DNA from: Candidatus Saccharicenans subterraneus
GTDB lineage: Bacteria > Acidobacteriota > Aminicenantia > Aminicenantales > Saccharicenantaceae
DNA length: 64,000 bases
Assembly: GCA_003426165.1 (NCBI GenBank)
Contig: QUAH01000008.1
Span: forward strand, 79,143-143,142
Direction: 5' to 3'
Shown here: positions 1 through 64,000 of the stretch, piece after piece
How the letters are laid out: each line of letters opens with the position of its first letter
Position numbering within the stretch: the stretch's first letter is position 1
Position numbers and translations under genes: made by a program
Notes under the pieces: model-generated
What the model was told of the DNA's origin: nothing
Seen by the model: the letters and a program-made list of their open reading frames with translations, nothing else
Databases searched by the model: none

Positions 1-1146
1 TTCGCTGATATCCTCCCAGTCTATCCGGGCCACGGATTTCATCATCAGGAAACCGACGATAATCAGGGGAGGGGCTATGACCGGGTGGAGCACCTGGTCC
101 TTGTAGACAAAGCTCCCGCCCACCATGGCCGCCAGGGGACTCAGGAAAAGAGCCCCGAGAAAGAGCACCGAAGTGGCCAGGTTGGCCAGGCCGGTCCTGG
201 CCCCCTGGGCAATGCCGGTTGAGCTTTCGATGTAGCTGGTTACCGTGGAGGTGCCCAGAAGCGTTCCGACCACCGTCCCCATGGCATCGGCCAGCATGGC
301 CTGGTTGGCCCTGGGCAATTTGCCGTTCTTGAAGAACCCGGCCGGGCCGCAGACCCCGACCAGGGTGCCCACCGTGTCAAAAACATCGAGAAAGAAGAAG
401 ACGAATATTATCGGTATCAGCCCGCTCCTGAGCGCGCCGGCAATGTCCAGCTGAAACATGGTCGGAGCAATAGAGGGTGGGGCGGCCAGCACTCCCTGGT
501 ATTTGACCACGCCGAGGGGCAGGCCAACCGCCGTGGTCAGGAGTATTCCCCACAGAAGAGCCCCGGGCACCTTCCAGGCCATCAGGACCGAGATTACCAG
601 GAGCCCGATGAAGGCCAGGATAACCGGCTTGCTGCCCAGGTCTCCCAGACCCACCAGTACACCAGGGGTGGAAACCACGATGCCCGCATACTCCAGACCG
701 ATCAGGGCAATCAACAGTCCGATCCCGGCGGCGATGGCGTTTTTCAGACTGTCCGGGATTATCTCCACCAGTTTGCCGGCCACCCCAAACAGGGCCAGGA
801 CGGTGAAGATTACCCCGGAAATAAAATTGGCACCGAGGGCCACCTGCCAGGAATAGCCCATCAGGCCGCAGACCGTAACCGCAAAGAAAACATTGTGCCC
901 CATGGCCGGAGCCTGGGCTACCGGATAGTTGGCCAGCAAACCGGTTAGAAGGGTGGCCAGGGCGCTGGCCAGGCAGGTAGCCACCATGACCGCCCCTCTA
1001 TCCATGCCCGTCTGTCCCAGGATGGCCGGCTGAACAAAAATGATGTAGGACATGGTCATGAAGGTGGTCAGCCCGCCCAGCAGTTCTTTCCTGAGGCTGG
1101 TCTGGTTGGCCTGAAGTTGAAAAATCTTTTCCAGGGTCTCAGTCAT
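1..1146 (-). CDS. NCS2-family (AzgA-like) purine/nucleobase permease, C-terminus cut by window edge
   Basis: Reverse-strand reading from ATG at 1146: MTETLEKIFQLQANQTSLRKELLGGLTTFMTMSYIIFVQPAILGQTGMD...GHNVFFAVTVCGLMGYSWQVALGANFISG...FFFLDVFDTVGTLVGV...GTSTVTSYIESSTGI, typical of the NCS2/AzgA family; lies directly downstream of apt. Confidence 0.9.
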   Translation of the reverse strand, partial: MTETLEKIFQLQANQTSLRKELLGGLTTFMTMSYIIFVQPAILGQTGMDRGAVMVATCLASALATLLTGLLANYPVAQAPAMGHNVFFAVTVCGLMGYSWQVALGANFISGVIFTVLALFGVAGKLVEIIPDSLKNAIAAGIGLLIALIGLEYAGIVVSTPGVLVGLGDLGSKPVILAFIGLLVISVLMAWKVPGALLWGILLTTAVGLPLGVVKYQGVLAAPPSIAPTMFQLDIAGALRSGLIPIIFVFFFLDVFDTVGTLVGVCGPAGFFKNGKLPRANQAMLADAMGTVVGTLLGTSTVTSYIESSTGIAQGARTGLANLATSVLFLGALFLSPLAAMVGGSFVYKDQVLHPVIAPPLIIVGFLMMKSVARIDWEDISE

Positions 1147-1287
1147 CGCCCCTCCTTGTTAGCCTCAACTTCTGTACCTCCAGCCGGCAGGACAGGTCCC
1201 GGCCGGCCGGCCTATCGTCAGAATAAATTAGCAACATTCTCAGAAATCTATAAAAAAAGATAAGTCGTTCCGGCCAGGCGACCAACC

Positions 1288-1815
1288 TCAAAACTTGACC
1301 AGGGTAAAGACCGGAACTTCGGAATGAGCCTCGTTTATCTTCTTAACTCCTTCCAGGAAGGTTAGCTCCACCAGGGCCACGAAGGCCATCGGCCGGCCTC
1401 CGAGTTTCTGGACCAGTTCAATGGCGCTCACGGCCGAAGAACCGGTGGCAATCAGGTCATCGACTATGACCACCTTTTCCCCGGGCTGAATGCTGTCCAG
1501 GTGGGCCTCGAAATATTCCACGGCATATTCATTTGGCGCCCTGAGGCTCAGCGTCGGCCGGGGCAACTTGCCTTTCTTCCTGATCAGGCTGAACCCGGTG
1601 CGCAGCTCCCTGGCCAGGGCCGCCCCGAAAATGAACCCGCGTGATTCGATGGCCGCCACCCGGTCCGGCGAATACCTCCTGGCCACCTCGGCCATCAAAT
1701 CAATGACCAGGTTAAAGGCTTCGGCGTCCTGGATTACCGGGGTTATATCCTTGAACACAATTCCCGGCTTTGGAAAATCCGGCACGTCATAGATTAGAGC
1801 CTTCAGGTCCTTCAT
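1288..1815 (-). CDS. apt: adenine phosphoribosyltransferase
   Basis: PRPP-binding motif VVIVDDLIATGSS, IESRGFIFGAAL, KDITPV; 175 aa. Confidence 0.95.
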   Translation of the reverse strand: MKDLKALIYDVPDFPKPGIVFKDITPVIQDAEAFNLVIDLMAEVARRYSPDRVAAIESRGFIFGAALARELRTGFSLIRKKGKLPRPTLSLRAPNEYAVEYFEAHLDSIQPGEKVVIVDDLIATGSSAVSAIELVQKLGGRPMAFVALVELTFLEGVKKINEAHSEVPVFTLVKF

Positions 1816-1858
1816 GAACGTTTCCTTTCGTCCAGGGATTTTCTCCAGTTAATTAATT

Positions 1859-2335
1859 TTATTGATTCTCAAGACTGAGGTAAACCTCCGAAGTCTTGAT
1901 TTTAATCAACCTGCTGTCATCGGCTTCAACGGCGATGGAAATTTCTATCATCCTTCCGGACCGGAAATCCGCCGGCAGCCTTTCCGCCCATTCCACGGCC
2001 ACCACCCCGCTTTCCAGGTAATCCTCGAGCCCCAAGTCGGCGATTTCCTCCGGGTCTTCCAACCGGTATAGGTCGACGTGAACGAGGTCCACTCGCCCGC
2101 TGTAAATATTAACCAGGGTAAAAGACGGGCTGCAGACCGAATCGACCGCCTTAACCCCGAGGCCAGAAGCCAGTCCCTTGACAAAAACCGTCTTCCCGGC
2201 TCCCAGTTCCCCGGTGATCAGGACCAGTTCATCACCCCGGAGCTCGCGGGCCAGATTTTCTGCCAGCTGGAAAGTCTCCTGTTCTGAATTGGTCCTGATT
2301 TCCAGCTCAACCGATTTCCGAGTCATCTTCTCCAC
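1859..2335 (-). CDS. tsaE: tRNA threonylcarbamoyladenosine biosynthesis ATPase TsaE
   Basis: Walker A GELGAGKTVFVKGLA, SPSFTLVNIY, HVDLYRLEDPEE, VVAVEWAERL. Confidence 0.93.
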   Translation of the reverse strand: MEKMTRKSVELEIRTNSEQETFQLAENLARELRGDELVLITGELGAGKTVFVKGLASGLGVKAVDSVCSPSFTLVNIYSGRVDLVHVDLYRLEDPEEIADLGLEDYLESGVVAVEWAERLPADFRSGRMIEISIAVEADDSRLIKIKTSEVYLSLENQ

Positions 2336-3893
2336 CGCTGGCCACGAACCTGATGGCTGCCGGCAGGAACTTAATCAGGTCAGTGGCGGTCAGGCTTTTT
2401 TCTCCTACTTTTTCCGCGGCCAGGTCCCCGCTCAACCCGTGAATAAAAACGGCATTGACCGCCGCCTGAAGCAGGTCCTTAACCTGCATGGCTTCCGAAG
2501 CCAGAAGACCGGCCAGGACGTCTCCGGTTCCGCCAGAAGCCATTCCCGGGTTTCCGGTCGGGTTGACCCTGACCTTCCCCTCCGGAGAAGCGATGAGTGT
2601 CCGGTATCCTTTCAAAACGAGGTGTACCTTATGCTTCCTGGCAAATTCCGGAACTATTTCCAGGCGCCTTCTCAGGATTTCAGCAGTGTCCAGGCCACTG
2701 AGCCTGGAAAACTCGCCCGGGTGCGGGGTCAGAATGGTCTTTTCAGGAAGCGAAGACAGCACTTCCGGCCTGGCGGCAATGATATTCAATCCATCGGCAT
2801 CGACCACCAGCGGATTCCGGTAATTCTTGAGTCTGCCAAGTAGCTTCAGGACAAAGGCTGAGGTTGAAGGATGGGTGGAGAGACCCGGCCCGACCAGCAG
2901 GGCATCCTTGCCCTTAATTAATTCCAGCACCCGTCCCAGGGCTTCTTCCGAGATACTGCCCGAGTCTGTTTCGGCGAGGGGCTCGGTCATCAACTCTGGC
3001 ATGCTCCTGGCCACCACGGGCAAACAGCTCCCGGCCGTGGCCACGGTGACCAGCCCCGCCCCCATTTTCAGGGCGGCCCGGCCGGCCATGGCCGCTGCCC
3101 CGGTCTTGCCGCGCGAGCCGGCAATGACCAGCAGATGGCCATAGGTGCCTTTGTGAGTATCGCGCTTTCTGGGCTGAAAGTATGGGACCAGGGACTCCAG
3201 CTCCACCAGTTCAAGGTTCAATCCCGGACGTTCGAATAAAAAGGGTGGCAGGCTGATGTCAGCCACCACCAGATCGCCGACATAGTCTTCGGCTGGCGGA
3301 AAGAAATGGGCCACCTTGGGTGCCCCCAGGGTCACCGTCAGGTCAGCCCGGACACAGGGCCCGATGAGTTCAAATGTGTCTGAAGACAGGCCCGATGGAA
3401 TGTCAATTGAGACCACAAAGGCTCCAGAATCATTTATGTCCTGGACCACCCTGGCGTATAAACCCTGGAGCGGGCTGGACAGACCGGTTCCAAACAGGGC
3501 ATCAACAATTATCGGCGTTTCTGATAGGATTTTCCTGGCTTTCTTCCAGGCGGCCTCGTCTCCGACCTCGATAACCTGCAGGCCAATCTTTCGGGCAATC
3601 TCCAGGTTCAAGGCGGCATCGCCCCGGACCTCAGAGATTCTACCGACAAGCAAGACCGGGCAGTCGACACCCTGGTTGTGGAGATGCCGGGCCACCACCA
3701 GGCCGTCGCCGCCGTTGTTGCCCTTTCCGGCCACCACCACCACTCTCATCCCGGCCTCCACGCCCAGTTCATTCCTTAGGACGGCCGCGACCTGCAGTCC
3801 AGCGTTTTCCATCAGAACCGGGCCGGGGATTCCAATTTCCTCGATGGCAATCCGGTCAATCTCTCTCATCTGGGCAGCGGTCAGGATTTTCAT
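2307..3893 (-). CDS. nnr: bifunctional NAD(P)H-hydrate epimerase / ADP-dependent dehydratase
   Basis: N-terminal YjeF_N (GKGNNGGDGLVVARHL, DALFGTGL) and C-terminal carbohydrate-kinase-like domain (LTPHPGEFSRL, GNPGMASGGTGDVLAG); overlaps tsaE by 29 nt. Confidence 0.95.
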   Translation of the reverse strand: MKILTAAQMREIDRIAIEEIGIPGPVLMENAGLQVAAVLRNELGVEAGMRVVVVAGKGNNGGDGLVVARHLHNQGVDCPVLLVGRISEVRGDAALNLEIARKIGLQVIEVGDEAAWKKARKILSETPIIVDALFGTGLSSPLQGLYARVVQDINDSGAFVVSIDIPSGLSSDTFELIGPCVRADLTVTLGAPKVAHFFPPAEDYVGDLVVADISLPPFLFERPGLNLELVELESLVPYFQPRKRDTHKGTYGHLLVIAGSRGKTGAAAMAGRAALKMGAGLVTVATAGSCLPVVARSMPELMTEPLAETDSGSISEEALGRVLELIKGKDALLVGPGLSTHPSTSAFVLKLLGRLKNYRNPLVVDADGLNIIAARPEVLSSLPEKTILTPHPGEFSRLSGLDTAEILRRRLEIVPEFARKHKVHLVLKGYRTLIASPEGKVRVNPTGNPGMASGGTGDVLAGLLASEAMQVKDLLQAAVNAVFIHGLSGDLAAEKVGEKSLTATDLIKFLPAAIRFVASGGEDDSEIG

Positions 3894-4046
3894 CTTTCAC
3901 CTCGGTCTTAAAGAATATTATCATAAAAAATGAACGGGGATAAAGCCACCCGTAGCGGGAACATAATTCCAGAATCGCCCCTGATCCAGGTTCTATTTTT
4001 ACAGAAGCAGTCGGGCTGGGCTGAAGACTTCAAGGCCCGGTCATAT

Positions 4047-4076
4047 TTGATTGCCAAAACCCGCCATCTGTGATAA
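4047..4076 (+). promoter_or_regulatory. candidate sigma-70 promoter for gap-pgk-tpiA-secG
   Basis: TTGATT (4047-4052) - N18 - TGATAA (4071-4076), upstream of gap; downstream AT-rich inverted repeat (4071-4103). Confidence 0.3.
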
Positions 4077-4112
4077 ATTTTTATAAACTCAAATTTATTA
4101 TCAGAAAAATAA

Positions 4113-5132
<1,020 letters not shown>

Positions 5133-5150
5133 ACCCCGGGAGGGGAAAAA

Positions 5151-6329
5151 ATGAAATTCGTGGAAGAAATCGAAGTCAAAGGCAAGACCGTCTTCCTGCG
5201 GGTGGACTTTAACGTTCCCCTGGATGAGAACCTGAACATCCGGGACGACACCAGGATCCAGGCCTCGCTGCCAACCATAAAGTACCTGCTGCAGAAGGGA
5301 GCCAGGCTGGTGGTGGCCTCTCACCTGGGCCGGCCCAAGGGCCAGTTTAACCCCAAGATGAGCCTGAAACCGGTGGCCGGGCGTCTCGGCCAGCTCCTCC
5401 CTGGAACGAATATCATCATGGCTCCAGACGTCATCGGTCCCGAGGTAGATAGCCTCAAGGCCGGGCTGAAAGAGGGCGAACTGCTGCTCCTGGAAAACGT
5501 CCGCTTTTACAAGCAGGAAACCGATAACGACCCGGAGTTCTCCCGGAAACTGGCTGAAGGCTGCCAGGTTTTTGTCAACGACGCTTTCGGCTCCTGCCAC
5601 CGGGCCCATGCCTCGGTGGTGGGTATAGCTTCCTATATTCCAGAGAAAGCAGCCGGCTACCTGCTGAAAAAGGAAGTGGATTACCTGAAAAAAATCACCG
5701 ATAACCCTCAGAAACCCTTTGTGGCCATCCTGGGCGGGGCTAAAATTGAGGACAAGATACCAGTCCTGGAAAGCCTGGTGACCAAGGCTGATGCCCTGCT
5801 CATCGGCGGAGCCATGGCCTATACTTTTCTTAAAGCCCGTGGGCTGGCGGTCGGAAAATCCCTGGTGGAAGAAGATAAGCTGGAGATTGCCAGCCAGATC
5901 ATGAAAAAGGCCGAAGATAACAGGGTTAAGCTGCTTCTCCCGCTGGACCACGTTTTGGCCATTTCCATCGAAAGCCGGGAAGCGGCCGCCGTGGCTGACA
6001 GCTATCCCCTGCCGGAAGACCTGATGGGAGTGGACATCGGACCCAGGACAGTGGCCGAATACAAGAAGCTTATTCAATCAGCCAGGACCATTTTCTGGAA
6101 CGGCCCGCTGGGCGTGTTCGAGGTGGAAGCCTTCGCCCGGGGAACCATGGAAATCGCCGCGGCCGTGGCCGGGTCCGAAGCCCTGTCGGTGGTCGGTGGT
6201 GGTGATTCTATAGCCGCCATCCAGAAGGCCGGACTGGCCGGGAAAATAAGCCACATCTCCACCGGCGGCGGGGCCTCGCTGGAGTTCGTAGCCTACGGAA
6301 CCCTGCCCGGAATTGAGGCCCTGGAATAA
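5151..6329 (+). CDS. pgk: phosphoglycerate kinase
   Basis: FLRVDFNVPLD, ASHLGRPKG, GGAKIEDKIPVLESL, WNGPLGVFE, STGGGASLE. Confidence 0.97.
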   Translation: MKFVEEIEVKGKTVFLRVDFNVPLDENLNIRDDTRIQASLPTIKYLLQKGARLVVASHLGRPKGQFNPKMSLKPVAGRLGQLLPGTNIIMAPDVIGPEVDSLKAGLKEGELLLLENVRFYKQETDNDPEFSRKLAEGCQVFVNDAFGSCHRAHASVVGIASYIPEKAAGYLLKKEVDYLKKITDNPQKPFVAILGGAKIEDKIPVLESLVTKADALLIGGAMAYTFLKARGLAVGKSLVEEDKLEIASQIMKKAEDNRVKLLLPLDHVLAISIESREAAAVADSYPLPEDLMGVDIGPRTVAEYKKLIQSARTIFWNGPLGVFEVEAFARGTMEIAAAVAGSEALSVVGGGDSIAAIQKAGLAGKISHISTGGGASLEFVAYGTLPGIEALE

Positions 6330-6366
6330 GAAACGGCTGCGGTCAGGAATAACCTTTTATCAGCGG

Positions 6367-6400
6367 AGAAGCTTCTTTTTTACCGTGAAAGAAGCTTTTA
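6367..6400 (+). terminator. stem-loop with T-tract between pgk and tpiA (terminator/attenuator-like)
   Basis: AAGCTTCTTT (6369-6378) / AAAGAAGCTT (6388-6397), perfect 10-bp arms, 9-nt loop, followed by TTA. Confidence 0.45.
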
Positions 6401-6459
6401 ATAAATTATATCTGATGGTCAATGGCTTCATTAAAATCAAGAATTGAGAGGGAATTAAC

Positions 6460-7242
6460 ATGGCGGCCTTAAGAAAACCGGTCATTGCCGGGAACTGGAA
6501 AATGCACAAGACCATCGCCGAGGCCAGGGAACTGGCCGAAGCCGTGGTCAGAGGTCTTGATAATTCTTTCGGCGCGGCCACCCTAATTCTTATTCCTCCC
6601 TTCACGGCCATCCATGAAGTCAAAAGAACGGTATCCGGGACAGAAATCGCCGTCGGCGCCCAGGACGTCTTCTGGGAGGACAAGGGCGCCTTCACCGGGG
6701 AAATCTCACCCGTGCAACTCAAGGAAGCCGGCTGCGATTTTGTGGTCATCGGCCACTCCGAAAGAAGGCAGTACTTTGGGGAAACCGACGAGACCGTGCG
6801 GAAAAAGACCCTGGCCGCTCTAAAGCATGAGCTGATTCCCATCGTCTGCATCGGCGAGACCCTGGAAGAAAGAGAAAGTGGCGGGACCCTGGACCGAATC
6901 CGGACCCAGCTTGAACAGAGCCTTTTTACCCTGGACGGCCCAGCCTTTAGCCGGGTGGTCCTGGCCTATGAGCCCATCTGGGCCATAGGCACCGGACGCA
7001 ACGCCACCCCGGAACAGGCAGAGGAGGTCCAGGCCTTTATCAGGAACCTGGTGGCTTCCAGGTATGGCAAAAGCGTGGCTGATTATGCTATAATTCTATA
7101 CGGCGGTTCAGTGAAACCGAGCAACGCCCTGTCCTTAGCCAGGGAAAAGGACGTTGATGGATTTTTAGTTGGCGGAGCTTCTCTCGAAGCTGAGTCGTTC
7201 CTGGCCATAGCCAGAGAGGCTCTCCGCGCAGTGAGGGATTAA
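6460..7242 (+). CDS. tpiA: triosephosphate isomerase
   Basis: [51 protein letters not shown]. Confidence 0.97.
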
Positions 7243-7243
7243 A

Positions 7244-7618
7244 GTGACAGCTTTACTGGTTACGGTTCATGTTATCATCTGCATCGTGTTGATTCTGGCC
7301 GTTCTGCTGCAATCCGGCAAGGCGGCTGACCTGGCCGGGGCTTTCGGCGGGGCCGGCAGCCAGACAGCCTTTGGCCCCAGGGGGGCCCAGACCCTGCTTG
7401 GCAAGGTGACCACCGTCTGCGCCATTCTGTTCATGGTGACCTCGCTCGGACTCTGGTTGATATCAGGGAAAACCTCCTCGGTGGTCAGGAATGTCCCCGC
7501 CAAGGAAACACCGGCGGCCACCCAGGCTCAGCCTGCAACCCAGGAACAGAAATCCCAGACTCCACCGGCCAGCACTGAAAAGACCGAGCAGAAGTCTGAA
7601 GATACTGGCAAGAAATAA
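7244..7618 (+). CDS. secG: preprotein translocase subunit SecG with Q/T/E-rich C-terminal tail
   Basis: [50 protein letters not shown]; conserved position after tpiA. Confidence 0.9.
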
Positions 7619-7631
7619 AAAATGTGGGAAT

Positions 7632-7719
7632 GCCGAAGTGGTGGAATTGGCAGACACGCTAGCTTGAGGGGCTAGTTCCCGCAAAAATGGGAGTAGGGGT
7701 TCGAGTCCCCTCTTCGGCA
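7632..7719 (+). tRNA. tRNA-Leu (anticodon GAG)
   Basis: Acceptor GCCGAAG/CTTCGGC, long variable arm, GGTTCGAGTCCC T-arm, anticodon loop CTTGAGG; no encoded CCA. Confidence 0.93.
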
Positions 7720-7780
7720 TTCTTCTTACCGGTTGAAATATTTGACAGAAAGAACACTCAACAAGAACGGAGGGAAATTA

Positions 7781-9043
7781 ATGAAGCCGGTATCCAGGCG
7801 TTTTTTTGTTTTTATATTGACCGCGGTCCTGGCCACAATCTTAATAAATTTTGATGTTCAGGCCGGGGTTCAGGCCGGTTCAGACCACTCTTACTCGGTG
7901 GCGGTCAGGGTGCTTCAGAAAAACAATTTTGTCCGCAACCTCGGGCCGCAGGACTTTGAAGTCCTGGAAGACGGCCAGGTCCGAAAAATCGAAGCAATTT
8001 ACCTGGTGGAAAACAACAAACTGACCCGGGTTCTGGAAGAAAAGCCCAAGGCCGTCAGCCTGAACAAGAATTACTTCATCATCGTCCAGGCCAGCGAATA
8101 CGACAAGAGACTGGGCGATGCGGTCAGCCTTCTGGTCAACAACTATTTTCAACCGGGTGATACCCTGACCCTGATTACCCCCCTCAAAATCTATCGCTTC
8201 AACCCTGAAACCCTGAGGGGCAAGCCCAGGTCCCAGGTCAGCCGGGAAATCCAGAACCTGATGAGAGCGGACATCATCCAGGGCAGCCGCGAATACAACA
8301 CGGTCCTCCGGGATTTGAAAAAGATTACCCGCACCCTGGCCACCTTCGGAGGCGAATCTGTCGGGGCCGACCCGGACGTGGAGAACGAGTCAGATTCAAC
8401 CACTTCCAACTTCGGGATAGAATACATGCTCACCCGCTACCAGGATACCCTGATCAAGCTGGACGGGCTCAGGCTGGTCGACCAGGACAAGTTCCTGTCC
8501 TTTGCCCGGTCGCTGAAAAAAACCCCGGGACAGAAAACGGTCATCTTCTTCTACCAGAGAGAGTTCCGCCCTGAACTGAGCTCCAGAGTCTTGAACCAGA
8601 TGATGTCCAGCTACCAGGATTATCCCCACATCATCAACAGCCTGATGGAACTCTTCCAGTTCTACCGCCGGGAAACCAGCCTGGACAAGGAAGCCATCAG
8701 CCAGGCCCTGGCCGATTCCGGGGCGCTTTTTAATTTTGTCTACCTGGACAAGAAACCGGTCCGCATCAGCGGGGTGGTGATGAACGAACAATCGGAGGAT
8801 GTCTTTGAGGCCCTGACCGAGGCGGCCAGAGCCACCGGTGGAATATCCGACAACACCTCCAACCCGGTGGAAGGACTGAGGAAATCGGCGGAGAACGCTT
8901 CGGGATATTACTTGATCTTTTATCGGTCAGAATGGCAGCCCGAACAGTCCGGTTTCAGGCAGGTTCAGGTCAACCTCAAGAGCGGCCGGGACTACCAGGT
9001 CAGGCATCGACGGGGATATTTCCTGTCAGACTTTTCTGAATAA
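7781..9043 (+). CDS. secreted VWFA-related ('Acidobacterial' VWFA type) domain protein
   Basis: Signal peptide after ATG 7781 (RBS GGAGGG); YSVAVRVLQKNNFVRNLGPQDFEVLEDGQ and C-terminal GYYLIFYRSEWQPEQSGFRQVQVNLKSGRDYQVRHRRGYF. Confidence 0.75.
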   Translation: MKPVSRRFFVFILTAVLATILINFDVQAGVQAGSDHSYSVAVRVLQKNNFVRNLGPQDFEVLEDGQVRKIEAIYLVENNKLTRVLEEKPKAVSLNKNYFIIVQASEYDKRLGDAVSLLVNNYFQPGDTLTLITPLKIYRFNPETLRGKPRSQVSREIQNLMRADIIQGSREYNTVLRDLKKITRTLATFGGESVGADPDVENESDSTTSNFGIEYMLTRYQDTLIKLDGLRLVDQDKFLSFARSLKKTPGQKTVIFFYQREFRPELSSRVLNQMMSSYQDYPHIINSLMELFQFYRRETSLDKEAISQALADSGALFNFVYLDKKPVRISGVVMNEQSEDVFEALTEAARATGGISDNTSNPVEGLRKSAENASGYYLIFYRSEWQPEQSGFRQVQVNLKSGRDYQVRHRRGYFLSDFSE

Positions 9044-9054
9044 GTTCGGACCCT

Positions 9055-9495
9055 TCAGGCCAGCCTGGCCACCCAGAGAGAAAAATCCATTTCGCCCATG
9101 GCCCCGGACACCCGGCCCCGTTCGGCATTCCTGTGGAAAACAATAAAAGTGGGGACCGCGGTAATTCCCAGCTGGGCGGCCAGATCCTGATGTCTTTCCA
9201 CATCCACCTTGACTACCATGAGCTCACCGGCTCGCCGCCGGGCCAGCCTGTCCAGAATCGGGGCCATCAGCAAACAGGGCCCGCAGGAATCAGAATAAAA
9301 GTCGACCAGGACCGGCAGGCTGGAATGGCTTATCAGGTTCACGGCCTGAGCCGAATTGACACTGACCACGTCACCCGGCCTGGGCAAAGGATTGCGGCAG
9401 CGGCCACAGACCACGGTCTTGTGGCCAGCATCTTCCGGGTAGTAATTGGTCTGCCCGCACTGAAAGCAACTGACCTTGATCTTTCTGTCGCCCAT
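9055..9495 (-). CDS. thioredoxin with N-terminal zinc ribbon (Trx2-like)
   Basis: CFQCGQTN...CGRCRNPL zinc knuckle; active-site region DFYSDSCGPCLLMAPIL; start chosen at MGDRK (ORF opens at 9546). Confidence 0.85.
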   Translation of the reverse strand: MGDRKIKVSCFQCGQTNYYPEDAGHKTVVCGRCRNPLPRPGDVVSVNSAQAVNLISHSSLPVLVDFYSDSCGPCLLMAPILDRLARRRAGELMVVKVDVERHQDLAAQLGITAVPTFIVFHRNAERGRVSGAMGEMDFSLWVARLA

Positions 9496-9753
9496 GGTTG
9501 CTAAATAATTTTTATAAATTTTTAGCATAAACACGAAAAAAATCAAAGGCCGGGCCGGTAAAAATCAAAACCCTGAAGCCGGGAGACATTCCAGAACAGA
9601 GCAAGCAGATTGAGTACAGGTTTATTGCAATTTGAGGGATCGGGCAGGAGTCGAGTTGCTTCTTACTCTATCAGCCCGGGATATTTACAAGGGTCTGCAG
9701 GCTGGCTTACGGGCTCAGATTTTGGAGATAAGAGCCAGGGCTAATTATAAAAA

Positions 9754-10929
9754 TTAAAAAAGAAGCTCGGAGATAATCGAGTTGCTGACCAGAAACCTTT
9801 CGGTTGGAATCCTGACCAGCCCGTCTGAAACCTGCAATAAGCCGTAATCTTTTAACCCGGTTAGCCTGGTCTCATAGCCGGACAGATCAACTCCGGGAAA
9901 CCGGGAGACCAGTTCTGCAAGGGAAATTCCCTCTCTCAACCTGAGGCCAGAAGCCAGGCACTCCCTGACGGCCTCTTCTGGACTGAGTCGAATGAATTCA
10001 TCAAAGTTAGGCTTCCCGGAGCAGAGGGCAGACCACCAGTCTTCCAGGCCGGACGGGTTGGTCCAGCGAAAATTGCCAAGATGGGATGAAGCGGAAGGTC
10101 CAACACCCAGGAAGGGCTGGTATTTCCAGTACTTCAGGTTATGCCGGCATTGAAAACCGGGCTTAGAAAAATTTGAAATTTCATACTGAAGCCAGCCCGC
10201 CTCTTCCAGCCCCAGTCGATATCTCTCATAGGTTTCGGCCGCGGCCTCTTCTGATACCGGGGATTTTTCCCAGACTCTCTGGAAAGGGACTTTATCCAGT
10301 TCCTCCAGCAGATAGACCGAGACGTGTTCCGGCTGGAGTTCAGACAGAGCCTTCAGGTTTACTTCAATAGTTTTAAACGACTCACCGGGAACTCCCACCA
10401 TCAGGTCCAACCCGATGTTGTCCCCCCCGGCTCTTCGGGCCCCTTCCAGCAAACTGACGATTTTCTCGGGTTCATACGCCCGTCCAAGAACCCTCAGAAC
10501 TTCCGGGTCAAAAGACTGGGCGCCCACACTCAGCCTGTTAATCCCGGCCTGAAGCCAGTCGCCGATTCTTCCAGCTTCAGCCGCGGGGGTGACCTCAATG
10601 GTTGCTTCCTGGAGTCTGACCTCAAAGTTCTCCCGAACCCAGTCCAGCAGGCATTTAACCTCATCTGGAGTCAGCAGGGACGGCGTTCCCCCGCCAAAAT
10701 AAACCGTATCTATGATGAGATAATCGGAAAAAAACGAGGCCGCTCTTCGGATTTCCTCTTTTATGGCCGCCAGCCACTTCAGGTGAAGCTCCCGTTCATA
10801 GACGGAGCTTGAAAAATGACAGTAAGAACACTTTTGGCGGCAGAAGGGATAATGAATGTAAAACCCGGCTTCTGCCTTCTGGCCTGCTTCACTCAGGCGC
10901 CGGACGACAAGGTTATAGTCTGCATCCAT
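9754..10929 (-). CDS. hemW: HemW-like radical SAM protein (coproporphyrinogen III oxidase-like)
   Basis: FYIHYPFCRQKCSYCHF radical SAM motif, YFGGGTPSLL, LSVGAQSFDPEVLRVLGRAY. Confidence 0.9.
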   Translation of the reverse strand: MDADYNLVVRRLSEAGQKAEAGFYIHYPFCRQKCSYCHFSSSVYERELHLKWLAAIKEEIRRAASFFSDYLIIDTVYFGGGTPSLLTPDEVKCLLDWVRENFEVRLQEATIEVTPAAEAGRIGDWLQAGINRLSVGAQSFDPEVLRVLGRAYEPEKIVSLLEGARRAGGDNIGLDLMVGVPGESFKTIEVNLKALSELQPEHVSVYLLEELDKVPFQRVWEKSPVSEEAAAETYERYRLGLEEAGWLQYEISNFSKPGFQCRHNLKYWKYQPFLGVGPSASSHLGNFRWTNPSGLEDWWSALCSGKPNFDEFIRLSPEEAVRECLASGLRLREGISLAELVSRFPGVDLSGYETRLTGLKDYGLLQVSDGLVRIPTERFLVSNSIISELLF

Positions 10930-10963
10930 CTTCAACAAAAGCCTGTTTTACCTGGGGAGCAGG

Positions 10964-11425
10964 TTAACTGTGATACCCTATGATAGCATAGTAAAGAGCC
11001 CGGTCAAAAAAAGTCACGATTCTGTTATACAGTTCCAGGGCCTGGTAAAGGTCGAGGGCGTTGTCCAGAAGGCCTTCGGCCTGAATCTTGGTCCAGAGTT
11101 CCTTTCTTATCAGGCAGAGAGAGAGAAAAATCTCGGGCAGGGCAAAACCTTCCTGCCGCCTTTTTTTACCCAGCTCTATCCAGTATTTCTTCATCGCGTC
11201 CGAATCCAGCTCGTATGAAATCCAGCGGCCGAGCTGGCTGAAGACCAGGTAGGCCCGGTCGTAAACTTCTTTTTCGGGAAAGGACTGGTAGGTCGGCATG
11301 TTCGGATGTTTTTTAATATCCAGCAAATAGGCCTGGGTGAGCTCCGGGGCGCTCTTTTCTATTATTTCCACCAGTTTCCTGGATACGGGGGAAAGAAAAT
11401 ATTTTTCGGCCCTGATATTTTCCAA
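10964..11425 (-). CDS. RsbRD N-terminal-like helical sensory domain protein
   Basis: All-helical 153 aa ORF, TTG start with RBS AGGAGGGG; general resemblance to RsbRD_N-type domains. Confidence 0.5.
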   Translation of the reverse strand: MENIRAEKYFLSPVSRKLVEIIEKSAPELTQAYLLDIKKHPNMPTYQSFPEKEVYDRAYLVFSQLGRWISYELDSDAMKKYWIELGKKRRQEGFALPEIFLSLCLIRKELWTKIQAEGLLDNALDLYQALELYNRIVTFFDRALYYAIIGYHS

Positions 11426-11516
11426 TTTCCCCTCCTGATAAGAATTTATGGCTCAAATCCAGTTTTGTCAACCCTATTCTGCCCTGCCAATTTGACAAAT
11501 CACCATAAAAATAAAA

Positions 11517-11590
11517 CGCGCCCGGGGAGATTCGAACTCCCGACCTCAGGATTCGAAGTCCTTCGCTCTATCCAGCTGAGCTACGGGCGC
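11517..11590 (-). tRNA. tRNA-Arg (anticodon TCG)
   Basis: Reverse strand GCGCCCGTAGCTCAGCTGGATAGAGCGAAGGACTTCGAATCCTGAGGTCGGGAGTTCGAATCTCCCCGGGCGCG; complete cloverleaf. Confidence 0.95.
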
Positions 11591-11881
11591 TCCGGGTTAT
11601 ATTAGCCCAGGACTGCGGGCACTTCAAGGAAGTCACCCTGATCATAAAACCTTTTTACCTTGTCCGGGCTTTATAGAAAATCCCCATAGACTTTTTTTCG
11701 CTTGGCCAGGGAGCTGATCCACAATAAATTCCCCATAAAATAAGGGCGGGCAAACTAGGCCCCTTTAGAAATCCCTTAAACCAATTCAAAAAATTGGATT
11801 TAAATTCAATAGCCTGAACAAAGACTAGATGATTGGAAATCTATATCATTTATTTTCTTTTACTTAAAAGCTAATTATGTC

Positions 11882-11897
11882 TGGCATAAAACTTGCT
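11882..11897 (+). promoter_or_regulatory. sigma-54 (-24/-12) promoter
   Basis: TGGCATAAAACTTGCT matches TGGCAC(R)N4-5TTGC(W) with GG and GC separated by exactly 10 nt; 128 nt upstream of the TonB-dependent receptor start. Confidence 0.65.
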
Positions 11898-12025
11898 TCG
11901 CGTCAGAAAAAAGGAAGGAAAGTTTTTAGTTTTTAAGAAGGAGGTGATCATCAAAAGAGAAGCAGGGCTTTAAGAATTTATGGGGCATTGGAAAAGGTTA
12001 AGACTTTTGTGGAAAGGAGGGATAT

Positions 12026-15007
12026 GTGAAAAGAATTGCCTTATCAGTCCTGTTATTTATGCTTCTCGCCTTCCCTGCCGTGGCCCAGATTACCCAGACG
12101 GGAACCCTGAACGGCACCGTCTACGATCAGGATAAGCAACCACTGCCAGGAGTCAGCGTTTCCATCAAGTCGCCGGCCCTGATTTCACCCACACTGGAAG
12201 CCGTGACCAATGAGCGAGGCCACTGGCGGTTCCCGGCCCTTCCCCCGGGGGATTACACAGTGACTTTCAAGCTGCAGGGGTTCCGGACCCTGATCAGGGA
12301 AGGCATAAAGGTCAACGTCGGTGTTACCACCACCCTGGACGTAACCCTGGAACAGTCGGCCATAGAAGAGAGCATCACCGTTACCGGCGTTTCTCCCACG
12401 GTTGACATCCAGCGGACTTCGATGACGGCCAGCATCACCCGGGACGTCATCCAAAGCCTGCCGGCTGCCAGGAACCTGGGGGCGTTCTTCAACATGGCTC
12501 CGGGTGTCACCTCGACCACGGTTCACGGCAGCTCTGAAAGAGACAACACATATAACATCGACGGTGTCAACGTCACCGACCCGGTGACCGGAACCCAGGC
12601 CGGCCAGTTCGGCATGGATGTTATGGAAGAGCTGTCGGTGCAGACCGGTGGCCTGCCGGCCGAGTACGGCAGCGTCCGCGGCGGCGTGGTCAACGTGGTC
12701 ACCAGGTCGGGCGGAAACCGGTTCAGTGGCGGGATCAGCTTCTTTTACAGAAACAAGGACATGCAGAGCACCAACACCAAGGGGACCATATTTGAGGGCC
12801 AGACCGGAGGTTTCGACTACGACTACGAACCATCGGCCAACCTCGGCGGGCCGATCATCAAGGACCGCATCTGGTTCTTCACCACTTTCGCCCTGCAGAA
12901 AACCCAGGAATTCTCGCTGGGTTATCCTTACGATCAGCCCAACCAGGTTCCCCTGGACTACAAGCGGCCCATGCCCTTTGTCAAGCTGACCATCCAGGCC
13001 ACCAAAAAAGACCGGGTGGTGCTGTCTTTCAATTTCTCAGACTATGTCAGAAATCACCGTGGCGCCTCTTCCTACCAGACGGTGGATACCACCTGGAAGC
13101 AGACCACCCCCATCTATACCTATAACTTCCAGTTAACTCACTTCTTCAACCCCAACCTCTACATGAACCTGAAGGCCGGCTACATGGACTATGCCCTGAA
13201 CCTGATGGCCAAGAACGACAAGGTCTGGGTCTACGATGCGCGGTATTACTACAACTACGCCAGCTACGGCTACGATGATATTTACAGCCGGAACCGCTTC
13301 CAGGCTCTGACCGACGCCACCTACTTTCTCGATGATTTTCTGGGCCGCCACGAAATCAAGGCCGGAGCCGAGTTTGAGTATTCCTGGGATAGCCGATACC
13401 GCCGGCACAATCGCGATGCCTGGGGCAATGGACCATTCTTCTACGTTCAGCTGCCATCGGGTTTAACCCCGGACCAGATTCCCAAGGACCTGGCCTCGCT
13501 GATCGACCGGGTTATTGCCGCCGGCATATCCCCCACCGGAACCTATCCTTACATGGTTCATTACCAGGACTTCACCCGCAAGGACCGGAAAATGGTCATC
13601 GGCGGCTTCCTCCAGGACACCTGGTCCCCGTTAAAGAGGTTGACCCTGAACATCGGCTTTCGTTTTGACCGCCAGGAGGGCATCCTGCCGGTCCAGGGCC
13701 AGGAAAGAACCCCGGTGGAATACCCCGCGGGAAGCGGGATCATCTACGACCCCCGGGTTAATGAACAGCTCAAGCCCCTGGTCTGGAATACCCTGGCCCC
13801 GAGGCTCGGCGCTTCCTTCGACCTGACCGGCGATGCCAAGACCGCCCTCAAGGTCAGCTTCTGCCGCTACTACATCGCCAACATCATGCAGTGGTTCGTC
13901 ACGGTCAACCCCAACAGTTTCATCTCCTGGAGAACCCACTATATCGTCAACGACGGAACCGACCCGAATTACCCGATAGACCCCAACGACCCGCTGACCA
14001 GGCTGCGGCCCAACCCCAACCGGTTAATGTATAATTTCAGCGCCACCGCCTCGGCCACCATGGACCCCAACCTGAAGTCCCCCTACCTGGACGAGTTCAT
14101 AATCGGCATCGAAAGGGAAATCCTGGCCGATACCCGTTTCGGTGTAAGATACATCCACAAGTGGGACCGCAACCTGATCGAAGACGTGGACCTCAACCGC
14201 CTGAACCTCAACTTCTATAAGGCCCTGTATTCAGTAAAGGGTCACGACGCCATTTTTGACCCCAGCTGCTGGTACATCTATGCCCCGGTCACGGCCACCG
14301 ACCCCTGGAACAACCAGACCGTAACCTTCTGGAGAAGGACAGACCCCGGAATGACCACGCCCACCAAGACCTTTGTTACCAACCCGCCCGGGGCCAAGAG
14401 AGATTACGACGGTGTCGAAGTCACCCTGAACAAGAGGTTCTCCCATCGCTGGTCGGCCATGGCCTCCTACGTGTGGCAGAAATCACGCGGCCTGATCGGG
14501 ACCGACTTCGATGACAGCTGGTCCGGACAGTCCTACTTCAACGACCCCAACGTCCACGTTTATGCCATGGGCAACTTCGGCTACGAACGGCGCAACCAGT
14601 TCAAGGTCCAGGCCATGTGGCAGGGTCCCTGGGGCATCATGATCAGCGGTTACTACCGGCTGCTGGACGGCCAGCGCTGGACCAGAAGGGTCAGGAGTTC
14701 TGACCTTGGTGTGACGTTACCGCAGGGTACAGTCACCATCAACGCCGAACCCCGCGGCTCCAGGAGCCTGCCGCCTCTGACCATCCTGGACCTCAGGGTC
14801 GAGAAGAACTTCAGGCTGCCGGGCCGGTTCGGGCAGTTCGGCGTTTTCTGCGACATCTTCAACGTGACCAACGTGGCCATTCCCACTGGAGTCCATTCCA
14901 TTTCCAGCAGCACCACGACCGTTTCCGGTAAGCGCGTTTCTTTCGGAGAGCTGACCAGCCTGACCGATCCCAGAGTTTTTAGACTGGGCGCCAGGTACTC
15001 CTTCTGA
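12026..15007 (+). CDS. TonB-dependent receptor with N-terminal carboxypeptidase-regulatory-like domain (Oar-like)
   Basis: GTG start, RBS AAAGGAGG; signal peptide; GTLNGTVYDQDKQPLPGVSVSIKSPAL; plug NTYNIDGVNVTDPVTG..EYGSVRGGVVNVVTRSGGNRFSGG; terminal beta-strand ending FRLGARYSF. Confidence 0.93.
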   Translation: MKRIALSVLLFMLLAFPAVAQITQTGTLNGTVYDQDKQPLPGVSVSIKSPALISPTLEAVTNERGHWRFPALPPGDYTVTFKLQGFRTLIREGIKVNVGVTTTLDVTLEQSAIEESITVTGVSPTVDIQRTSMTASITRDVIQSLPAARNLGAFFNMAPGVTSTTVHGSSERDNTYNIDGVNVTDPVTGTQAGQFGMDVMEELSVQTGGLPAEYGSVRGGVVNVVTRSGGNRFSGGISFFYRNKDMQSTNTKGTIFEGQTGGFDYDYEPSANLGGPIIKDRIWFFTTFALQKTQEFSLGYPYDQPNQVPLDYKRPMPFVKLTIQATKKDRVVLSFNFSDYVRNHRGASSYQTVDTTWKQTTPIYTYNFQLTHFFNPNLYMNLKAGYMDYALNLMAKNDKVWVYDARYYYNYASYGYDDIYSRNRFQALTDATYFLDDFLGRHEIKAGAEFEYSWDSRYRRHNRDAWGNGPFFYVQLPSGLTPDQIPKDLASLIDRVIAAGISPTGTYPYMVHYQDFTRKDRKMVIGGFLQDTWSPLKRLTLNIGFRFDRQEGILPVQGQERTPVEYPAGSGIIYDPRVNEQLKPLVWNTLAPRLGASFDLTGDAKTALKVSFCRYYIANIMQWFVTVNPNSFISWRTHYIVNDGTDPNYPIDPNDPLTRLRPNPNRLMYNFSATASATMDPNLKSPYLDEFIIGIEREILADTRFGVRYIHKWDRNLIEDVDLNRLNLNFYKALYSVKGHDAIFDPSCWYIYAPVTATDPWNNQTVTFWRRTDPGMTTPTKTFVTNPPGAKRDYDGVEVTLNKRFSHRWSAMASYVWQKSRGLIGTDFDDSWSGQSYFNDPNVHVYAMGNFGYERRNQFKVQAMWQGPWGIMISGYYRLLDGQRWTRRVRSSDLGVTLPQGTVTINAEPRGSRSLPPLTILDLRVEKNFRLPGRFGQFGVFCDIFNVTNVAIPTGVHSISSSTTTVSGKRVSFGELTSLTDPRVFRLGARYSF

Positions 15008-15024
15008 TTATTGCAGCAAGACTG

Positions 15025-15057
15025 AGGGGAGGCGGATTTCCGCCTCCCCTTTTTTTA
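15025..15057 (+). terminator. rho-independent terminator of the TonB-dependent receptor gene
   Basis: AGGGGAGGCGG-ATTTC-CGCCTCCCCT followed by T7. Confidence 0.92.
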
Positions 15058-15201
15058 TTCCCTTTTTAACCCGGAAACAGGCAGATGTTATTTATTGTCG
15101 CTAATTTTTTTGAAGACAAGTTCAGTCCTCTTCTTTCTTGATAATCGGTTCTTTATTCTTTTATTTTCCAACCATAAAGTGTAAAATTCCTGCTAAAGGA
15201 T

Positions 15202-16959
15202 ATGGTCGAAAAAAAAGATACTGTCCCCCTATCTTTCTGGGAAATCCAGAAAAAACAGCAGCGGGCTTCTCTCTTTTTGTTCCTGATGCTCTTTGTTTTT
15301 TATTTCCTGACCATAGGCCTGGTTTCCGCGGCCATCCTGATGACAGCCGGCGCCTTTCTGGCCTCCTTCACCTTTTTTGCCAGCTCTTTCTTCTATAAAT
15401 ACACGGCCATTGTCTTCGGGATAGCCCTGGTCCTGACTATCATCAATTTCATCCAGGCCAGGAAAAGCGGGGTCAGCTACATACTTAAAAACCTCAGGGC
15501 CTGTTCCCCGGACCCGGAAGATCGCTATCACCTTAGTTTTCTCAACATCCTGGAAGAGATGAAAATATCTTCCGGGCTTCTCGGGCTGCGTGGCTACATC
15601 ATACCCACGGTGAACCTCAACTCCCTATCGCTCATCGGCCAGGATGGCCTTCCGGCCATCGTGGTCACCGAAGGTCTTCTGGCCGAGGCCAGCCGAGACG
15701 AACTCCAGGCCGTGGTGGCCCATGAAACGGCTCACATCCTCAAGGGTGACACCTTTTTCCTGACCCTGTCCTGTTCCATAGTTGCCTTTTACCAGCAGCT
15801 CATAGACTCCCTGGATGAGGAGAGGGATTTAAGCCAGTCCGACCTGAAACATCCCCGTAGAGGTAGGGGGTCGGCCCAGCCGCTGATTTACCTGGCCAGC
15901 TTTTTCTCCTACCTGCTGCTCAATTTCTTCGTGGCCCTGATCAGCCAGAAAAGAGAAATTCTGGCCGACGCCACCGCCGTGGAGCTAAGCCGGGACCCGA
16001 TGGCCCTGGCCCGGGTCATCTACAAAGCCCATGTGGCCAATTCTTTTCTCGGTGACAGCAGTCTTTTCACCCCGCTCTTTCTGGTCCCGCCCGACTCCCG
16101 GGACATCCAGGAAACGCCCCGGGATAAACTGTTCAATACCCATCCCCCGGTCATGCTCCGGCTCAAGACCCTGGCTGACATGGCTCATAAGAATGTAAAG
16201 GAAGTTATGGAAGAAGTCAGGGCCCAGGAAGAACAGCGAGAGAAATCGCGCCTTCTTTACAGCTCGCTCGAAGACAGCAGTCCTGACTACCAGGAAAAGC
16301 TGCGGGAGTTGCAGCTTCGGGCCAGAGAGGATCTGGAAAAGAACAGCATCTGGCTGGCCAGGAATGCCCGAGGTCAATGGGACGGTCCCCTGGCCCTGGG
16401 CTCGCTGGTTACGCTTCCCTACTTCACGCCCGCTACCAGAATTAAGAACATCAAGGAAAACCTGGAGGGGCCGGCCCGGAATTTTCCCCAGGTTCGCTTC
16501 GCCCTGTACCGGCAGCTCAAAAAACAGCCCCTGGACCCGGCCACGCAAAATAAATGCCCGACCTGCCGGACGGAACTGACCGAAGCTTTTTATGAAGGGG
16601 TCAGGATCAAGAAATGCCAGGCCTGCCAGGGTAAACTGGTGGCCATGGCTGACCTGGAAAAAATCTTTGCCCGGAGAGAGCTGGCCTTCCCCGACTGGCT
16701 GAAGCAAAAAGCCCTGGCCTACCGGGAAGCACTGCTAAATCCCGACCTAAAGCCGCCGGTCCTCAAAGAAAAGCCCCCGGCCATCTGCCCCGAATGCGGC
16801 CTGCAGTTTACCCTGAGGCCCTTCAGTTACCACTACCTGATGCCGGTTTACAAGTGCTATCCCTGCCAGCGGATCTGGTTCGAGGACCAGGAACTTGAGA
16901 TCCTGCAAATCCTGGTAGAAAACCGGTCTCGAAACCACTCGCCGGCCAGTCGGACCTGA
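15202..16959 (+). CDS. M48-family (HtpX-like) membrane zinc metalloprotease with two C-terminal TFIIB-type zinc ribbons
   Basis: HETAH motif, third ligand region KREILADATAVELSRDP, N-terminal and central TM helices; CPTC..CQAC and CPEC..CYPC at the C-terminus. Confidence 0.85.
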   Translation: MVEKKDTVPLSFWEIQKKQQRASLFLFLMLFVFYFLTIGLVSAAILMTAGAFLASFTFFASSFFYKYTAIVFGIALVLTIINFIQARKSGVSYILKNLRACSPDPEDRYHLSFLNILEEMKISSGLLGLRGYIIPTVNLNSLSLIGQDGLPAIVVTEGLLAEASRDELQAVVAHETAHILKGDTFFLTLSCSIVAFYQQLIDSLDEERDLSQSDLKHPRRGRGSAQPLIYLASFFSYLLLNFFVALISQKREILADATAVELSRDPMALARVIYKAHVANSFLGDSSLFTPLFLVPPDSRDIQETPRDKLFNTHPPVMLRLKTLADMAHKNVKEVMEEVRAQEEQREKSRLLYSSLEDSSPDYQEKLRELQLRAREDLEKNSIWLARNARGQWDGPLALGSLVTLPYFTPATRIKNIKENLEGPARNFPQVRFALYRQLKKQPLDPATQNKCPTCRTELTEAFYEGVRIKKCQACQGKLVAMADLEKIFARRELAFPDWLKQKALAYREALLNPDLKPPVLKEKPPAICPECGLQFTLRPFSYHYLMPVYKCYPCQRIWFEDQELEILQILVENRSRNHSPASRT

Positions 16960-17381
16960 AAATCAGGGAGACAGAGCCAAAAATAAAATAGATCCGGAAA
17001 GGAACCGGGGGTGATTCCTGATGGCCTCCGGCCGGAGTCTTTTCTTACGATTTTTCTGATCAGCATTACTGGTTCTTGAGCGCCGGGCCACTTTATTACC
17101 CTGGATCCGGTTTCTGGCAGACCTGCCGCTCCGAATTTCTTTTCAGGATAACAGGGTAAAAGGGCCTGACCCGCGGGAGTTAGAAATCGGGTGAAAAACA
17201 GCTTCCTGAGGCTGAATTCGGTCTCATCCCGGGCGTCGAAAAATATGACTATCAGGTAAGGGGAAATTTCATCCAGATTTTCACCCCTAAGGGTGATTGA
17301 AGAGGATTTCCCTTCGTGAGATAGATAGGGTGCGTTGGCCATAACCCCGGGTTGGGTTAAATTTATGAAAAGGGTAAAAAA

Positions 17382-19223
17382 ATGGCTAAGAAAAAACTTT
17401 TGCTGATCGATTTTGACCAGGAATTCCTTAAATTTTTAGCCGGGGCCCTGTCTGATGAGGGCTTCGAGATTGTGACGGCAACCGATGGCCTGGCCGGATT
17501 TGAAAGATTTTCCGAGGCCCATCCCGACCTGGTCATCATGGAAGCCATGCTTCCCAAATTCCATGGCTTTGAACTATGTTCCCGCATCACTTCCCACCCG
17601 ACCAAGAAAGCTCCGGTCATAATCGTCACCGGGATATACAAAGATTCGGTGTACAAGACCGAAGCCCTGAGAAGCCTGGGCGCTTCGGCCTTTTTCGAAA
17701 AACCTCTTAACCTGGAAGAACTGCTCAACAAGATATATGAACTGGTAGGCCGGCCGGAGCCGAAGAAGGCTCCCGTCCCGCCCAGGCCCGCCGACAAGGA
17801 GCTGGACCAGCTATTGAAAGAAGCGCTGTCCATGGACATGGAAGAAAAGAAGCCGGAGCAGAAAGTCAGGCCGGTGGAAAAGCCCGGGCCGGTTGAAAAG
17901 CCTGCACCCAGGCCGGCCCCGACCAGAGAACCGTCCCTGACCAAGGATGACGAAGTCGACTTAATCCTCAAATCAAAGCTAAAAGACCTGATGATAGAAA
18001 ACTCCAAGCCGGAACCTCAACCTGCACCCAGGCCGACAACCAAGCCTGAAAAAGAAAAACCTGCAGCCAGACCGGTTGAACCGAAGAAAACGGCTGCGCC
18101 GACTCCTGATAGCCTGCTGGATGAACTTATAAAAAAACCTGCGGCTGCCCCCGCCGCCCCCAGGCCGGCCAAAGTTGAACCGACCCCGGTCGAAAGCAAG
18201 CCTCAGCCTGCCCCCAGACCCAGACCTGAAACCAAACCGGAACCTGTAAGAGAACCCAGGAAAGAAACCCGTCAGGTTCCGACTACCCCGCCGGCTGAAA
18301 GCAAGTCAAGAACTTCAGCTCCATCAGCTCCGGTGGTCACGCCTTTCAAGGGCTTCATTGAAGAAGAAAAAGAAGACAAGAAGGAAAAGTCCCGAAGCGG
18401 AGCCGGAAGATACATTGGCCTGGCCGCAGCCATCCTGGCCGTAGCCGGCGCCGTGGCCTTCTTAACTCTAAAGAAAAAGGAGGCCCCGGCTTTCAGCGGA
18501 CAGACCAGCAACCAGGCAGCCGCTCTCCAGACCGGCAGCACCGGGCCCGTCAGCAGCCAGCCTTCGGAAACAGAGATACAGCAAGAAATAGAAAAGCAGA
18601 TGGAAGCCTACCGGGCTCAGAAAACCCAGGGCGAGACCAGGACCCAGAACAGACAGAACCAGGGTGGCGGCAGGCAGACCTCAAGAAACGCTGAAGCTGC
18701 CCCGGTCGCGCCTTACATCCCGGAGCAAAAGACCAGCCTGGCCACCATGAACAACCCCCAGCCGGCCGAGCAAGCCAGCACCACAGCACCGGCTCAGGCT
18801 GAAACGGCCACCCAGACTGCCGGGACCGAGACAGCCGGTGGAACCGAAGAAAAGGCCGCCGACCAGAATCAGGCTGTCTCCGAGCCCCAGGTAGTAATTC
18901 CTGCCCAGGAGGTCAAGCCCGGCGACCTGGTGCCGCTCAACACGGTTGACGTGGAGCCAAAGGTGGTGAAGACTGTCGAACCGGTCTACCCCGAAGCCGA
19001 CCGCAGGATGGGCATCAAAGGCCAGATTCTGCTCAACGTCCTGATCTCAGAAAACGGAGATGTCCTTGATGCGGCTGTTATCAGAGGCATCAGGGGGTCC
19101 GTGGCCCTGGAAAAGGAAGCCATCAACGCTGTCAAAAAATGGAAATTCTTGCCAGCCGAGAAAAATGGTGTTAAAGTAAAGGTCTGGAAGCCAGTGACTA
19201 TCGGCTTCGGCCTGAATAAATAA
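17382..19223 (+). CDS. receiver-like domain - Pro-rich linker - TM helix - periplasmic linker - TonB C-terminal domain fusion
   Basis: N-term KKLLLIDFDQEFLKFLAGALSDEGFEIVTATDG...VIIVTGIYKD...FFEKPLNLEELL; TM IGLAAAILAVAGAVAFLTL; C-term VKTVEPVYPEADRRMGIKGQILLNVLISENGDVLDAAVIRG...AVKKWKFLPA. Confidence 0.88.
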   Translation: MAKKKLLLIDFDQEFLKFLAGALSDEGFEIVTATDGLAGFERFSEAHPDLVIMEAMLPKFHGFELCSRITSHPTKKAPVIIVTGIYKDSVYKTEALRSLGASAFFEKPLNLEELLNKIYELVGRPEPKKAPVPPRPADKELDQLLKEALSMDMEEKKPEQKVRPVEKPGPVEKPAPRPAPTREPSLTKDDEVDLILKSKLKDLMIENSKPEPQPAPRPTTKPEKEKPAARPVEPKKTAAPTPDSLLDELIKKPAAAPAAPRPAKVEPTPVESKPQPAPRPRPETKPEPVREPRKETRQVPTTPPAESKSRTSAPSAPVVTPFKGFIEEEKEDKKEKSRSGAGRYIGLAAAILAVAGAVAFLTLKKKEAPAFSGQTSNQAAALQTGSTGPVSSQPSETEIQQEIEKQMEAYRAQKTQGETRTQNRQNQGGGRQTSRNAEAAPVAPYIPEQKTSLATMNNPQPAEQASTTAPAQAETATQTAGTETAGGTEEKAADQNQAVSEPQVVIPAQEVKPGDLVPLNTVDVEPKVVKTVEPVYPEADRRMGIKGQILLNVLISENGDVLDAAVIRGIRGSVALEKEAINAVKKWKFLPAEKNGVKVKVWKPVTIGFGLNK

Positions 19224-19248
19224 AGAGGGTTAAAAAGGAGTCAAGAAG

Positions 19249-19488
19249 ATGAGCATCTCCAAGGAACAAGAAGAGCTTTACAAAAAGACTCTGGAGGATG
19301 TTCGGGCCCAACTGGCGGCTATCGACGGCGAGGTGGAGAAGGAGCTGCAGAGAGTCAGACAGACCCTGGCTCAACTCCAGGAACAGAAAAAGTCCCTGAA
19401 GATGGTCTACGAAGGAATCGCCAAGTTGCTGGGGATCGAAAGCGACCTGGAAGAAGAGTCCGCGGATACCACCATCCCCAAGATGTAA
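19249..19488 (+). CDS. small coiled-coil protein of unknown function
   Basis: 79 aa heptad-rich ORF 26 nt after the receiver-TonB gene, RBS AAGGAG. Confidence 0.65.
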   Translation: MSISKEQEELYKKTLEDVRAQLAAIDGEVEKELQRVRQTLAQLQEQKKSLKMVYEGIAKLLGIESDLEEESADTTIPKM

Positions 19489-19656
19489 CAGTCCGGGATC
19501 AGATAGCAACCTGGCCAGGGCCTCAACTGACTCGGTAGATAAGGGAACCAAGCAGGACGGAAATCAGGGAAAAATCCCGGTTTTCCAATTTTTTCTCTTG
19601 AATGGCATCCCGTTTTCAGGTATTTTATTAGCCTATTTCACAGCCCTGGTAACTGG

Positions 19657-20286
19657 ATGTTTATTCTGATCGGTTTCCTGATAGGTTTCATGGCAGCCGT
19701 CCCGGTAGGACCGGTTAATATCTATATCATCTCCCAGACCCTGAAAAGGGACTTCTTTCACGGAATGATGGCCGGGCTGACCACGGCCCTGCTGGACCTG
19801 ACCTATTGCCTGGTGGCCCTGGTCGGTTTTTTCCACATCTCCGTCAACATCGCCAACTACGGCTACTGGCTCAAGATAGCGGCCGGAGTGGTCCTGTTAT
19901 TTCTCGGCTTAAAACTTTTCCACGATGCCAGGGTCTTCAAGTTCAGGGTCAGGGAAAAAGACGCGGTCATAATCAAGAGCCCGAGACCGCTGCTGGGTGT
20001 TTTCCTCCTGTATATTTCCAATCCCTCGCTGTATGCCTTCTGGATTGCCGTGGCCGGCTTCGTCACCGCCCACGGCCTGCTGCGGGAAGGTTTCTGGCCG
20101 GCGGTGTTCTTTGCCCTGTCCTGCGGACTGGGAGCCATGGTCTGGTATTTCTTCCTGGTACGGATTGTTTCCCATTACCAGGCCAAAATCCAGGAAAACA
20201 CCTTTAAGAAGCTGCTCTGGGTGCTGGGCACCATGCTGGTCTGTTTCTCCCTGTTCACCTTTTTCAAGGTTCTGACCGGCAAGTAA
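19657..20286 (+). CDS. LysE-family translocator
   Basis: FLIGFMAAVPVGPVNIYIISQTLKRDFFHGMMAGLTTALLDLTYCLVAL; multiple TM helices. Confidence 0.85.
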   Translation: MFILIGFLIGFMAAVPVGPVNIYIISQTLKRDFFHGMMAGLTTALLDLTYCLVALVGFFHISVNIANYGYWLKIAAGVVLLFLGLKLFHDARVFKFRVREKDAVIIKSPRPLLGVFLLYISNPSLYAFWIAVAGFVTAHGLLREGFWPAVFFALSCGLGAMVWYFFLVRIVSHYQAKIQENTFKKLLWVLGTMLVCFSLFTFFKVLTGK

Positions 20287-20364
20287 GACAAGCATAACAG
20301 CTTTCGGTATCGGCTTTCCAGAATAGTCTTCCCCCGGCCATATTTTTGAGTAAAATAATAGCGG

Positions 20365-23300
20365 ATGCAGAAGGAAGAAATCTTAACCCGGGACAGGGAT
20401 ATCAGGTTCCCCGAATTTGTTATCCTCAAGGCCTCGGCCGGCACCGGAAAGACCAGGGCCCTGACCCTACGCTTCACCCAGTTCCTGCTATCCAGGCATA
20501 TCCGGCATAATGACCCCAACCAGATTCTGGCCATCACCTTTACCAGAAATGCCACCAAGGAGATGAAGGAGAGAATTATCGGCTGGTTGAAGAAATGTTA
20601 TTTCCTGTCTGCCGATAGTCAGCCAGACCGCGATCTGGAAGAAATCATAAGCCTGGTTACCATTGACCGGGACCAGCTCCGGTCCAGGGCCGAAGAAATC
20701 CTGGATAAGATCCTGAAAAATTACAGCGATTTCCAGGTAACCACCATCGATAGTTTTATGTCCAGCGTCTTCAAGGCAGCCGCGGTGGAACTGGGAGTCA
20801 GCCCGGACACGGAAATTGTCATAGACTCCGGGCCGGTCGTTTCCTATGCCTTCTCCCGCCTGCTTAATAACATCCGCCCCGGTTCACCCGAATTCAACCA
20901 GTTCCTTGAAATCTGCTATCACCTCAAGGAAATGCGGGGCTCGTCCAGTGCTTTTGCCTGGGACCCGGCTCACGAGCTGGAAACCGTTTTTATCAAACTG
21001 AACAGGAAGCTGGCCGGGGCCAACCGCCGGCCCGTCCAGATGGACCTTGCCAAAACCCGGGAAGAACTGACCTCCCTGGAAAAACAATTCCAGGCGGTCC
21101 GGGAAAGGGCCGCTAAGCTCGTGGCTGACTGGGGCGGCTGCCCGACGCGGTCGAGACTCCTGAGATATCTGCCCAAGAACAGGCTGAGCGATTGGGAAGA
21201 TTACGATTTTTCTATATTAGAAGAGAAGAGGGTACAACTGCCCGACCTCCTCGCCCGGGAGCTGCTCAAACTGAAAGAAATAATTGAAAGATACCAGGAA
21301 CTCCAGGCTGGCATTTTCTACCAGCCGCATATCAGGGTCTATAACCTGTTCCTGGAAGTCCTGGAACGAACCAGGAAGGAACGGGGGTTGGTCTTTATGG
21401 AAGACGTTCATTCGCGACTGGCCCGCTACCTGGAAACGGGTATTGTCCCCGACATCTACTTCAGCCTGGGCACAGAAATCTACCACTATCTGATTGATGA
21501 GTTCCAGGACACCTCTCCCCTTCAATGGCAGAATCTCTATCCCCTGATAGAAAACGCCCTGGCCCAGGGCGGCAGCCTGTTCATAGTCGGCGACACCAAG
21601 CAGGCCATCTACGGCTTTCGCGAGGCTGATTACCAGATAATGGTCAACCTGATGAATGGCCAGGAGGGTTTCGCTTCGGTTCAGCCCAGGATAGCCGAGC
21701 TCCGCCACAACTGGCGCAGCCGAAAGGAGCTGCTGGAATGGGTGAAAAAGATATTCCCCGACGGAATCAAGAAGGAGATAGCCTGGAAAGACGCCAAGCT
21801 ATGGCAGGCAGCCGCCGCCGCGAGCCTCCTGGATAATTTTGAATGCCGGCCCGCAGCCCCGGATAAATCAGCCCCGGGTTATGCTGAACTCAAATTAATA
21901 AGGCCGAAAGACAGGAAAAACCAGGACGGCTATAACCCTGAAAATGGACATGGAGAAGAAAACGGCGAAGAGCCGGACTCCCCGGAAAAGGCCGAGGTTC
22001 AGAATCTCATCCAGGAACTGCTGGATCGCGGCTACCGTCATTCGGACCTGGCCATCCTGGCTTACGAAAATGAAAAAGTCAAACAAGTCGCGGCCTGGCT
22101 CAACGAGAAAGGCATTCCCTTCATTCCCTATTCGGCCCTGGACATCAGGAGCCGGCCGATAATCAGGGAAATCCTGTCCTTCCTGCAATTTCTGGATTAC
22201 CCCCTGGACGACTTCAACCTTGCTGCCTTCCTGTTCGGACATCTATTCCAGCACAGGTTGCGGGCCGACGGCCTTTCTCTTCAAACTGAAGTTCTCAGAG
22301 AATTCATCCTGGAAAACAGGCGGAGAAAGGAGAGTCCACTCTACACCTCAATCAGGGAGAACTTCCCGGAAATCTGGAACGCATATTTTGAAGACTTTTT
22401 CAGGACCACAGGTTACCTGCCCCTGTATGACCTGGTAACCCAGGTCTACGGGGTATTCAGGCCGCTGGAACTTTTCCCCCTGGAAGAAGGTTCTTTGATC
22501 AAACTTCTTGAGGTCATCAAGAACTTCGAGGGACAGGGCAAGAGCAACCTGCGCGATTTTATCAAGTTTTCAGCCGAAGACACCGATGATAAGAACGTCT
22601 GGAACATAGACGTTCCGGAAAACCAGGACGCCGTTAAAATCATGACCATTCATAAAGCCAAGGGGCTCGGCTTCCCGGTGGTTATTCTCCTCCTGTACAG
22701 AGAGCAATGGAAAGGCGAGGATTTTTACCTCATGGACTTTCCGAAGGATATCTTTCCCGACTGGGATGGTTACCAACCGGTCCGTGTGCTGAAAATGAGT
22801 TCCAAAGCAGGAGAATCCAGCTCCTATCTGAAAAGGACCTACGAGCGATACCGGCAACAGGATAGGGTCAACAAATTGAACACCCTGTACGTGGCCCTGA
22901 CCAGGGCCAGAGAAGAGCTCTATGTGATCGGCGTCAAGAAGAGGAATGAATATCCCTTTCCCCTGCTGGAGTCCATCCTCGACCTTAACATTAATGACCG
23001 TGACGCCTCCGCTGAAAGCAGGCCTACCTTTAAGAAAAAGAAAACCAAAAACGGCGGTCCGGATCAAGGAAAGGCAAGCCTTAAGATAATCCAGGCCGGA
23101 AAATTCCCGGAGGTCTCCACCCGGGCCAGCCTCAACTATTACGAGAAAAAGCGCGGCGAGCTGATGCACCGGCTCCTGGCCTCAATTGAATACCTCGAAG
23201 GCAACCCGGAAACTATTATTTTCGAAGTCCTGGGCCAGGTCGGCCCCGGAGAATTGACACCCGCCGCCTTGGAAGATGTCAAAAGAACCCTGCAGGAATT

Positions 23301-23598
23301 CCTGGCCCGACCAGAAGTGGCCACCTGGTTCAAGCCCTGTCCCGGGAGAACCATCCACCGTGAAATTGAACTGGCCGACAGCCAGGGCCGGCTTTACCGG
23401 GCCGACCGGGTGGTGGTGGACCGCGAGGTCGTCACTGTGATCGACTTCAAGACCGGCCGGTCCGAAGAACCGGAGCTGGTCCAGGCCTATCACCGGCAGC
23501 TTAAAGGATATATGTCCATGCTGTCAGATATCTTTCCCGGAAAGAAAGTGAGCGGCATCCTGATGTACCCCGACCTTAAGAAAGTGGAGATGATCTGA
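20365..23598 (+). CDS. UvrD/AddA-like helicase-nuclease subunit
   Basis: Walker A ASAGTGKTRALTLRF, DEFQDTS, YVALTRAREELYVIG, C-terminal nuclease motif VVTVIDFKTG. Confidence 0.93.
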   Translation: MQKEEILTRDRDIRFPEFVILKASAGTGKTRALTLRFTQFLLSRHIRHNDPNQILAITFTRNATKEMKERIIGWLKKCYFLSADSQPDRDLEEIISLVTIDRDQLRSRAEEILDKILKNYSDFQVTTIDSFMSSVFKAAAVELGVSPDTEIVIDSGPVVSYAFSRLLNNIRPGSPEFNQFLEICYHLKEMRGSSSAFAWDPAHELETVFIKLNRKLAGANRRPVQMDLAKTREELTSLEKQFQAVRERAAKLVADWGGCPTRSRLLRYLPKNRLSDWEDYDFSILEEKRVQLPDLLARELLKLKEIIERYQELQAGIFYQPHIRVYNLFLEVLERTRKERGLVFMEDVHSRLARYLETGIVPDIYFSLGTEIYHYLIDEFQDTSPLQWQNLYPLIENALAQGGSLFIVGDTKQAIYGFREADYQIMVNLMNGQEGFASVQPRIAELRHNWRSRKELLEWVKKIFPDGIKKEIAWKDAKLWQAAAAASLLDNFECRPAAPDKSAPGYAELKLIRPKDRKNQDGYNPENGHGEENGEEPDSPEKAEVQNLIQELLDRGYRHSDLAILAYENEKVKQVAAWLNEKGIPFIPYSALDIRSRPIIREILSFLQFLDYPLDDFNLAAFLFGHLFQHRLRADGLSLQTEVLREFILENRRRKESPLYTSIRENFPEIWNAYFEDFFRTTGYLPLYDLVTQVYGVFRPLELFPLEEGSLIKLLEVIKNFEGQGKSNLRDFIKFSAEDTDDKNVWNIDVPENQDAVKIMTIHKAKGLGFPVVILLLYREQWKGEDFYLMDFPKDIFPDWDGYQPVRVLKMSSKAGESSSYLKRTYERYRQQDRVNKLNTLYVALTRAREELYVIGVKKRNEYPFPLLESILDLNINDRDASAESRPTFKKKKTKNGGPDQGKASLKIIQAGKFPEVSTRASLNYYEKKRGELMHRLLASIEYLEGNPETIIFEVLGQVGPGELTPAALEDVKRTLQEFLARPEVATWFKPCPGRTIHREIELADSQGRLYRADRVVVDREVVTVIDFKTGRSEEPELVQAYHRQLKGYMSMLSDIFPGKKVSGILMYPDLKKVEMI

Positions 23599-26549
23599 TG
23601 TCACTGGTGCTGGTTTCTCCCGGACACGACCTGCCAGAATTGCTGGCTGCCAAACTGCTGGAATCCGGCCAGGACCTGACCCGTGTCCGGGTGGTCTTCC
23701 CGGAAAAACGTCCCGGTCATTATCTCCGGAAAGCCCTGGCCCGCCGGCTCGGCCGAAGCTTCCTGCCACCGGCCATCCTGTCCTTCGACGAACTGGTGGA
23801 CAGCCTTTACCTGGAAATCAGCCAGGATCAGGACCGGCCGGCCGAGCCGATAGACGCTGTTTCCATGCTTTACGAGCTCCATCGAAAACATCCGGAACCA
23901 CTCGGAGGGCAAGCCTTCCTGTCCCTGGACGAATTTTTTCCCCTGGGAACTAAACTCTACCAGGACCTGGAAGAGTTGAAAGCCGGGCTGGTTTCCCGGG
24001 AAAATTTCCTGATGATTGACTCCCTGTCCGGCCAGAAACTCCCCGACCGGACCAGGAACAGGCTGCAGAAAGTATCCTTTTTCTTTGAGAATTTTTACAA
24101 GAGCCTGGCCGAGCAAGGACTTTCCACCCCGGCCACCCGGCTGACCAGGGTGCTGGAGGCTCTGCAACCAGAACACCTGGACTGCTTTGAACAAACCATC
24201 CTGGCCGGATTTTTCCTGCTCAACCGGGGCGAGATGGAGCTGGTCAAAAGGCTCCTGGAATCGGACCGGGTTACGCTCTATCTCCTGGAGGGCCCGGGCC
24301 TTGAGGACATGGTTCAGGGGCTGGAACTGGACCTGAAAGAGGCTGAAATCATAAGCGACGAACCAGGAAATGACCGGGAACCAGAACTTCAGTTCTACCT
24401 CAGTCCCGACTCCCACGGCCAGCTTTTCATACTGAACAAGCTGATGGAGGACAGGTTTCAAAACCCGGCCCTGCTCAATGAAAAACAGGTCATCGTCCTC
24501 CCGGCCCTGGAAAGCCTTATACCTCTTCACCAGCAGACCCTGACCGCCATCCCGGAAGAGACCTACAACATTTCCCTCGGTTATCCCCTGACCAGAACTC
24601 CCCTCTATAACTTTTTTGATTGCCTGTTCAATTTAATTCAGACCGCCGATGACCGGAACCGATTTTATGCCAGTTACTACCTGGATTTTGTCCTGCATCC
24701 TTACACCAAGAACATCTATTTTGAAGGACCGGAGCGGACTGCCGAGCTCACCAGGATTCTATTTCACACCATCCAGGAAATCTTCACCCGGAAAAAGGGC
24801 CGGTTGTTCTGGTCGCTGGAAGAAATCGCCTCCGACCGGGACCTGAGCCAGATGCTTGATGATTATTCGGAAACGGCCGGCACGCCCAGGGCCCCGGAGT
24901 TTCTGAAGCATTTGAGGTCAATTCACCAGAGGACCATAGAGCCTTTTCTTAAAGTAGACAGCCTCGAGGATTTTGCCGGCAAGCTGATCGACCTGCTTCA
25001 CTACCTGGCCAACCAGAGCACCGCCCCGCTCCATCTTTTCTTCCAGCCTTACGCCGAGGCTTTTTTCGAGCAATTTGAGAAACTGAAGGGCTCCCTGCTG
25101 GCCCGCCATTCCTTTGAGCACCGCAACAGCTACTTCAACCTCTTCCGCAAGCTCATCTCCGAGGCCAGGGTCAGCTTCCCAGGGACCCCGCTTCATGGCC
25201 TCCAGGTCCTGGGCTTCTGGGAAACCCGCTGCCTGCAGTTTGACGAAGTATACCTGCTGGACATGAACGAAGAGGTAATTCCGGGCACGTCCAGGGTTGA
25301 CTCTCTCCTGCCGCAGCTGGTCAGGCAGGCGCTCAAACTCCCGACCTACCGGGACCTCGAAAAAAGATACAGGTATTACTTCCACCAGCTGGTGTCCGGG
25401 GCCAAAAAAGTCAATGTATTCTTCGTGGAAAACAGCGAGAAGGAAAAGAGCCGGTTTGTGGAAGAGCTCCTCTGGAAAAAACAGAAAAAGGAAGGCAAAC
25501 TGGAAACCTCCTGTTACATCCAGCCGGCCAGCTACCAGATTGATCTAAAAATGCCCGCGGTCCAACCTGTGGCCAAGACCCCAGCGATGGTCCGGGCCCT
25601 CGAAGCAATGGAAATTTCAGCCACCCAGCTCGACTCCTACCTGAGATGTCCTCTACAGTTTTTCTATGCCCACGTTCTCGGGCTGGCCGAAAGAGAGGAG
25701 CTGTCGGACACGCCGGAGCGGGCTGAAATCGGCACCCTGGTTCATTCCATACTCCAGGAATATTTCCAGGGCTATCTGAAGCGGCCCCTGCCGGCCGAGC
25801 CAGATGCAGACCGCCTGCTTCAGATCATAGACCAGAGCTTTGGCCAGAAATTCTCCGACCCGGATTCGGGACTTTCTCTCCTGATTAAAGAGCAGGTCAA
25901 GAAGCATCTCCTGGAATTCCTGGAAAGCTACCAGAAACCGGCGGTCATAAAACTGAAGGAAGCCAGAAAGCGGCTGGTCATCCTCGGCCTGGAGAAAAAA
26001 TACCGGCTGGATTACACTGTCAATCGCAGAACCTTCCGGCTCAAGGGCAAGATCGACCGGATAGAAAAGCGCGGCTCCCAGCTCTGCCTTCTCGATTACA
26101 AGACTTCTTCCAACGAAAAGTACCAGGCCATCAAGTTCAACAAGCTGGATCCACAGGACAGGTCAACCTGGGCCGGAGCCATCGGCAGCCTGCAGCTACC
26201 CTTTTACCAGCTTCTGGCCGCTCCGGAGTTCGGGTTGCCACCGGAGGACATCTACTCGGGACTGCTCTTGCTGGGAAAGAATTATCTTGACCTGTCCATA
26301 GAATTTTCTCCCCTGGTTGAAAAGAGCACGGATAAATCGGAGCGAGAAAAGCAGAAATCCACAATCTATCCCTTCAACGAAACCGATGCGGCCAGGGAAA
26401 TGAGAAAAGAAAAATTCCTGCTGGTCAAGGATATTCTGGACCGGCTGCTTCTGGAAATAGTTAACCCGAACGTGCCCTTCACCCCCGACGGCCTGGATAA
26501 CGACCAATGCCAGCGGTGCTCTTTTACGGTTTTCTGCGGGCAGCAATAA
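23598..26549 (+). CDS. AddB-like PD-(D/E)XK nuclease / inactivated helicase subunit
   Basis: TGATG overlap with the preceding gene; GKIDRIEKRGSQLCLLDYKTSS nuclease motif; Fe-S cysteines YLRCPLQFFYAHVL and CQRCSFTVFCG. Confidence 0.88.
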   Translation: MSLVLVSPGHDLPELLAAKLLESGQDLTRVRVVFPEKRPGHYLRKALARRLGRSFLPPAILSFDELVDSLYLEISQDQDRPAEPIDAVSMLYELHRKHPEPLGGQAFLSLDEFFPLGTKLYQDLEELKAGLVSRENFLMIDSLSGQKLPDRTRNRLQKVSFFFENFYKSLAEQGLSTPATRLTRVLEALQPEHLDCFEQTILAGFFLLNRGEMELVKRLLESDRVTLYLLEGPGLEDMVQGLELDLKEAEIISDEPGNDREPELQFYLSPDSHGQLFILNKLMEDRFQNPALLNEKQVIVLPALESLIPLHQQTLTAIPEETYNISLGYPLTRTPLYNFFDCLFNLIQTADDRNRFYASYYLDFVLHPYTKNIYFEGPERTAELTRILFHTIQEIFTRKKGRLFWSLEEIASDRDLSQMLDDYSETAGTPRAPEFLKHLRSIHQRTIEPFLKVDSLEDFAGKLIDLLHYLANQSTAPLHLFFQPYAEAFFEQFEKLKGSLLARHSFEHRNSYFNLFRKLISEARVSFPGTPLHGLQVLGFWETRCLQFDEVYLLDMNEEVIPGTSRVDSLLPQLVRQALKLPTYRDLEKRYRYYFHQLVSGAKKVNVFFVENSEKEKSRFVEELLWKKQKKEGKLETSCYIQPASYQIDLKMPAVQPVAKTPAMVRALEAMEISATQLDSYLRCPLQFFYAHVLGLAEREELSDTPERAEIGTLVHSILQEYFQGYLKRPLPAEPDADRLLQIIDQSFGQKFSDPDSGLSLLIKEQVKKHLLEFLESYQKPAVIKLKEARKRLVILGLEKKYRLDYTVNRRTFRLKGKIDRIEKRGSQLCLLDYKTSSNEKYQAIKFNKLDPQDRSTWAGAIGSLQLPFYQLLAAPEFGLPPEDIYSGLLLLGKNYLDLSIEFSPLVEKSTDKSEREKQKSTIYPFNETDAAREMRKEKFLLVKDILDRLLLEIVNPNVPFTPDGLDNDQCQRCSFTVFCGQQ

Positions 26550-26633
26550 AAATTGCCCGCGACGGTGATCCATTTCAGCTGATTTTTCGTATTATTTAAT
26601 ATGAAGATGTTAAAGATTGGAAAGGCCTGAGCG

Positions 26634-26831
26634 ATGATAAAATTTTTACTGTGGTTGATTTTGTTTATCCTCTGCTGGCCGCTGGCCCTGCTGGCCCTGA
26701 TTCTCTATCCCCTGGTCTGGCTTATATCCCTGCCCTTCAGGCTGGTGGGTATAACCGTTACGGCCGTCTTTGACCTGCTGAAAGCCATCCTGACCCTGCC
26801 GGCCAGGATGCTCAACAGCCTGGCCAGATAG
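26634..26831 (+). CDS. small hydrophobic membrane protein
   Basis: 65 aa, strongly hydrophobic with Pro-punctuated helices (MIKFLLWLILFILCWPLALLALILYPLVWLISLPFRLVGI). Confidence 0.55.
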   Translation: MIKFLLWLILFILCWPLALLALILYPLVWLISLPFRLVGITVTAVFDLLKAILTLPARMLNSLAR

Positions 26832-26887
26832 GAGCCTCGGCCTAAAACCGGCTTGACAAATCGCCGCCCGGCGTTTACAAGGAACTC

Positions 26888-28180
26888 ATGGAGCTACGCA
26901 TCGATAAGATAGTCTATCCAGGCCGGTCCCTGGCCCGGGCCGGAGGCAAGATAGTTTTCACCGACGAGGGGTTGCCCGGAGAACTGGTCGAAGTTGAATT
27001 ATTAAAGGACAAGAAGAACTATGCCGAAGCCCGGACCCTCCGGGTATTAGAAGCCTCCCCCGAAAGACAGGCTCCCGTCTGCAATCATTACCAGGCCTGC
27101 TCGCCATACCAGGTCATGAGTTACGAGCTGGAGCAAAAAATCAAGCAGGCCCAGCTCCTGGAAATATTCTCCCATCTTCCCGATTACAACCTGGAAAAAA
27201 TAGAGTTTGTACCCTCACCCACAATTCGCGGCTACCGGAACAAGATTCGGTTGCGATTCAACTGGCAGTCCCGGCCGCCGTTCCTGGCCTACCACGAGCC
27301 GGGCTCCATGGTCAGCTTCCTGCCGGCCGAAACCTGCGACCTGGTCAGCAACCGGGTCAACGGGGTGATTTCACGTTTCCAGGTCCTGCTCAAGGGCGAA
27401 CCGCTGCCGGCCATCAGTCACCTGGAAATCAGGGAGAGTTTCTGGGCCGGTGGGCTTCTCCTGGTGCTCGAGTCCGAAGACCAGGACAGCCTGGAAAGGG
27501 CAGCCGAACTCTGGGTGCCGGCCCTGGCCCTTGATTCTCACCTGGCCGGGGCGGTGGGGGTGGTGCTGGAAGGACGGCGGAGGATATTCCTGAAGCTCTA
27601 CGGGCGCGACTATCTGGAAGAGAAAATTGGCCAGACCATTTTTCGGTACGGGGCCGGCAGCTTCTTCCAGGTCAACCCGCCCATGCTGGAAAGGGTGGTG
27701 GCAAGGGTCCGGAAACACCTTGAACCCCTGGCCCCGGTTAAGCTCATCGACCTCTATGCCGGGCTGGGAACATTCGGCCTGCTGCTGGCCGGCTCAGCCT
27801 CGGAAATCCTGGCCATAGAATCTGACCCGGGCAATATCTTCTTTCTCAAAAAGAACATGCGCCTCAACCGGGTCCAGCACCTGGCCGTGGCCGAGGGGCG
27901 GAGTGAAGACTGGATCGAGGACATCCTGGAATTCGGGGCCGGAGCCATGGTCATCGACCCGCCGCGCCGGGGAATGGCCGAAGAGCTGGTTGAAGCCCTG
28001 AATACACACCCCGCGGGTTTAATCTTCTACCTGTCCTGCAACCCGACGACCCTGGCCCGGGACCTCAAGAAATTTATGTCCGGCTACGAGCTCCTGGAAA
28101 TAACCGGCTTCGATTTCTTCCCCAGGACACCCCACATAGAAACGCTGGCCGTGCTCCGGGCCAGGCCACCGGCTCACTGA
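26888..28180 (+). CDS. RlmD/TrmA-family class I RNA (uracil-5-)-methyltransferase
   Basis: TRAM-like N-terminus, LIDLYAGLGTFGLLLA, MVIDPPRRGM, FYLSCNPTTLARDL. Confidence 0.9.
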   Translation: MELRIDKIVYPGRSLARAGGKIVFTDEGLPGELVEVELLKDKKNYAEARTLRVLEASPERQAPVCNHYQACSPYQVMSYELEQKIKQAQLLEIFSHLPDYNLEKIEFVPSPTIRGYRNKIRLRFNWQSRPPFLAYHEPGSMVSFLPAETCDLVSNRVNGVISRFQVLLKGEPLPAISHLEIRESFWAGGLLLVLESEDQDSLERAAELWVPALALDSHLAGAVGVVLEGRRRIFLKLYGRDYLEEKIGQTIFRYGAGSFFQVNPPMLERVVARVRKHLEPLAPVKLIDLYAGLGTFGLLLAGSASEILAIESDPGNIFFLKKNMRLNRVQHLAVAEGRSEDWIEDILEFGAGAMVIDPPRRGMAEELVEALNTHPAGLIFYLSCNPTTLARDLKKFMSGYELLEITGFDFFPRTPHIETLAVLRARPPAH

Positions 28181-29202
28181 AATTTGCCGGCTAACTGGCC
28201 GCAGGCCGCGGCAATGTCCACCCCCTTGGACTGCCTGACCGTTACCCTGACTTTCCTTTCTTCCAGCCAGCGCTGGAACCTGGTCACTTCCTTTTCTTCC
28301 GGCCGGCTGTAAGGAAGCTGCGGAACCGGGCTGTAGGCGATCAGGTTGACCTTGGCCTTCAGCCGCCGGGCTATGGCCGCCAGCCCCTCGGCTTCATACA
28401 GGCTGTCGTTGAGGTCCTTGATCAGGATATATTCCAGGGTCAGTTGCCGGCCGCCAGAGCGGATGTAATCTTCGGCTGCTTCAACCAGCTCCGGGAGCGG
28501 ATACTTTTTGTTGATGGGCATCAGCCGGCTTCTAAGCTGATCGGTAGCGCTGTGGATGGAAATCGACAGGTTTATCTGGAGTTCAAAACCTTTGAGCGTC
28601 TTTATCCCGGGAATCACGCCGGCCGTGGACACGGTCATCCGCCTGGCCCCGAAGTTAAGCCCGTGCTCATCGTTGAGAATTCTTATGGACTTAAGCACGT
28701 TCTCCAGGTTATCCAGCGGCTCCCCCATGCCCATGAAGACCAGGTTGGTCAGGTTGTGTCCGAAACGAAATTTCAGGCTGAGCACCTGGCTGACAATCTC
28801 CCCGGCGGCCAGATTCCGCTTGAAGCCATTAAGCCCGCTGGCGCAGAAAGCGCAGCGGAACTTGCAGCCGACCTGGGTGGACAGGCAGGCGGTCTTCCGG
28901 TCGCCAGATGGAATGAGCACCGTTTCCACGAAGAAACCGTCCGGCAGCCGGAACAGGTATTTTACCGTGCCATCGGTGGAGCTGGCCGTCTGTTCCAGTT
29001 CCAGGGGATTGATGACGAACTCCCGGGCCAGTTTTTCCCTGAGCGGCAGCGGGAGGTCGGTGAAGTCGGCGAAATCAGATAAACCCCGTTGATAAACTCC
29101 CTGAAAAACCTGCCTGGCCCGGTAGGCGGGTTCTCCTGCCAACTTAAAATAATCTTCCAGCTCCGGCAGGCTGAAAGAGGTCAGGCATCGCCGCTTGCTC
29201 AT
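28174..29202 (-). CDS. rlmN: 23S rRNA (adenine2503-C2)-methyltransferase RlmN
   Basis: CLSTQVGCKFRCAFCASG radical SAM motif, LVFMGMGEPLDN, SLHA-equivalent SISIHSAT; stop overlaps tail-to-tail with 26888..28180. Confidence 0.94.
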   Translation of the reverse strand: MSKRRCLTSFSLPELEDYFKLAGEPAYRARQVFQGVYQRGLSDFADFTDLPLPLREKLAREFVINPLELEQTASSTDGTVKYLFRLPDGFFVETVLIPSGDRKTACLSTQVGCKFRCAFCASGLNGFKRNLAAGEIVSQVLSLKFRFGHNLTNLVFMGMGEPLDNLENVLKSIRILNDEHGLNFGARRMTVSTAGVIPGIKTLKGFELQINLSISIHSATDQLRSRLMPINKKYPLPELVEAAEDYIRSGGRQLTLEYILIKDLNDSLYEAEGLAAIARRLKAKVNLIAYSPVPQLPYSRPEEKEVTRFQRWLEERKVRVTVRQSKGVDIAAACGQLAGKFQ

Positions 29203-29361
29203 CTATCGATTTCTCTGTTCTTAATTATACCTGAATCAAAAAGCAAGATAACACAAAGAACAAGAATGGGCTGGCGGCAGGACCGACCGCCAGGCTACGG
29301 CCCGCTCCATCGACTGCCTGCCCGCGGGCAGCCTCTTAACAAAGGGAAGCCCGGAACCTCG

Positions 29362-30615
29362 TCACTTCTGTTCAAACTTTTTCAGCAGGTCAGCCACCGC
29401 CTCTTTATGCACGGTAAAGGCCAGGACCTTCAGCCTGACAAAATCATCGCGGTAGAGTATGTAGCCCTTGTATGGTCCACGGTGGGCCCCGGCACCCGAA
29501 TCCTTGATCAGGAACCAGGTGTGGTCGCCTTTCCGGGCCAGGCCGACGCAGTGAATGGCATGGTCATCCTCAGAAGTCTTGTTATAGAACCTGAATTCGC
29601 GGCTGTCCTGGTCAACCAGGGCCGGCAGAATATCGAAGGAAGGAACAATGGCCAGCCCCTCGTCTCCTCTGATACCCGGCTCAGAAACGTCGCTGCTTAA
29701 AGCCACGGAATAACCGGCCTCCAGGGCCTTCACTATGGCCTGGTAGAATTCATCCAGCGGAACATTGTAATAGTCCTGGGAATGCCACCAGTTATCGGGC
29801 ACCTTGAATTCTCCCCTGGTATAAAACGGAAGGTACTTGAATGACATGAAGCTGACATAATCGTCGAGGGGAAGCTGAAGCACCCTGTCCAGGAATTCTT
29901 TGGGTGTCATTTTCTGGCCGTTGTATTCGAACTCCGCCGGTGGCTCTCCCAGGTGTTTATTCAGTATGAGCCTGACGTAGGCGATGGCCTTCTCTTCATC
30001 CCAGTACTGGTTCTTCTGGCAGAAATCCAGGTAATCCCTGATCTCCCGGAAAAGAGCCGAGTGGTCATGCTCGGTTTTCCCGGGCAGCAGTCCGGTGTAG
30101 ATGCTGGCCGGGACCGCACCGTATTGCTTCATCCGCAGGAAAACGGCGTTGTGCTCCGAACCCTCGCCCAGGAAGGAATTTCCCTTTTCCCGGATGAAGC
30201 GGCGGGCCTTTTCCACGTACTCCCAGTAAACAGTGTAGAGCTCGGACAGCTTGAACTCACCCCGGCCGAGGCGCTTCAGTTCCGACTCCAGGAAGGAAGT
30301 GGTGGAAAAAGACCAGCAGGTGCCGGTGTTGTACTGCCTGATGGGCGGCAGGTGGAATATTTTCTGAAATTCATCCAGCGAGGCCGGCCGCTCGATGCGG
30401 CTGAAATCCAGGGAAAGGTATTCATACTTGCGGCCGTCGTATTCCCTGGTCTTATAGATGGCTTCATCCCTGGCCTGAATTTCTTTGTCCCCGATTTGAA
30501 TCACGGCCGGCTTGTCCTGGCCGGCTTCAGGCCTCTGCTGCTTGCAGGCCAGGGACCAGGCTAAAGAAATGGCGATGACCATGATGAGTAGAAAGCGCAT
30601 GGATTTTTTGTACAT
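29362..30615 (-). CDS. lipoprotein papain-like (C1 / bleomycin-hydrolase-like) cysteine peptidase
   Basis: Lipobox SLAWSLAC; PIRQYNTGTCWSFSTTSFLESEL; EDDHAIHCVGLARKGDHTWFLIKDSG; start moved to MYKKS with RBS GGAGG (ORF opens at 30753). Confidence 0.75.
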   Translation of the reverse strand: MYKKSMRFLLIMVIAISLAWSLACKQQRPEAGQDKPAVIQIGDKEIQARDEAIYKTREYDGRKYEYLSLDFSRIERPASLDEFQKIFHLPPIRQYNTGTCWSFSTTSFLESELKRLGRGEFKLSELYTVYWEYVEKARRFIREKGNSFLGEGSEHNAVFLRMKQYGAVPASIYTGLLPGKTEHDHSALFREIRDYLDFCQKNQYWDEEKAIAYVRLILNKHLGEPPAEFEYNGQKMTPKEFLDRVLQLPLDDYVSFMSFKYLPFYTRGEFKVPDNWWHSQDYYNVPLDEFYQAIVKALEAGYSVALSSDVSEPGIRGDEGLAIVPSFDILPALVDQDSREFRFYNKTSEDDHAIHCVGLARKGDHTWFLIKDSGAGAHRGPYKGYILYRDDFVRLKVLAFTVHKEAVADLLKKFEQK

Positions 30616-31140
30616 CAGAACCTCCGCAGATATTAATAGCCAATTAAGATACTTCATTTCTGCCAGAATATTCAACCCGATTCTCCTGCGGCCTATAAAT
30701 ATGACCCCGCATTCCAGACTCCCACGGTGACACGGGTCCTCGATTCTGCCCACGGCATTAATATAAGGTCATGCTGTCCAGCCCCGCCTCTTCTAATCTT
30801 TCCGTTGCCTAAAATAAGGAATGCCGGAGCAATGTCCGTCTGAATCTTGACTCTGCCGTCTTTTCCCTTCCGATATCGAAACCCAACACAACTTTCTTAT
30901 TGATCCATGTCCTGCCTCTCTTCCCCGCTTTCAATTATTGAACTCCCTGTCGCTTCTTGCTGGAATTACCGCCCGCCACCAACTCCCGACAGCCCCTGAC
31001 AAAGCCCCCATTCAGTCTGTATATCAGGATAATCGTTCTCCTTCCTGGGGCCAGCTCCCTGCCAGTCGGCTATAAAAAATTCCGCTTCCCGGAAACTTTC
31101 TTAACCCGTCAACCATCGCCCTACGCCAAAGACCGGGAGT

Positions 31141-31169
31141 TTGACGAAGGGTCGGTCTTCTGGTATAAA
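31141..31169 (+). promoter_or_regulatory. sigma-70-type promoter upstream of DMT transporter
   Basis: TTGACG (31141-31146) - N17 - TATAAA (31164-31169). Confidence 0.55.
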
Positions 31170-31229
31170 GCCTTTTAAGTTTCCCGCGGGAAACCTGATT
31201 TCTGCTGGTTAAAAAATCCGGGACTGCTG

Positions 31230-32126
31230 ATGGAAAACATTATATATTCAGGAGAATGGCTGGCCCTGGCCTCGGCCGTGGTCTGGGCCGTGGCCGTCAT
31301 CCTTTTCAGGATAAGCGGCTTCAGCCTGCATCCCCTGGGCATTAACCTCGGCAAGAACCTGTTTGCCCTGGCCCTGATTGTCCTGACGACCATAATCACC
31401 GGGGCCGGCTTCTGCCCCCAGGCCGGGTTGAAGCCGACCCTGCTCCTGCTGCTGAGTGGTTTTCTGGGCATCGCCGTCTCTGACACCCTTTTCCTGTGGA
31501 CCCTGAGACTCATCGGCGCCAGCCTGACGGCCATCGTCGACTGTGTCTATGCCCCCTTTGTTATCGGCCTGTCCTATTTGTTTCTGGGTGAAAGGTTGAC
31601 CTGGGTCCAGCTCCTGGGAGTGGTGATGATAGTTTCCGCCGTGGTCACCATTTCTGCCAGCGATACTGATAATGGCCGCGGACCGCTCACCCGGAAAAAC
31701 CTGATCCTGGGCATCATCCTGGGGATAACGGCCATGGCCTTTGTGGCCGTGGGCATTGTCATCATCAAGCCCATCCTGAAAGACGTTCCGGTGGTCTGGG
31801 CCACCGGGGTCCGCCTGGTAGGTGGGATCTTGCCCCTGATTTTCCTGCCCCTGGTCCCGGCCCGCCGCCAGGATTTCCGTCCGCTGCTCAAGCTATCAAC
31901 CTGGAAAGTCCTGGCCCCGGCTTCCTTCCTCGGAACCTACCTGTCGCTGATGTTCTGGATAGGCGGGATGAAATATACCTTTGCCTCGGTGGCCTCGGCC
32001 CTCAACCAGCTCAGCACCATTTTCATCTTCATCCTGGCCACCGTTTTCCTGAAAGAAAGGGCCACCACCTGGAGAGTCCTGGCCGTGGCCCTGGCCTTTG
32101 CCGGTGCCTTCCTGGCCACCTTCTGA
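31230..32126 (+). CDS. DMT-superfamily (EamA-like) transporter
   Basis: Ten-TM pattern with two EamA-like halves (LGERLTWVQLLGVVMIVSAVV; FLKERATTWRVLAVALAFAGAFLATF). Confidence 0.85.
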   Translation: MENIIYSGEWLALASAVVWAVAVILFRISGFSLHPLGINLGKNLFALALIVLTTIITGAGFCPQAGLKPTLLLLLSGFLGIAVSDTLFLWTLRLIGASLTAIVDCVYAPFVIGLSYLFLGERLTWVQLLGVVMIVSAVVTISASDTDNGRGPLTRKNLILGIILGITAMAFVAVGIVIIKPILKDVPVVWATGVRLVGGILPLIFLPLVPARRQDFRPLLKLSTWKVLAPASFLGTYLSLMFWIGGMKYTFASVASALNQLSTIFIFILATVFLKERATTWRVLAVALAFAGAFLATF

Positions 32127-32721
32127 TTCAATCGACATTGACCTATCTCATGACACCCGGCCAGTTCCAGACCTGCCATTTTTCTAAGGACTTTTCTTGC
32201 CTTTTACTCCCCGGTTAGAAGACCTGAAAGGATATTGAATATGTTTGCCAGGCTGAGGTTAAAGAAGCAGGAATCTCAAGGCTCATAGATACCTTTTTTC
32301 CCCTGCCGGGGAGTATTGAATTGGAAAACTTATCAGACGGGGAAATGCATACAATAAACGTTTCTTGCTCTGCGCCTTACACCCGGGAATTCCTGGTTTT
32401 TCTCAAACAGTAATTATATGGCAAACCAAGAAAGCGAATTTCATTTTTCTAAGAATAGAAACGAACAAAGCTCGGGCAACGGCGTTAATAGCATGCAGCC
32501 GATGGCCGGAGAGGATTCCGGGTCAGGGTCGCTGGCGGTGAATCTCACTCGGGCATTAATACCAGCAGGCTTTCTTTTCTCCTCATCCTTGACCACGCGC
32601 TGCTCCCGGACAACAAGACATCAGCAAAATTTACAGAAAAAACCAGAACAACCTGATTCCACCAGCCAGGTCGCGATATGCTTTCTTTCCCGATAGACCT
32701 CGCCTCCATTCCAGGCAGTTC

Positions 32722-33606
32722 TTACTGTCCACCCAGCATCAACCCAAACCAGAAATTGAACTTCTTGGGCAGGGCTTTCCGGTCGAGTTCGCCGCCGCCG
32801 CGGTCAAAGCCACCTTCCGAAGGTTCATCCCCGGACACAATCATCCTGGAATCAGTACCCGTAGCCCTGGTGGCGGACTCCGCCCTCCTGGTCATGAGTT
32901 CTTTCTTCATTTCCTCGGTCAACCCACCCCACTCGATACCCAGGTTGATGGGTTTACCCGGCTCCACCAGGGGCGGCAGCCCGGGAGATGGTTGCAACGG
33001 AATCTTGAATTCAAAAACCGCTTTCTGGAATCCCCCCTGGCCCGGGGCAGCGGGACCGGGCCCCCTTCTGGCCCGTTCAACCCGGCCGCGGAAAATGGCC
33101 GGCTCGAACCTCTGGCCTTTTACCTTCTGCAGGTCCGCCTTGAATTTCTTTCCGACCGGCTCGCCCTCATAGAGGTTGTACATTTTTTTCTCTCTGATCT
33201 GGGCTTTTCTTTCCTCGGTTAACTTCTCTCCGAGAGCCTCCATCCGGGCAATGGCTTCATCGGCCGTGATCACTCTTTTTATAAAGTGAAAACCGACATC
33301 CTTGCTTTTCTTCCCGCCCTGGCTCAGATAGACGAAAACACCGCCCTGGTCAGCCGTGCTCAGGCCCTCCTGGGTATTGAAAACCAGTATCAGGTACAGG
33401 TGCCCGCTATCATGGGCCACGGCATAATCAACACCGGCTTTTTTGAAGTTCACAAAATTGGCCCCTTCCCAGTCACCTGGCTGACCGTCTATCTGCTTGG
33501 GCTCGGTCACGGCCTGGCTCTTATAGGCCGCCTCCTGGGCCGCGGCCGAAATGAACAGGCCGAGCATCAGGAAACACAATGCGGGAAATATCGCCTTCTT
33601 TTTCAT
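32722..33606 (-). CDS. secreted protein with CBM9/DOMON-like beta-sandwich domain, unknown function
   Basis: Signal peptide MKKKAIFPALCFLMLGLFISAAAQ; PKQIDGQPGDWEGANFVNFKKAGVDYAVAHDSGHLYLILVF resembles CBM9-like domains; start by RBS (ORF opens at 33795). Confidence 0.6.
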   Translation of the reverse strand: MKKKAIFPALCFLMLGLFISAAAQEAAYKSQAVTEPKQIDGQPGDWEGANFVNFKKAGVDYAVAHDSGHLYLILVFNTQEGLSTADQGGVFVYLSQGGKKSKDVGFHFIKRVITADEAIARMEALGEKLTEERKAQIREKKMYNLYEGEPVGKKFKADLQKVKGQRFEPAIFRGRVERARRGPGPAAPGQGGFQKAVFEFKIPLQPSPGLPPLVEPGKPINLGIEWGGLTEEMKKELMTRRAESATRATGTDSRMIVSGDEPSEGGFDRGGGELDRKALPKKFNFWFGLMLGGQ

Positions 33607-33773
33607 CCTGGCCTCTCCTGAAAAAAATCTCAATCTGTCAAGATTATACCCGAACCGGGATAAAAATAGAAACGATTTTCCACGTCGGTAACCAGAGTGA
33701 AACCCTGATTTGCCCCTACCCCGGTTTTGTCCTATAATCCAGGAGGATTTCATAAATTTTTCTGGCCGAAGGC

Positions 33774-33801
33774 TTGACCTTCGCCCGCTCTGCATTATTA
33801 T
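33774..33801 (+). promoter_or_regulatory. sigma-70-type promoter upstream of phosphofructokinase
   Basis: TTGACC (33774-33779) - N16 - TATTAT (33796-33801). Confidence 0.55.
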
Positions 33802-33845
33802 ATCTGGTTGAAATTTCAGGTATAACCTAAAGAAGGAGAACTGCC

Positions 33846-35054
33846 ATGGCCAGAGAAATGAACCGGCCGGTTAAAGGCGTGATCGGCATCCTGACCGGAG
33901 GCGGCGATGTCCCCGGCCTCAACCCGGCCATCAGGGCCGTCACCATCAGGGCCATCAAGGAAGGCTACCGGGTCATAGGCATCCGCCGGGGCTGGGCCGG
34001 CCTGGTGGAAATGATCCGTGACAAGGATGCCCCCAACCATGAATTCTACACCGAGCTGACCGAAGAGGTGGTCAACAAGGCCGGACGCACCGGCGGCACC
34101 TTCCTTCATACTTCCCGCACCCGCCCCAGCAACATCCCCGCCGTTAACGTCCCGGCCCATCTTCGCGACAAGTATAACCAGAAAGTAAACGACCTGACCG
34201 ACGAGGTGCTGAAAAACCTGGAGTTCCTCGGAATCAACTACCTCATCCCCATCGGCGGCGACGACACCCTGAGCTACGCCGTCCAGCTGCACAAGCTGGG
34301 GGTCAAGGTTATCGCCATACCCAAGACCATGGACAACGACGTCCCAGGCACCGATTACTGCATCGGCTTTTCCACCTGTGTTACCCGGACCATCAGCCTG
34401 ACCCATTCCCTGCGGACCACGGCCGGATCGCACGAGCGGTTCCTGGTGATTGAGGTCTTCGGCCGATACGCGGGCTACACCGCCCTGCTGCCGGCCATGG
34501 CCGGAGCCGCCGACCGCTGCGTCATCCCCGAATACAAGTTTAACATCGAAAGGCTGTGCGAGCTGATGAGCGAGGACCGGGCCAACAACCCCAGCCATTA
34601 CTCGGTGGTCCTGGTTTCGGAAGGAGCCGCCTTCGAAGGCGAAGACATGATCTTCGAAAGCGACGAAACCGACATGTACGGCCACAAGAAGCTGGGCGGC
34701 ATCGGCGACCGGGTGTCCAGCATGCTCAAGGAAGTTTCGCCCAGGTTCAACCACGGCCGCCGGATCAATGTCATCAACCAGAAGCTCGGCTACCTGGTGC
34801 GCTGCGGCGACCCGGACGCCATGGACTCGCTGGTGCCCATGGCCTACGGCAACCTGGCCCTGGACCTGGTGCTGGAAAACCGGACCGGGCGCATGGTCTG
34901 CCTGCGCAACGGCGAGTACGACCACGTCCCGCTGGATGTGGTCACCAGCTACAAGAAACGCATCGATGTCGACAAGTACTACGACCGGGACCGGCTGCGG
35001 CCGCTCTACAAGAATTTTTACAAGAAGCCCTTCATGATCCTGACCGCCGACTGA
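33846..35054 (+). CDS. 6-phosphofructokinase, sequence motifs of the PPi-dependent type
   Basis: GILTGGGDVPGLNPAIR, PIGGDDTLSYA, IAIPKTMDNDVPGTDYCIGFSTC, PFK signature ERFLVIEVFGRYAGYTAL. Confidence 0.92.
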   Translation: MAREMNRPVKGVIGILTGGGDVPGLNPAIRAVTIRAIKEGYRVIGIRRGWAGLVEMIRDKDAPNHEFYTELTEEVVNKAGRTGGTFLHTSRTRPSNIPAVNVPAHLRDKYNQKVNDLTDEVLKNLEFLGINYLIPIGGDDTLSYAVQLHKLGVKVIAIPKTMDNDVPGTDYCIGFSTCVTRTISLTHSLRTTAGSHERFLVIEVFGRYAGYTALLPAMAGAADRCVIPEYKFNIERLCELMSEDRANNPSHYSVVLVSEGAAFEGEDMIFESDETDMYGHKKLGGIGDRVSSMLKEVSPRFNHGRRINVINQKLGYLVRCGDPDAMDSLVPMAYGNLALDLVLENRTGRMVCLRNGEYDHVPLDVVTSYKKRIDVDKYYDRDRLRPLYKNFYKKPFMILTAD

Positions 35055-35156
35055 GGTCACCGGAGCGAGTCTGTCCATCGGAAATTTTTCATTAGCCCGG
35101 CCGGCCGCTTTTATGGTATAAAACTGCTGTAAACACCGACTGAGAAAGGAGCGCGG

Positions 35157-35495
35157 ATGAGCTCAAAAAGCGGTGACGGTCGAATTTTCTGGGGCCTGTT
35201 CCTGGTAATCATCGGGTTGCTCTTTCTCCTGGAGCAACTGGAGTACCTGGACATCGGCCGCATCATTTCCACCTACTGGCCGGCCATCTTCATCCTGATC
35301 GGCCTGTCCATTTTCATCGGCAACGGCTTCAAGCGATCCAACGAGGCCCTGTTCATGATCATCTTTGGCACCTTCCTCCTTCTGATTAAATTCCATATTA
35401 TCGACAGGCACATCTGGCGCTATCTCTGGCCGGTGCTGCTCATGGCCCTGGGGCTGTGGATAATGTTCAAGCCGCGGGCCAGAAGCAAGGGCTGA
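35157..35495 (+). CDS. LiaI/LiaF-like transmembrane domain protein
   Basis: IFWGLFLVIIGLLFLLEQLEYLDIGRIISTYWPAIFILIGLSIFI, typical LiaI_LiaF-like TM repeat. Confidence 0.75.
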   Translation: MSSKSGDGRIFWGLFLVIIGLLFLLEQLEYLDIGRIISTYWPAIFILIGLSIFIGNGFKRSNEALFMIIFGTFLLLIKFHIIDRHIWRYLWPVLLMALGLWIMFKPRARSKG

Positions 35496-35522
35496 ATTCC
35501 AATTAACCCGAGGAGAGGCGAG

Positions 35523-36317
35523 ATGAGAAAAGTGCTGCTGTGGTTGCTGGCCATAATCATCACCCTGGGTTCGGCCGTTTACCAGCGTATGACCGGGCCG
35601 ACCTATCCCTTCCGGGGAAAGACCGTTTTTCTCGGTCAGGAAATAAAATATAAGCTGCCCCGAAGCGCCGAGGCTACCGGTAACTGCCAGGTTGTGGTCA
35701 ACCTGCCCGCCAACCTAAGCGGGCAGGTCCAGGGCTTTCTCCAGTTCAAGCGGCATAAGAGCGACACCCCCTGGAACATCCTGGCCATGAAACAGGAAGA
35801 TAACAGGCTGGTGGGCTTCCTGCCCAAGCAGCCGCCGGCCGGCAAGCTGGAATACCTGGTTCACCTGGTGAGCGGCTCTCAGGAAATCTCGCTCACCGGA
35901 GAAAAACCGGTCATCATCAGGTTCAAGGGCCGGGTGGCCCCGGGCATTCTCATTGCCCATGTCATCGTCATGTTCCTGGCCATGCTGCTGGCCGTCCGTT
36001 CCGGGCTGGCCGCCCTGAACAAGAAGGAAGACCCGACCCGGCTCACCAAGTGGACCGCGGTGCTATTCTTCATCGGCGGTTTTATCCTGGGAGCCATAGT
36101 TCAAAAAATGGCCTTCGGCGTTTTCTGGAGCGGCTTTCCGCTGGGGACTGACCTAACCGATACCAAAACCCTGGTGGCCATGCTGGCCTGGATTGCGGCC
36201 CTGGCCTCCGGGCGGCGGACACAGCCGAAAAGGGGCTGGGTGCTGGCTGCCTCCATCATTACCCTGCTAATTTATCTCATTCCCCATTCGCTGTTCGGCT
36301 CAGAACTTAAGTGGTAG
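35523..36317 (+). CDS. conserved-type membrane protein of unknown function
   Basis: N-terminal signal/TM, extracytoplasmic beta-rich segment, four C-terminal TM helices. Confidence 0.6.
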   Translation: MRKVLLWLLAIIITLGSAVYQRMTGPTYPFRGKTVFLGQEIKYKLPRSAEATGNCQVVVNLPANLSGQVQGFLQFKRHKSDTPWNILAMKQEDNRLVGFLPKQPPAGKLEYLVHLVSGSQEISLTGEKPVIIRFKGRVAPGILIAHVIVMFLAMLLAVRSGLAALNKKEDPTRLTKWTAVLFFIGGFILGAIVQKMAFGVFWSGFPLGTDLTDTKTLVAMLAWIAALASGRRTQPKRGWVLAASIITLLIYLIPHSLFGSELKW

Positions 36318-36908
36318 GCCGCTCGGTATCGAGTTTTTAGCTGCGGATAATCAGAGAGCACAATAAAATCATAGAGCGAATCACTCTTCCCAGGGGAAAT
36401 ACCTTAACCAAACCATTTCCGGGTAAATGGCCAAATTATTTTTCCAGTTGGTTCAGGACCTTTCGGTATTCAATGTCCCGTTGCGGTAAGAACAATTGAG
36501 CCAGCCGGGAACTTTAAAAAAAAAGAAAGCTGACCAGGGGGAAAGCCGCTTCACTGCCACGCCTAAAGAGACCCCGAACTTAAGCGTGAGCGAAGCAGTC
36601 CTGAAAAATTCAAATGGCAGAAAAACTGACGCCAGCGGAATCTTAGCCAGAAGAGCCGGAGTCGATCGGCCAAAATTGAACAAACCTGATGGAATGAATC
36701 TAACTTCTTAAAGACAAAATATTCTGAGATTGGCCCGCGGGTTAATAAAATTCGATCGCTGACCCGAGCTTATTTATTAAAATCACAGGTCGGTTAGTCT
36801 CACAGGCTGGCTGGTGAGGAGCCAAGGTTTTTAAGGAAAAGGAAGCGGGGCTAAGGAGGATCCCTCTCCAGCCAGCAATTTGATTATAGTTTACAGATTT
36901 CGGCGGTG

Positions 36909-37685
36909 TCAACTGAAATCTTTGCTTTGAGTTAATTTTCTGACAATTGCCAAGAGCTCTCTTTCATCCCCGACATAAAAATCGGCCCTGACCCCCCGGT
37001 TGTGGGCGTTTCGGTAAAGGATGAACATGACTTTATGGTCATTTTCCCGGTTGAAATTCTGCACCATCTGACTGTCGGCCAGGGTGTCGCCGAGGTAAAA
37101 GGCCGGGCTGGAATGACCGCACTTTTCCAGGAGAAGCTGTAGCGGATAGGGCGACGGTTTTCGGGTCTCGATCGAAGGTAAGTCATCCTCGGCGATGATA
37201 AAATCAAAAAACCCGTAGAGTGAATATTTTTTAAAGGTGTAATCCAGGTCTTCCCTCGTCCGCCCGGTGATCACGGCCATGGTTCGGGCCAGGGATCTTA
37301 TTTCAGCCAGAGTTTCCCGGCAGATGTTCAGTTGCTCCAGGGGACGAAACTGCCGGTACAACGCTTCGAATTTATCTACGAGCAGTCCGTAATCAGGAAG
37401 CTCTATTCCGGTGTCGGCGGCCAGGGCATAGATTTTTCGGAAGTCGGGCGGCCCGGATGAAAGCCGGCCCACAAAATCCTCATAGTTCAGGTGGCTTCGG
37501 TAAAAAAGAATGCCGGCCAGGGTGGCATCCCAGTCGTTGTTCAGGTTCAAGCTGAATTTCAACCTGAGCAAGAGTTCCGGGTCAACCGGCGCCTTGATAA
37601 AAGATGACACGGTTTCAGACAGAGCCCGGTAATAACTCTGGCTGACTTCCACCAGCACGCCGTCAACGTCAAAGCAAGCTAACAT
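36909..37685 (-). CDS. HAD-superfamily (subfamily IA-like) hydrolase
   Basis: CFDVDGVLVEVS, AVITGRTREDLDY, FYLGDTLADSQM. Confidence 0.85.
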   Translation of the reverse strand: MLACFDVDGVLVEVSQSYYRALSETVSSFIKAPVDPELLLRLKFSLNLNNDWDATLAGILFYRSHLNYEDFVGRLSSGPPDFRKIYALAADTGIELPDYGLLVDKFEALYRQFRPLEQLNICRETLAEIRSLARTMAVITGRTREDLDYTFKKYSLYGFFDFIIAEDDLPSIETRKPSPYPLQLLLEKCGHSSPAFYLGDTLADSQMVQNFNRENDHKVMFILYRNAHNRGVRADFYVGDERELLAIVRKLTQSKDFS

Positions 37686-37814
37686 TTCTTCCTATTCCCG
37701 GGCCAGCCTAACCCGGACAAAAAATTTTTCGGTTGGCGCTTTTTTCAAACCCTGGCCCGAAAACTGCGCCCGGCAAGCAGAAAAAGGTTATAATAAGAAA
37801 AGGCTTTAGGCAAG

Positions 37815-38483
37815 ATGAAACTCGAGCAATTGCTATACCCGGAAAATGTCGACCGGGCCCGGGAGGTCCAGGTTCAACTTCTGAAAAAACTGAAACTGGT
37901 TCCCCTGCGAAAACAACCCCGCTTCCTGGCTGCGGTCGACGCCGCCTTTACCGACGAGCTGGTCCTGGCCGCGGTCTGCCTGTTTTCCTTTCCGGAGCTG
38001 GAGCTCCTGGAGGAGAAAACCGGAGCAGAGCCGGTAAAGTTCCCCTACATTCCCGGTTTCCTATCATTCCGGGAAGGACCGGCCATCTACCGGACCCTGC
38101 TCAAGCTGGGGCGAAAACCCGACCTGCTGCTCATCGACGGCCAGGGCATTGCCCACCCCCGCCGGCTGGGAATCGCCACCTTCCTCGGGATAATTATGAA
38201 GACGCCCAGCGTCGGTTGCGCCAAGTCCCACCTGGTCGGGGATTTCAAGCCACCCGGCCGGGCCGCCGGCAGTTACAGCGAACTCACTCACCGCGGCGAG
38301 CTGGTCGGCTACGTGTTGCGCAGCCGGACGGCGGTGAGGCCGATTTTTATCTCGCCCGGCCACCTGGTAAATCACCAGGACGCCCTGAACCTGGTCCGGT
38401 GTTGCCTGAAGGGCTTTCGGGTGCCCGAACCACTAAGACGGGCTCACCAGCTGACCCAGAAGCTGAAACGGGCTCAAAAATAA
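37815..38483 (+). CDS. nfi: endonuclease V (deoxyinosine 3'-endonuclease)
   Basis: LAAVDAAFTDE, YIPGFLSFREGPAI, LLLIDGQGIAHPRRLGIATFLG, VGCAKSHLVG; TATAAT at 37789-37794. Confidence 0.92.
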   Translation: MKLEQLLYPENVDRAREVQVQLLKKLKLVPLRKQPRFLAAVDAAFTDELVLAAVCLFSFPELELLEEKTGAEPVKFPYIPGFLSFREGPAIYRTLLKLGRKPDLLLIDGQGIAHPRRLGIATFLGIIMKTPSVGCAKSHLVGDFKPPGRAAGSYSELTHRGELVGYVLRSRTAVRPIFISPGHLVNHQDALNLVRCCLKGFRVPEPLRRAHQLTQKLKRAQK

Positions 38484-38597
38484 GGGGCAGGCGATTAACC
38501 CGCTGGTTTGGGGATAACTTTGATCACGGGAAGGCTCAGTTAACAGAACAGGCCCGAGCAGGTGTGCATCATAACGGGGGAATTTAGGAAATAAGTG

Positions 38598-38615
38598 GAA
38601 AAATGACTGGCCCGG
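38598..38615 (+). repeat. 18-bp direct repeat copy 1 (GAAAAATGACTGGCCCGG)
   Basis: Exact match to 38669-38686. Confidence 0.8.
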
Positions 38616-38668
38616 CTTGCTTTATAACCAGTTAATTAAGTATATACCGCCGGATTAAGTATATAAAT

Positions 38669-38686
38669 GAAAAATGACTGGCCCGG
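38669..38686 (+). repeat. 18-bp direct repeat copy 2 (GAAAAATGACTGGCCCGG)
   Basis: Exact match to 38598-38615. Confidence 0.8.
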
Positions 38687-38901
38687 GAAGGCTAAAAAGT
38701 TGTGGTCCGGTCTCGGCATTATTAGTTCCCACCTTAATTCATTAATTATCAATAAGTTGCCCTATTTCTCTCCTCTCCTTGCTTGCGCCGGTTAACATTT
38801 TTGTCCCAAGAATTTTAATCGCGGCCCGAGATTACCCTTTAGCCGGGCCCGCAACTCTTCCAGCTAAAGTGGGGTTTTAACCAAGAATTAATAAATTTTA
38901 C

Positions 38902-38929
38902 TTGATTTTCCGGAAAAGATGCCTATATT
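38902..38929 (+). promoter_or_regulatory. candidate promoter of the sigma factor gene
   Basis: TTGATT (38902-38907) - N16 - TATATT (38924-38929). Confidence 0.45.
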
Positions 38930-38971
38930 TATAGTATTCCGATAGGAATTATAGGAATTAGGAGGACCTCA

Positions 38972-40399
38972 ATGATTGATAACATAGATAACCTGGAATC
39001 GAGAGACAAAGAACTTCGTTCTCTGCTGAGGCTCAAGACCGCCACCCCGGGCGAGGGCGACGAATACCCGGCCCTGCTCGAGGACACGGTCCGGGGTTTT
39101 CAGCCCGGCTCGGCCGCCGAACTCCTGGCCGCTGACGGCCGTATGCCGGTCGACCTGGTAAAAATTTACCTGCATGACATGGGAAGCTACGTCCTTCTTT
39201 CCCGCGAGGGCGAGCTGGAGCTGGCCCGGAAGATGGAGAAGGGCGACCGGGAAACCGTCAAGGCCTTCCTGCAGACTCCCCTGGCCCTGGAAGAAATAAA
39301 ACAGCTTCACCGGCTATTGAAAAGCCAGCCCGAGCTGATTGCCCGCTGGTTCAACCTTCCTGAAAATGATTTCAACCCCAGGAACCTCAAGAAGGTGCAC
39401 CGCCGGGCCATCGCCCAGCTGGAAGAAATCAAGAACCTGGCCTCCCGCCTGAACAGGCTTCCGGCCAACCGCAGGTGTCGCTTTAAGAGAGCCCGCCTGG
39501 CCCTCCGGATTATGCATCTGGCCATGGAACTCGACCTGCGCTGGGATCAGAAATACGAATTAATTGAACGCATCAAGCAGAGGATTCTATCCGAAGCTGC
39601 CCGCGGCCCCGAATCCCGTAAGCAGAAATTACTGGACCTCTATGAACGGATCGAACGGGCCCAGGAGCTCAAAAAACAGGCCAAGAACGACCTGGTGGCG
39701 GCCAACCTGCGCCTGGTGGTCTCCATCGCCAAGAAATTTCAGCACCAGGGCCTGAGCCTGCTGGACCTGATCCAGGAAGGAAATTTGGGGCTAATCCGGG
39801 CCGCCGAAAAATTCGATTACCGCCGCGGGCACAAGTTCTCCACCTACGCCACCTGGTGGATAAAACAGTCCATCACCCGGGCCATCGCCGACCAGGCCCG
39901 CACGGTCAGGATGCCGGTCCACCTGGTGGAGACCATCCAGCGGATGAAGAAGACGGCCCAGCAATTATACCAGGCCAAAGGAAATGAGCCGGACGAGAAA
40001 GAACTGGCCCGAAAGATGAACCTACCGGCCAGTAAAATCCTGGAGATGGTTACCTTCTCCCAGGACCAGGTTTCCCTGGAAACTCCGGTCAACGATTCCG
40101 GCGATACCCTGCTCGGCGATTTCCTGGAAGACGACAGGACCAAGGACCCGGCCGAAGCCTGCATCCTGCAGAGCCTGAAGGACCAGTTGAAGAAGGCCTT
40201 CGAGCTGCTGTCGGAACGAGAAAAAGCCATCCTGAGCATGAGATACGGGCTGGACGAGGGGCGGGAGTACACCCTGGAAGAAATCGGCCATCACTTCAAG
40301 CTGACCAGGGAGCGCATCAGGCAGATTGAACTGCGGGCCCTGAAGAAGATCCGCCAGTCGGAGCTCGGACCCCTGCTGGCCTCCTTCCAGGCTTCGTAA
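38972..40399 (+). CDS. rpoD: RNA polymerase sigma-70 factor, RpoD/SigA type
   Basis: Region 2 [58 protein letters not shown]; region 4 [21 protein letters not shown]. Confidence 0.92.
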
Positions 40400-40526
40400 T
40401 TTATTTATTATCAAGCTGTTAACTGCGGGGCCGTAAATCTCGGGATTTTTTCCCGGGCATCTTGCCAAAGGATTTCATTTTTGTTAGTCTTTATTAACCA
40501 AACGCCAGGTAAGGATATTTCCCACA

Positions 40527-41501
40527 ATGAACGGGGTTCAGATAAGGAAGGTCAGTTTTATCGCCCCATCCACCTGTCTGCCCCTGTGCGAGAAGGGCCT
40601 GGTCAACAAGACCATCCGTCGCCTCAAGAAAATCCTGGGCCCGGTTGACATCGAGCTGAGCCCTCACCTCTTCTCCAGCGACCAGCTCATCGACCACGTC
40701 ACCGCACCCATCGACGCCAGGGCCGAGGTCTTCAAGAAGGCCATCCGGGAATCTGACCTGATCATGTCCGTGGCCGGAGGCACCGGAGCCGAGGATATAC
40801 TGTTCAAGATAGACCAGAAGGACTACCAGGTTATTAAAAAGCGAAAGCCCATTTTCATGGGCTTTTCCGATTTCACCTTCCTGCTCAACGACATCCATTA
40901 CCACACCCGCATCCCGGCGGTCTACTTCCCCACCCTGCGCCTGGGCCCTGGAAATTTCAAAAAGATGGCTTCCCTGCTGTTCGACGAGCCGGTAACCTAC
41001 CACGGCATGCTCTGGCTGACCCGGCCGCCGAAAAGGAGGCTGTCCGGAGTGCCGCTCGGCGGGAACCTGTCAACTTTCGTCAATTACCTCAACCGCAAGA
41101 ATCCACCCAAGTACAACTGGAAAAGATACGTCCTGTTTTTTGAAGATGTCCAGATTGACGTCGAGGACCTCCACCGGCTGCTGGCCGCCCTGCGCCGGCA
41201 CAAGGTCTTCAACGAAATCCGCGGCCTGGTCATCGGGTCGATGGCCTATTACAGCAAGAACGGCAATTACCGGATGATCCAGAGGGAACACCTCCGGTTT
41301 GTCAGGAATTACCTGCGGGACATCATCAAGAAAAGGGAGCTGCGGGGAAATCCCCTGCCCATCCTGGCCGTTTCCAACTTCGGCCACAACATTCCCGACG
41401 ACCTGATGGCCGTGCCCATCGGCGGGCACGTGGTCATCGACCGTTACAAGAACATCACCTTCCGCTTGCATCGCCCGCGAAAGAACGGCCGCAAAGTTTA
41501 A
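40527..41501 (+). CDS. LD-carboxypeptidase (muramoyltetrapeptide carboxypeptidase, S66)
   Basis: SFIAPST, SVAGGTGAEDIL, nucleophile region IFMGFSDFTFLL, GNLSTF. Confidence 0.87.
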   Translation: MNGVQIRKVSFIAPSTCLPLCEKGLVNKTIRRLKKILGPVDIELSPHLFSSDQLIDHVTAPIDARAEVFKKAIRESDLIMSVAGGTGAEDILFKIDQKDYQVIKKRKPIFMGFSDFTFLLNDIHYHTRIPAVYFPTLRLGPGNFKKMASLLFDEPVTYHGMLWLTRPPKRRLSGVPLGGNLSTFVNYLNRKNPPKYNWKRYVLFFEDVQIDVEDLHRLLAALRRHKVFNEIRGLVIGSMAYYSKNGNYRMIQREHLRFVRNYLRDIIKKRELRGNPLPILAVSNFGHNIPDDLMAVPIGGHVVIDRYKNITFRLHRPRKNGRKV

Positions 41502-41642
41502 GCACTGCGCGGGCGGGGAATCATCAAGCTTCACTAGCCCAGGCTTTAATACTCTTTAAACAAACAAGACTCGGACATTCACCAGACTAACGTTAACATA
41601 TTTATAATCAAATGGTTATAATAAGCGCCGGGCTGACCTAAC

Positions 41643-41712
41643 GTAGCCCTGGCCTGAAGAGTTTTCGTCACCCGGAGTATTGTCAAATACAGATATTAAG
41701 TCATCGACAGAA
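41643..41712 (+). repeat. diverged intergenic repeat, copy 1
   Basis: Ungapped alignment by eye to 42038-42107; core CGGAG..TTGT.AAA.ACAGATATTAA. Confidence 0.5.
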
Positions 41713-42037
41713 ATAATATTGTCCTGTGTCTAATTCTAGATTTGCTAAGTTTATCGAGTGACATTTGACCGCGTAAATAAAAATCTATTTGTGAAAATAA
41801 AAAATATTTTCGTGAACACTTCAGGGTCTTTGTTTCCTTCGGTGAGGCCATACATGAGGCTCATCGCTTCCTACCTTAAGGAATACACAGAAGACTGGGC
41901 TAATGATTATGCCTGCAACAAGCCAGAGCGGTTCAGGCAGTTGTTAGAAAGTTCGGCGGCTCAGGACGCCAACTGAGGCTTAAAATGTAGAGATTGCGGT
42001 GGCCAAGTTGCTAACAAATCTCGACATGGTCCCTTTA

Positions 42038-42107
42038 GTAGCTGCCGCTCGAAAAGTGATCGATGCTCGGAGCTTTGTAAAACACAGATATTAAAAAATT
42101 GATAGTT
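42038..42107 (+). repeat. diverged intergenic repeat, copy 2
   Basis: Pairs with 41643-41712 at a constant 395-bp offset. Confidence 0.5.
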
Positions 42108-42230
42108 AGAATACAAATTGACGCGGGCAACAAAATTTGGGGCGAAACTGTTAAGAAAATTTGATCAAGTTATTCTGTATAAAGAATTCTATGTTCAGCG
42201 TCTTATCGCAGAAAAAAATTTCGTTGCTTC

Positions 42231-43139
42231 TCACCTCCGCAGGTAGGCCAGGGCCTGCATGGCCGCCACACAACCCTCGCCCACGGCCGAAGCCACCTGC
42301 AGGCTGCCGCAGGTTACATCGCCGGCGGCATAGACACCTTCCAGGTTAGTTTTCTGGTTGCGGTCAACCAGCAGGCACTGCTTCTGGTCGAGCTGCAACC
42401 CGGCCTTGGTGAAAAGTGAAGTGCTCGGAATCTCGCGGAAAACAAAAACGGCCGAGACCGGAATTTCTTCCTGCTGCCCGTCTTTTTCCACCACCACCTT
42501 TTCCACCCTCTTTTCGCCGACTATCGCTTTGAGTTCATAATTCGCCAGGACCGTTATGCCTCTGGCCCTGAGCTTTTCCAGCTCTGGTTCATGTTCGGGC
42601 TTGATTTTCCTTCCGGTGACCAGCTTGACCTTGCAGCCCATCTGGTCGAGCTCCAGAACCTCGTCCATGGCTTCTTCAGAAAGCCCGTAGGCCAGCACTT
42701 CCCGGCCGCGATAAAGTGGCCCGTCGCAGGTGGCACAGTAGCTGACCCCGCGCCCGGTCAGCTCTTCTTCCCCGGGAATCATTCTTTCCTTACTCAACGG
42801 CTTCCCGGTGGCAATGATGATGGCCTTGGCTTCAATAAAGGCGCTCTTGGTGGTCACGTACTTGGGCTGGCCTTCCAGGGCCAGGGCCAGGGCATCTTCC
42901 TTGAGTATCTCGGCCCCGTGATGTCTGGCCTGCTCCAGGAATTTATTAAGAAGCTCCTGGCTGTTTATGCTGAGAAAACCGGGATAATTCTCTATTTCGT
43001 AGCCGATGGCCATCCGCGAAGGATTTCGCCCTTCCAGAACCAGGGCTTTCTTCCTGGCCCGGGCCACGTACAGGGCAGCGGTCAGGCCGGCCGGACCGGC
43101 TCCGATTATCAACACATCTGTTTTTATGTTCTTAACCAT
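42231..43139 (-). CDS. trxB: thioredoxin reductase / FAD-dependent pyridine nucleotide-disulfide oxidoreductase
   Basis: VLIIGAGPAGLTAALYVARA, GVSYCATCDGPLYRGREVLAYG, GVYAAGDVTCGSLQVASAVGEGCVAA; RBS GGAGG before MVKN. Confidence 0.9.
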   Translation of the reverse strand: MVKNIKTDVLIIGAGPAGLTAALYVARARKKALVLEGRNPSRMAIGYEIENYPGFLSINSQELLNKFLEQARHHGAEILKEDALALALEGQPKYVTTKSAFIEAKAIIIATGKPLSKERMIPGEEELTGRGVSYCATCDGPLYRGREVLAYGLSEEAMDEVLELDQMGCKVKLVTGRKIKPEHEPELEKLRARGITVLANYELKAIVGEKRVEKVVVEKDGQQEEIPVSAVFVFREIPSTSLFTKAGLQLDQKQCLLVDRNQKTNLEGVYAAGDVTCGSLQVASAVGEGCVAAMQALAYLRR

Positions 43140-43622
43140 CTCTGCCTCCACTCTTATTTCTCTCTATTATCCCTTGCCGGCTTCGCCCCGTCAACCAGCG
43201 AGCTACCCAGCGTATTTCCAAAAACCATATTTTCAAGTATTAACAGCCCGGGTATAAGCAACCTTCTTATCAGCCACTTAGATCTGAAGGCCTTATATTT
43301 TCGGCAATTTTAATTAATCTTTTATTTCAGGTTAACCAGGCTGCAGGATATGACTCCACGTCTTTTCATTAACCCGGTCTAAATACACCAGAAAACCCCT
43401 GCCCAAACCAAGAGAAACCTTCGGGATCCAGATGCTGCCAGAACAGACTATTTTATTTGGACCTCCGGTCTCGAAGCCGGGTTTGATCTGGGATTTTCCG
43501 CTTTTTACATTGGACTTCTCATCGCCCATCTAATAAGCTTCCCGGTTTTCGCACCTCTTTAAATTCTACCTGCCCTCAGTCCAGGGCAACTTCTTCTGAT
43601 AAGAGACCGCTCGCAAAGGACC

Positions 43623-43648
43623 AATATATGAATGAGTATTCATATATT
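43623..43648. promoter_or_regulatory. perfect 11-bp palindrome (operator-like)
   Basis: AATATATGAAT-GAGT-ATTCATATATT. Confidence 0.5.
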
Positions 43649-43978
43649 AGAGGCTTTTTGCCCGGGAGCCGGGTCTTTCCGAATCTTATTCTTAAGCTTT
43701 CCCTGTGGACAAGATGATAACAATTTTAAGGTAATTAAAATGACGGACAATCAATCCGTCCGGTAGCCTGGCTTTCTAATTTCATATTTTAGCCCTTACT
43801 TATGCCTGTCTCCACTTAGGATTACTCTCTGGCCAAATTTATTTTGATCAAACGGAACGGCGGCCTAATGCGCCCGTGATTAAGCTTTCGCCTCTTTCAC
43901 TTTCTTTCCTCCTCTAATTATTGTCATTATTGTCATTCGACTCAAAATCAAGGAAAATTAGGGCGAACGAGGTGTGCC

Positions 43979-46900
43979 ATGAATAGATTTAATTATTCAG
44001 ACCCGACATCAATCCGGTTTTCATCGCCGAAAAAGATCTCGAAGCCATCCTTTCTTCTTAGAAAACAAGCAGAAATGCTCTTGTCTTCATCTCTTTTTTC
44101 TTTCAATTCTATTAAGAAAGCTGAAGCATCTGCTCGATGCACGGATAAAAACAAAAATGAAATAATTAACCTGGTTCGTTCCTCTGAGCAAAACGGTACT
44201 GCTTATCTACCGCGAACTAAGCAAAAAGCTGCCGTCACCGGAAGCCCCTACCATTCTGAAGCAAGGCCTAAAACAACCACCAGAAAAATCCATCAAAGCC
44301 GGTCCTGGCCAGGCCCGGTGATAAAATTGACTGCTTTCCTTTCCATCCTTCTAATCTTTCTATCTTTTATGCTCCCGGCTTCAGGCCAGACGGTCTCCCA
44401 ACCCGAATTAAAAAAGATAACTCTCTCCATCAACCTGAAAAACGGGTTGACCATAAAAAGCCTCACGCTGGCGGACGGTCGGGAAATCACTCCGGCCTCT
44501 CCCCTGCCACTTTTCAGCCTTCTCCTTTCGGATAAATTATTTTCGGCAGCCAGCATAAAGCCAGAAACCGGGCGAGAGCTTTCCAAACTCTTTACCTCAG
44601 ACAAAACAACAACCCTCGGCGTTTCTTCCACTCAGGAATTCCTGGAGTTCAACCTCGATGGCAGGCTAAAGGCCCGGCTCACTGCCAGAACTTCAGCCTA
44701 CCCCGGCCTCAACCTGGCCCTGAAGCTGGAAAATGTCAGCCCGGAAAAGGTAAAAGTTGAAAACCTGGTGCCGCTTTCTGAAGGCCCCGACCGCGTCTAT
44801 ATCACTGCCGGCCTGCCCAATAAGTGGCCCCACTACCTCAGCCGGACTCTCCTCTATCGCCCGGGCAAAAAACCCCTGGGCATCCTGCTCCCCGATAACG
44901 CCTGGCACCTCGGTTTCTGCGACCTGGAAGTGGCCCCGGGCCTCAACCTCACCGCCCTGGCCCGCCGCGACCGCAGCGAAAAAACGGAAATCCGCCGCTG
45001 GGCAGCCACCCTGGAACCCGGCGGTTCGCTGGAATACAACCTGTACCTTGATGTTCATCCGGCTCAGACTGCGCCCTACTCCGGCCTGGCCTCCGAGCTT
45101 CTCTTTCCGCCAGAGCCCTGGTTCGGCGGCCTGCAAATGATGTTCCAGCAGCGGTATCTCTATGACGTGGAAAAATTTGACAACAGCCTCTACCAGCGCC
45201 AGGACCTGGCCTGGGTCAGGAAAGCCTACTTCATGCTGTTGCAGTTCGCCTGGGACCACACCTATTACGACCGGCAGGCTCAGAAATACACCTTTTACGA
45301 AAACCTGTTAGCCTGGGACCGGCTCATCGGCAGCGTGGATATTTACTCTCTCTGGCCGACCTGGCCGCGCCTGGGACTTGACCAGCGCAACCAGTGGGAC
45401 ATGTACCGCGACCTCCCCGGCGGACTGGCCGAGCTCAAAAAGCAGGTGGCTTACGTCCACCAGAAGGGCAAAAAATATTTCATCTCCTACAACCCCTGGG
45501 ATGAAAGCACCCGCCGCGAAGAGCATCTTGAGGCGATGGAAGGCATACTGCGTGACCTCAACGCCGATGGCGTCATCCTGGACACCTGGGGCGAATCCAG
45601 CCGCGAATTCCAGGCCATGGCTGACCGGGTCAAGCCCGGTATCATCATGTACAGCGAGGGGATGGCCGTGCCCAAAGACATGCAGGGAATCGTCACCGGA
45701 AGGGTCCACGACGCCCTGTACCTCCCGCCGCCGCTCAACACCAACAAGTTCATCAAGCCCGATAACGCCATCTTCCGTGTGATTCAGCTCGGTGAAGGCC
45801 GTTTCCGGCGCGAGGCCTCGGTGGCCTTCTTTAACGGCTACGGAACTGAAATAAACACCATGCGCCCCGGCCGCCCAGAAACCGTCGAAGAAGACCTGCT
45901 CTACCTGGGCCGGACCCTGAAGATCCTGCGCGAGAACCATTCGGCCTTCATCAGTCCGGACTGGATTCCGCTCTACCCGGTGCTTGAAGACGGCCTCTGG
46001 GCCAACTGCTGGCCGGCTGAAAACAAGGTCATTTTCACCGTCTTCAGCCTGAAGCCCGAGGGCTACCGCGGTCCGCTCATCCCGATCCGAGAAAAACCAG
46101 GCTATCACTATGTCAGCCTCTGGCGGCACGAAGAGCTCAAGCCGGAAAAGGTCGGGGACCGCCTCTACCTCCCGGCCGAGCTCGAGGCCTTCGGCCAGTA
46201 CCACCTGGACACCCGCCTGGAGGGGGCGATAGACTGCCTGGCTGCCCTGCCGGAAATCATCCAGGCCCGGAGATACCGGGACAAAATTGCCGTAAAACTG
46301 GCTGTAAAGCCCGCAGACGGGCGATTGGTGATTACCCCCGGCAATGTGTCTTACCAGGCCAGATCGGCCGTTTTTCCGGCCTCTGACGTGGAATTTTCCC
46401 TCTGGGAGCTTTTCCAGGGGAAGGGGGAAAAGGTGGTCATTCAGCTTTTCTCGGCCGGGGGCGAATTGCTGGACGAGGCCATTATCCCCCTGCCGGCGGC
46501 CCTGCCGCGGCTGGTCAACCCGGTCAAGCCCACCCCGCTGGCCGACCGGGCGCCCGAAGGTATGGTGGAAATCCCGGCCGGAAAATACCTCTATACCACC
46601 GTGGGCAACCCGGACGACGCCAACCCGGTCATCCCCTATCCTGAAAAGGCCGACCGGGAAGAACTGCTGATGCCGCGCTTTTTCATGGACAGGTACCCGG
46701 TGACCAATGCCCAGTTTGCCCTGTTCCTGAAAAAATCAGGCTACCGCCCGAAAGACCCGACCAATTTCCTCAAACACTGGGTAAATGGCAGGCCGCCGGC
46801 CGGCCAGGAAAACCACCCGGTGGTCTGGGTCAGCCTGGAAGATGCCGAGGCCTACGCCCGCTGGGCCGGAAAGCGCCTGCCGACCGAAGCCGAGTGGCAG

Positions 46901-47266
46901 TATGCTGCCCAGGGCAATGACGGTCGCCAGTATCCCTGGGGTAATGAACTGGACCCGGCCCGTTGCAACAATAAGTCAGGTCAGACCACGGCCGTGGATG
47001 CTCACCGCGCCGGGGCCAGCCCCTTCGGCGTGGAGGACCTGGTTGGCAACGTCTGGCAGCTGACGGCAGATGTCTATGACAACGGAGTTTATTCTTACGT
47101 GATGATAAAGGGCGGAAGCTATTATTCGCCGGAAGCCAGCATCTGGTACCCGAAAAGCGGCCCGCTGCCGGTGGCCCGCCAGCAGACGCTGCTACTCATC
47201 TCGCCGGGCCTGGACCGCAACGCCACGGTCGGATTCCGCTGCGTCAAAGACGCCGTGCAGAAGTGA
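43979..47266 (+). CDS. large secreted/anchored protein: glycosidase-like region fused to C-terminal FGE/SUMF1-fold domain
   Basis: TM/signal VIKLTAFLSILLIFLSFMLPASG; TIM-barrel-like segment KKYFISYNPWDE..LNADGVILDTWGESS..IIMYSEGM; C-term MVEIPAGKYLYTTVG..FFMDRYPVTNAQFALFLKKSGYRP..WVSLEDAEAYARWAGKRLPTEAEWQYAA..GNVWQLTAD..VGFRCVKD. The start may be GTG 44318. Confidence 0.82.
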   Translation: MNRFNYSDPTSIRFSSPKKISKPSFLLRKQAEMLLSSSLFSFNSIKKAEASARCTDKNKNEIINLVRSSEQNGTAYLPRTKQKAAVTGSPYHSEARPKTTTRKIHQSRSWPGPVIKLTAFLSILLIFLSFMLPASGQTVSQPELKKITLSINLKNGLTIKSLTLADGREITPASPLPLFSLLLSDKLFSAASIKPETGRELSKLFTSDKTTTLGVSSTQEFLEFNLDGRLKARLTARTSAYPGLNLALKLENVSPEKVKVENLVPLSEGPDRVYITAGLPNKWPHYLSRTLLYRPGKKPLGILLPDNAWHLGFCDLEVAPGLNLTALARRDRSEKTEIRRWAATLEPGGSLEYNLYLDVHPAQTAPYSGLASELLFPPEPWFGGLQMMFQQRYLYDVEKFDNSLYQRQDLAWVRKAYFMLLQFAWDHTYYDRQAQKYTFYENLLAWDRLIGSVDIYSLWPTWPRLGLDQRNQWDMYRDLPGGLAELKKQVAYVHQKGKKYFISYNPWDESTRREEHLEAMEGILRDLNADGVILDTWGESSREFQAMADRVKPGIIMYSEGMAVPKDMQGIVTGRVHDALYLPPPLNTNKFIKPDNAIFRVIQLGEGRFRREASVAFFNGYGTEINTMRPGRPETVEEDLLYLGRTLKILRENHSAFISPDWIPLYPVLEDGLWANCWPAENKVIFTVFSLKPEGYRGPLIPIREKPGYHYVSLWRHEELKPEKVGDRLYLPAELEAFGQYHLDTRLEGAIDCLAALPEIIQARRYRDKIAVKLAVKPADGRLVITPGNVSYQARSAVFPASDVEFSLWELFQGKGEKVVIQLFSAGGELLDEAIIPLPAALPRLVNPVKPTPLADRAPEGMVEIPAGKYLYTTVGNPDDANPVIPYPEKADREELLMPRFFMDRYPVTNAQFALFLKKSGYRPKDPTNFLKHWVNGRPPAGQENHPVVWVSLEDAEAYARWAGKRLPTEAEWQYAAQGNDGRQYPWGNELDPARCNNKSGQTTAVDAHRAGASPFGVEDLVGNVWQLTADVYDNGVYSYVMIKGGSYYSPEASIWYPKSGPLPVARQQTLLLISPGLDRNATVGFRCVKDAVQK

Positions 47267-47591
47267 AAATAAAGTTGGAGAGTGAAAGCGGCGGCTCTTG
47301 GCCAGGCTGATGGTTCAGACAATTTAGCCGGCTCAAATCAAGATTCAGAAAGAAAGATACCAACCCCGGTAAATTACTTTTTCTCTGCCTTGATTTTTTT
47401 ACAGGATCTGCGCTCTGGGAGATGGGTTTATTCGCCAGAAATCCGGAATTTTAGTAAAAATTCAGCCTAAATCTGGATTTCTGTTAATAAAAAGGCTTTA
47501 CACTTTAAGAAATAAAACAGGCCACCAGGGAAATCTAATGGCTCCCGGAAATGGACGATTAAATTATCAATTTTTAGAATTTCGAGTTGGC

Positions 47592-48032
47592 TCAGGAATT
47601 CTTGATGAACTCGAAGTTCAGGATGCCGTTCTCCTCCACTTCCCGCTCGTACTTGCGCAGGTAAACGGACTTCTTGTTCAGGTATTCTTCCAGGTCAATC
47701 TTGTCCAGCGGGGTGCTGCCATATTCCTTCAGGGCATCACGCTCAGCCAGGCGGTTGATGAGCTCTTCCCAGAAGCAGAAGCCGTCGTAATCGCTGATGA
47801 AATCGTGCATGCTCTCTTCAAAATCGTAGGACGGCAGGTACTTGCCCTCGGTCTCGTCCTTGACCGCTTTGCCCTCCAGGCCGGCGGCTTCGGCCTGGGA
47901 GAATATATGCGAAACCACGTCGGAATATTCTTCCAGGTAGTCGTCGGTGCGATAGGCATTGACCATCCAGTTTCCGAGATAGACCAGCTCCAGCAGCTTC
48001 TCATACTGCTCCTTGTTTAGCTTGAGTTCCAT
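47592..48032 (-). CDS. hypothetical acidic cytoplasmic protein
   Basis: MELKLNKEQYEKLLELVYLGNWMVNAYRTDDYLEEY..., RBS AAGGAG before ATG 48032. Confidence 0.7.
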   Translation of the reverse strand: MELKLNKEQYEKLLELVYLGNWMVNAYRTDDYLEEYSDVVSHIFSQAEAAGLEGKAVKDETEGKYLPSYDFEESMHDFISDYDGFCFWEELINRLAERDALKEYGSTPLDKIDLEEYLNKKSVYLRKYEREVEENGILNFEFIKNS

Positions 48033-48722
48033 GGATTTCTCCTTAATAAATGCGAATCTGTGCTTCCAGTATAATGGAAATGCCGGGCAAAGACAAACGC
48101 CCGCGGAGTAAGGCCCGGTTGATGACATGGGCCCGGACCCGGCGATGATCTTCCTTTCGCGCCGGCGTTCTGGACTTATGCTTCAAAAGTTTTAAGCCAC
48201 CCTTTTATTCCTAAATACCCAACCCTGAGATTAATAAAAGTGCAGTTTGACCTGCCCTCGGAAACCAGTCGCTTTAATTTCACCGATAGATGAAAAGTGC
48301 GTAAATCTGATGAATACTTCGTTATTCAACCATTTATCAGGCTTTATTTCACATAGTTCGAGACTGCAATTCTTTTTTAATTTTTTATCTCGATCTTGGC
48401 AACCGCATGCAGAGATTGTGCCACCGACCCCATAGTGGATGGGGACCCAATGGCCCCACGGTATCAAGCAGGATTATGTCTGAATTTTAAAAGAAACGGT
48501 TGACGGCGTTGCCAAAAGAAAGTCTTGGAAGGTGACTGTTGGGGCAACCGACGGGACTGGTTACCGGGGCCAGCGGCGCCATCCCGACACAATCGGAGCA
48601 ACTCAGATCTGGTGAGAAATGCCAGGCAAAAATCATGTCTTTTAATAGAAATCCATGCTCCTCTGATTCGGATTTGATTTGTAGATACAGCCCGGTCCAT
48701 TTTTGTGGTAAAAATATAGGAA

Positions 48723-50312
48723 ATGAGCCGCCGCCAGAAACTCCCGGAGAAACCCAGCCTGGAATTCACCCCGGAATTTCAGCGGACCCTGGACCTTCTG
48801 GAAAATACCAACAAGTCGGTTTTCATCACCGGGCGGGCCGGCACCGGCAAATCAACCCTGCTTGATTACTTCCGAAATAACACGAACAAGAAGGTCGTCG
48901 TCCTGGCCCCGACCGGCGTGGCCGCCCTCAACGTTGGCGGCCAGACAATTCATTCCTTCTTCGGATTCCGCCCGGACATCACCCTGGACCGGGTCAAGAA
49001 ACTTTCGGCCATGAAGCGGGCTCTCATCAAGAACTTAGATGCCATGATCATCGACGAAATCTCCATGGTCCGGGCCGACCTGCTGGACTGCGTGGATAAA
49101 GCCCTGCGGATAAACCGGGAGTTTCCCGAGCTGCCCTTCGGCGGGCTGCAGATGATTCTCATTGGCGACCTCTACCAGCTTCCACCGGTGGTAACCAACA
49201 GCGAAAAGCCGGCCTTCAGCCTTCACTATGACTCGCCTTATTTTTTCTCGGCCCGGGCTTTTAACGACCCGAACTTCGAGCTGGAATTTGTGGAGCTGGA
49301 AAAAGTCTTCAGGCAGAAAGAGGCTGCTTTCCTGGAACTCCTGAACGCCATCCGCAACCGGTCCATAACCGAGGAGCAACTGGCCCGGCTTAATGCCCGT
49401 TGCCTGCCCGATTTCGTGCCGCCCGAAGACCGTTTTTACATCACGCTGACCAGCACCAACGAGGCCGCCGACCGCATCAACCAGGAAAAGCTGGAAAGGC
49501 TGCCCGGAGCCGGTCGCCGCTACATGGGTGTTCTGGCGGGCGAGTTTGACCCCGACAGCCTGCCGGCTTCCAGAATCCTGGCCCTGAAGGAAGGGGCCCA
49601 GGTGATGCTCCTTAACAACGATGCCTACGATCGCTGGGTTAACGGCAGCATCGGCCGGGTGGAAGAAATCATCGAGGCCGAGGACAAGCCCGACGTGGTT
49701 ATGGTCCGGTTGCTTGATGGCTCGCTGGTCGATGTCCTGCCCCACGAGTGGGAAATTTTTGAATACGAGTACGACCGGAAGAAAAACAAGATCGTTAGCC
49801 GGGTGACCGGAACCTTCACCCAGTATCCCCTGCGCCTGGCCTGGGCCGTGACCATTCACAAGAGCCAGGGCAAGACCTTTGACCGGGTGGTGGTGGATAT
49901 CGGGCGCGGGACCTTCGCCCCTGGCCAGGTCTACGTGGCCCTCAGCCGCTGCACCAGCTTTGAGGGCCTGGTGCTCAAGAAGCCCATCAAGAAGGGCCAC
50001 ATAATGATGGATTACCGGGTGGTTCGCTTCCTGACCCAGTTCCAGTACCGGAAGGCCGAGGAGCAAATCCCGGTCGAGTTAAAGAGGCAGAGAATCAAGG
50101 AAGCCATTAAGAAGAAAAGGCTCCTGGAAATCACCTACCTCAAGCCCGATGATACCAAGAGCCGGCGCAAGGTGCGGCCGGTATCAATGGGAACGATGGA
50201 ATACCGCGGCCGGACTTTCGAAGCCCTGGTGGCTCACTGCTTCCTGCGGGACGAGGAGCGCCATTTTCGCCTGGACCGTATCCTGGACTTAAAGATTGTG
50301 GAAGACTCCTGA
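48723..50312 (+). CDS. Pif1-family DNA helicase with C-terminal WYL domain
   Basis: SVFITGRAGTGKSTLLDYFR, LAPTGVAALNVGGQTIHSFF, MIIDEISMVRADLLD, RLAWAVTIHKSQGKTFDRVVVDIG, VYVALSRCTS; C-term LLEITYLKPDDTKSRRKVRPVSMGTMEYRGRTFEALVAHCFLRDEERHFRLDRILDL. Confidence 0.9.
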   Translation: MSRRQKLPEKPSLEFTPEFQRTLDLLENTNKSVFITGRAGTGKSTLLDYFRNNTNKKVVVLAPTGVAALNVGGQTIHSFFGFRPDITLDRVKKLSAMKRALIKNLDAMIIDEISMVRADLLDCVDKALRINREFPELPFGGLQMILIGDLYQLPPVVTNSEKPAFSLHYDSPYFFSARAFNDPNFELEFVELEKVFRQKEAAFLELLNAIRNRSITEEQLARLNARCLPDFVPPEDRFYITLTSTNEAADRINQEKLERLPGAGRRYMGVLAGEFDPDSLPASRILALKEGAQVMLLNNDAYDRWVNGSIGRVEEIIEAEDKPDVVMVRLLDGSLVDVLPHEWEIFEYEYDRKKNKIVSRVTGTFTQYPLRLAWAVTIHKSQGKTFDRVVVDIGRGTFAPGQVYVALSRCTSFEGLVLKKPIKKGHIMMDYRVVRFLTQFQYRKAEEQIPVELKRQRIKEAIKKKRLLEITYLKPDDTKSRRKVRPVSMGTMEYRGRTFEALVAHCFLRDEERHFRLDRILDLKIVEDS

Positions 50313-50816
50313 TTGCCCGGATAAAAGAACCACGGGAGCCATCAGATTGTAAGCGATGCGTGATGGACATGATGAAGCCAACCTGGTTCACCTCTCTCAT
50401 CAGGAGTTGACGGATCAATCACCTAAATAGATTTATTTGGTAGATGATTCTGGCCGCAGATTACGATTCAAAAAAAGTCCCGGCACCCCATATAAGCTTA
50501 TAAGTTGCAAGATTTCATCATCGGCATAATGTTATTTCTTTATTCCCATCTTATTTCTTCGCTGATGAACTCTTCATTTGAGATTCCCCGGAGAACCAGG
50601 CTTCAAAAAAAATTTAAAATAGAAAACATCATTGCAGGACAAGTTATAAGATATGACGCCGCACGGGTCCCTATCATCCGACAAGACATTACCGGCAATA
50701 TTTTTTGAACTATATTTTGCAGGCTGAATTGAGCCAGCCACCAAATTTATTATCGGTGCCCTTTATCTAAACCTCCTCAGCACTCCCTGAATCTTTAACC
50801 CAGATTCTCATGGGCG

Positions 50817-50845
50817 TTGACGGCACCCGGTCCTGCCTGTAAAAT
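50817..50845 (+). promoter_or_regulatory. sigma-70-type promoter placing the transcription start at or near the start codon of the HAD gene
   Basis: TTGACG (50817-50822) - N17 - TAAAAT (50840-50845), 8 nt before ATG 50854. Confidence 0.5.
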
Positions 50846-50853
50846 TACTGCTC

Positions 50854-51510
50854 ATGAAATTCAAGGGCGTCATCTTCGATTTAGACGGGACTCTCCTCGA
50901 CACCATCAAGGATATCACCTATACCCTGAACCTGGTGCTGGCCCGCCGCGGCTACAGGCAGTATTCCGAAGACGAATGCAAGATGATGGTCGGCGATGGG
51001 ATGGAAGTCCTGGTCAAGCGGGCCGTTCCTGAAATTGCCCACGACGACCAGGCTATCATGGACCTGATCAAAGAATACCGCCGGGAATACGCCCTGACCT
51101 ACATGCAGAACTCCCGTCCCTACGATGGCATCCTGGAAGTCCTGGCCAGGTTGAAGGAAGCCGGCCTGAAACTGGCCGTCCTGTCCAATAAATCGCACGA
51201 GTTTACCGTTCGCATGACCCGGGAGCTCCTGCCCTTTGAATTCGACGTTATCCTGGGAGCTAAGCCAGGGACCCCGGTTAAACCCGACCCGGCTCCCCTG
51301 CACCAGGTCCTTCAGGAGCTCGGGCTCCAGCCTTCAGAAGTGGTCTATGTCGGCGATACCTGCGTGGACATGGAAACGGCTAGGGCCGCCGGTATCCTGG
51401 CCGCCGGGGCCCTGTGGGGCTTCCGGGACGCCAAGGAGCTCCTGCGGAGCGGCGCCCGGGTACTGCTCAAGACACCTTACGACCTGCTGCCTCTAATATT
51501 CGAGCAGTAA
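50854..51510 (+). CDS. HAD hydrolase, phosphoglycolate-phosphatase-like
   Basis: GVIFDLDGTLLDTIKDITYTLN, LAVLSNKSHEF, KPDPAPLHQVLQELG, VYVGDTCVDMETARAAG. Confidence 0.9.
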   Translation: MKFKGVIFDLDGTLLDTIKDITYTLNLVLARRGYRQYSEDECKMMVGDGMEVLVKRAVPEIAHDDQAIMDLIKEYRREYALTYMQNSRPYDGILEVLARLKEAGLKLAVLSNKSHEFTVRMTRELLPFEFDVILGAKPGTPVKPDPAPLHQVLQELGLQPSEVVYVGDTCVDMETARAAGILAAGALWGFRDAKELLRSGARVLLKTPYDLLPLIFEQ

Positions 51511-52100
51511 GAATATTAATTTTTATATTCCTCCGTATGCTCGCTTTTATCCCAATTTTTATATTGAACCCATCGATCCGCCAATCATTCTCCTGGCCTA
51601 AATTAAAGCACCGGGCCAAAAGTCTGCTTTTCAATTTCAATCTATCCTGAGCCGTTGGCCATAACGCCGTTTTGCAAAAACCAATACGCACCCATTTTAA
51701 TTACAAGTTTGTTTCAACGCGCAAAAAGGAGAGAAATTCTCAACGAAGAAAGGAAAAAGGATTGAAGTATTATTTAATAACAAGCAATACTTAAAAATTC
51801 ACGCTTTTCGTTTTTTGCTTTTACAGTTTTTGTTGAGAGTTACCAATACTATCTTCAGCCGGACTCAGTTATCGGATATCTTGCTGGGTTTGATTTCCAG
51901 GAAAAACAAATGCAAATGCGAAAAAACCTAACAGGATCCACAGTCAAGATAGGCATTAATTTAAAGGCTGATTTAAAGCCTAAATCAAAGATTAAGGGAG
52001 TATATAAGGAATTGGCCCGAATCAGGTCTGTTTTTTATTTGAACGGGATTTTTTTTTATCGAGTCCCTACTATGAAGCCCCCAGGGCATTCACTCAACCC

Positions 52101-53291
52101 TCAATCCGATGGACCTTTGTTTTGACCGGGAAAAAGGCTGATCTGAATTTCCCTGGTCACCAGTTCTTTTAATTTCTCCAGCAGCCCGGGATCGAGCTGC
52201 CGGGACTTGATGGCCCTTTCCAGGGCAAAGCGGTCCAGAGCCGATAGCCTGTCCCACAGCCCGGCCTGCCTTATCAGGTTTTCCAGCAAGACCCGCTTCT
52301 CGTCGCCGGCATTGGGAATTTTAATCTTCTCCTGCTTGCTCAGGGTCAGGTGAAATTCGCTACCCATCACTCTGGAAAGGTTGTTTTTCTCGGCATAAAC
52401 GATTATGGCCTCCCTGAGCTTTTCCAGCTCGGCTTCGGCTTCCTTCTTCTGGTTCAGGTACTCGATATATTTATTGACCAGGACGACACCTTCCTCATTG
52501 AGGTATTCATTGGCGGGCAATTCCTCCAGCTTGGCTTCATGCTTCTTCAAGGGGCAGTAATTCCAGAAAGCGCACCATTTGCAGAGAGTGCTTTCCCTGG
52601 GCGGAAATTCCCTCGCCTCTTCAATCTTCTCGATCAGCTCTACTACCTGACGCTTCAGTTCCTCCAGGTTTTCAGGTGTCCTGGTGGATGAAATCTCAAG
52701 GTCAAAGGCCACGTAATGCCAGACCAGTCGGAACTTTTCAGCCCAGGGATATTTTTTCTTAACCCCGAGCTGGTAAAGGGCCAGCTGCCGGTCGGCATCG
52801 GCCTGGGCCTGCTCCGGCAGCGACCCGCCTGTCTTGTAATCGTGGATTTCAAAGACCCCATCCGGTGTCAGGTCGATCCTGTCCACGTATCCCTGGAGAA
52901 TGTAGCGGCGCTTCCCCTCAAGCTCTATCTCTATGAAATCCTCCAGGCCCACCACCCGGTTCTGGTTGAAGGGATAGTAACGGCGGTAATAATCCTCGAT
53001 GAACTTAAGTCCCAGCCGGAAATAATCATCGGCCGTCCGGTCCTCGGCCACGATGACCACCTTTTCATGAAAATTTTTCTTCCACCGCTCTTCGTAATAG
53101 GCTTTGACCTCGTCCAGGGTCATCGTTTTGAATTTCAATTCTCCGTAGAGCTTTTCCATGGCTTCGTGGAACCTGCTTCCCAGGAAAGCCTCGATGCCTT
53201 CTTCTTCAGCCCTGATCCCGTCAATGTAGGCCAGCTTGAACTTCAAGGGACAGGTCTCGTAGGTTGAAAGCTTAGAGTTAGAATAATTCAT
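52101..53291 (-). CDS. RecB-family / PD-(D/E)XK Fe-S nuclease
   Basis: LSTYETCPLKFKLAYI, GYVDRIDLTPDGVFEIHDYKTG, QLALYQLGV, CKWCAFWNYCP. Confidence 0.87.
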   Translation of the reverse strand: MNYSNSKLSTYETCPLKFKLAYIDGIRAEEEGIEAFLGSRFHEAMEKLYGELKFKTMTLDEVKAYYEERWKKNFHEKVVIVAEDRTADDYFRLGLKFIEDYYRRYYPFNQNRVVGLEDFIEIELEGKRRYILQGYVDRIDLTPDGVFEIHDYKTGGSLPEQAQADADRQLALYQLGVKKKYPWAEKFRLVWHYVAFDLEISSTRTPENLEELKRQVVELIEKIEEAREFPPRESTLCKWCAFWNYCPLKKHEAKLEELPANEYLNEEGVVLVNKYIEYLNQKKEAEAELEKLREAIIVYAEKNNLSRVMGSEFHLTLSKQEKIKIPNAGDEKRVLLENLIRQAGLWDRLSALDRFALERAIKSRQLDPGLLEKLKELVTREIQISLFPGQNKGPSD

Positions 53292-53348
53292 TCTGTACGC
53301 CCCCTTTCCACAAATTATTCATAAAAATATTTTCAATATTTATTATTG

Positions 53349-56459
<3,111 letters not shown>

Positions 56460-57024
56460 AAACTCCTTTGACTGGATTCTTTCGTTCGCTTCAGGATTCT
56501 GAAACTTGATTCTAACAAATGGCTCCCGGGGCAACAATTAAATTCTTCGTCCGCATCATCGAGCCTTGCATCTGGCAATTTGCTTCGACCCGAAAATTCG
56601 AAGGCACATTTAGAATGATTCACAGGCCGAATCATTAATTATTTATTATCTCGCGGCCCTATTTTTCAGAATAGGTAATTCAAGCAAGATACAGCAATAC
56701 TTCGGGCCAAAACTTCGCGAAATAATAAGGCTACATCAAATGCGAGGAAGGGTTAACAAATATCATCTATGGCAAACCAGAAAAACTGCTCACCGGCAAA
56801 CATCTCCCTGGAACCAGGCCGATTATCAGCTGTAATAAGATCATCAACGATAATCCCTTTATCCTCATTTCGGTTTTTTCTAAAATATCCCCTCCAACCC
56901 CACAAAAATCGATGGCTTCAATCTTCATTAACAAATTATCATTTTTTGGCTTGACTATGTCTGTTAATATCCTCTCTCAAGAAAAAGCCTGCTGTCTTTA
57001 TTCTGCGGTAATCTTTTTGCTTGC

Positions 57025-57537
57025 TCAGGTGGTGCGGTGCCAATGGCCGCCCATGTAGCCCAGCAGCATTTCCGGGTTATCGCTGCTGAAGATAAGCTGC
57101 CGGCCGGTCGCCAGCGTTATTTTAAAGCCCTTTTTTCCCTTGGCCACATAGATTTTAGCGCCTTTGGCATATTTTATCCCGTACCCGCCGAAGTCCCTGA
57201 CCGGGGAAAAAGTGATGAGCTCCGCCTCCTTGATGTCCAGCCAGGAAACCTTGTGGAAGCGAAGGTGGAAAGGATAATAGCGGAAGTAAAAGCCTTCCGG
57301 TCTAACCTGCAGGATCAAAGCGGTTTTGAGCATGAAGTAAGGAAAAAGCAACCCGAAGATTACAAAGAGAACAATCAGAATGGCATCGGGCGCCGGCCTG
57401 GTGCCAACCGGCCTTCCCTTGATGATCTGCTGGTAAAAGCCGTACCACATCATCAGCATCGGGGCCAGGATCGGCAGCCAGAGCAGGCCCAGGTTCAGCT
57501 TCTGCCTTTCTTCGTAAATGACAGGGGCATCATTCAT
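57025..57537 (-). CDS. membrane protein with two TM helices and a PH-like soluble domain, unknown function
   Basis: 170 aa; two TM helices followed by GFYFRYYPFHLRFHKVSWLDIKEAELITFSPVRDFGGYGIKY. Confidence 0.65.
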   Translation of the reverse strand: MNDAPVIYEERQKLNLGLLWLPILAPMLMMWYGFYQQIIKGRPVGTRPAPDAILIVLFVIFGLLFPYFMLKTALILQVRPEGFYFRYYPFHLRFHKVSWLDIKEAELITFSPVRDFGGYGIKYAKGAKIYVAKGKKGFKITLATGRQLIFSSDNPEMLLGYMGGHWHRTT

Positions 57538-57740
57538 GGAGTATTCTCCCCGGCTTTGATATTTCGGTATTTACATTATTCTTGACCATGTAAGGAAACC
57601 CAGCCAGAAAATAAATTTCCGCGTATAGAACAGATTTTCATCGAATTTATTATCCCGAAGGGCTTCACGGCGTCGTCCGGGCCGGAAGACCTGAATCTGG
57701 CAACCTGCACCGTCCAGAGCACAGAAAGGACCAACCTGTC

Positions 57741-58865
57741 TCAGTTCTCCTCGCCCTCTCGTCCGGGGCCTTCCTTGCCTGCGGCCGGGTTTTCCTGTGA
57801 CTTAACTTTTTCCTTCGCTTCCTCTTCCTCTGCTTCCTCAACCAGCTCGGCTTCTTTTTTGAGGAGATAAAAACGTTCCGGGAGCACCAGGTCGGGACTG
57901 GGCTCTGAGGTTTCAATTTCTTCCACCGAGACATCGCCGAAAATAGCCCGTTCCTCGGCCTCGTGGTCCAGCTTGAAATAGTTCTCAAACTGGGAGCGGC
58001 TGAGGTAATTCATCAGGCGCAGCGTCCGGAGCATGGCCGGGGTGCTGACGCCAAAGTACCTCTTGAGGAAGATAACCTCGGGATAGGTCAGGCGGCGGGT
58101 CTTGATGTCGCGTTCCACCAGCTCCCGCACCTTGGACGGTGGAATCAGGAAGCGGGCCGCGAACGACTGGGCAAACTGCTCGCGGGGCGAATAGAGTGTG
58201 ACGTATTCATCCACGATGACATCGAGGTTGTCAATGATGGGCGATTCGTGGCGGTCCCTGAGGTAATGGCAGTAAAGGTGGGCCGCGGCCACCACCTGCT
58301 TTCCGGGAGACAGGTTGGAATTAATCAGGGCGAAGGCGGCGTCCCTCTCTTCAAGGTAGATGAAAATTCCGGAAATGCGGGCTTCCTCGGGCAGGCTGAC
58401 CCGGAAGTAGCGGCAGCCGTTGGTCTCGCCCAGGCGGAAAATGTCGCGGATGGGCTCGTTTCCCAGGCCGAGGCGGCGGCGCTCCTCTTCGGCCATGTTC
58501 TGGGGGGAAAGGCTTCCGGAATAGAGCGGGGCTAACTGGCAGTGGCGGCCGGTGAGGCGCTCCAGCTCCAGGTATTCATCGCAGATTTTCTGGAACCTGG
58601 CCAGGATTTTCTTGGTGGCCGAATTCAGGCGCTCGTCGGCCTGGAGGACGGCGAAGGGGTTCTCGCGAGTTTCGAGGAAATAGGAGACATTTTTCTGGAA
58701 ATATTTTGAGATGCGGTTAAGGGCGATGATGGAGGGGGTGCGCTTTCCGGCTTCAAGGAGCGAGATGTATTCAGACGAGAGGCCGACGGCCTCGCCCAGC
58801 TCTTCCTGGGTCAGGCCGGACTCCTCGCGCAGTTTCTTAAGGCGGGCGGCGAAAAGTTCGTTCAT
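57741..58865 (-). CDS. XRE-family HTH regulator with ImmA/IrrE-like (degenerate) peptidase domain
   Basis: HTH LKKLREESGLTQEELGEAVGLSSEYISLLEAGKRTPS; ImmA-like segment with HLYCH in place of HExxH; SFAARFLIPPSKVRE. Confidence 0.85.
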   Translation of the reverse strand: MNELFAARLKKLREESGLTQEELGEAVGLSSEYISLLEAGKRTPSIIALNRISKYFQKNVSYFLETRENPFAVLQADERLNSATKKILARFQKICDEYLELERLTGRHCQLAPLYSGSLSPQNMAEEERRRLGLGNEPIRDIFRLGETNGCRYFRVSLPEEARISGIFIYLEERDAAFALINSNLSPGKQVVAAAHLYCHYLRDRHESPIIDNLDVIVDEYVTLYSPREQFAQSFAARFLIPPSKVRELVERDIKTRRLTYPEVIFLKRYFGVSTPAMLRTLRLMNYLSRSQFENYFKLDHEAEERAIFGDVSVEEIETSEPSPDLVLPERFYLLKKEAELVEEAEEEEAKEKVKSQENPAAGKEGPGREGEEN

Positions 58866-58898
58866 TTTGATCTCCCCGGCGAACCTTCCGCCCTATAA

Positions 58899-58937
58899 TT
58901 AACAATTCGTTAAGATATTGTCAAGTTTAAATTTAAC
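58899..58937 (-). promoter_or_regulatory. candidate promoter/operator of the XRE-ImmA gene
   Basis: TTGACA on minus strand (58919-58924) flanked by TTAAC-N5-GTTAA (58899-58913) and GTTTAAATTTAAC (58925-58937). Confidence 0.45.
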
Positions 58938-59349
58938 CTTTGCCTGAGGTTAAGAGGAAGGAACTCAGGGGCAAAATCATGGATTTTGATGAGCTTTTCT
59001 TTGACTTCCAAATGCCCACCGTAAGGCGTGAACCGAGGTTTTTTTATAGGTTTATCGGGCGTGCGTTTCCTGGACCGGGCAGGATTATCTGTGAGAAAGA
59101 AATTCATATAAAACCTAGTTATTAAATAAATTTTATGACCCCCTGCCATTCACAGGGATCGCCAAAAAGGGACCTAGAAGGGGTTTATTGGAAGGTAATT
59201 GCGCTGTAAAAATACACAAAAACATTAGTAAGAAAACAGGCAAAATGTAGGAGATATTATCGGGAAAAGACTTAAGAATAAAATATCGGGCTTAGTTAAA
59301 TGGGCATTAAATTCAATAAATTTCTATAAGTCGGAAACTTGACCTGCGG

Positions 59350-59856
59350 TCAACCCCGGTAATTCTTCTGCCAGAGGTCATAATAGCCGAGGGCATGCTC
59401 GCGGAGGTGCTTTATCTCTTCCGGGGTAAGGGTGCGGGCCACCTTGGCCGGGTTGCCGAGGATGAGGGTGCCCTCGGGGAAGGTCTTGCCAGGCGGGACC
59501 AGTGCCCCGGCCGCCACCAGGCAATTATCGGGGATTATGGCCCGGTCCAGGACGACTGCCCCCATGCCGATGAGCGTGTTGTTGCCGATTTTGCAGGCGT
59601 GGAGGATGGCCCCGTGGCCGACCGTGACGTAGTCGCCGACTATGGTCGGGGTGTCGTAGTCCACGTGGACGACGCAGTTATCCTGGATGTTGGAATACTC
59701 GCCGATGACGATGTCGGCGATATCGGCCCGGAGCACGGCGTTAAACCAGATGCTGGCCCCTTTTTTGATTATGACGCGGCCGATGAGAATTGCTTTATCA
59801 GCGATAAACGATTCGGGGTGAATTATGGCCTGTTTGCTTTTATCATTTTGTGGCAT
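59350..59856 (-). CDS. gamma-carbonic-anhydrase-family left-handed beta-helix protein
   Basis: ASIWFNAVLRADIADIVIGEYSNIQDNCVVHVDYDTPTIVGDYVTVGHGAILHACKIGNNTLIGMGAVVLD. Confidence 0.92.
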   Translation of the reverse strand: MPQNDKSKQAIIHPESFIADKAILIGRVIIKKGASIWFNAVLRADIADIVIGEYSNIQDNCVVHVDYDTPTIVGDYVTVGHGAILHACKIGNNTLIGMGAVVLDRAIIPDNCLVAAGALVPPGKTFPEGTLILGNPAKVARTLTPEEIKHLREHALGYYDLWQKNYRG

Positions 59857-60337
59857 ATCTTACCTCGCCAATAAAATCGATTTTTAGTTTACCATAGGGG
59901 CGATTTGCCTTCCATCATCAGAAAAGCTTGATGTCATCAGCTCTGCCAGCCAGCACTTGATAAGGGCCATGTTAATTTGAAATGGGCAGATCCTGTAGGG
60001 TATCAACTCAGACAGATTAAGACCAGTGAAAATTAGCAAATAATAAAATAATAAGATAACAAGAAATATTTGATATTAAATCTGTCATATTAAGACTGAG
60101 AAAAAAGAACCTCCACTACTTATTACTATTTTTGGGGATCCAGTAATTAATTTTATGGATCATGACGCCTCTTAACTCTAAAAGATTCGCTTAATGATGG
60201 ATGATTGTTCCCCAGCGGAAAATTTAATTGTTTTTCTATTTGAGTTCTATAAATATCGGTATACGCTGATTTCTACATCGCACTGGTTAGAACTTTAGAC
60301 CTTAGGCCAGGATTTTCGGCATTATACCCCGGTTCCC

Positions 60338-61306
60338 CTACCTTTCAGGATAAAGCGGAGGAAGGCTGAGGTATTCGTTGGTGATGCGGCGGTGAGCTAA
60401 TTGCCTGTAAATCAGGCTGACCCGGTCGGCATCCAGCCCGATGACCCGGGCCACTGATTCCGCCGGGATGCCGTTCTTTTCGCCGTAGAGGCAGGCATCA
60501 AGCTGTTCATAGGGCAGGCCGAAGAAAAATTCGTCCTGTCCCTGGGATAGCGGGTGGATATCGGCCGTAGGTTTGCGTTGAGTGATGGCCTCGGGCAGCC
60601 CAAGGTACTTTCCGAGCTGGTATATCTGCATCTTATAGAGATGGGCAATGGGCTTAAAATCGCCTGCCCCGTCCCCCAGCTTGACAAAGAACCCCTGGTC
60701 GCTTTCTAAGAGATTAGAGGTCCCGGCCACGGCATAATTAAACCTGTCAGCATAGTGATACTCCAGCATCTTGCGGGTCCGCTGCTTGAAGTTGCTCAGA
60801 GCAATCATGTGAAGCAACCTATCGGCGGGCAGCCGCTTCCGGATGATCTCACCCCTGGGCGATTGGACTACCAGCCAGAAAAAGGAAAAGATGCGTTCCT
60901 CGGAGACATCGGAGGCAGAGATTTTCCATTTCCAGCCGTCTGCGTATTCGGGAATTAACTCCTGGATGCAGGAAGTCATTTCGTCATAGAAGCCGAGACC
61001 GGCCAGAATCGGGGTTATTTCACGGTGTATCGTCCTGATGCCGAGGCTTTCGCCCACCAGCCGGCTGAGCTTCAGGGTATCGGGATGAGAATCTTTTTCA
61101 GGCATAAGCAGGCCCACAACTTTATCCGGGCCAAGAGCCCTGACACAAAGGGCCGCCGTCACCGAGCTGTCAATGCCCCCTGAAATTCCCACCACGGCTC
61201 CATGCTTTCGGAGGCGGCGGGCAACAGCTTCAGAAATAAAAGCGGTCAGCCGCGCCGTTTCCTTTTCATAATCAAGCTTCAGCACATCATATGAAAATTC
61301 ATTCAT
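60338..61306 (-). CDS. nadE: NAD+ synthase (no N-terminal glutaminase domain)
   Basis: VVGISGGIDSSVTAAL, AGTSNLLESDQGFFVKLGDGAGDFKPIAHLYKMQIYQLGKYLGLPEAI; start at MNEFS preferred (ORF opens at 61324). Confidence 0.9.
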   Translation of the reverse strand: MNEFSYDVLKLDYEKETARLTAFISEAVARRLRKHGAVVGISGGIDSSVTAALCVRALGPDKVVGLLMPEKDSHPDTLKLSRLVGESLGIRTIHREITPILAGLGFYDEMTSCIQELIPEYADGWKWKISASDVSEERIFSFFWLVVQSPRGEIIRKRLPADRLLHMIALSNFKQRTRKMLEYHYADRFNYAVAGTSNLLESDQGFFVKLGDGAGDFKPIAHLYKMQIYQLGKYLGLPEAITQRKPTADIHPLSQGQDEFFFGLPYEQLDACLYGEKNGIPAESVARVIGLDADRVSLIYRQLAHRRITNEYLSLPPLYPER

Positions 61307-61421
61307 ATGTTCTTTTCCTGGCATTGGCGCACCTCATTTCTTCCAGGTTTCCCCGGGTTTTATTATTTTTTTACCCTTCTTAAAAATCTTGGTTTTATCC
61401 CCGGCCTACACCTATATAGAC

Positions 61422-63035
61422 TCATCCCGGCTCCGGAAATATCTTTAGCTGAACCGGTTTTTTATGGGGCTCCCCTTTCTTCAGAGAAGCTAAAAGTTTC
61501 TTGTAGTTAATCTTGCCGTTGGGGGTTTTCGGCAGGGAATCCATCAGCCAGATATGGCGCGGCATTTTATATGGCTCGAGATTCTGCTGACAGTGCTGTT
61601 TGATCAGGTTCTCATCCAGCTTTGCTCCCTTTCTTCCAGCGACAAAAACGCCGATGACCGCTCCGCCAATTTCATCTGGGACAGCGACCGCGGCAACTTC
61701 CACTATTCCATCCAGACCGGAAATCACCTTTTCCACCTCGGCCAGGTTAATCCGATGGCCATAGGACTTGATCTGGCGGTCGCGACGTCCCAAAAAATAG
61801 AGCAGGCCATTTTCATCCTGGCGGAACAGGTCGCCGGTATGGAGCCAGCGGTCTTCCGGATAGCGGCCCTGCCTGAAAACTCTTTTAGTCAGTTTCTTAT
61901 CCCGCCAGTAGCCCTGCATTACAGTGGGGCCCCGGACGAGAAGCTGGCCAGGTTTCCCGGGTGGAACCGGTTGGCCGCGGCGGTCGACAATCATCACTTC
62001 AAGATTTGGCATGGGAATACCCACCGAGTCCGGGTATTTATCGATCAGGTCAGGCGGGAGGTAGCTAACCCTCTTGCATTCGCTGAGGCCATACATGGAA
62101 AAGAGCTTGACTTCGGGCAATAACTGCCTCAACTGTCGGATATGAGAAACCGGCCAGGCCGCCCCGGTGTTCGTAATATAGCGCAGGGACCTGAGTTGCT
62201 TTTCGGGGAACTTTTTCAGCTTGAGGAGCATAGCCGAAATCGAGGGAATTATCGGAAAGCCGGTGACCTTTTCTTTCTCGATTGCGGCCAGTATGTCCTG
62301 AATGTAACCGAAGGACGATTCCAGAACGACCGTCCCGCCGAACATGAAGCACATCAAGACCTGGTAAAGCCCGTAGTCAAAGGAAAGTGGCAGGACATCC
62401 AGGATGATGTCATCGCTGGTATTTCCCAGATACTGAATGATGCTTCGGGCAGCGGTAACCACGTTGTGGTGAGTGCAGATAATGCCCTTGGGCTTTCCGG
62501 TTGAACCGGAGGTATAAATCAGGCAGGCCAGGTCGTTTTCCAGGAGACGCGGAAAATGGACGTCCACGGAAAGCTTTTCCATCAGGCCGGCAAAATTCAG
62601 GGCCTTGGGAAATGTTCGGGGAGGAGACTGGCTGCCATCAACAATGATGATCTGCAGTTCTTCCGAAGGCGGCTCGAAAGCTTCTTTCTGAAAAAGTTTG
62701 CGTCTGTAAGTGATAAGAATGCGAGCACCCGAGTCTTCAATTATGGAATTGATGACCGGCCAGGGGCTTTTCGGTTCAAGGATGATGAAAACTCCGCCAG
62801 CTTTAAGAATGCCGTAAATTGATATGACCGCTTCCGGGGAATTATCCAGGCAGATGACCACCCGTTCTCCACGCCTTAATCCCATGAGGACAAGGGCGGC
62901 GGCCAGGTTGGCCGATTTTTCCTCGACTTCACGGTAACTTAGACGCTGCCCTCTGGAGATGAGAGCTATTTTATCAGGCTGGCGGCGGGCGGTCCGGGAT
63001 AGCCAATCGTGGACCAGAACCGGGTCAAATTGCAT
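61422..63035 (-). CDS. AMP-dependent acyl/aminoacyl ligase (ANL superfamily)
   Basis: CLIYTSGSTGKPKGIICTHHN, FSMYGLSECKRVSYLPPD, LHTGDLFRQDENGLLYFLGRRDRQIKSYGHRINLAEVE, PKTPNGKINYKKL. Confidence 0.9.
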   Translation of the reverse strand: MQFDPVLVHDWLSRTARRQPDKIALISRGQRLSYREVEEKSANLAAALVLMGLRRGERVVICLDNSPEAVISIYGILKAGGVFIILEPKSPWPVINSIIEDSGARILITYRRKLFQKEAFEPPSEELQIIIVDGSQSPPRTFPKALNFAGLMEKLSVDVHFPRLLENDLACLIYTSGSTGKPKGIICTHHNVVTAARSIIQYLGNTSDDIILDVLPLSFDYGLYQVLMCFMFGGTVVLESSFGYIQDILAAIEKEKVTGFPIIPSISAMLLKLKKFPEKQLRSLRYITNTGAAWPVSHIRQLRQLLPEVKLFSMYGLSECKRVSYLPPDLIDKYPDSVGIPMPNLEVMIVDRRGQPVPPGKPGQLLVRGPTVMQGYWRDKKLTKRVFRQGRYPEDRWLHTGDLFRQDENGLLYFLGRRDRQIKSYGHRINLAEVEKVISGLDGIVEVAAVAVPDEIGGAVIGVFVAGRKGAKLDENLIKQHCQQNLEPYKMPRHIWLMDSLPKTPNGKINYKKLLASLKKGEPHKKPVQLKIFPEPG

Positions 63036-63048
63036 CTATTTTAACCCT

Positions 63049-63297
63049 TTAACCCTGTGTCCCGAGTTTCCTCTCAACAAACTTGGCAATTTTATTTATG
63101 CTGTCCAGGTTTTCGGCGGTTAATTCTTCGTCTTCTACCTTAATCCTGAAGCGATTTTCTATAAACCCGACGATTTCCAGAATGCCAACGGAATCAACCG
63201 TGTTAGTGTCAATTAGCGACATTTCATCATCGAGTTGGTCTCCGCAGTTAAATAAAAATTTTTCCAGTATGAACTTTCTCACTTCATCTTTGATCAT
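63049..63297 (-). CDS. acyl carrier protein
   Basis: 82 aa with Ppant-site NTVDSVGILEIVGFIENRFRIKVEDEELTAENLDSI. Confidence 0.88.
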   Translation of the reverse strand: MIKDEVRKFILEKFLFNCGDQLDDEMSLIDTNTVDSVGILEIVGFIENRFRIKVEDEELTAENLDSINKIAKFVERKLGTQG

Positions 63298-63787
63298 CGG
63301 CCTCGCCTCTTTTTCTGAATGGCCTCAAGCCATGCACAAATTCCTGGTAGGTGTGTTCGGGTGTCAGGGGAACGGTAACTTTACCCAGAACCGTGGCCGG
63401 AGCATACCCAAAAAAGACTCCGGGCGGAACGTTATGAGAAACCACAGTCCCGGCATGAATAACAGAACCCCTGCCAATACGAACGCCGGGAAGAATGACA
63501 CAATGCGGCCCGATAAAAACGTCGGGCTCAATAACCACTGGTTTAACTACCGTTTCTTTTGATTTGGTCCAGTAAAGATGTGATATGATGGCCGTTCCTA
63601 TGCCTACCGTGACGTTATCCCCTATTTCTATGGCTTCCGGGTGCAGCTCATCGATGTACACATACTGGCTGATCCAGACATTCTTGCCGATCTTAACGCC
63701 GCGAAGTTTATTAAGACCGGGGCGAAGCGAGGCGCCACCCGGGATAAAATAAGCTATTCTCCTCAGGATGCGTTGAAAAATCCTCAC
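63284..63787 (-). CDS. left-handed beta-helix (hexapeptide) acyltransferase
   Basis: IEIGDNVTVGIGTAIISHLYW..VVIEPDVFIGPHCVILPGVRIGRGSVIHAGTVVSHNVPPGVFFGYAPATVLGKV; 14-nt overlap with the ACP gene. Confidence 0.87.
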   Translation of the reverse strand: MRIFQRILRRIAYFIPGGASLRPGLNKLRGVKIGKNVWISQYVYIDELHPEAIEIGDNVTVGIGTAIISHLYWTKSKETVVKPVVIEPDVFIGPHCVILPGVRIGRGSVIHAGTVVSHNVPPGVFFGYAPATVLGKVTVPLTPEHTYQEFVHGLRPFRKRGEADDQR

Positions 63788-63878
63788 TCGCTGCTCCCCG
63801 CTGGTTAGTTAGCTCCCGTGCAAAATTCCATATTCTTCTATCATAAAATTGTTAAAACTGTCAACAAAAAGTGCCCTG

Positions 63879-63905
63879 TTGCCTCACGAGAAAATCTATA
63901 TGAAA
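63879..63905. repeat. 27-bp imperfect direct repeat copy 1
   Basis: TTGCCTCACGAGAAAATCTATATGAAA; 23/27 identical to copy 2 by eye. Confidence 0.75.
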
Positions 63906-63914
63906 GCATAATCA

Positions 63915-63941
63915 TTGCCTCACGTAAGAATCTATACGAAA
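63915..63941. repeat. 27-bp imperfect direct repeat copy 2
   Basis: TTGCCTCACGTAAGAATCTATACGAAA; 36-bp period. Confidence 0.75.
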
Positions 63942-64000
63942 ATTTGGGCAGTTTTTCTTAACTTTTTGCAGCCGCCACAGCCTTTCCTTGAGCCTGTCTA

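Follow-up and report, generated by a model that had tools for sequence, protein, structure and literature searches.

A pseudo-receiver joined to a transmembrane TonB_C domain in Aminicenantales, apparently a kinase-less member of an Acidobacteriota family

The fusion gene and its neighbours

The window analysed here, a stretch of 64,000 nucleotides from Candidatus Saccharicenans subterraneus, contains on its forward strand (17382..19223, ATG start) one intact open reading frame of 613 amino acids in which a receiver domain, a Pro-rich linker, a single transmembrane helix and a TonB_C domain follow one another. The initial annotation had read this order from the sequence, and Pfam and AlphaFold agree on it: across the full frame both domains score above their gathering thresholds, Response_reg (PF00072) at residues 7-118 (E=2.5e-19) and TonB_C (PF03544) at residues 533-610 (18978..19211; E=6.3e-17), and the predicted structure shows two confident globular domains, the receiver (residues 5-122; 17394..17747) and TonB_C (residues 528-609), both with pLDDT of about 90-96, together with one transmembrane helix (residues 342-363; 18405..18470). 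The receiver resembles solved receivers with TM-scores of up to 0.95 by target length (Foldseek), the FrzS receiver (2i6f) being among the matches, and the TonB_C domain matches TonB C-terminal domains in the PDB. Two short helices are predicted in the cytoplasmic linker, the first (residues 136-153; 17787..17840) around ELDQLLKEAL and the second (residues 188-206; 17943..17999) with the conserved short motif DEVDLILKSKLKDL, and a further helix is predicted in the periplasmic part behind the membrane segment (residues 396-422; 18567..18647; pLDDT up to about 87); the linkers are otherwise mostly disordered.

The protein has one transmembrane segment and no N-terminal signal peptide was seen, so the topology is most likely N-in/C-out, which would place the receiver in the cytoplasm and the TonB part in the periplasm, as initially proposed. 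Positive charges flank the membrane segment on either side, with means of +1.6 for the C-terminal flank and +0.6 for the N-terminal flank, and the positive-inside rule is not decisive here.

Only 25 bp after the fusion gene, and preceded by a Shine-Dalgarno-like AAAGGAG (19234..19240), lies a forward-strand gene for a 79-amino-acid helical protein of coiled-coil type (19249..19488), which has no Pfam family and is predicted by AlphaFold as one long helix (residues 5-61). Neighbour clustering places this small gene beside nearly every Aminicenantales fusion, while the other neighbours vary between families, and its product is more conserved within the order (53-91% identity) than the fusion itself (29-95%), the linkers of which diverge fast. 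Upstream of the fusion, as also across the genus and in locus L072, is a gene for an M48 peptidase with C-terminal TFIIB-type zinc ribbons (585 amino acids; 15202-16959). Two genes upstream is an outer-membrane beta-barrel with CarboxypepD_reg, TonB-dependent-receptor-like (12026-15007), whose product is a possible ligand for the TonB_C domain. Rfam found no RNA near the fusion gene, and promoter and terminator pattern scans around it gave nothing usable.

Receiver residues and distribution in Aminicenantales

A search of 60 relatives gave matches at E<=1e-30 in 49, and every one of the other 18 members of the genus is in that number. Receiver and TonB_C form one continuous frame in 16 of these 18 (two of the frames ending at a contig edge); of the remaining two genomes, one has the gene split by a contig break and the other yielded its 3' end only. 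Families f1, f3, f4 and f5 have full fusions and f6 a divergent one, and about fifty columns are invariant across 20 fusions. Since most genus genomes, and no fewer than four families within the order, show the same frame, a sequencing or assembly join of two separate genes is excluded, and this conservation, together with the receiver Glu described below, indicates that the fusion is real and old. Neither the fusion nor the small helical gene was found in four f2 genomes and G023, which were searched for both, and three f6 genomes have the helical gene with no recognisable fusion, so that the pair is not strictly obligate. At the f6 loci L138-L141 the fusion-less helical gene encodes an extended charged C-terminus, and in three of these four loci a gene annotated by eye as an EamA-like membrane protein lies beside it.

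The receiver carries Glu54 (codon GAA; 17541..17543) at the position of the CheY phospho-acceptor Asp57, as the initial annotation had read, and none of the 35 aligned Aminicenantales fusions departs from this Glu; within the order no orthologue with Asp at this site and a cognate kinase was found. The acidic pair, earlier described as altered, is so in its second member only: the position of the Mg2+-binding CheY Asp13 is occupied by Phe11 (17412..17414), and by Phe (21) or Tyr (14) throughout the 35 aligned fusions, but the equivalent of Asp12 (D10) is intact. Thr83 and Lys107 are retained, as annotated, and so is Phe104. Thus the alignment contains no Asp57 equivalent and only the first of the two Mg2+-binding acids, and the fold is kept with the switch pair of Thr and aromatic residue and without the phospho-Asp, the combination by which aspartate-less receivers are recognised. 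This supports the suggestion that the domain is a binding-type pseudo-receiver.

Outside Aminicenantales the phospho-site varies (18 Ser, 5 Thr, 5 Asn, 4 Arg, 4 Asp, 3 Glu and 3 Ala among 42 members) and the Asp13 position is again replaced, including in all four of the distant members that have Asp at the phospho-site. Because the relatives mostly carry Ser, Thr, Asn, Arg or Ala and the second Mg2+-binding acid is replaced throughout, loss of phosphorylation is best seen as a conserved trait of the family. A receiver driven by a histidine kinase was rejected on these residue states, namely Glu54 and Phe11 in the window protein and the family-wide substitutions.

Kinase-bearing relatives and the accD-folC linkage

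A profile of the small helical protein (A1) matches 138 of 396 Acidobacteriota genomes, and at 60 of the matching loci, spread over many families of the phylum, we surveyed the gene upstream of it. The survey recovered 55 members, a few of which end at contig edges: 34 with receiver, kinase and TonB_C, five with kinase and TonB_C, 11 with a kinase and no TonB_C, two with receiver and TonB_C and three with TonB_C only. The most frequent order is therefore a degenerate receiver, a Ser/Thr kinase, a transmembrane helix and TonB_C, on which Pfam agrees for representatives; the first kinase-bearing member encountered was L056, from a Thermoanaerobaculia record. These kinases have the catalytic HRD and DFG motifs, and the spacing from the stop codon of the upstream member to the start of the helical gene is mostly 9-50 bp. 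The window protein shows the same receiver, transmembrane helix and TonB_C followed by the small helical gene, and Pfam finds no kinase domain in it. Since family kinases are 49-63% identical to the kinase of L144, while the seven Ser/Thr kinase hits in the window genome reach at most 43%, no orthologue of the family kinase was found there; mere relocation of the kinase was rejected on the same identities, with the caveat that the genome is 93% complete.

In a maximum-likelihood tree of receiver and TonB_C (54 rows) the kinase-less Aminicenantales rows nest within kinase-bearing ones, with at least three label changes, one of which is the distant L195. The kinase-bearing L144, from the same class, has in a single run a Glu receiver, kinase, TonB_C, small helical gene, accD and folC, and sits among the kinase-less rows with weak local support (86/78). 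The window protein thus appears, by sequence comparison, to be a kinase-less descendant of a kinase-bearing family, and on the simplest reading the Glu would have arisen ahead of kinase loss; given the weak support around L144, kinase loss is the preferred order on parsimony rather than a proven one. The protein at L195:2680-5961, far from Aminicenantales, is a kinase-less Glu-type receiver and TonB_C joined by an acidic linker of great length (about 800 amino acids), and perhaps represents a second kinase loss. More kinase, transmembrane and TonB_C proteins, also with a His-less membrane segment, occur at other loci of genomes already in the set (L221 and L226; G106:C3:82758 and G200:C26:2088). 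Opposite-strand genes near the kinase-bearing loci L185, L189, L194 and L180 were identified by eye as yebC, ruvC and/or of MotA/ExbB type.

The accD and/or folC genes lie directly downstream of the small helical gene in 22 of the 60 loci, accD being the gene for an acetyl-CoA carboxylase subunit. accD is absent from all 18 Aminicenantales fusion loci examined, and standalone Glu-type receivers are found directly upstream of accD-folC in 14 of 16 Aminicenantales loci. The window genome has one of these receivers, of 150 amino acids, on the reverse strand (L002:1456-1908; G000:C17:55605-56003). This split arrangement fits a duplication or fission of an ancestral gene.

The cytoplasmic linkers share a further trait, a motif of the pattern [DE]-hydrophobic-[DE]-x-hydrophobic-hydrophobic-x3-hydrophobic-x2-hydrophobic, which coincides with the predicted helix at residues 188-206. 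It occurs in 35 of 35 fusions (shuffle mean 0.1) and in 19 of the 55 other family members (shuffle mean 0.2), and is absent from every periplasmic linker; as the pattern was written after seeing these same sequences, the counts are descriptive and the contrast with shuffles and periplasmic linkers is their useful part. The first linker helix resembles the motif and is left outside the counts. We infer that the motif may contact the small helical protein.

A literature search covering open-access papers turned up no account of a family that fuses TonB_C to a receiver or to a kinase, and the main texts of two surveys (PMC4395418, PMC4558063) mention neither such a family nor a receiver-transmembrane-TonB_C architecture. 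The receiver-(kinase)-TonB_C family of Acidobacteriota is thus apparently undescribed in the open-access literature.

Motor contact, function and relation to known systems

TonB and TolA touch their motors through a Ser/His motif (SHLS) in the transmembrane helix (PMC12204202). Among the TonB_C proteins of eight genomes this His is present in 12 non-fused TonBs, and it is absent from nine of nine receiver or kinase fusions; the membrane helix of the window protein has none, but the window genome itself encodes two TonBs and a TolA that have it. The His-less non-fused forms mostly resemble secreted proteins or lipoproteins, with signal-peptide-like N-termini (L207 and L219 being unclear), and so TonB_C has uses other than energy transduction in these genomes as well. 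Across the 79 TonB_C members of the family with a clear membrane segment, a His lies within three residues of that segment in four, and in at least three of the four it is at the edge. The window genome has just two MotA_ExbB genes, one in a tonB-exbB-exbD operon and one in a Tol-type operon, which have their own TonB and TolA, and no ExbB/ExbD gene stands beside the fusion gene within the window. The missing His makes motor-driven energisation doubtful, and with the motors so placed the initial description of the protein as an energy transducer is not upheld.

The reading that we favour, with moderate confidence, is that the fusion is a bitopic receptor or scaffold derived, by loss of the kinase, from the receptor-type Ser/Thr kinase family, in which a helical linker stands between pseudo-receiver and kinase, and not an ExbB/ExbD-driven transducer. 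Under this proposal the periplasmic TonB_C would bind a TonB-box-like stretch in a partner located in the outer membrane or the periplasm, and binding would be relayed through the membrane helix into the cytoplasm. There, the pseudo-receiver would act as a docking domain independent of phosphorylation, and the linker helices would, with the small helical protein, assemble cytoplasmic partners. The output of the kinase-bearing relatives would be phosphorylation, and that of the Aminicenantales lineage scaffolding or recruitment alone, so that the fusion protein may act as a receptor or an envelope tether.

Alternatively, the receiver might recruit or control an ExbB/ExbD-driven TonB and so switch outer-membrane transport from the cytoplasm. 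The TonB_C domain is genuine, ExbB/ExbD are encoded in the genome and the TonB-dependent-receptor-like gene lies upstream (see above), but the fusion lacks the His that canonical TonBs and TolA keep, a membrane segment shared in its His-less form by the kinase-bearing relatives; no ExbB/ExbD gene adjoins it, the canonical operon has a TonB of its own, and the MotA/ExbB-type gene near some kinase-bearing loci is on the other strand. GltG of Myxococcus, an FHA-transmembrane-TonB_C protein, interacts with the AglR motor (PMC3169522), and since such a protein can bind a motor we keep this reading alive, as an unlikely one. It is likewise improbable that the protein is a polarity or localisation scaffold, in which the output face of the pseudo-receiver would target a cell site and TonB_C would anchor it to the outer envelope, as has been proposed for Glt proteins. 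The FrzS pseudo-receiver, itself one of the fold matches, works through its output face without Asp phosphorylation (PMC1974792), the Thr83 and Phe104 pair is retained, and the long disordered linkers and helical partner would suit such a role; however, no motility or polarity genes adjoin the fusion, and the kinase-bearing relatives favour signalling over pure localisation.

A receiver locked on by a Glu that mimics phospho-Asp, a mimicry that the initial annotation noted for some receivers, is distinctly less credible. The Glu is invariant within the order, and Asp-to-Glu changes activate some regulators, for example NtrC (Klose et al., 1993, as cited in PMC4395418), but the varied phospho-site across the phylum marks Glu as the form of one lineage, so that the general function is something other than phosphomimicry, and throughout the family the second Mg2+-binding Asp has been replaced. 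That the protein is a degenerate relic, functionless since kinase loss, is scarcely believable: the linkers do diverge fast, but the receiver, motif, transmembrane helix, TonB_C and adjacent gene are kept in at least four families, with the invariant columns noted above.

The receptor or scaffold reading can be set beside several known systems. Like the fusion, canonical TonB and TolA are single-pass inner-membrane proteins with a periplasmic spacer and a TonB_C domain; the fusion differs in having its membrane helix in mid-protein, behind a cytoplasmic part of 340 residues, without the Ser/His motif or adjoining exbB/exbD. Receptor Ser/Thr kinases of the PknB/PASTA type combine a cytoplasmic kinase, one transmembrane helix and an extracytoplasmic binding domain, a layout that the kinase-bearing relatives resemble, but with TonB_C in place of PASTA and an additional N-terminal pseudo-receiver; the window protein differs from them in being kinase-less. 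FrzS, RitR and ChxR share with the fusion a receiver fold that has lost its phospho-Asp and kept the Thr and aromatic switch pair; the fusion is set apart by the transmembrane TonB_C part to which its receiver is joined. In the gliding machinery, GltJ/AgmX has a cytoplasmic regulatory domain, a transmembrane helix and a periplasmic TonB-like domain, and we know of no small helical partner gene for GltG or GltJ. The same arrangement is found in Myxococcus GltG, a protein with cytoplasmic domain, membrane helix and TonB_C that belongs to an envelope-spanning machine (PMC3169522). Where these two have FHA or zinc-finger domains the fusion has a pseudo-receiver, and membership in a Glt gliding module was rejected as the fusion has neither of those domains and no aglRQS or glt genes lie nearby.

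Extending the proposal to the phylum is more tentative. Possibly, TonB_C throughout Acidobacteriota serves as the ectodomain of a receptor kinase that reads a TonB-box partner in the outer membrane or periplasm across a His-less, motor-free membrane helix, with the kinase, pseudo-receiver, motif and helical protein as the interpreter, perhaps tuning fatty-acid synthesis, accD being in the same operon; in Aminicenantales this system would have been split, with loss of the kinase, relocation of the receiver-TonB_C-helical unit and a solitary Glu-type receiver staying behind at accD-folC.

TonB_C domains are labelled 'energy transducer' by annotation pipelines. Their occurrence here on a membrane helix without motor contact, mostly behind a Ser/Thr kinase, suggests that TonB-type recognition has been reused for trans-envelope signalling, which would give bacteria a means, open to experimental test, of sensing the state of their outer membrane. 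The family also provides a conserved partner protein outside Pfam, and a natural series (receiver, kinase and TonB_C together; kinase lost; TonB_C lost; receiver alone) with which the role of a pseudo-receiver after the loss of phosphorylation may be probed.
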